NCBI GenBank assembly: GCA_030949555.1
Contig: JAUZSJ010000013.1
Coordinates: forward strand, 1-37,858
Reading direction: 5' to 3'
Length of the DNA stretch: 37,858 nucleotides
Source: Persephonella sp.
GTDB taxonomy: Bacteria > Aquificota > Aquificia > Aquificales > Hydrogenothermaceae
The notes under the pieces were generated by a model. The model made no database searches and was not told the DNA's origin. It saw only the letters and a program-made list of their open reading frames with translations. Shown here piece after piece: positions 1 to 37,858 of this stretch (positions within the stretch are counted from its first letter, which is position 1; the number at the start of each line of letters is the position of its first letter). The position numbers and the translations under genes are program-made.

Positions 1-126
1 AAATTTGTTATAACAGCTCTTGTTACTACAGATACAGTATTCTCATCCACACCTCAGAATTTCAAAATCGTATGCAAAATAGAAAATTTTTGCTTTCTAA
101 ACCCATTCTTGTTCGCTTTAGCTCAC

Positions 127-143
127 CTAATTCAAAGAATTAG
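127..143. repeat. Small perfect hairpin ctaattc-aaa-gaattag, possible subterminal hairpin of the IS remnant
   Basis: 7-bp inverted repeat with 3-nt loop ~100 bp upstream of the tnpB remnant; IS200/IS605 ends are recognised as hairpins. Confidence 0.3.
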
Positions 144-239
144 TAGCAATGGGATACAGAAAGCACGGCGGGCCAAAAACCGTTTAAGCGTTTTCTTTTC
201 CATTTTAACTTAAAAGGCTTGCTTTTTTCGTTAAATGAC

Positions 240-1150
240 CATAACCTAAACCAATATGACCTATACAACAAAACTAAAAGACGCCTCTATACACAAAAAT
301 CACTACAAAGCAGTAGATCACAGCAACAAATTGCCTTAGGATGAACTTTCAAGAGTGCTGGCAAAAATTTTTCAAATATCTACAAACCCCAGAAAAATAT
401 CACCCATCACCAGTGAAAACCACCAAAATACAAAAGCAGTAAATCACTAGCCTCACAGACCAGTAATATATGACAAAACAGGATTTAAGATAGAAGGGAA
501 GCACCATACGACTAAGTCTATCAAAAGAGCTTAAAACAGCATCTAAAAGAAAAACACAGCATAGATATAAACTATCTAACAATAGAAACAGGATTAGATT
601 TAAGCAGATTAGACATTTTAAATATCCAACGATAACCCCATACAAAAGCATGGTGGGAAGGTAACCTACAGGCTAAAACATCGTATATCAAAAGAAGTAG
701 AAAGAAATAAAACCACAAAAAAGATAAAGCCTCAGCAATAGACTATGGAGTATCAAACTTTGGGGGCTTTAGTAATAGAAGGACATCCAATAAGCTATAT
801 AATAGATGGCAAAGGGATACAAAAGCATATTAAGAAAATACCTACAAGCATAATAGACCAGATGTTAAGCCTTTACCACACGGTAGAGTATCAAAGCAGG
901 ATAGAATATGAAAAGCAATGGATATGGTATAAAAACATTTTTAGTAGATGAGAGCTATACTTCAGGTGTGGACAGTATGATTAATCATACTGTTTCAAAA
1001 GAAAACTACACACCTGAAGCAAGAAAGCATAGAGGATTGTTTAAAAGTGTATTTGGTTTAATTAATGCGGATTTAAACGGAGCAAGGAACATACTCAAAA
1101 AATTTAAAAAGAGTTTTCACGACATATATCTCGTTTACTTTTACTGACAC
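240..1150 (+). pseudogene. tnpB: Decayed IS200/IS605-type TnpB (RuvC-like nuclease) remnant
   Basis: RuvC-I-like 'AIDYGVSN' at ~735-760, then 'GALVIEGHPISYIIDGKGIQKHIKKI', then C-terminal 'DESYTSGVDS...KENYTPEARKHRGLFKSVFGLINADLNGARNILKKF' typical of TnpB. Multiple stops and frameshifts; RuvC-II region apparently deleted around 890-910. Confidence 0.85.
960..1019. repeat. Nested inverted repeats inside the tnpB remnant
   Basis: CTTCAGGTGTG (960-970) / CACACCTGAAG (1009-1019) encloses a perfect 20-bp palindrome CAGTATGATTAATCATACTG (973-992). Confidence 0.8.
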
Positions 1151-1312
1151 ATAAAGTACTGAGAGACACTCAACAAGCCCGATAGCATAAGAGCATATGG
1201 ATTCATAATCAACAGAAATCTAAAATATCTTTAAGAAAGGTCACCGTAAAAGCCATATGATGATAAAAATCATTCTTGATTTTATCTCAAAACAGGTTAT
1301 ACTGTTTTTACT

Positions 1313-1600
1313 ATGAGAAAGTTATTACTGGTTATTGTTCTTACTGGATCTGTATTTTACACATTCCACGACTTTGTATTTTACAAAGTCGACCCGTGCA
1401 TGCAGTATGTGGAAACTGCATACAAAGTGACAGACAGATACTGTGAGATACATGAAAATCTCCACATGCCATACATAAAACCGTTTACACACATCCCTAT
1501 AAACGAAAAATTTTCAGAGAGCTACTCTTTTAACTACAGGAAACCACAGTTAAAACCTTTGGTTTCGGACATATTCAAACCTCCCAAACATACTGCCTGA
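1313..1600 (+). CDS. Small hypothetical protein with N-terminal hydrophobic/signal segment
   Basis: 95-aa ORF directly upstream of the efflux operon; N-terminus MRKLLLVIVLTGSVFYTF. Confidence 0.5.
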   Translation: MRKLLLVIVLTGSVFYTFHDFVFYKVDPCMQYVETAYKVTDRYCEIHENLHMPYIKPFTHIPINEKFSESYSFNYRKPQLKPLVSDIFKPPKHTA

Positions 1601-1654
1601 AAAACATCACAGCCTCATTCTGTCTTTTTGAAATAATTATTTCAGGAGGAAGTT

Positions 1655-2838
1655 ATGGTTTTATTCCGTCTGTTTACTCTGTTTTTATTAATGTTCTCCA
1701 TCTCCAGAGGAGAAACTCTACAGGAAGTTTTAGATTATGCTCTAAAAAACAGCCCCCAGATAAAGGCAAAAATTTATGAAGCAAAGGAATCAGAAGGTGA
1801 GATAAAGTCCGCTGAAGCCTTCCCAAACCCTGAAGCTTACATCCAGTTTGGAAGACTGTACTCCCAGTCAGAAAGTGGTTTTAATCTTACAGAGCTTTCC
1901 ATCCACCAGCCACTGAAACTGTGGGGAACAAGAAAAAACGCTGTAGAAGAAGCACTGCTCAAAAGAGAGGCAGCCCGGCTGCAGCTCCAGTTTTACAGAA
2001 ACCAGATTGCAGGAAACATATATAAAAAATTTTATGAAACACTATACTCAAAACATCTACTACAGATAAATAAACAGAGTTACAACCTGTCAAAATCTGT
2101 ATATCAGCTGGTTAAAAAAAGTTATCAGCTTGGAGAGGAAACAAAGTTAAATCTGCTGAGAGCTGAAAAGGAACTGAAACTATCCCAGATTGAGCTGAAA
2201 CAGGCAGAAAACTTATACACAGCGAAACTGAAAGAGCTATCAGCTTTAGCAGGTAAAGACATAAAGGATGTAGAAGGCGATTTTTCAAAGCTGACAGACT
2301 TTAAAGACTTTTCCATCAGGGAACTGCCAGAGATTAGATATCTTGAAAAGATATCACAGTCTATTGACAGAGCCATACAGGTTCAGAAAGGACTGTCTAA
2401 GCCTCAGATAGGTGTTGAGTTCATAGCAGGTGAAGATGCTGCAGAGTTAGGAAAGTATGAGTTTGGTATAGGCTTAACAGCTACTGTTCCTGTTTTCTAC
2501 AGAAAACAGGGGGAGATAATAAAACTTATAAACAGAAAAAAAAGCATATTATCTGAAAAAAAGCAGAAAGAACTTATATACAGCTCAAAAATCCAGAACC
2601 TGAAGAGCAGATACTTTCTGCTGAAAAAACAGCTTATAGAGATAGACAGTCAAATTATTCCCTCAATGGAAGATGCTCTGAAGTTAGCTACAGAAAGCTA
2701 CAGAATGAGAGCAATAACCCTTTTGAACTTTCAGACATAAAAAGGCAGTACTTTGAGACATTTCTATATAGAGCATCCTTACTTAAGGAGATACACGACA
2801 TTACTGGAGAATACATAAAGATAGGAGGAATGAGATGA
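1655..2838 (+). CDS. TolC/CusC-family outer membrane efflux protein (frameshifted near 2720)
   Basis: Signal peptide, TolC-like 'ALKNSPQIKAKIYEAKESEGEIKSAEAFPNPEAYIQFGR'; SD aggagg upstream. Homology resumes in another frame (FELSDIKRQYFETFLYRASLLKEIHDITGEYIKIGGMR*) after a T-run. Confidence 0.85.
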
Positions 2839-3925
2839 AAAAGTTTATAACAGTTCTGACAGTTATCCTGATAAGCATAAATGCATTTGCAGGGGGGAGG
2901 ACATGGACACGACGAACATTTGGATGAAGAGTTTGTTCTTACTGAAGATGTTGTAAAAAAGCTTGGAATAAAGTGGGAAACAGTAAAAGAAAGGGAAGTA
3001 TTTATCAAGAAAAAATATCCTGCAGTAGTAAAGGATGACCTGACTCTGTCTGAAGCTATCTACTCGCCTGTTGAAGGAATTATAAAAAAGCTGTTAGTTA
3101 AAGAAGGAGATCCTGTTAAAAAGGGGCAGAGAGTTGCTCTCATATACTCACCAGAGATAAAAAAAACTGATTGCCCAGATTAAGCTTACACAGGTTCAGG
3201 TAAAAAATCTGAAAGCTATATATGAAAGGGAGAAAAAACTCTACCAGTCAGAAATTATTCCATACGGAAGATACTTTCAGGCAAAAGTAAACTACGAAAA
3301 TGCGAAAGGTAAACTTGAGGCTCTCACAGAATCCCTGAAAGCTTATGGAGAAATAGATGGACATCTACTGGTATTAAAGTCAGACATAGATGGATATGTT
3401 GCAAAACAGAACGTAGTATTGGGAGACAGTGTAGACATCAACAAACTGATTTTCAGGATACATTCCCACGAGAAACTGTGGGTAGTTGCGATGGTTCCTG
3501 TTAAAGATACAAAATTCTTCAGTAAAGGATTAAAAGTGGAGGTAATATCCCCACTGGGAAAAACGAAAGGCACTGTAGATTTTATCAGCCACAAAGTAGA
3601 CCCTGAGACAAAAAGGAATGATGTCAGAATCATAGGAGACAACAGCAATGATACATTAAAACCTAACATGTTCGTTGACGTTCTTATAAAAAGCAAAAAA
3701 ATAAAAGGCATCTTCATCCCTGAAAGCTCTGTGGTTATAAAAGACAACAGCCATTTTGTTTTTGTAAAAAAAGGAGAGCATGTGGAACCTGTAGAGGTGT
3801 TTTTGGGAGAAAAGATAGATGGATACTACAGAGTTATAGAGGGAGTAAAAACTGGAGACCAGATAATCATCAAAGGGGTGTCCTTCCTCAAAAGCCGATT
3901 CCTTGCAGAAACTGAAGGACACTGA
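2835..3925 (+). CDS. HME efflux periplasmic adaptor (membrane fusion) protein with His-rich N-terminus (two frameshifts)
   Basis: Fragments 2881-3183 and 3419-3925 carry MFP signatures ('YSPVEGIIKKLLVKEGDPVKKGQRVALIYSPE'). Breaks fall at the G6 run (~2891) and the A8 run (~3163). Confidence 0.85.
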
Positions 3926-3933
3926 GGAGGTCA

Positions 3934-6900
3934 GTGATGATAGCAGGAATCTTGCAGTATAGATTATTAGTAATCTTTGCCCTTATAGGAATTCTTTCTT
4001 ATGGATACTACTCTTTCAAAACCATACCTGTTGATACATTTCCTGACCCTACGCCACTACAGGTAAACATATACACAGAAGCACCTGGATACTCTGCCGA
4101 AGAGGTTGAGGCACTTATCACAAAAAGAATTGAAACAGTCATGTCAGGTATAAAGGATGTTGAGATGGTAAGGAGCACATCTATACCGGGACTGTCATAC
4201 GTTGCCATATTCTTCAAAGACGGAACTGACATTTATTTTGACAGAAGACTCGTTATGGAAAAACTGCCAGAAGCCCAGAGTCAACTACCAGAAGGCATTG
4301 TTCCAATAATGGGTCCAAACACCTCTGGTCTTGGTAATGTGCTTATTTATGCCCTTATATCTGACAATCCTGAATACTCTCTTACAGACCTGAAAGCCAT
4401 TCAGGAATGGCTTATCAAACCTATACTGAAATCAGTTGATGGGGTGGAAGATATATCCCAGTGGGGTCCAGAAAAAGCATTCCTGATAAAACCATATCCT
4501 GAGAAACTGCTGAAATACAACATAACATTAGAAGACATATTTGAGGCTGTTGAGAAAAACGGCGGTCTGGCAGGAGGAGGATACACAAAAACACCAGAAG
4601 GAGACCTTGTTATCAGAACTGTTGCCAGCATAACCGACATAAAACAGATAGGTCAGATACCTGTAAAGGTGGAGCATGGAACAGTCGTAAGAATAAAAGA
4701 TGTAGCAGATGTTGAAGAAGGAGAAATTCCCCAGAGAAGAGGAGCTTTCACACTAAACGGTAACGAGGTTCAGGGAAATATCGTCCTTAAAAGGATTCAC
4801 ACAAACACAAAAGAGCTCATACAGAAGCTAAAGGCTGAGATAGACAGAATCAACTCAGAAGTTCTACCTGACGGAGTGAAAATTCATATCTTATATGACC
4901 AGTCCTACCTGACAGACAAAGCATTATCCACAATAGAAAAAGCCCTCTTAGAAGGAATAATACTTGTCTCTATCGCCATGATGATATATCTGTGGAATGT
5001 GAGGGCTGCCCTTTTAGTCATACTCTCTATACCCTTTACCCTATTAATCGCTTTTGGTGTTATGAAGAATTTAGGCCTTACAGCAGACCTTATGTCCCTT
5101 GGGGGACTTGCCATTGGACTTGGTCTGTTTGCAGATGCAACAGTTGTTGTAATTGAAAACATATTCAGACATATAAGCCATCACAGAGAAAAATACAAAG
5201 ATAAAAATTTCCGACTGGAAATTATAAAACTGTCTGTTCAGGAAATAACAAAACCTGTGTTCTTTGCAATTCTTATAATAATGGTTGTCTTTCTACCTAT
5301 TTTTAGTTTTGAAGGAGTTGAAGGAAAATACTTCAAACCACTTGCCCTCACGATTATCGTTGCCTTAGGTGCATCCCTGCTGGTAGCTTTCGCATTTATG
5401 CCTGTTCTTGCATACTTCGGGCTAAAGCCTGGCAGTGAGAAAAGTCTGGTTATGGACTTCATAGAAAAGGTATATCTGAAGATACTGAAAAGTGCTATGA
5501 GAATAGGCCTGGTTCTATTTCTTGGAACAGCAATTTTATTCGGAGGCTCAATATACCTCCTCACAAAAATAGGAACAGAGTTTACACCAGAGCTTGATGA
5601 AGGAGCTGTCCTGTTAGAGGTTTTCCTTGATACAAACATATCGAGAGAAGAAGCTAAAAAGTTAGCAAACATTATAGAAGAAAGGGCAAAATCCTTTGAT
5701 GTTGTAACAAATGCTTTTTCAACAGTAGGAAGGGCAGAAAAGGGAGAGGTTACAGATGTTTCTTACTTTGAAACATGGATACTACTGAAGCCTTATAACC
5801 AGTGGAAGGAACTTAAAACAAGAAAAGAGTTTGAGCAGGCACTGAGAGAAAAACTGAAAGACCTTCCTGTTGCAGGTCTTGTATTTACACAGCCTATAGC
5901 AATGAGAATAGAGGAACTACTTTCTGGTGTAAGGGCAACAGTAGCAGTAAAAGTATTTGGAGAAGACCTGAAAAAGATTAATGAGATAGCAATGAAGGTT
6001 GAGGATGTTGCGAAAGGTATAAAAGGAGCTGTTGACGTAGAAACAGAAATTCAGTCAGGAAGACTTCAGCTCCAGATAATTCCAGACTACGAAAAACTGT
6101 ACAGATATGGATATACTGTAGAAAGACTGTTAGATTTAGCTGGTAAATTTATGGCTGGGACAGAGGCAAACGAACTTAGGAAGGGACTTATCAGTTTTCC
6201 TGTCATAGTAAAACTTCCAGAAGAGACAATGGATAGCATAGAAAAGATAAAAAATATCCCCCTTCTGAAAAAAGAAGATGGAACAATACTCAGACTTCAG
6301 GATGTCGCACAGGTAAAGATAGTTCCGGGATTTTCAAAAATAAGGCATGAAAATGGACTCAGATATGCCCTCGTCCAGATGAACATTGAAGACAGAGATT
6401 TAGGTGGATTTATAAAAGAGTTAAGGGAAAAAATAGAGCAGAACATTTCTCTTCCAGAAGGATACTTTATTAAATTTGCAGGACAGTTTGAAAATCAGGA
6501 AAGGGCTATGAAAAAACTTTCCATCATAGTTCCTATTGCTATACTGCTGATATTTGTACTCCTTTACCTGAACTATAATACTGTAAGAGATGCCTTTATA
6601 ATCATGCTAAATGTGCCATTTGCAACTATAGGGGGAATTCTCTCCTTGTATATATCAGGATTTAACCTCTCTGTTCCAGCTGCAATAGGATTTATTGCAG
6701 TATTTGGTATAGCAACCCTTAATGGTGTTGTTCTGGTTTCATACATAAGACAGATGTTAGACGAAGGATTCAGTATAGAAGAATCTATAAATAAAGCTGC
6801 AAGACTGAGACTAAGGCCTATACTGATAACAGCTACAGCAGCTTCTCTTGGTCTTGTACCTATACTGTTTACCCAGGACATAGGGTCAGAGATACAGAAA

Positions 6901-7005
6901 CCTATTGCAGTGGTCGTAATAGGAGGAATATTCACATCAACATTTTTAACGCTGATACTTCTGCCTGTAGTCTATAAGTTTGTCTATAAACTGAGAAGAG
7001 CTTGA
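3934..7005 (+). CDS. CusA/CzcA-family heavy-metal RND efflux pump
   Basis: 1023 aa, intact; RND N-terminus 'LVIFALIGILSYGYYSFKTIPVDTFPDPTPLQVNIYTEAPGYSAEEVE', TM4 motif 'GLGLFADATVVVIENIFRH'. Confidence 0.95.
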   Translation: MMIAGILQYRLLVIFALIGILSYGYYSFKTIPVDTFPDPTPLQVNIYTEAPGYSAEEVEALITKRIETVMSGIKDVEMVRSTSIPGLSYVAIFFKDGTDIYFDRRLVMEKLPEAQSQLPEGIVPIMGPNTSGLGNVLIYALISDNPEYSLTDLKAIQEWLIKPILKSVDGVEDISQWGPEKAFLIKPYPEKLLKYNITLEDIFEAVEKNGGLAGGGYTKTPEGDLVIRTVASITDIKQIGQIPVKVEHGTVVRIKDVADVEEGEIPQRRGAFTLNGNEVQGNIVLKRIHTNTKELIQKLKAEIDRINSEVLPDGVKIHILYDQSYLTDKALSTIEKALLEGIILVSIAMMIYLWNVRAALLVILSIPFTLLIAFGVMKNLGLTADLMSLGGLAIGLGLFADATVVVIENIFRHISHHREKYKDKNFRLEIIKLSVQEITKPVFFAILIIMVVFLPIFSFEGVEGKYFKPLALTIIVALGASLLVAFAFMPVLAYFGLKPGSEKSLVMDFIEKVYLKILKSAMRIGLVLFLGTAILFGGSIYLLTKIGTEFTPELDEGAVLLEVFLDTNISREEAKKLANIIEERAKSFDVVTNAFSTVGRAEKGEVTDVSYFETWILLKPYNQWKELKTRKEFEQALREKLKDLPVAGLVFTQPIAMRIEELLSGVRATVAVKVFGEDLKKINEIAMKVEDVAKGIKGAVDVETEIQSGRLQLQIIPDYEKLYRYGYTVERLLDLAGKFMAGTEANELRKGLISFPVIVKLPEETMDSIEKIKNIPLLKKEDGTILRLQDVAQVKIVPGFSKIRHENGLRYALVQMNIEDRDLGGFIKELREKIEQNISLPEGYFIKFAGQFENQERAMKKLSIIVPIAILLIFVLLYLNYNTVRDAFIIMLNVPFATIGGILSLYISGFNLSVPAAIGFIAVFGIATLNGVVLVSYIRQMLDEGFSIEESINKAARLRLRPILITATAASLGLVPILFTQDIGSEIQKPIAVVVIGGIFTSTFLTLILLPVVYKFVYKLRRA

Positions 7006-7007
7006 AT

Positions 7008-7027
7008 CAGGGGGCTTTTTGCCCCTG
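7008..7027 (+). terminator. Possible terminator hairpin after the RND gene
   Basis: CAGGGG-gcttttTg-CCCCTG stem-loop immediately after the stop codon; no clear U-tract. Confidence 0.4.
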
Positions 7028-7089
7028 TTGATAATTAAACACACTTTATTTAACTTAAAGATATAACTTTTAAACAAGAGGAGACTACC

Positions 7090-7581
7090 ATGGAATTTTT
7101 AGCACAGTTTCATCCACCAATGGTTCATTTCGCTATAGCTCTGGTTATAACAGGAGTTGTGTTTGATATATTAGGATTTATCTTCAAAAAAGAAAGCCTG
7201 AAAAATGCAGGTTTCTGGACCATTATGTTTGGCATTCTGGCTGTATGGGGAGCAACATTTACAGGACACGAAGCTGAGGAGTTAGTTGAAGATGCAATTA
7301 AAGGAACTGTAGCCTATGAGATTTTAGAGCAGCACGAGGAAATAGGGGAAATACTACCGTGGATAGTTACAGTCCTTGGTATAATCAGAACCTTCCTGCA
7401 TCTAAGGCCAAATAACAAAATATATATCATCTATCTGTTAGCTGGAATATTAGTTGCAGGCGCTGTTGGATATCAGGGAAGAATAGGTGGAAAGTTAGTT
7501 TTTGAACATGGTGTAGGAACAAAGGTTATGGAAAAATCAAAGTATAATAAGGAATACTACCATTCAGATGAAGACGACTGA
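7090..7581 (+). CDS. DUF2231-family membrane protein
   Basis: 'FHPPMVHFAIALVITGVVFDILGFIF...' is the hallmark DUF2231 N-terminal motif; SD gaggag upstream. Confidence 0.8.
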   Translation: MEFLAQFHPPMVHFAIALVITGVVFDILGFIFKKESLKNAGFWTIMFGILAVWGATFTGHEAEELVEDAIKGTVAYEILEQHEEIGEILPWIVTVLGIIRTFLHLRPNNKIYIIYLLAGILVAGAVGYQGRIGGKLVFEHGVGTKVMEKSKYNKEYYHSDEDD

Positions 7582-7830
7582 AGAAGCCGTTTCAAAAGGT
7601 TTAGGATTTGGTCTTACTTATGCTGTGAACTGCGTTGAGAACTCTTATAAGTCCTGATGCAGTACCGAGCCTCCAAAACTGTAACTACTGGTGGAGTATC
7701 AGCAATAGATACAATAGATGCATCTTCAGATGCACTGGAAATACACATATCAGATAAAATCACAGAAGAAAACCAATCACAAACATATATAGATAAAGCA
7801 ACAATAAGCACATTTTTATAGCAATAACAG

Positions 7831-7859
7831 AGCACTGTCTCCATAGCAAGAACAGTGCT
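7831..7859. repeat. Inverted repeat agcactgt-N13-acagtgct in the intergenic region upstream of the PqqD gene
   Basis: Perfect 8-bp arms; no protein-coding explanation for 7582-7932. Confidence 0.5.
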
Positions 7860-7932
7860 GATAGTAATACACTTTACAGGTAAGTTTATAAATAGTATTA
7901 TTTAGTTATATTACAATAACAAAGGGGATGGA

Positions 7933-8169
7933 ATGGACAGAATAAAACAGCTTGCTATAAACGATGAAGGTTTTGTTTTTGACCCATTAACTGGAGATAG
8001 TTTTACCGTAAACCAGACAGGGCTTTTTATACTGAAAAAACTAAAGGAAGGAAAAACTGAAGAAGAAATACTGCAGGAAATCACCGGAGAGTTTGAAGTA
8101 TCACAGGAAGAAGCAGAGAGGGATTTAATTGATTTTATAGAGAAACTGAGAAGTTACAGGCTCATTTAG
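7933..8169 (+). CDS. PqqD-like (RiPP recognition element family) small protein
   Basis: 78 aa 'FVFDPLTGDSFTVNQTGLFILKKLKEGKTEEEILQEITGEFEVSQEEAERDLIDFIEKLRSYRLI' matches the PqqD pattern; SD gggg upstream. Confidence 0.8.
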   Translation: MDRIKQLAINDEGFVFDPLTGDSFTVNQTGLFILKKLKEGKTEEEILQEITGEFEVSQEEAERDLIDFIEKLRSYRLI

Positions 8170-8178
8170 GAGTAAAAG

Positions 8179-9219
8179 ATGGAGATTAAGATAGCTGTTT
8201 CAGGAATTAATGCTGTTGACAACCCTGGTCCAGGTATAGGCGTCGCAAAAAGCCTATTGGAAGCTGAAGATTTTTCAGCTGAAATAGTAGGACTTGCATA
8301 TGACGCTATGGAACCTGGTATATATATGGACTGGATAGTCAAAAAATCATTTATCATGCCATATCCTTCTGGTGGACATGATGCCTTTATAAACAGACTT
8401 CTTTACATAAAAGAAAACTACGGAATGGATTTTTTTATGCCTGTTTTAGATGCAGAACTTCCTGTGGTTATAAAATACAGTCATGAACTTGAAAAAAACG
8501 GAATAAAAACATTTTTGCCCACCTACGAGCAGTTTAAACTGAGGTCAAAAGATAGATTAGAGGAAATAGCAAACAACATAGGTATTGAAATACCAAAATC
8601 AGAGGTGGTTACATCTTATGAAGAGTTAATCAAAGCAATAGAAAAAATAGGTCTTCCTGTTATGGTTAAAGGAGCATTTTATAAAGCTTACAGAGCATTC
8701 ACAACACAGGAAGCCGTCAGTTATTACAACAAAATTGTTGCCCAGTGGGGATACCCTATAATTGTTCAGCAGGTTGTTTCTGGAGAAGAGATGAATGTTG
8801 TAGCAGCTGGTGATGGGGAAGGAAGTTCCCTTGGAATGGTTGGAATAAAAAAGGTATGGATAACGGAACTTGGGAAAATATGGACAGGAATCACCATAAA
8901 AAATGAGAAGATGCTCAGTGCATCCCAGAAATTTATTGAAAAGTACAGCTGGAAAGGGGCATTCGAACTTGAATGTATAGTTGATACAAAAGAGAGCAGA
9001 GTATATCTGATTGAGATTAATCCACGTTTTCCTGCATGGTCTTACTTTTCTACAGGCGTTGGAGTAAACATAGCTGCCAATATAATAAGAAAATCTTTCG
9101 GTATGCCTGTTAAAAATTATACAGACTATCCAGCAGGGAAATTATATGTAAGATTTACAGACGACCTTGTAACCGATATGGAAAGATTCCAGAAAATAAT
9201 AACCAGAGGTGAAAGCTGA
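8179..9219 (+). CDS. ATP-grasp domain ligase
   Basis: Carbamoyl-phosphate-synthase-like ATP-grasp pattern: 'LPVMVKGAFYKAYRAF', 'YPIIVQQVVSGEEMNVV', 'YLIEINPRFPAW'. Confidence 0.85.
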   Translation: MEIKIAVSGINAVDNPGPGIGVAKSLLEAEDFSAEIVGLAYDAMEPGIYMDWIVKKSFIMPYPSGGHDAFINRLLYIKENYGMDFFMPVLDAELPVVIKYSHELEKNGIKTFLPTYEQFKLRSKDRLEEIANNIGIEIPKSEVVTSYEELIKAIEKIGLPVMVKGAFYKAYRAFTTQEAVSYYNKIVAQWGYPIIVQQVVSGEEMNVVAAGDGEGSSLGMVGIKKVWITELGKIWTGITIKNEKMLSASQKFIEKYSWKGAFELECIVDTKESRVYLIEINPRFPAWSYFSTGVGVNIAANIIRKSFGMPVKNYTDYPAGKLYVRFTDDLVTDMERFQKIITRGES

Positions 9220-10571
9220 TGAAAAAAATTTATGAGAAACCTGTAATAACAAAACTGCAGACAGGCTTTATGAATAAATTTGGTTCTTCTCCCCTTTATG
9301 CCAGGAAAATTAGAAAAGATATAGATGGAGTGCCTATTTCAGAACTTGTGGAAAAATTTGGCTCTCCTTTATTTGTTATCTCAGAAAAAAAACTGAGGGA
9401 AAAGTTCAGACAGATATACAACGCCTTTTCTACAAGATATCCAAACGTCCAGTTTGGCTGGTCTTATAAGACCAACTATCTTAAAGCTGTATGTGCAGTT
9501 TTACATCAGGAAGGAGCTATAGCAGAAGTAGTATCAGCATTCGAATATGAAAAAGCAAGAAATTTAGGAATAGAAGGTAAAGAGATTATCTTTAATGGAC
9601 CTCACAAACCTGTGGAAATATTGGAGGTTGCAGCATCAGAAGGTGCAAAGATACATATAGACCATTTTGATGAAATCACAGATTTAGAAAAAATAGCAGA
9701 GAAGTTAGGAAAACAGATAAAGGTAGCCATAAGGATAAATATGGATACAGGAATTCATCCACAGTGGGACAGATTTGGGTTTAATCTGGAAACGGGACAG
9801 GCTTTAGATGCCGTAAAAAGAATAGCATCTGGAGGAAAATTAGTACTAAATGGTCTTCACTGTCACATAGGAACATTTATATTGGAACCGGAAGCTTACG
9901 GTAGAGAAGTTGAGAAAATGGTGAAATTTGCATACGAGGTAGAAGATAACTTTGGATTCAAGATTGAGTATTTAGATATTGGTGGAGGATTTCCTTCGAA
10001 AAACAGACTGAAAGGCACATACCTTCCCCCTGATGTGGCAGTCCCTCCAGTAGATGAGTATGCAGAAAAAATAACAGAAAGTCTGTATTCAAACCTGAGA
10101 CCAGGAGATTTTCCAAAACTCATTTTAGAAACAGGCAGAGCTATTGTTGATGAGGCTGAATATCTCATAACAACAGTATTTGCATCAAAAAGACTGCCAG
10201 ACGGTAGAAAAGCATACATAGCAGACGCAGGAGTTAATTTACTCTTTACAGCCTTCTGGTATAAATTCAACATAGAGATTGACAGAGAAGTTCAGGGTAG
10301 CAACGAACCTGCTGTAATATACGGACCTTTATGTATGAATATTGACATCATAGATGAAGGAACGATGCTCTCCCCCTTAGAAAGGGGAACAAGGCTGATT
10401 TTTTCACCTGTAGGTGCTTATAACAACACCCAGTGGATGCAGTTTATTGAATACAGACCAAATGTTGTAATGGTAATGGAAGACCAGACAGTAGAAGTTA
10501 TAAGGGAAAAGGAAAATCTGTCTGATATAGAAAAAAGAGAGAGACTTCCAGAAAGATTAAAAATAAAATAA
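9219..10571 (+). CDS. Fold-III PLP-dependent decarboxylase (diaminopimelate/ornithine-decarboxylase-like) with YxxP-bearing N-terminal extension
   Basis: 'FGWSYKTNYLKAVC' (PLP lysine), 'GLHCHIGTF', 'LDIGGGFP', 'LILETGRAIV', 'GPLCMNIDII'. Extra N-terminus MKKIYEKPVITKLQTGFMNKFG. Start overlaps the previous stop (TGATG). Confidence 0.9.
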   Translation: MKKIYEKPVITKLQTGFMNKFGSSPLYARKIRKDIDGVPISELVEKFGSPLFVISEKKLREKFRQIYNAFSTRYPNVQFGWSYKTNYLKAVCAVLHQEGAIAEVVSAFEYEKARNLGIEGKEIIFNGPHKPVEILEVAASEGAKIHIDHFDEITDLEKIAEKLGKQIKVAIRINMDTGIHPQWDRFGFNLETGQALDAVKRIASGGKLVLNGLHCHIGTFILEPEAYGREVEKMVKFAYEVEDNFGFKIEYLDIGGGFPSKNRLKGTYLPPDVAVPPVDEYAEKITESLYSNLRPGDFPKLILETGRAIVDEAEYLITTVFASKRLPDGRKAYIADAGVNLLFTAFWYKFNIEIDREVQGSNEPAVIYGPLCMNIDIIDEGTMLSPLERGTRLIFSPVGAYNNTQWMQFIEYRPNVVMVMEDQTVEVIREKENLSDIEKRERLPERLKIK

Positions 10572-10575
10572 ATTT

Positions 10576-12663
10576 ATGGGAAAGATAGTAAGAGAAATAA
10601 AGGCAGTTTTAAACAGCTACTCTGAAATCCTTTTTCTTGAAAGTTATGTAGCAGGATTTGTAATACTCCTGGTAACCTTTCTCAACCCCAACCTGGGGGG
10701 AGCAGGTATTATATCTATAATATCTGCATACCTGTTTGCAAGATTTTTAGGCATTGGAGAAACCTTTTTAAAAACAGGGTTCTACACATACAACTCTCTT
10801 CTTGTAGGTTTATCTATAGGATATCTGTTTAAATTGACACCATTAACAGTTTTTTTCGTAATTGCATCAAGTATCACCACACTGATTTTTTCTATTATGC
10901 TTTACAGTATTTTTTCCTACTACCTCAAAATCCCAATCCTCAGTCTGCCATTTGTTGTAATCAGTTCAACCATTTACCTTGCAGTATCAAACTATACAAA
11001 CCTTTTTGTAAATGCACTTTATCCCCATATTAATTTCTCGTTTTTAGAAAACTATATTCCGCTGTGGATTTCTGGGTTTTTAAAATCTCTGGGAACCATA
11101 ATGTTCCTGCCTGATGTTTTTGTGGGAATTGTATTTTCTGCAATTATATTTTTTGTGTCCCGTATTCTATTTATGCTCTCTGTGATTGGATATTATACAG
11201 GAACAATAACTGCTGCATTTTTAACAGGTTCTTATGATGTAGCATTTTCAGACATAAGTCATTTTAACTTTATACTGATTTCAATAGCTTTAGGGGGAAT
11301 ATTCCTTATCCCATCTGTAAAGTCTTACCTTATCGCAATAACAGGAGTAATCATATCAACCACAGTGCTGTCTGCAATAAAAACCTTCTGGTCCTTTTAC
11401 GGTATACCTGCCTTCACACTACCATTTAACTTTATCTCTCTAACGTTTATATATGTTTTAGGTGTTCTCGGATTTCCATATATGGCAAAGGTTATAAGGA
11501 AAACTCCAGAAGAAACGCTGGACTTTTATCTTACTAACATAAAAAGGTATAGGGGAAGCCACAACACTATTCATCTGCCATTTTCAGGTAAGTGGACTGT
11601 ATGGCAGGGATTTGATGGAAGATGGACCCACAAAGGAAACTGGAAGTATGCATACGATTTTGTTATAACAGATGAAAGTGGAAAAACTTACAGGAACGAA
11701 GGAAAACAGTTAACAGACTATTTCGCATATCGCAAACCAGTCCTGTCTCCAGTAAGAGGTAGAGTGGTGAAAGTTATATCAGACCTGCCTGATAATCCCA
11801 TTGGACAGGTAGACAGAGAAAACAACTGGGGAAATCTGATTATTATATACGACCAGCGAGGTTTTTTTGTTGAAATATCCCATCTATCTCAAAACTCTAT
11901 AAGGGTAAAAGAAGGTGACTGGGTGGAAGTGGGAACTTTTTTAGGACTTTGTGGGAACTCTGGATATTCTCCTCAGCCCCATATTCACATTCAGGTTCAA
12001 CCTTCTGCAGACATAGGTTCGTACACACTCCCATTTAGCTTCGTAAGCTACATCAGTCAGAACCGTTTCTTTTCAAACGACATTCCAAAAGAAGGAGAGG
12101 TTGTAGAACCTGTATTTCCTGATAAATCATTAGAAATAAAGATGACATTTATTTTAGATTACTCTTTTGAGTATGAAGTTATCAAAGGTAAAAGGAAAGA
12201 TAATTTATATCTAACTGTAAAAATGGCTCCTGATGGTACCTTCTATTTTGATTCAGGAAAAGGTCAGCTCTACTTTGGTAAGTACGAGGGAACATTTTAC
12301 TTCTACAGGATTGATGGGGAAGACCCTTATCTGAAACTGTTTTTCCTTGCCCTTCCCCGTATGCCCCTGTTTTACAGAGAAGGTATTGAATGGGAAGACT
12401 TTTTACCTGTTAAGATAGCCTCAGGAGAGATAAAAAAGTCTTTGATTCTTTTTCTCAGTTCATTCAATCATAACTTAGCTCAGATACATTACACAGGAAG
12501 GTTTGAAAAAGATATGAAAATATACGGAAGAATAACATCAAAAGCACTCAGCATAGATGAAGAACTGCAGGTAGAATTAGATGAAACAGTTGGCATAAAA
12601 AGTATAAAATTTAAGGACACACATATAAAACTCAAAAAGTTTATACACAGCAAGGAGGGCTGA
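10576..12663 (+). CDS. Urea-transporter-like membrane domain fused to a C-terminal M23/LytM-like domain
   Basis: N-terminal ~310 aa polytopic, UT-like ('AGFVILLVTFLNPNLGGAGIISIISAYLFARFLG', 'GFYTYNSLLVGLSIGYLF'). C-terminal half 'PVLSPVRGRVVKV...NNWGNLIIIYD...GDWVEVGTFLGLCGNSGYSPQPHIHIQVQ' is M23-like. Confidence 0.8.
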   Translation: MGKIVREIKAVLNSYSEILFLESYVAGFVILLVTFLNPNLGGAGIISIISAYLFARFLGIGETFLKTGFYTYNSLLVGLSIGYLFKLTPLTVFFVIASSITTLIFSIMLYSIFSYYLKIPILSLPFVVISSTIYLAVSNYTNLFVNALYPHINFSFLENYIPLWISGFLKSLGTIMFLPDVFVGIVFSAIIFFVSRILFMLSVIGYYTGTITAAFLTGSYDVAFSDISHFNFILISIALGGIFLIPSVKSYLIAITGVIISTTVLSAIKTFWSFYGIPAFTLPFNFISLTFIYVLGVLGFPYMAKVIRKTPEETLDFYLTNIKRYRGSHNTIHLPFSGKWTVWQGFDGRWTHKGNWKYAYDFVITDESGKTYRNEGKQLTDYFAYRKPVLSPVRGRVVKVISDLPDNPIGQVDRENNWGNLIIIYDQRGFFVEISHLSQNSIRVKEGDWVEVGTFLGLCGNSGYSPQPHIHIQVQPSADIGSYTLPFSFVSYISQNRFFSNDIPKEGEVVEPVFPDKSLEIKMTFILDYSFEYEVIKGKRKDNLYLTVKMAPDGTFYFDSGKGQLYFGKYEGTFYFYRIDGEDPYLKLFFLALPRMPLFYREGIEWEDFLPVKIASGEIKKSLILFLSSFNHNLAQIHYTGRFEKDMKIYGRITSKALSIDEELQVELDETVGIKSIKFKDTHIKLKKFIHSKEG

Positions 12664-12664
12664 A

Positions 12665-13588
12665 ATGAAAAGGTTTACAGCAGCAGTTTTAAGCTCTGCT
12701 TCAATAATTACAGTATCATATGCAAAAGATGTACTGATAAATACATCCTTTTACGGCAGTTATATGGATTATTCATCATCTGCCGTTAAAGATGATGGCT
12801 ACATAGGAGGTGTATATGGATATGCTGGCATAGGTCTGGAACATTCTGTAGAAGTAGAAATTGACTATACAAAAATAAATTACCCTCAGGCAGTGGAAGC
12901 TCTGAAGCAGTGGGATTTTACAGTTATGTACACTAACTACTCAGTAAGAAACACAAAAATAAGAATAGGTGGACACTACATAAATAGTGATGATTCTGCT
13001 ACTGATGGAGGTATTATCCTCACAGGTGGATACGAGTTTTACACCATAAGAAGTTACAGCTACGGTCTGGATATAGCCTTATCTTATTATGACAACTACA
13101 ACATAGAAAAAACATATATAAGAAGTCTGTACAGAGGTATGGGAAGAAGCCCTCTTTCTTACACTACAACTACAACAGGGTTGTGGGTATATCAGATTTC
13201 TCCTAAGTTGAGCTATTCATTCCCGGAAACAGCTGCAGGTGATGTATATTTAGAAACGAGAGGATATTACATAAGGACATCAGACGATGTTGGTTTTGGC
13301 AAAAACTTTTTTTCTGTTGAATGCAGCTTAAACCTCGATACAGGAATTTTTGAATTTAATCTTTACGGCTGGATTGGAGAGCAGGAATTTGCCGTCAAAA
13401 AGTACGGATTTGCAGTTTACAACCTGTCTGAGAAATACAAAAACGGCTTTGGTGCTTCCATAAAATATAAAATGTCTGAAAAATCTTCTGTAACTGTAGG
13501 TATCAAAAGGGAAACTTTTAGAGAGTTAGATAATCCTCGCGATGTGAAGATATCATCACTATATTTTCTTGCAGAGGTTAATTTCTGA
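12665..13588 (+). CDS. Probable outer-membrane beta-barrel protein
   Basis: Signal peptide (MKRFTAAVLSSASIITVSYAKD), alternating aromatic/polar strands, C-terminal Phe (AEVNF). Confidence 0.6.
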   Translation: MKRFTAAVLSSASIITVSYAKDVLINTSFYGSYMDYSSSAVKDDGYIGGVYGYAGIGLEHSVEVEIDYTKINYPQAVEALKQWDFTVMYTNYSVRNTKIRIGGHYINSDDSATDGGIILTGGYEFYTIRSYSYGLDIALSYYDNYNIEKTYIRSLYRGMGRSPLSYTTTTTGLWVYQISPKLSYSFPETAAGDVYLETRGYYIRTSDDVGFGKNFFSVECSLNLDTGIFEFNLYGWIGEQEFAVKKYGFAVYNLSEKYKNGFGASIKYKMSEKSSVTVGIKRETFRELDNPRDVKISSLYFLAEVNF

Positions 13589-14196
13589 TGAAAAGGCTGA
13601 TTCTTTTTATACTGATGCTGTTTATTACTGATTCCTATGCACTTGATTATCAGGATATTAAAATGTCGTATTACCGTTCCTATCAGTACGAAAAAACTGG
13701 AGATTACGAAAATGCCATAAAGGCTCTCGTATTTGTCTACAACGAATATCCAGATGGATATACAGTCAATCTCAGATTGGGATGGCTTTACTATCTTATG
13801 AAAAATTACGCAAACTCAGTATTTCACTACAAAAATGCTATAAAGTCTGCACCTTATTCTGTAGAGGCAAAGCTTTGGATACACACTTCCGCTACTTGCT
13901 CAGAAGAAATTTTCAGAAGTAGAAAAATATGCTACCAGATTTTAAATACAGATTTTTACAACTATTATGGCAATCTGAGACTGTCCTATGCTTTAAGAAT
14001 GGAAAAAAAGTATGAAACGGCAATTAAGATAGCACAGAAGATGCTTGCCCTATACCCAACAGATGTAAACTTTTTGATGGAACTGGCTCTGTCAAAGTTT
14101 GAATCTGGAAAAAAAGAAGAAGCCAAAAAGATATTTTTAGATGTGCTTATTTTAGACCCGGAAAATGTTACAGCAAAAGAGTACCTTAAACATTGA
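13588..14196 (+). CDS. TPR-repeat periplasmic protein
   Basis: Signal peptide; TPR-like repeats 'YEKTGDYENAIKALVFVYNEYPDGYTVNLRLGWLYYLMKNYANSVFHYKNAIKSAP'. Start overlaps the previous stop (TGATG). Confidence 0.75.
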   Translation: MKRLILFILMLFITDSYALDYQDIKMSYYRSYQYEKTGDYENAIKALVFVYNEYPDGYTVNLRLGWLYYLMKNYANSVFHYKNAIKSAPYSVEAKLWIHTSATCSEEIFRSRKICYQILNTDFYNYYGNLRLSYALRMEKKYETAIKIAQKMLALYPTDVNFLMELALSKFESGKKEEAKKIFLDVLILDPENVTAKEYLKH

Positions 14197-14543
14197 AATA
14201 TAACAAAAATCATAAATACCCCTACAGACAAAAATTAGATTTAAAAGGGAAGGTGGTGGTGGTTTTGAACAGAGTTATTATAGAAATTTTAGAGATGAAA
14301 GGCTGTCCAGAGTGTCATGTTATGAAAAAAGTACTAAATGATGCTCTGTCTGATATAGAGCATCTGAGAGATAAGATTGAAGTTGTTTTTTTAGACCTTT
14401 TTGAGGACAATAACCGTATAAATGAACTTGGGATGTATCGATGCCCGGCTCTTGCTATTAATGGAGTTATATATTTTATGGGAGAAATCCCAGGTAAAGA
14501 AGAACTGAAATCCATAATTATCTCAGAAATTGTGTCCCGTTAA
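14193..14543 (+). CDS. Thioredoxin/glutaredoxin-like protein (true start may be near 14262)
   Basis: 'IIEILEMKGCPECHVMKKVL' CxxC thioredoxin-fold motif, cis-Pro region 'CPALAINGVIYFMGEIP'. The ORF start is a TTG; a purine-rich stretch lies at 14245-14260. Confidence 0.65.
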   Translation: MKYNKNHKYPYRQKLDLKGKVVVVLNRVIIEILEMKGCPECHVMKKVLNDALSDIEHLRDKIEVVFLDLFEDNNRINELGMYRCPALAINGVIYFMGEIPGKEELKSIIISEIVSR

Positions 14544-14544
14544 T

Positions 14545-14937
14545 TTCTTTTTTTCTTTATTTTGTTTTTAAATTCTATAAATAATAATAAAAATAATAAT
14601 GTCCTGTGGATATGTGGATAACTTAAAAAAATTCTTGTTTTTCAATAGCTTATGCTGTGGATAAATTGTGGATAACCTGTGGATAATATGTGGATAACTC
14701 AAAAAATAAAAAGTTCTTATATTACAACACTTACAGGTCAGCAATTACTAACTTTTCTTATTTTTCAATGACTTAACCCTGTGGATAACTTTTTAAAAAA
14801 GCCTGAGTTATCCACAGCTTTTCGGGAGTTATCCACAATTTTTGCCCAGTTATCCACAACGATTTTTTGAAAAATGTGGACAACTTGAAAAAATTCTTGT
14901 TTTTCAATAACTTACACTGTGGATAACATGTGGATAA
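14545..14937. other. oriC: Candidate chromosomal replication origin (oriC): DnaA-box cluster plus AT-rich unwinding-element-like tract
   Basis: Eleven perfect 9-mers TTATCCACA/TGTGGATAA. Plus orientation at 14613, 14656, 14667, 14678, 14689, 14780, 14918, 14929; minus orientation at 14808, 14829, 14850. Near matches at 14605 and 14875. Flanked by an AT-rich tract at 14545-14600. Confidence 0.8.
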
Positions 14938-14938
14938 C
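14620..14938 (+). repeat. Three-copy direct repeat, core ttcttgtttttcaataacttacactgtggataac
   Basis: Copies at ~14620-14676 and ~14882-14938 (near-identical), and a diverged copy at ~14750-14789. Confidence 0.8.
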
Positions 14939-15414
14939 TACAGTTTTTTTATAATACTTCTGTTTTTAAGATTTAGCAGGAGCTCCTTTACAGTTTTTCT
15001 GAATACAGGATGAATAAACTCAGGCTGAATGTCAGATAGAGGCTGAAGGACAAAATCCCTCTCGTGAGCTCTGGGATGAGGTATAATTAACTCTTCTGTT
15101 TCCAGTATAATGCTTCCATAAAAGACAATGTCTATATCAATCTCCCTGGGTCCCCATCTGAATCTTTTTATTCTTCCAGTCTTTTTTTCTATTTCCTTTA
15201 GTTTTCTGAATAACTTTTCTGGGGAAAGTTGTGTAAATCCTGACACAACTGTGTTATAAAAGTCCGGCTGATTTTTATATCCTACAGCTTTCGATACGTA
15301 TATTGGAGCAACAGTAATTCCATTTAGTACCTGTGAAATATGTTTTATAGCTATCTCTATATTCTTTTTTCTGTTTCCTATATTTGAACCCAGACCTATA
15401 AAAACTTTTTCCAA
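14938..15414 (-). CDS. folK: 2-amino-4-hydroxy-6-hydroxymethyldihydropteridine pyrophosphokinase
   Basis: 'VFIGLGSNIGNRKKNIEIAI', 'RFRWGPREIDIDIVFYG', 'LIIPHPRAHERDFVLQPL'. Confidence 0.95.
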   Translation of the reverse strand: MEKVFIGLGSNIGNRKKNIEIAIKHISQVLNGITVAPIYVSKAVGYKNQPDFYNTVVSGFTQLSPEKLFRKLKEIEKKTGRIKRFRWGPREIDIDIVFYGSIILETEELIIPHPRAHERDFVLQPLSDIQPEFIHPVFRKTVKELLLNLKNRSIIKKL

Positions 15415-15443
15415 AGCCTCTTCCTGAATGTTAAAATTATTTT

Positions 15444-16723
15444 ATGTTTAAAACTATTTTATCAGTCTTTCTGGTATTTTCTGTTGCTTATGCATACGAT
15501 ATAGACACTCTTTTAGATGAGGCTCTGCAAGAGGTTGAGAGGGAAAGCTCAGAGAGATATTACAGTCTTGCCCTGAAACTCTTTAACGAAGGGCTTTACA
15601 ACCAGGCTATAAAAAATGGGGAAATATTTTTAGAGAAAAACACTGCAGATATAAGAAAGTTAGATAATATAGTTTCTCCTTCTTGCTGTTTCCTACTTTC
15701 TGACAGAAAAAAAAGATAAACTATTTAATCTTTTTCTTCAGTATCACAGTTCAAGCATATCTGAGGATACAAAGAAAAAGCTGTTTATATACACAAACAA
15801 TCTGCTGATAAGAAAAGGAGACTTTAAAAGATTGAGGATTGTCAGAAAAAAGGGAAAAAGTATTGTGTCCTATAAAAGAGAGATTATAAAACTGTCTGGT
15901 GTTTTTTCCCGGTTTGAGCCTGGAGTAAATATATTCAGACTTCATATGGGAAATCTTATCGGCAAAAACAGTGTATTTTTTGCCCGTAAAAATCTTACAC
16001 TTATAGAAATTGCAAAAATACTTTGATATGGGATACGACGAGCTCAAGATTGCAAATCCCCACATGGACCCGTTTGATATCCAGAAAGGGGAAGCAGTTT
16101 TTGTGCCGAGGAAGAGGATACTTCCTGAAAAAGATTTTGAGTTTGGAACTATTTATATAAACCTTTCAGAAAAGAGGTTATACTATCCATTGATAATAGA
16201 TGGAGAGCCTTATGTTATAACATTTCCGGTAGGTATAGGAAGGGATAATGCAGAATCTCCTATAGGTGTGTTCAGAATTACTCAGAAAAAGGAAAATCCG
16301 TCGTGGGTTGTTCCAGATTCTATAAAGGAGGAAGACCCATCCCTTCCTCCAGTTGTTCCTCCAGGTCCGGATAATCCTCTTGGTGTCAGAGCTATGAGAC
16401 TGGGTAATACAGAGTATCTTCTCCATGGAACAAGCAAGAGGTTTGGTATAGGTATGAAGGTAAGTCATGGATGTATAAGAATGTACAACAGAGATGTTGT
16501 GAGACTGTTTGATGTTGTGAAAAAGGGAACAAAAGTTATTATAACTGAAAAAAATTACAAATTCTTTAAAGATAGTAGATTTTATTTAGAAATTTTTAAT
16601 TTTAAAACAGAAGATTTAAATAATGTTTCAAAAATGCTACTGGAAAAAGGTATAAAAATCTCCCCCAATCTTTTGATGTTCTACAGTAAAGAGAAAAGGG
16701 GATATGCTATCCCCCTACTGTAA
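15444..16723 (+). CDS. LysM-like / L,D-transpeptidase (YkuD) protein, two frameshifts
   Basis: Signal peptide at 15444; homology moves frames at ~15660-15720 and ~16015. YkuD motif 'LLHGTSKRFGIGMKVSHGCIRMYNRDV'. Confidence 0.85.
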
Positions 16724-16724
16724 A

Positions 16725-17117
16725 CTATTTTGCAAGTGATTTTCTCATAACCCTCTCAATATTGTCAGACAGCCTGTCCAGTTTTGCTTCTAAAGCATCT
16801 ACTCTATCTTTAAGACCTCTGATGGCTGCCGCATTCTTTTCAGCCTTTTCGTCCACTGCTTTAATCTGTTTTTTAATGTCAGCATGTTCTGCTTCTATAT
16901 TTCCTACTTTTGTTTCCAGGTCTGAAATTCTGCCGACAATTTTAGGGTGCTCTGTTTTGTGTATCTGCTCTATCTGGCTTATTTTACCTTCTAAGGCGTT
17001 CAGTTTTTCTAAAATCTTAGCATTCTGCTCGTCAACATATGACTTTGATGCACATCCTGTAAGGACAGCAGCAGAAACTCCTAAAACGACCGCACCTTTT
17101 AAAAATCTGCTTAACAT
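16725..17117 (-). CDS. Coiled-coil lipoprotein
   Basis: Lipobox 'AAVLTGC'; heptad-like 'LNALEGKISQIEQ...LEAKLDRLSDNIERV'; Lpp-like C-terminus. Confidence 0.7.
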   Translation of the reverse strand: MLSRFLKGAVVLGVSAAVLTGCASKSYVDEQNAKILEKLNALEGKISQIEQIHKTEHPKIVGRISDLETKVGNIEAEHADIKKQIKAVDEKAEKNAAAIRGLKDRVDALEAKLDRLSDNIERVMRKSLAK

Positions 17118-17191
17118 GTCTAACCTCCTTATATGTATGTTTATTATTTAAGTTTAACACAAAAAATCAGCATACTTGTAAAATAACTGCA

Positions 17192-17293
17192 TTGTCTTTA
17201 TTCAGATATTGTAATAAAATATAAATAGCTACCCTCCTAAAAGTGTTGACCGAATCTGCCATCTGAGGCATCATATTGATGCCTCACTCTTTT
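17192..17293 (+). ncRNA. Candidate small RNA or leader transcript with promoter-like boxes and terminator upstream of the KdsC-like gene
   Basis: TTGTCT (17192) -17 bp- TAAAAT (17215). Then ctaccCTCCTaaaag, hairpin GAGGCATC-atatt-GATGCCTC (17265-17285) and a T-tract. Confidence 0.4.
17265..17293 (+). terminator. Rho-independent terminator
   Basis: Perfect 8-bp stem GAGGCATC/GATGCCTC followed by actctttttttt. Confidence 0.7.
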
Positions 17294-17307
17294 TTTTCGG
17301 AAGCAGG

Positions 17308-17831
17308 ATGGAAAAACTGAAAAGTTTAGCTTTAAAAATAAGATGGTTTATTATGGATGTTGACGGTGTTCTTACAGATGGAGGGATTGTGTATGACAGT
17401 GATGGGAGAGAGTTGAAAAGGTTTTGTGTTAGGGATGGTATGGGGATAACACTGCTTCACAATGCAGGGATAAAAACTGCCATTTTGACAAGCAGAAACT
17501 CACCTATGGTAAAGAGAAGAGCTGAAGAGTTAAAAATAACAGAGGTCATCCAGGGGGTTTCAGATAAACTTTCTTTGTATGAAAGCATAAAAAGAGATAC
17601 GACCTGTCAGATGAAGAAATTTTATACATTGGTGATGACTTTGTTGACCTGCCTGTTTTAAGGAGAGCAGGTTTTCCTGTTACAGTTCCTGATGCTCCCC
17701 AGGAGCTGAAAAAGGTCTGTGTTTACATTACAGAAAGGAGAGGAGGAAATGGTGCTGTCAGAGAGATAGCTGAGCTTCTGCTTAAACTTTCAGGAAAGTT
17801 TGAGAAGGCAGTAAGGAGATATACTGACTGA
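17308..17831 (+). CDS. kdsC: HAD-family KdsC-like phosphatase (frameshift near 17590)
   Basis: 'WFIMDVDGVLTDGGIVYDSDGRELKRFCVRDGMGITLLHNAGIKTAILTSRNS'; continues out of frame as 'YDLSDEEILYIGDDFVDLPVLRRAGFPVTVPDAPQEL'. Confidence 0.85.
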
Positions 17832-17832
17832 A

Positions 17833-18396
17833 ATGGAAAAAGACAGAGAGAGATGGAACAGGAAGTATTCAGAAGAGGAATTCCCCTTGAAAGAACCTTC
17901 AGACATTGTAGTGAGATTTTATAATCTTGCTGAAAAAGGCAGGGCTTTGGATATAGCCTGTGGAACAGGCAGGAATGCCATTTTTCTGGCAGAAAATGGT
18001 TTTACTGTTGATGCTGTTGATATATCAGATGTGGCCCTTAAAAATATAAACCACCATAATGTTAATACTATTCAGGCTGATCTTGACTTTTACAGAATTG
18101 ATGAAGGTAGCTATGACCTGATTATAAATATCAATTTTCTCAGCAGGAGGTTAATACCTTTCATAAAGGAAGGATTGAAAGAAGGAGGAGTTGTTATATT
18201 TGAGACCTTTACGCTTAAAGAAGGAGAAGATTACTTTCTACCGAAAAACAGAGAATATCTCCTGAGACCAAATGAACTTCTCTATCTTTTTTCAGACTTT
18301 TATATCCTCTTTTATCAGGAGAGAGACAGGATAAAACCTGACGGGGAAAAGGCTTTTGTTTCCTCACTTGTTGCTGTTAAAAGATGTCTATTCTGA
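17833..18396 (+). CDS. Class I SAM-dependent methyltransferase
   Basis: 'WNRKYSEEEFPLKEPS', 'GRALDIACGTGRNAIFLAENGFTVDAVDISDVAL' (TehB-like). Confidence 0.85.
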   Translation: MEKDRERWNRKYSEEEFPLKEPSDIVVRFYNLAEKGRALDIACGTGRNAIFLAENGFTVDAVDISDVALKNINHHNVNTIQADLDFYRIDEGSYDLIININFLSRRLIPFIKEGLKEGGVVIFETFTLKEGEDYFLPKNREYLLRPNELLYLFSDFYILFYQERDRIKPDGEKAFVSSLVAVKRCLF

Positions 18397-19266
18397 TTAC
18401 ATTTTCCCAAAAGTAAAACTCAAAGAAAACCCTGAACAAACGGTGTTCCTCTGAAACCCAGTTTTTCCGGCCAGTTAACCTCTGTGTAGATATTAAAAAG
18501 CCCACCTTTTGTAAAAGTTAACCCTTATATTATTCTGTAGAGTATATAAAGATATTCTGCCGTTAACCAGTCCTGACTGGATTGCCTTTGCCAGTAGCTC
18601 AACGGCAACAGGTTTTTCCCATGCTTTCTTCAGTGTCCTTACTGATGTTGAGTAGGTCAGTATCTGGTGGGACAGATTTGCTGATTTTTTTCTGTCTAAA
18701 TATATTCTTAATACTGTTTCCGGGGCTATAAGTCTGTCTACATAAATCTGTGTAGTTTCCTCTAAGCGGTTTTCTGTTAGTCTTCTTTCAGCCCTGAATC
18801 TTTGATAAACGGTAATTTCCCACCGCTTATATACAACAGGTACATTGAATATATCGTACCGGGCATAAATCTTTGGTGAACTTGTTATTCCTATAGAAAA
18901 TCTGTGTTTCAGAAATTTTCTTACCTCTTTTCTGTCTTTTTTTCCTCCGATTTTTTCTCTCTGTTTTTCTGTGAGCAGTTCTATGCTTTTTTCTATTTTT
19001 GCCAGTCTTATCTTGAAGTCTATTTTCAGTATCTTTTGAAAATCTGGAACTGTTTCATATCTAAAACCTCCCCTCAGTCTTAAGTAAGCCTCTGTTTCTT
19101 CCTTTATTCTTGGGTCTGCAAAGAATGTGTCAAACCTTTCTATAGTACTGTGAACAATGTGTGATACTTTTGAGTGGAATATGTCTATAAAGGTTTCCTG
19201 AGCTCTGGAGCTGATAAGTAAAATAAGGAGCAGTAAAACTACTCCCCTGAAGGAATTTTTCATCAA
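18397..19266 (-). CDS. Exported hypothetical protein, likely envelope (two C-terminal frameshifts)
   Basis: Signal peptide; the called ORF stops at 18493 but another frame continues as 'KGGLFNIYTEVNWPEKLGFRGTPFVQGF..SLSFTFGKM*'. Confidence 0.55.
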
Positions 19267-19277
19267 ATATCCATATT

Positions 19278-21935
<2,658 letters not shown>

Positions 21936-22001
21936 TTAGATAATTATATTATATAGATAGATTGATTTTGTGTACTAAACAGCATATATTCATTTGGAAC
22001 C

Positions 22002-22811
22002 ATGAGGATAGGAGCAGTTATAGAAGACCAGCTTAATAGGTTGTTGGAGGTTGAAACAGACGACAGATTTACTGTGGAATCTGTTTACTACAGAGGGGAT
22101 ACGCTGTGTGTTTCAACACAGCTTGGCTGTCCTGTAAAGTGTTCTTTCTGTGCCTCAGGGAGTAATGGACTCATAAGAAATCTGTCTTATGAAGAGATTG
22201 TGTCCCAGTATGAGCTGGCAGTCTCAGAAGGTATGAGCATAAAAAATATCGCATTTGCCGGTATTGGAGAGCCTCTCCTCAACTGGGAAAATGTTAAAAA
22301 GGCCTTCTGGCACTTTAAGGAAAAAGGAATCAGATGCTCCTTTTATACAACAGGATTTCCTGTGAAACATCTTAAAGAGCTTCTTAAACTCCCCCATAAT
22401 GGGGTTAATATATCATTTCATGCTGTTAGTGATGAAAAGAGAAGAAAAGTAATACCATATGGAGAACCGCTCCACAGGATTATAGATACTCTGAGAAAGC
22501 ATCTCGAAAAATTATCAAACAGAAAGAAAAAGATGTACAGCATTGCCTATTTACTTATAAAGGATTTTAATGATTCAGAAGAGGAGTTAGAAAAGTTGTC
22601 TGATATAGCAAAAGAGCTAAATATCGGGGTTTCACTGCTAAAATATAATGAGATTGAAGGTCTTCCTTACATTTCAACAACAGATGATGAGTATGAGAGG
22701 GCTTTCTTATTTTTAAAGAAAAGAGGTGTGAGGGTAACCTTGTCCAACAGATACAGGACAAGAAAGATTGGTGGTTGTGGGACACTGATGGTAAACAGGC
22801 TGAAATCTTGA
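22002..22811 (+). CDS. RlmN/Cfr-family radical SAM protein, short form lacking the N-terminal accessory domain
   Basis: CxxxCxxC 'CPVKCSFCASG', 'IAFAGIGEPLLNWENV', C-terminal Cys 'IGGCGTLM'. Confidence 0.85.
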   Translation: MRIGAVIEDQLNRLLEVETDDRFTVESVYYRGDTLCVSTQLGCPVKCSFCASGSNGLIRNLSYEEIVSQYELAVSEGMSIKNIAFAGIGEPLLNWENVKKAFWHFKEKGIRCSFYTTGFPVKHLKELLKLPHNGVNISFHAVSDEKRRKVIPYGEPLHRIIDTLRKHLEKLSNRKKKMYSIAYLLIKDFNDSEEELEKLSDIAKELNIGVSLLKYNEIEGLPYISTTDDEYERAFLFLKKRGVRVTLSNRYRTRKIGGCGTLMVNRLKS

Positions 22812-22849
22812 CAAAGTAAAAAAAAGTTTATATTATATTTGTCCTAATT

Positions 22850-22923
22850 GGGCGGTTAGCTCAGCTGGCCAGAGCACCTCCCTTACAAGGAGGGGGTCAT
22901 AGGTTCGAATCCTATACCGCCCA
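22850..22923 (+). tRNA. tRNA-Val (UAC), CCA not encoded
   Basis: Cloverleaf: GGGCGGT...ACCGCCC acceptor, anticodon loop CTTACAA, T-arm AGGTTCGAATCCT. Confidence 0.95.
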
Positions 22924-22928
22924 CTTGC

Positions 22929-23007
22929 GGAGCCGTAGTTCAGCTTGGCCCAGAACGCCGGCCTGTCACGCCGGAGGTCGCGGGTTCGAATCCCGTCGGC
23001 TCCGCCA
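22929..23007 (+). tRNA. tRNA-Asp (GUC), CCA encoded
   Basis: Cloverleaf: GGAGCCG...CGGCTCC acceptor, anticodon loop CTGTCAC, T-arm GGGTTCGAATCCC, 3' GCCA. Confidence 0.95.
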
Positions 23008-23031
23008 TTAAATTGAAAGCAGAGAAATCCT

Positions 23032-23814
23032 ATGCACAGAAAAAAAAAAAATGAGTATATAGTCCATAATGTTGACCTTGCCTTTGATATTCTATTTTTT
23101 CTTGCAAAAAATCCAAACACAACATTTGATAGTATTTTAAATAGTGTTGATTCTTCTTCATATCAGATAGAGAAAACATTGGAAGTTCTCATCAACAGAG
23201 GATACATAAACTTCAATCCAAAAAAGAAAACATACACCCTGGGTATAAAAAACTTTGAGGTTGGTTATTCCTATCTTTCACATGTTGATATAAGAAGCAT
23301 AGCAAGACCATATCTTCAGTATCTCGGAGAAAAATTTCAGGAAAATGTTTATTTAGCTATAAGAAGCGGATTTGAGGTTGTTTATATAGATTCTTATGAG
23401 GTGAGCAGACCTGTTGTGGTTAAATCAAGAGTTGGAAGACTTCTTCCTCTGTATGCTTCTGCTTCTGGAAAGGTCCATCTTGCTGATATGGACGATGATG
23501 AGTTGGAAGAGTTTTTCAGGGAAGAGAAGTTAGTTCCTTACACAGAGAATACCATAACAGAAAAAGATAAATTGTTAGAACATATAAAGAAAGTGAAAGA
23601 GCAGGGCTTTGCAATTGATAATGAGGAATGGGAAGAAGAGGTTAGATGTCTTTCTGTTCCTGTTAAAGACCATACAGGGAGAGTTGCTGCAGCAGTAACC
23701 CTTTCAGCTCCCTCATGGAGAATACCCTCAGAAAAGCTCACAGGTGAAATCAAGGATGAGTTTATAAAAAAGGCAAAAGAGTTGTCAGAGCGTTTAGGTT
23801 ATACAGAAGAATGA
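23032..23814 (+). CDS. IclR-family transcriptional regulator
   Basis: N-terminal wHTH; IclR effector domain 'ENVYLAIRSGFEVVYIDSYE', 'GRLLPLYASASGKV', 'GFAIDNEEWEEEVRCLSVPVKDHTGRVAAAVTLSAP'. Confidence 0.9.
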   Translation: MHRKKKNEYIVHNVDLAFDILFFLAKNPNTTFDSILNSVDSSSYQIEKTLEVLINRGYINFNPKKKTYTLGIKNFEVGYSYLSHVDIRSIARPYLQYLGEKFQENVYLAIRSGFEVVYIDSYEVSRPVVVKSRVGRLLPLYASASGKVHLADMDDDELEEFFREEKLVPYTENTITEKDKLLEHIKKVKEQGFAIDNEEWEEEVRCLSVPVKDHTGRVAAAVTLSAPSWRIPSEKLTGEIKDEFIKKAKELSERLGYTEE

Positions 23815-24876
23815 GAAAAAGGCTGGTAAAGTATCTGACAGACCTTGTAAAAATCCCTTCTGTTATAGGAAGCGAGAAAGAGATAGCAGATTTTATCCAC
23901 AATTTTTCTATGGAGTTTTATCCTGAAGAGCAGACAGTCAGACATAACAACTCACTTATGGTTTTTGACTTTCCTGACAGAGATAAAAAAACTGTTGCTC
24001 TTGTTGGACATTTAGATACTGTTCCTGGAGAGAACCAGTTTACAGGACAGATAATTGACGGAAAGCTCTACGGTCTTGGTGCTTCAGACATGAAAGTGTG
24101 GTCTTGCTGTTATGATGGGATTGATGGAGTATTTTTCAAAAGCAGAGAAGAGATTTAATCTGATTTTTGTCTTTTATGAAAAAGAAGAAGGTCCCTACAT
24201 AGAGAATGGTCTTGAGCCATTACTGACAGATTATGACATACTGCAAAAAGCAGACATTGCCTTTGCTCTTGAACCTACAGACAACAAGGTGCAGGTTGGA
24301 TGTCTGGGAACACTCCATGCATCCATTATTTTTAAGGGTAAAAGAGCCCATTCAGCAAGACCTTGGCAGGGTGAGAACGCAATTCACTAAGGCTGCAGAT
24401 TTCTTAAAAAGGCTTGCTGATTTTGGTGTCAGGGAGTACAGTTTTGAGGGGATGAGATACTTTGAGGTTATGAATGCAACGATGGTTGATTTTTCTGGAG
24501 GAAGAAACATTATTCCAGATAGATTTGTTGTGAATGTAAATTACCGTTTTGCTCCAGGAAAAAGTATAGAACAGGCAAAAAGAGATGTTCTGGACATAGT
24601 AAATGGGGAGGCTGAAGTGGAGTTTACAGACCTGTGTCCTTCAGGAGATGTATGTCTTTACAATCCTGTTCTTTCAGAGTTTATTGACAGGTTTAATCTT
24701 CCTGTTGAGGCAAAGCAGGCATGGACAGATGTTGCAAGACTCTCTCTACACGGTATTAGATGCTGTTAACTTTGGTCCCGGGTTTGCCTTCTCAGGCCCA
24801 CCAGAAAGATGAGTACATACTTCTTGACAATCTGTTTGAAAATTATGATATTTTTCAGAGATTTATAGAAATGTAG
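23811..24876 (+). CDS. M20-family peptidase, ArgE/DapE-like (about four frameshifts)
   Basis: 'VALVGHLDTVPG...LYGLGASDMK', 'FYEKEEGPYIENGLEPLL', 'PDRFVVNVNYRFAPGKS', spread over several frames. Confidence 0.85.
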
Positions 24877-24893
24877 ATAATTACTATATTATT

Positions 24894-26547
24894 ATGAAAT
24901 CCAGTTCTGTCAGAAGATTTATATACACTGTTGTTTTTATTGTTTCTCTATCCTTTCTGGCTCTTTCTGTTTATCAGATTTATCTCCACAACTCTTTGCT
25001 GGACAGATTTCTCCAGAACAGATACATGGAAAACAGAGATGTTATGTACCTTGTTGAAAAGTTAGAGAAAGATATGTTGATGTCTGTGGCCATATCTATC
25101 TCACAGAATAAATCTATTAAAGAAATGATAAAAGAAGACAACAGGGACAAAGCATTTTTTATCGTAAAAAGTTTGTGGAATAAATATAGTAGAGAGCTAA
25201 ATATAAGCGAGATACATATAATAAGAGATGATGGAACATCATTTGTAAATTTTGTTGAGTTTGGAGGGGGTTTTTTAGGAGAAAAAGACAGATACATAAC
25301 CACAGATTTTAGAAAAGATGTGGAAAAATCAATTAAGACAGAAAAGCCGGTCTCAACACTATTTGTCTGTAGGTACTTTGTAGGATTCAGGTCTGTGTAT
25401 CCCATAAAGGATGGAAACAGATTGATAGGTATCCTGTCTGTTGGAAAAAGTATTGAAAGTGTAATATCTGACATAAAAAGAACCCTTGGTAAAAATGTCC
25501 TTGCAGTTGTTGATATTAATAGAGTAAAGAGATGTCTGAATCCTAAAGCTTTAAAAAGTTTGGAAGAGGGTAATCCAAAATATAACAGCTATATAGTTCT
25601 TGGTACTGTTGAGCATTCTATAAGTTTACTGAAAAGTATTGATTTTAGTGAGAGATATTTTGTTAAAAAGTCTGAGGGAAGAACGTATCTTTTTTCTATA
25701 CTTCCTCTAAGGGATTTTGGCAGTGAAACTGTTGGATACATTATCTTTCAGGATGATATCACTTATCTTAAGTACGGTTTTATGAAAAGTATTGTCAATA
25801 TATTCTTTACTTACGCAGTTCTCCTTGCAGGAATTGTAGCCTCCATTATTTTTTTCAGCAGAAGATTTGAAAGGAGACTTTCAGAAGTTGAAGATATTAC
25901 GGACAGATTGTCAAAAAAAGACTTTAGCGTTCTGAAGGAGTACACAGTAGGAGAGAAAGGAGACGACCTTGAAAGACTGAAAAAGCAGATTCTCACAATG
26001 GGAAAAGAACTTCACAACTATATCATAGAGCTGAACAGAAGAATGTTGAAACTGTCTGAAGAGAACTACAAAGACCCGCTTCTTGGTAATCCTGAACAGG
26101 AGGGCTTTAGTGAAGGTTGGAAACACAGAGATGGAAAAGGCTAAGATAAGAGGGAATTCCCCTATCTGTTATGGTTATAGACCTGGATAACTTCAAGCAG
26201 ATAAATGACAGGTATGGTCATGATGTTGGGGATAAAGTTTTAAAAGATTTTGTGGAAACAGTTAAAAAGATTATAAGTAGCAGAGATATGTTTTTCAGAC
26301 TTGGAGGAGAGGAGTTCCTTATAATTCTTTCCGGTGCAGATATAAAGAAATCACGGGAGATAGGAGAGCAGATAAGAAAGGCTGTAGAAAGCAGATATAT
26401 AAAACAGGAGAAGGGAAAGTCCGTTACACGGTAAGTATAGGCGTGGCTCAGATGGAAGAAGATGATGACCTGTACTCTATTATCTCAAGAGCTGATGATA
26501 ATCTGTATAAGGCAAAGAGAGAAGGAAGAAACAGGGTTATGGGTTAA
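24894..26547 (+). CDS. Membrane sensor diguanylate cyclase (GGDEF), at least two frameshifts
   Basis: Two TM segments flank a periplasmic sensor; HAMP-like; then '[25 protein letters not shown]...[13 protein letters not shown]'. Confidence 0.9.
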
Positions 26548-28036
26548 TCACTGGATTTTTCTGCCATTTCTACTGCTTTTATCATAGCTTTTGCTTTGTT
26601 AACTGTTTCCTCGTATTCCTTTTCTGGAATTGAGTCTGCAACGATACCAGCACCAGCCTGTATAAATATTTCGTCTTTTCTTACAACAGCAGTTCTTATC
26701 GCAATAGCAGTGTCTAAGTTGCCGTCAAATGATATGTATCCTACAGCTCCAGCGTACGGACCCCTCTTGTCTGGTTCAAGCTCCTCAATAATCTGCATTG
26801 CCCTCACCTTTGGAGCACCGCTGACAGTTCCTACAGGAAATACAGATTTTAAAACATCAACAGGATGAAGCTTTTCTTTTAGCTTTCCAGATACGTCTGA
26901 TACAATATGCATAACGTGGGAGTAATGCTCAATATACATAAATCTTTCAACTTTTACAGTTCCTGATTTTGATACTTTTCCAACATCATTTCTTGCAAGG
27001 TCAACAAGCATCAGATGTTCAGCCTTTTCCTTTTCATCGCTTATCAGCTCTTCTGCAAGTTTCCTGTCTTCCTCTTCAGTTTTTCCCCTTGGCCGTGTTC
27101 CTGCTATAGGTTTTGTGAGTATTTTTCCATCCTTTACAGTTACAAGGATTTCTGGTGATGAGCCTATCAATTTAATATCCCTGAAATCAAGATAAAAGGT
27201 ATGGGGATGGATTTATTGTTCTGACGGCTCTATATACATTTATTGGTTTTGTTTTCAGTTTTTTTTCAAATCTCTGGGATATAACAACCTGTATAATGTC
27301 CCCTTCCCTTATGTAATGTTTGCATTTTTCTGTAGCTTTCAGGAAGTCTTCTTTTTTAAAATTTGAATGCCACTGTTTTAGATTTACAGACTTTATGTCT
27401 ATTACTGGTAGTCTGTCTAACTCTACCTCTCCAGACAATTTTTTTCTATACTTTTAATCCTGTTTACTGTCTCTTCGTAAATCTGTTTTATATCTCTTTT
27501 TTCATCAATAAATGCTGAAACAATTATTTTTATAGTTTTTTTAACGTTATCAAACGATACAACCTCATCACTGAGGAAAAAGAAAATGTCAGGCAGTTTT
27601 AGTGTATCTGGTTTTATATCTGGAACAGGTTCGTAAAAATGTATTATGTCATAACCTACGTACCCAACAAGTCCTCCCCAGAATGGAGGAAGTTCCGGTA
27701 GTTTTGCAGGTTTGAAACTTTTAAGTAAACTTTTGACCTCTTCTAATGGGTCTGTTGTTTTTTTATAGGATATCTTTCCGTTGTTATAGAAACTCAACAA
27801 AATCATCTTTTACTCTTAGATAGTATGGTAGGGAAGAGCCAATGAACGAATATCTTCCTATACTTTCACCCTGTTCAACACTTTCAAACAGGAAGTTAAA
27901 TCTCTCTGGAGAGTATATTTTTTTGAAACACTGAGAGGGGAGTGTCCACATCAGACAGAATCTCTGTATAAAGGGGAATAATATTGAATTCCTGTGCTAA
28001 CTTTTTGAACTCATCTACAGTTAGATTTACAGACAT
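26544..28036 (-). CDS. trpE: Anthranilate synthase component I (about four frameshifts)
   Basis: '[42 protein letters not shown]', '[17 protein letters not shown]', '[22 protein letters not shown]'. Confidence 0.9.
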
Positions 28037-28062
28037 CTTATTACCTTTTTTATTCTATTTTA

Positions 28063-28332
28063 TCAGGATGGAATGACTGCAACAAGCTCATAATCTTTGA
28101 CAGACACAATAACAATCCTGTCTTTGTTTCCACTGTTCATAATCATGATATTTATGACCTTTTTTTCAATTCCCCCTTCAATAGTTTCATTCAGCTCTTC
28201 AAGTATGAACTCCCAGTCAACAAAAATTTCTTCTCTTAACTTTGATAAAAGGGATGAAGCTGTTTGTATGTTTTCTGTGCTGGGAATCTCTAATGATATT
28301 AAACTATCATCTATCTCATGTATTATCACCAT
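28063..28332 (-). CDS. Hypothetical protein
   Basis: 89-aa ORF with coherent charged composition, between trpE and hsp20. Confidence 0.5.
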   Translation of the reverse strand: MVIIHEIDDSLISLEIPSTENIQTASSLLSKLREEIFVDWEFILEELNETIEGGIEKKVINIMIMNSGNKDRIVIVSVKDYELVAVIPS

Positions 28333-28344
28333 ACATTAATTTTA

Positions 28345-28375
28345 GAATAAAAAGAGGGGTGTAAAAACCCCCTCT
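28345..28375 (-). terminator. Rho-independent terminator of the hsp20 gene
   Basis: Minus strand AGAGGGG-gtttttaca-CCCCTCT followed by tttttattc. Confidence 0.7.
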
Positions 28376-28379
28376 CTTA

Positions 28380-28835
28380 TTACTTCACTTCTACTTTAAC
28401 TTCTTTTTCTTCCACTGCCTTTGGTATCTCTACTTTCAGAATGCCGTTTTCAAATGTGGCTTTTGCCTCTTCTGTTTTTACTTCCACTGGAAGAGGTATT
28501 ACTCTTTCAAACACGCCGTAAAATCTTTCACTTCTGTAGTAGGTTTTTTCTTTTTCTTCCTCCTCTTTTTTCACCTCTCCCCTGATAACTACTGCGTTGT
28601 CTTTGATTTTTACCTCAACATCTTCTTTCTTCGCTCCGGGGATTTCAGCTTCAATAATCAGCTTATTGTCCTTTTCGTAGATATCAACCCGTGGATTCCA
28701 TGTAGCCACCTCAGCAATCTCACCGCTTTTGGTGTTGGAACAAGTTCCTGAAATACTTTATTTGGTTTCTTGCTCTATCCTTGCAAGCTCTCTGAATGGA
28801 TTCCATACAAATGTTGGTAAGTTTCTTCTTTCCAT
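28380..28835 (-). CDS. Small heat-shock protein Hsp20 (two N-terminal frameshifts)
   Basis: Alpha-crystallin domain 'WNPRVDIYEKDNKLIIEAEIPGAKKEDVEVKIKDNAVVIRGE...FERVIPLPVEV...FENGILKVEIPK'; N-terminus MERRNLPTFVWNPFRELARIEQE in another frame. Confidence 0.9.
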
Positions 28836-28958
28836 GATTCCTCACCTCCAATTTTATAATTTTGTTTATATAAAATATTATAATACTTTACTAAAATCTG
28901 TCAAGATGGTAAACCTTACATCATAAATCTGACAACAAAAAGTGTGATGTGAAGTGTT

Positions 28959-29531
28959 TTATAAGTTCAGTCTTTCGCTTTCAGGAATGTACCTGTAAAC
29001 AGGTATGTGCAGAGTGTCGCCGTTTCTTTCCTCTACAGTAAACTGACCGTGATAAACAGAATAAGATGCAAATGCTGTTCCTATTGATATTATTTCTTTC
29101 TGGAGTTTACTTCTGTCTAAAGAGAGCATCTCTGGTTTTACCATTATTCCTGCTTTAGGAAGGTTGTATATCCTCTGCTCTATCCCTTCTCTTGTTTTTA
29201 TAGGAAGGAGCTCTTTCCTGACTAACTGTTTGAAAAACAGGTCTGCATCAGTTTTAATCACTTTTTTTTCAGGTTTTTTAATCTCTTTTTCTCCGGGAGA
29301 AAACCCAAATATGTCCACCAGTTTTGACACTATGTCGTAGGCATTCTTTAACTGGCTTTCTTTAAACCATAATGAGAAGTTTACAGAAACAACTGTTGGA
29401 TTAATATGGTCAAGATACCACAAAAGCCCTTCCTTCCACAAATTTGTTATAGACAGAACCTGCCTGTTTTCGTTTATAGCTGCTGCTGTATATGTTCTGT
29501 CCTGATTACACTGAATTCCTAAAAAAAGCAT
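28959..29531 (-). CDS. Hypothetical protein
   Basis: 190-aa intact ORF 'MLFLGIQCNQDRTYTAAAINENRQVLSITNLW'. Confidence 0.6.
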   Translation of the reverse strand: MLFLGIQCNQDRTYTAAAINENRQVLSITNLWKEGLLWYLDHINPTVVSVNFSLWFKESQLKNAYDIVSKLVDIFGFSPGEKEIKKPEKKVIKTDADLFFKQLVRKELLPIKTREGIEQRIYNLPKAGIMVKPEMLSLDRSKLQKEIISIGTAFASYSVYHGQFTVEERNGDTLHIPVYRYIPESERLNL

Positions 29532-29587
29532 AACCTGACCTCTTTTTTAAACATGATACAGATAAGAGGAAAATTTTTTATGATGAT

Positions 29588-29914
29588 TTACACATATTTT
29601 ATAACTCTGACTTTTTCCAGCGTTATCAATCCTTTTGTTATAAACCCTTCAATCTCAGGGATAACCTTTTCAATCTTTTCCTTTCTGTCTACTGCTTCTA
29701 TCACTACAGGAAGGTCTCCTGAAAGGGTTAGAAGTCCTGCAGAGTGTATCCTACTTGATGCTCCATAACCCATTATTCCTCTCAAAACCGTTGCCCCGGC
29801 TATATCGTTTTCCTTTAGAGTTTCAACAATCTTTTTGTATGCTAATTTGCCGTTAATTCTGTCATTTTCACCTATAAATATTCTCAGTAGATATGCTTCC
29901 CCTTCTATTTTCAT
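29588..29914 (-). CDS. DUF190-family protein
   Basis: 'LLRIFIGENDRINGKLAYKKIVETLKENDIAGATVLRGIMGYGASSRIHSAGLLTLSGDLPVVIEAVD' is characteristic of DUF190; adjacent to crcB. Confidence 0.9.
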   Translation of the reverse strand: MKIEGEAYLLRIFIGENDRINGKLAYKKIVETLKENDIAGATVLRGIMGYGASSRIHSAGLLTLSGDLPVVIEAVDRKEKIEKVIPEIEGFITKGLITLEKVRVIKYV

Positions 29915-29922
29915 CCTTCACC

Positions 29923-30297
29923 TCACATTAAGGCTCTTGCTATCACAAGTCCGCCAATACCTGCAGATATGGAAAGAATGTTGTTAAGCAGAATGTTTAT
30001 TACAGCTTTAATATACTCTCCATCCTGAAAAAGTGCTATTGTCTCATAAGAAAATGTTGAAAATGTTGTAAATGCTCCTAAAAAACCTACTGCAAAAAAC
30101 ATCCTCCACAGAGGGTCTATTGACAGTTTTTCAATGGTTAAGATAGTGAAAAACACTAAAATAAAAGAGCCTAAAGTGTTTACAACTAATGTTCCTGCTG
30201 GAAATGATACAGCTGAGTATTTGTTTACTGCTGAAGAGACTACAAATCTCAGGAGAGCCCCTAAAGCTCCTCCCAACATAACAGCTAAATAGCTCAT
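29923..30297 (-). CDS. crcB: Fluoride channel CrcB/FluC
   Basis: 'GGALGALLRFVVS', 'FPAGTLVVNTLGSFILVF', 'GFLGAFTTFSTFSYE'. Confidence 0.95.
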   Translation of the reverse strand: MSYLAVMLGGALGALLRFVVSSAVNKYSAVSFPAGTLVVNTLGSFILVFFTILTIEKLSIDPLWRMFFAVGFLGAFTTFSTFSYETIALFQDGEYIKAVINILLNNILSISAGIGGLVIARALM

Positions 30298-31259
30298 CCT
30301 ATAAACCCAAGGAGCTGATTTATCTCTTTTTTGCCACCTAAAAATACAGGTGTTCTCTGGTGAATGTCTGTAGGTTTTATGCTCAAGATGTCTGCTTTTC
30401 CATCTGTTGCTCTTCCACCTGCCTGCTCAATAATAAATGCCATTGGTGATGCTTCATACAGGAGTCTCAATTTTCCGCTGGTATTTTTTCTGTCTGCTGG
30501 ATAACCGAACATACCACCTTTTATAAGTGTTCTATGAACGTCAGCCACCATTGAGCCGATATATCTTGTTGTGTATCCTTCCTCTTTCAGAGTTTCTATG
30601 TAGTCCACTATCTTTGGCTCTGTCCATTTTTTTGCGTTTGCTTCATTTATTGAGTAGATTTTTCCTTTTTGTGGTATTTTCATGTCTGGATGGGAGAGGA
30701 GAAACATACCAACAGATGGGTCAAGGGTAAATCCATTAACGCCGTTTCCTGTTGTGAGAACAAACATAGTAGAAGAGCCGTATATAACATATCCTGCAGC
30801 AACCTGTTTGTATCCTTCCTGGAGGAAGTCTTCTTCTGTTCCTTTTACCCTTCTGTGTATGGAGAAGATAGTTCCTATGCTGATATTTACATCAACGTTT
30901 GATGAGCCGTCTAAAGGGTCAAAGGCTATCACATAATTTGCATCAACCCCTTGCGGTGGGTATATAGGTTCGTCTAACTCTTCAGATGCCAGGGCGTAAA
31001 ACTGACCACTGTCTGACAGGTGTTTTATAAGGATTTCGTTTGAAAGCTCGTCTAACTTCTGGACTTCTTCTCCCTGCACATTCACCTTTCCTGCCTGTCC
31101 TAATATGTTGGCAAGACCTGCCATTCTGACGTGGGATGCTATTATTTTTGTGGCAGATTCTATTGCTGTCAGGGCTATACTGAGAGAGCCTGTTGCCTGA
31201 GGGTATTTTCTCTCCTCTTCAAGTATAAATCTGTTCAGGTCAATACCTATTTTTGCCAT
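30294..31259 (-). CDS. fbp: Class I fructose-1,6-bisphosphatase
   Basis: 'YVIAFDPLDGSSNVDVNISIGTIFSI', 'GSMVADVHRTLIKGGMFGYPAD', 'LYEASPMAFIIEQAGGRATDG'. Confidence 0.95.
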   Translation of the reverse strand: MAKIGIDLNRFILEEERKYPQATGSLSIALTAIESATKIIASHVRMAGLANILGQAGKVNVQGEEVQKLDELSNEILIKHLSDSGQFYALASEELDEPIYPPQGVDANYVIAFDPLDGSSNVDVNISIGTIFSIHRRVKGTEEDFLQEGYKQVAAGYVIYGSSTMFVLTTGNGVNGFTLDPSVGMFLLSHPDMKIPQKGKIYSINEANAKKWTEPKIVDYIETLKEEGYTTRYIGSMVADVHRTLIKGGMFGYPADRKNTSGKLRLLYEASPMAFIIEQAGGRATDGKADILSIKPTDIHQRTPVFLGGKKEINQLLGFIG

Positions 31260-31272
31260 TTTTTCCCCCTTT

Positions 31273-31785
31273 TTAGTTTAGGGTTTCTTTTCTGAGCTGC
31301 TTAAATTTTATTACAGATTTTTTGTCTTTTAGATTCTGGAATATGTAATGAAAGTCTATAGCTGGTCCATAGGATTTGACAAGCATCTTTGTAAGCTCGC
31401 ATACAGTTTCATCTCCGGCAATACACTGTTTCATCATGTCTATCAGCAGGTCTTCAAGGGAAACAACATTCATTGTAAATCCTTCAGTTTCTATCTGGTT
31501 GAATGTTCCTGCTGGAATTATCTCAAAATTTTTGCTTATCTCTACAACTACATCTTCCCTTGTCCAGAAATCTCCCATCTGGGAGTATCCTAATTCTTTT
31601 AAGATTTTTGTCAGTAGAGGGATGTCAGGAAACAGGAGGGAGATGTTCCCGGAAGGATACATCCCCTGCGTATAAACAGTGAGAGCAAACTTTCCCACAA
31701 TAACAGGCTGGATTTTTGAACCAGCCTTTTTGAGCTCTGTGTATATTTCTTTTATTGCTCTTATCTGTTTATCTAAAAGGGTCAT
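31273..31785 (-). CDS. Hypothetical, possibly nucleotidyltransferase-fold protein
   Basis: 170 aa between aldolase and fbp; 'PVIVGKFALTVYTQGMYPSGNISLLFPD' resembles the start of nucleotidyltransferase-like folds (weak). Confidence 0.5.
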   Translation of the reverse strand: MTLLDKQIRAIKEIYTELKKAGSKIQPVIVGKFALTVYTQGMYPSGNISLLFPDIPLLTKILKELGYSQMGDFWTREDVVVEISKNFEIIPAGTFNQIETEGFTMNVVSLEDLLIDMMKQCIAGDETVCELTKMLVKSYGPAIDFHYIFQNLKDKKSVIKFKQLRKETLN

Positions 31786-33161
31786 TACTTTTTGAGCTCT
31801 CCGTATTCATATCTGACAGGTTTTACATATTTTTCAACAAGTTCTTTTGTGTTAAATACGTTCAGTTTTCCAAATAGGAACTCAAACTTTTTATACAGGG
31901 CATCTAATATTTTTTCCTTATACTCTTTATCTAAAGTCCACCACTGGTATTTAAACGGTCCAAAGCCTTTCTTTCTTGTTTTGTATATAAACTGCTCTTC
32001 TGTCCAGCCTTCTTTCCACTCATTTTTCAGATTTTTCTTCAGCCAGCTGTATATCTCATTTTTAAAATCTTCTGGTATCAGGTCATACATGATGTTCTGA
32101 AATCCCGTTGCCAGATGTATCTCACAGCAGTTGTTCTCTGGGAATTTGTCAAACAGCTCATCAGGAAGTGTAGATGCTCCATGCTGAACTGTTCCACCAA
32201 GTCCGTATTTTTCCCTTGCCACTTTGCCAATATCCCTCAGAACATTAAAGTCTAATTTTACCTCTGCTATTGTTCCGTCTGGAAGGGGAATTCCTCCGTG
32301 CTCTGTTCCAGTCTGGACAGACATCTTTGATATTCCTGCCATTTCTTCGGGGAGATTTTCAAGGTATCCTTCCATAAATGCTTCAAATTCTTCAACTGTT
32401 GAGTTTTTACCTCCTATGTGTCCAATCTCAGCTCCTACAGATACTGTGATGCCTTCTGGCTCTATCTGCCGTATAAACTGTGTCATTTTTGCTGTGCATA
32501 TGTAGTTGTGATACTGCTGCTCTTTCAGTGTTGGTTTTGAGTAATCAACTAATGTTGATGGGTCAATATCTATGTTGTAAAATCCTGCTTTTATTGCCTC
32601 TTCTGTAAGGTCTTTTATGGACTGGAGCTCTTTTTCCGGGTCCTCTGTATACTTTTTGGCATTGAACTGGAAGTGGTCTCCCTGAACAAATACAGGCCCT
32701 TTAAACCCTTCTTTTATGGCGGCTGCTAAAACACAGGCAGCATACTCTGAAGGTCTCTGGAATGTGTATCCAATTTCTGATTTTGCTATCTCAAATATGA
32801 ATGCTCCTACATTGTGGTTATTTGCCACTTTAAACATCTGTCTCGCAACATCATAAGTCATCCCTCTGATGTTTACAGCAGGGGTTGTTATGTTATCTAC
32901 TTCTCCTCTACCCATCGCCATGTAAAACTCATGTATAGAAGAAGGAACAGCTCCAAACTCGTTGGCTATCTTTCTTATCAGTTTTTTTGCCTTTTCTTTC
33001 AGTTCCTCTTCTTCAGCAAACACAGCTGTATAAATAAGGTCGTCAATAACGGTCTCCCTCAGTTTTTTTTCATCTTTTATTGATATACTTTTTCCGTCAC
33101 ACTCAACAGCTGAATGGACTATATCTTTAAGTTGCTCCTCAGATGTGGCTATTGTTGGCAT
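31785..33161 (-). CDS. Class II fructose-bisphosphate aldolase-family protein
   Basis: 'FVQGDHFQFNAKKYTEDPEKEL', 'GAEIGHIGGKNSTVEE', 'GTEHGGIPLPDG', 'GGTVQHGASTLPDELF'. Confidence 0.85.
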   Translation of the reverse strand: MPTIATSEEQLKDIVHSAVECDGKSISIKDEKKLRETVIDDLIYTAVFAEEEELKEKAKKLIRKIANEFGAVPSSIHEFYMAMGRGEVDNITTPAVNIRGMTYDVARQMFKVANNHNVGAFIFEIAKSEIGYTFQRPSEYAACVLAAAIKEGFKGPVFVQGDHFQFNAKKYTEDPEKELQSIKDLTEEAIKAGFYNIDIDPSTLVDYSKPTLKEQQYHNYICTAKMTQFIRQIEPEGITVSVGAEIGHIGGKNSTVEEFEAFMEGYLENLPEEMAGISKMSVQTGTEHGGIPLPDGTIAEVKLDFNVLRDIGKVAREKYGLGGTVQHGASTLPDELFDKFPENNCCEIHLATGFQNIMYDLIPEDFKNEIYSWLKKNLKNEWKEGWTEEQFIYKTRKKGFGPFKYQWWTLDKEYKEKILDALYKKFEFLFGKLNVFNTKELVEKYVKPVRYEYGELKK

Positions 33162-33297
33162 CTAAACACCCCCTTAGGTTTCCTTTGAGAATAATTATAA
33201 CATTTTCCCGAATAGAAAATAGGTTGGTGACTTAATAAAGAAAGTTTAGATAGGGATTAGAAAAGGATAGCTACCTTAAGTCGATTTTCAACTTCTT

Positions 33298-35016
33298 TTA
33301 CTTTTTGTATTTTTTCAATAGAAATATTGAAATCATTTGAAATGGTGAATAGGAAAGAAAAACTTTATATTTCCAGAAGAATTGTGATATATATTTTCTT
33401 GCATTAATTATTATTCCCAATCTGCTTGTCTGATTAATTTTTAAAAGGTACCTGGCTTCCGGTTTTACATACATATATGAATAGGCATCAAATCCAATAT
33501 ATAACATAAGATTAAAAATACCATAAGTACTATTGTAGGTTCTTCCTGCCCCAAAGCTAATATCGAATTTTAATTTATTTCCGTTGTTATCCCTATTGAA
33601 ACCAATATACATTCCCCAACTAGGAGGGGTATGATATGGGGAGAAGCGGTATGGCAAAACTTCGGCTTTAAGAAGAGTGATATCATTAGCGTATATGTTG
33701 TTATGCTTATAGAATAATTCGCTTTTGAATAAAATATATTCCTTTTCTTGAAAATATGATTTATTATACGGATCAGTTAGTTCATTTGAAAATGCTGTTA
33801 TAGATACACCTGTTTTATTTTTAGTTGAAAAGATAAGAGAGACTTTTACTGAATTTGCTTCTTTCTAAAGGATTATACAAAATATAGTTTACTTTCGTTT
33901 CTTTATATTTTAAAGACATTATTCTGTTATAATCTGGATAAACGAATCTATGAGCACGAAATTTAAATTCATAATAATATCTTAAAGATTCTCTAAGGGT
34001 GTTGGTTAATTTTTCATAATCATAATTGTCTATTTTAAATGTAATAATTTTGTAGAATGTATCTTTCTCTTCAGGTGTCATTTTATTAACTAAGAGAATG
34101 ACGCGAATTATAGAAGGAGGAAGGACTGTTTGCTTTTTTATTTTTTTCTCGAGTATGTGTACTACATGAATTGGCAATAGTTTAGGATAAAGGTTTAAAT
34201 CTCTTCTATCGGGAATTTCTGGATCTATTACTTTGATTAAATCGTACATTCCTGTGGCGCAATTGTTGGAAACAAAATAATATTTTGTTTTAAACTTACC
34301 AAGTTCATATAGATGGTATATTAAAAAAGTTATTTTTTCCTTAGTATAGTCCAACCAGTATATAAATATAAATCTTTGTTCAACATCATTATAAATATAT
34401 TTCCGTTTGAAAAATGGTTCTCTTATATAGAATGCATCAAATTTGCCAGTTAAACCCTTATAAGAGTAAACCAAAAGTTTTTTTCGTGAGCTTTGGCGGC
34501 AAAATGTACGACTTCTGAGACAATTAAAGGTTGATTTTTATTTTTAAAAATTAACATAACATGACCAAATGAAGATTGAGGTGAGTTTAAGTATTCGGAA
34601 GAAAATACAATTCCGATTTCATCTTTTGGAAAGTTTTTTATGAATCTGGATATAGTCTGATGCAATTGTTTAGATTTGTTTCTGGTAAGGAGAAGTATTT
34701 TTTCAAGAATAGATATCTTGCAGGAAAATTGCAAATAGCTCTCTCTGTGATTCTTAGACCTAAAAGCTGATAAGGTCTCTTCTAACTCATTAAGTGGTGT
34801 TATATTGGGATATGATAGATAAAAGTGTTTCTCAATTTTGGCTTTGTTTTCCCAGTGTATTAAGGCTTTCCACTGGTTCGAAAAGGATATTTTTTTTAGT
34901 TTGTTAAGTTCGTCTGCTTTTATATTAGAAAATAGCAGTTGCACTAAGATAGTATATAATATAGCTTTTTTCAAAACCATCTTATTACCACAATCTTGCA
35001 TATTTTTTAGATACAT
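33298..35016 (-). CDS. DUF4105-family exported protein (two frameshifts)
   Basis: 'SSFGHVMLIFKNKNQPLIVSEVVHFAA', 'YYFVSNNCATGMYDLIK' DUF4105-like; frame changes near 34470 (A-run) and near 33850. Confidence 0.7.
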
Positions 35017-35064
35017 TGTAATATAGAACTATAAAGTTTTAATATCTCATAATAAAGGGGGGTT

Positions 35065-35445
35065 ATGATGAGGAAGGTTCTATTGGCGTCATTGGTAAGT
35101 GTCAATTTAGCTTTTGCGTCAGCTACTATTTTAAAAGGAACCTCTCAAAATGTCTCAATAACAACAGAACCTCCAGGAGCCACTGTTTATGTAGATGGTC
35201 AGGTTATGGGAACAACACCTGTTACTTTAAGTTTGCCTAAAAACAAATATCACAAAATAGCAGTAGAAAAAGAATGTTATCAGAGGGTTGAAGTTCCCCT
35301 TGGGAAAAAATATGACCCAATTGCTTTACTTAATATTTTTTGGGATTTGAGTACAACTGATTTTATAACTGGTGCTGCTTGGGAATATTCTCCAAATAGT
35401 TACCATATAAAGTTAAAGAAAAAGCCTGATTGCAAATCAAAATGA
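35065..35445 (+). CDS. PEGA-domain exported protein
   Basis: Signal peptide; 'VSITTEPPGATVYVDGQVMGTTPVTLSLPKNKYHKIAVEKECY'. Confidence 0.85.
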   Translation: MMRKVLLASLVSVNLAFASATILKGTSQNVSITTEPPGATVYVDGQVMGTTPVTLSLPKNKYHKIAVEKECYQRVEVPLGKKYDPIALLNIFWDLSTTDFITGAAWEYSPNSYHIKLKKKPDCKSK

Positions 35446-35452
35446 AATTTTA

Positions 35453-35487
35453 GGTATCCTTACCTTGGGATTGACGGTAAGGATACC
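35453..35487. terminator. Terminator-like hairpin after the PEGA gene
   Basis: Perfect 12-bp stem GGTATCCTTACC-ttgggattgac-GGTAAGGATACC followed by T-rich gttactttctttatttt. Confidence 0.65.
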
Positions 35488-35653
35488 GTTACTTTCTTTA
35501 TTTTAATGTTCTTTAACGATATCAGATATAATGATTACATGTTTCAAGCTTTTGAATACCTTTTGGGAAGATTTAAATGTAATATATCTCCGACTTTGAT
35601 ATTTAAATATAATAATCCGGTTGATTTTTTAGACATAATTAGCAAGAGGTGTT

Positions 35654-36973
35654 TCAATAGAAAATAAATAATATTTCCTGTGCAAACCTTTCCATATCCC
35701 TTAATGCCCTTTCTGCTTTCAGTAGTTTCCTCTTTCTTCTGTCTTTTACCTTTCTGTCTAAATCCGGGAGGAGGGCAAAGTTTGGATTCATAGGCTGGAG
35801 CTCTTCTTTTGGTTCTGTTATGTATCTTACCAGTCCACCTAACATTGTTGTCTCTGGAGGAATTACCGGTTCTTTACCTTTCAGCATTCTTGAAACGTTA
35901 ATTCCTGCAAGTATTCCTGTTGCGGCAGATGCCGTATATCCTTCTACCCCTGTTATCTGACCGGCAAACAGTATTTCTGGATTTTTCTTTAGCTGTAGTG
36001 TAGGCTTTAACACCCTGTGGGACTGTATAAATGTGTTTCTGTGTATGGAGCCCAGTCTAACAAAAGTAGCATTTCTCAGGGCAGGTATCAGTCTGAATAT
36101 TCTTTTTTGCTCGGGATACTTCAGCTTTGTCTGGAATCCTACCATTGACAGAAGAGTTCCTTCTCTGTTTTCTTTCCTCAGCTGGACTACAGCAAAGGGC
36201 TGTTTTCCTGTTTTGGGGTCTGTTAAACCTACAGGTTTCATAGGACCAAACAGGAGGGTCTGTTTTCCTCTCCTTGCAATCTCCTCAATGGGAAGACATC
36301 CTTCAAAAAACACTGCCCTTTCAAACTCCTTCAGAGGAACCTGCTCCCCTTTCAGCAGTTCCTGATAAAATATCTCGTACTCTTCCTCTGTGAGGACGCA
36401 GTTAAAGTAGTCTCCTTCTCCTTTTGAGTATCTGTCTCCCCAGAAACCTTTTGAGTAATCTACTGTTTCAGCATCAACGGTTGGGGCTATCGCGTCATAA
36501 AAGTAGAGGTGCTCTGCCCCTGTCAGTTTCTGTAGCTTCTTTGAGAACTTTTCAGATGTTAAAGGTCCGGTTGCAATGATGATAAAGTCGTAGTCTTCAG
36601 GAATCTCTGTTATCTCCTTTCTTATAACATTTATGTTTGGGTGTTTTTCTAAAGTCTGTGTTATCTTCTGTGAAAACTTTTCCCTGTCAACAGCTAAAGC
36701 TCCTCCTGCAGGAACAGAGAATTCTTCTGCAACTTTTACAACAAGGGAGTTAAGCATCTTCATCTCTTCTTTTAAAAGACCTGCTCCTGTCGTAATCTCT
36801 TTTCCACCAAGGGAGTTGGAGCAGACAAGCTCTGCAAAATTACCTGTTCTGTGGGCAGGAGTGGATTTTTCAGGTCTCATTTCGTATAAATCTACTTGAA
36901 ATCCTTCTTCTGCTATTTTGTAGGCTGCTTCACTGCCTGCAAGTCCTCCACCAATTACTGCTACTTTTTTCAT
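35654..36973 (-). CDS. trmFO: FADH2/folate-dependent tRNA (uracil-54-C5)-methyltransferase TrmFO
   Basis: '[54 protein letters not shown]'; full-length. Confidence 0.95.
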
Positions 36974-37015
36974 TTTACCTTCTGCTTTTTTTGTGGAAAT
37001 ATATGGAGATATTAT

Positions 37016-37858
37016 CTACTTTTCAATATTTTCTTTGTCCTCTTCTATCCTGAACAGATATTTCAGCAGGAATGGTGGAACAAGGGTTGTCAGTATGACT
37101 ATAAATACAACGGCAGAGTATATTTCATTGGTAAATATTTTTGCAGACCTTCCAAGCTCTGCAAAAACTAAACCTACTTCTCCTCGGGGAACCATAGATG
37201 TTCCTATTATGAGTTTTTTGAGACTGTCTGTGCCTTTCAGCAGGTATGCTCCCCCTACTTTACCAAATATTGCGATTATTAGCAGTGTGATTGTTAAAAG
37301 CCAGAATGTTGAGGAGCTGAAGTCAATTTCTCTCAGATTCATTGACAGTCCAACAGTTACGAAAAATATAGGAGTAAACAGGAATATAAGAGGTTTCATC
37401 TGTGTTTCTAACTTTTCAACAAAGTGAGGGTCTGCTTTGAGGGCAATGCCAAATGGAAGGAAAAATCTACGAGAAAGAGCAATACCTGCAGCGAATGCTC
37501 CTATTATCTCTGGTGCTCCAAACAGATGTGCAACATAGGCAAAGAAAAGGATAAGAGAGATGATTATCGTTGGGATAAAACCGGGAACCTTTCTGTATCT
37601 TCTATCGTAAACATGAATAAACTTTGACATTACGGCAGCTAAAACAGGTGCTGTTGCAAAGAAGAATGCTACAAGTATTATTATTCTCATGGTATTTTCT
37701 AAGTTTACTTCGCCCGTCAGAGCAAAATCTGCAAGTATAACCAGTAGTATAACTCCAATAACATCGTCTAAAACGGCAGCTCCCACTACTAATTGTGCTA
37801 TAGAAGTTTTTTCTTTGCCTAAATCTTTCAGAACTCTGACGGTAATACCTATACTTGT
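37016..37858 (-). CDS. CPA2-type Na+/H+ (Kef-like) antiporter, N-terminus beyond window
   Basis: 'GAAVLDDVIGVILLVI', 'APEIIGAFAAGIALSR', 'GTSMVPRGEVGLVFAELG'; frame stays open through 37858. Confidence 0.9.
   Translation of the reverse strand, partial: TSIGITVRVLKDLGKEKTSIAQLVVGAAVLDDVIGVILLVILADFALTGEVNLENTMRIIILVAFFFATAPVLAAVMSKFIHVYDRRYRKVPGFIPTIIISLILFFAYVAHLFGAPEIIGAFAAGIALSRRFFLPFGIALKADPHFVEKLETQMKPLIFLFTPIFFVTVGLSMNLREIDFSSSTFWLLTITLLIIAIFGKVGGAYLLKGTDSLKKLIIGTSMVPRGEVGLVFAELGRSAKIFTNEIYSAVVFIVILTTLVPPFLLKYLFRIEEDKENIEK

Follow-up and report, generated by a model that had tools for sequence, protein, structure and literature searches.

In lasso-peptide systems, the RREs of B1 proteins (TfuB1/FusB1, TbiB1, and PbaB1) read a motif on the precursor peptide. 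Lasso-type RREs bind [Y/W]xxPx[L/V/I/F/A], in which an Asp of the RRE holds the Tyr and an Asn fixes the Pro (PMC13381572). Other systems pair a ligase with a decarboxylase, such as the rhizoferrin enzymes FslC/FigC and FslA/FigA, where the ligase is an NIS synthetase. In the butirosin pathway, BtrJ is the ATP-grasp ligase and BtrI the carrier. The substrate of BtrK, a decarboxylase of LysA fold from this pathway, is an amino acid in conjugated form (PMC7857480).

Here, we analyzed a window of 37,858 nucleotides (the whole stretch of DNA studied; Persephonella sp., contig JAUZSJ010000013.1) that carries an operon with partial likeness to each of these systems. It shares with the lasso B1 proteins the RRE family, the Asn/Asp contacts, the [Y/W]xxPx[L/I] motif, and the alternation of Tyr and Trp, but the motif lies here on a decarboxylase. 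Like FslC/FigC and FslA/FigA, which include its nearest solved relative, it has a ligase-decarboxylase pair and a Met in the Cys loop, whereas the ligase is of the ATP-grasp type, Ile375 replaces His357, an N-terminal tag is present, and identity to FslC/FigC is ~30 percent. The combination of ATP-grasp ligase and LysA-fold decarboxylase recalls BtrJ/BtrK, although an RRE stands in place of the acyl-carrier protein and BtrK is a distant homologue only. Finally, its UT domain, like that of the bacterial urea transporters dvUT and Yut, has N and PF motifs conserved in each half, but the positions of Gln24 and Glu187 are mostly Glu and Ala/Thr here and an M23 peptidase is fused.

A conserved six-gene operon

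Six intact and tightly packed + strand genes, in the order RRE (PqqD), ATP-grasp, decarboxylase, UT-M23, OMP, and TPR, occupy 7933-14196 (Table 1). The ORF coordinates, when recomputed, bore out the initial annotation of six consecutive genes with near-zero spacing, including TGATG overlaps at 9217-9221 and 13586-13590 and gaps of 4 bp (10572-10575) and 1 bp (12664). A seventh overlapping gene, thioredoxin-like (14193-14543), was seen only in the nearest Persephonella and lies outside the core.

Table 1. Coordinates of the operon features within the window
Feature	Position	Strand	Length	Matches and details
Discrete RRE (PqqD-family)	7933..8169	+	78 aa	Pfam PqqD 1.4e-16
ATP-grasp ligase, carbamoyl-phosphate-synthase-like, PRK12767-like	8179..9219	+	346 aa	CPSase_L_D2 4e-9
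Leader-like N-terminal tail of the decarboxylase, MKKIYEKPVITKLQTGFMNKFG	9219..9284	+		YEKPVI 9231-9248; NKFG block 9273-9284
PLP-dependent decarboxylase, alanine-racemase fold, LysA/FigC-like	9219..10571	+	450 aa	Orn_Arg_deC_N 3e-35; C-terminal domain 5e-11
UT-M23 fusion	10576..12663	+	695 aa	Pfam UT 1e-60; Peptidase_M23 7e-11
UT domain of the fusion	~10597-11457			
M23 zinc peptidase domain of the fusion	~11593-12015			followed by an unnamed C-terminal region
Predicted outer-membrane beta-barrel (OMP)	12665..13588	+	307 aa	signal-like N-terminus; C-terminal F
Predicted exported TPR protein	13588..14196	+	202 aa	TPR_2 1.2e-15; signal-like N-terminus

Loci from at least 16 bacterial phyla (16 in the tree) repeated the gene order, which indicates that the arrangement is not due to chance. 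The full order was found in 32 of 80 loci, most of the others ending at contig edges. Among 121 Aquificota genomes, 41 had both the ligase and UT-M23, 77 had neither, two had the ligase alone, and one had UT-M23 alone, these last three all being incomplete bins; in three genomes (G213, G021, and G028) the two genes co-occurred though unlinked. Hosts include named isolates, e.g., Thermodesulfobacterium hydrogeniphilum and Thermodesulfatator autotrophicus. The co-conservation in other genomes on which the initial annotation had staked its operon was therefore found across phyla and even between unlinked genes, and we conclude that the six genes form a real conserved system and probably one functional unit. 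Beyond the six, no broadly conserved gene family adjoined the operon in the neighbor clusters of the loci, no homologue was found in viral contigs or plasmids, and PADLOC anti-phage defence models matched none of the six proteins (0/6). The set had been called uncharacterized, and searches of open full-text papers for PqqD and ATP-grasp together with a decarboxylase, a urea transporter, and M23 turned up no description of it.

A leader-type motif on the decarboxylase

The best PDB profile matches of the RRE were TfuB1 (6jx3, 2.5e-11) and TbiB1 (5v1u, 1.4e-9), and the lasso_PqqD model was matched by 30/30 RRE family members. Residues N27 (8011-8013) and D64 (8122-8124) fall at the positions of the Pro-fixing Asn and the Tyr-binding Asp of lasso-type RREs. 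The RRE also passed the PqqD_rel_X model of the HPr-rel-A system (TIGR04353; 41.3 against a cut-off of 35), but the HprK-related kinase A was absent from the six-gene core and from the recurrent neighbor clusters inspected, so we did not assign the locus to that system. The ligase found its fold match in 2pn1.

The decarboxylase has as its nearest PDB relative, also best by fold, the N-citrylornithine decarboxylase 7kh2 (5.7e-80). Its PLP Lys84 and catalytic Cys372 were invariant, and the Cys-loop motif was CMNID in 33 of 34 homologues, compared with CESSD in the 1twi alignment (LysA). The CES-type motif with which LysA contacts the distal end of DAP is thus missing from the decarboxylase, and a Met, also present in N-citrylornithine decarboxylase, takes the position of its Glu. 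Ile375, where FigC has His357 near citrate, argues against a citrate-type substrate.

Ahead of this catalytic body, the decarboxylase carries an extra tail, predicted to be disordered (pLDDT 41-47), that bears [Y/W]xxPx[I/L], the binding motif of lasso-peptide-type RREs. Y5 and P8 of the tail were invariant in the 34 diverse homologues, and 132 of 135 distinct decarboxylase N-termini bore the motif, some with Tyr and others with Trp, against 0/18 LysA control N-termini and a background of 7 percent. The three exceptions were a truncated locus, a Tyr-to-Leu change (L137) that came together with a change of RRE Asp64 to Ser, and a genome (G908) with neither tag nor RRE. Further along the tail, N19, K20, and G22 were near-invariant within the NKFG block, which is missing from sequences L102 and L104 and has been lost in a distant Planctomycetota subfamily that retains YxxPx[L/I] and the RRE. 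A leader-type RRE motif on the decarboxylase itself is the new finding of this analysis.

Probable docking and its alternatives

The first gene had initially been described as encoding a peptide-recognition-type protein; the Pfam and lasso-RRE profiles uphold the family, while the notion of a separate peptide gives way to a ligand that sits on the decarboxylase. With no separate peptide and with a recurrent ligand on the decarboxylase, the RRE probably serves enzyme docking, and we consider it likely that it physically binds the tag. As the best explanation overall, we lean modestly towards an RRE-docked ligase-decarboxylase complex whose product is moved or used in the envelope. The cytoplasmic half would be a complex of the RRE, the ATP-grasp ligase, and the PLP decarboxylase, in which the RRE would grip [Y/W]xxPx[I/L] on the disordered tail as lasso B1 grips a leader and would bring the decarboxylase next to the ligase. 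A carboxylate may first be coupled by the ligase to an amino acid's amine; the decarboxylase may then strip the carboxylate of the conjugate, leaving an amide-capped amine, an order of ligation before decarboxylation that we put forward tentatively.

The leading alternative is that a small molecule is made without RRE docking, in which case the tail would touch the dimer of the decarboxylase or some other partner, and the motif would be a coincidence or a relic. The AlphaFold2 model of a natural in-frame read-through (L098) of RRE, ligase, and the first 40 decarboxylase residues folded both domains and, in this single prediction run, left the tag unplaced (pLDDT 30-47), as that alternative would have it, in a protein whose RRE is without its first 13 residues and whose ligase-tag linker is three residues long, which makes this a weak test, though one that lends docking no support. 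Tails of this length can also pack on a dimer partner, invisible to monomer prediction, and RRE-like winged helices resemble DNA-binding domains, with a fusion of the RRE to a TetR-like domain in one subfamily. Tag Tyr and RRE Asp64 did not covary significantly, the tree offering too few changes (2 and 3) for the comparison, and Asp64 is retained in one Trp-tag clade. Against these points stand the frequency of the motif relative to LysA N-termini and background, the survival of YxxP alone where the remaining tail diverges, and the joint absence of RRE and tag from G908, and we regard the alternative as unlikely.

The conservation of NKFG exceeds what docking alone needs and counts against a docking-only reading. 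The tail might instead be a substrate, presented by the RRE, modified or loaded at NKFG by the ATP-grasp enzyme, and acted on in cis by the decarboxylase, such that one protein would be precursor, carrier, and enzyme. Near-invariant N19, K20, and G22 directly after a leader-type motif in a disordered tail speak for this, as do the graspetides, in which ATP-grasp enzymes modify leader-bound peptides. The related BtrK and MccE, moreover, use carrier-bound or peptide-conjugated substrates (PMC7857480). However, the third subfamily, in which NKFG is missing, still has the RRE and YxxPx[L/I], L102 and L104 likewise do without the block, and no leader protease was recognized, unless the M23 domain fills that role; both the substrate role and the triple function seem rather improbable to us.

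It is more doubtful still that the RRE acts on a ribosomal peptide of the conventional kind and that the short gene for its precursor escaped notice, even though RRE and ATP-grasp are a common RiPP pairing and short precursors are hard to call. Of the lasso and graspetide traits, the locus has the RRE, but no separate precursor with leader and core was found at 80 loci: the motif was borne by 50 of 2285 nearby short ORFs, background only and with no recurrent family, the sole tag-like short ORFs were truncated decarboxylases, and the neighborhoods held no broadly conserved extra family. A B2 leader protease and an asparagine-synthetase-like macrolactam cyclase were absent among the six proteins scanned and the recurrent neighbors. 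Primary lysine or polyamine synthesis, to which the LysA/ODC-like fold and family of the decarboxylase might point, is most improbable, and its identification as LysA was rejected, given CMN in place of CES, scores below the cut-offs for the LysA equivalog (224.7 vs 297.9 bits), FslC (218 vs 500 bits), SpeA, and DokD, and a separate LysA gene (~30 percent identity) that close relatives all keep while the operon comes and goes; the placement in a known primary pathway that would have overturned the initial annotation was thus not borne out.

Putative envelope proteins and significance

Alongside the RRE-docked complex, the putative UT-domain channel, the M23 domain, the OMP, and the TPR protein would provide transport or use of the product in the envelope. 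The M23 Zn ligands and catalytic His (H352, D361, H436, H469, and H471) were present in 24/24 homologues. The UT domain scored below the Yut equivalog cut-off (100.9 vs 274.6 bits) and has pore residues that differ from the urea channel, those of urea selectivity among them, so that the small-molecule channel of the initial annotation is a putative one here. The side on which M23 lies is uncertain: the homology of the UT domain, together with its positive flanks, would favor the cytoplasm, a poor fit with an envelope role. A TGA flagged within the UT-M23 match as a candidate selenocysteine (G205 and G260) is the terminal stop. The OMP, for which there was no Pfam match, ends in F/W/Y in 34/35 homologues, and the TPR gene was present at 48 of the 80 loci, with many of the rest ending at contig edges. 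An envelope destination for the product is, in our judgment, an even call, and the first-proposed amine product and envelope link are plausible.

Together, these findings make it fairly probable that in many phyla an RRE has been taken over for a task other than RiPP synthesis, as a docking module that reads a tag on a decarboxylase in a complex making an envelope-linked amine. The docking view pins exact residues, namely Y5/P8 of the decarboxylase and N27/D64 of the RRE. If it is true, RREs, which are genome-mining markers for peptide natural products, would also guide enzyme-enzyme docking, some precursor-less RRE matches would represent another use of the fold rather than missed RiPPs, and the six genes would define a widespread pathway whose hosts include named isolates.

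Composition and distribution of the six-gene set

The window corresponds to contig C13 of a 1.43-Mb draft Aquificota genome, and the closest named relatives of its operon are Persephonella. All six genes are intact and lie exactly where the initial annotation had placed them, with Pfam matches to PqqD, ATP-grasp, both LysA/ODC-type decarboxylase domains, UT and M23 in a single chain, and TPR repeats. OMP, encoded by the fifth gene, had no Pfam match; its N-terminus is signal-like, and 34 of 35 homologues have F, W, or Y as their last residue, as outer-membrane barrels usually do.

Operon genes and other features of the window
Feature	Position	Strand	Remarks
RRE (PqqD family)	7933-8169	+	78 aa
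ATP-grasp ligase	8179-9219	+
PLP-dependent decarboxylase	9219-10571	+	LysA fold
UT-M23	10576-12663	+	urea-transporter and M23 peptidase domains
OMP	12665-13588	+
TPR protein	13588-14196	+
CusCBA/RND-type efflux operon	1655-7005		upstream of operon
CusB-like gene	3419-3925		lacks N-terminal half, possibly by frameshift or assembly break
Interval ahead of operon	7582-7932		350 bp; no convincing gene or repeat found
Thioredoxin-like gene	14193-14543		overlaps TPR gene; only in nearest Persephonella relatives
YkuD L,D-transpeptidase and small coiled-coil lipoprotein-like gene	16010-17117	+ and -	adjoining

Searching genome contigs with an ATP-grasp alignment yielded 530 confirmed relatives, from which 80 loci were retrieved; 32 of these had the complete order RRE-ligase-decarboxylase-UT/M23-OMP-TPR, with contig ends cutting most of the remainder. 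Sixteen phyla are represented in the decarboxylase tree, which requires several label changes for Aquificota and so suggests, short of proof, that the operon was transferred between phyla. One contig in this tree (L078), titled as a Klebsiella pneumoniae MAG, falls inside Verrucomicrobiota and is probably mislabelled. Prevalence was patchy: 43/121 in Aquificota, 2/146 in Verrucomicrobiota, 12/200 in Planctomycetota, 38/299 in a wider set of Pseudomonadota, and 10/198 in genomes of the Thermodesulfatator phylum.

The operon is a system. Of the 121 Aquificota genomes, 41 had both ligase and UT-M23, 77 had neither, and 3 (all bins 71-85% complete) had only one of the two (Fisher p about 1e-28, uncorrected for relatedness). 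Co-occurrence held even without linkage, both in a genome with ligase, decarboxylase, and UT-M23 on three separate contigs (G028) and in one with ~197 kb between ligase and UT-M23 (G213). In another genome (G026), ligase and decarboxylase were both broken. Separately, G602 (L212 and L214) has the ATP-grasp gene as two tandem diverged copies between RRE and decarboxylase, and a sigma-54 response regulator with a sensor kinase recurrently adjoins the operon (12 loci in several phyla, e.g., L054, L100, and L104).

Decarboxylase identity

With a score of 224.7 bits, the decarboxylase fell short of the LysA cut-off (297.9) and was rejected as LysA; moreover, a separate LysA-like gene (~30% identity) was present in all Aquificota genomes tested, operon present or not, and in most distant operon hosts tested. 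Among solved structures, the N-citrylornithine decarboxylase FigC/FslC is closest to the operon decarboxylase in both sequence and fold. PLP lysine 84 and Cys372 are invariant, and the Cys loop reads CMNID, where DAP decarboxylase has CES and FigC has CMQHD. Two inferences follow: Met in place of the acidic residue suggests a substrate with something other than a free amine at its far end, and Ile at the position of FigC His357 argues against citrate. In the related enzymes BtrK and MccE, substrates are carrier-bound or peptide-conjugated (PMC7857480).

The decarboxylase tail and the RRE

Ahead of the segment alignable to LysA and FigC, the decarboxylase begins MKKIYEKPVITKLQTGFMNKFG, a tail in which Y5 and P8 are invariant, and N19, K20, and G22 (NKFG block) near-invariant, across 34 diverse homologues. 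Its motif is that known from lasso-type RRE ligands: discrete lasso-type RREs bind [Y/W]xxPx[L/V/I/F/A], with an Asp binding the Tyr and an Asn fixing the Pro kink (PMC13381572). We found [Y/W]xxPx[LIVFAM] in 132 of 135 distinct decarboxylase N-termini, 7% of random 56-residue stretches, and none of 18 genuine LysA proteins, a count that excludes six motif-bearing "controls" that were truncated system decarboxylases. Profile comparison placed the operon RRE closest to the discrete lasso-type RREs; judging by residue spacing along the final helix and strand, we assigned D64 and N27 as the equivalents of their Asp and Asn.

A structure model of the window decarboxylase showed the first 30 residues in disorder (pLDDT 41-47) on a confident core, which would suit a docking tag. 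Another model used L098, where the RRE, ligase, and decarboxylase genes naturally share one frame, with stop codons read through as Gly; both domains folded and the tag was unplaced. Because the RRE of this construct lacks 13 N-terminal residues and its tag has a tether of 3 residues, the test is a weak one, and it lends docking no support.

Natural variants of tag and RRE agree in their direction. A Pseudomonadota subfamily reads WxKPxL, keeping the RRE Asp, or WEPPxI, with Ala/Gly/Ser at position 64; L137 has Leu for the tag Tyr and Ser for Asp64; five distant Planctomycetota loci (L227, L230, L246, L247, and L250) lost NKFG and kept YxxPx[L/I] and the RRE; and G908 lacks the motif in the aligned decarboxylase region and had no RRE detectable genome-wide, four related genomes being positive. 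Tyr/Asp covariation on the tree, however, involved only 2 and 3 changes and was not significant. A Pseudomonadota subfamily has the RRE as the C-terminal part of a TetR-like protein (L231:4974-5792 and L232:4085-4885), a hint that the same complex may have a regulatory role.

The proposed envelope half and comparison with known systems

The M23 zinc and catalytic residues of UT-M23 are invariant. Positions equivalent to dvUT Gln24 and Glu187, pore residues of the urea channel, are mostly Glu and Ala/Thr, so urea is an unlikely substrate. UT proteins have both ends in the cytoplasm; because UT-M23 has no extra transmembrane helix ahead of M23 and its flanks are positively charged, a literal reading would place M23 in the cytoplasm, unusual for this family.

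A missed precursor peptide, a defence role, and phage or plasmid carriage were unsupported, and each of the nearest named families fails a defining feature. Open-licence papers yielded no description of the system as a whole, although its parts have known folds.
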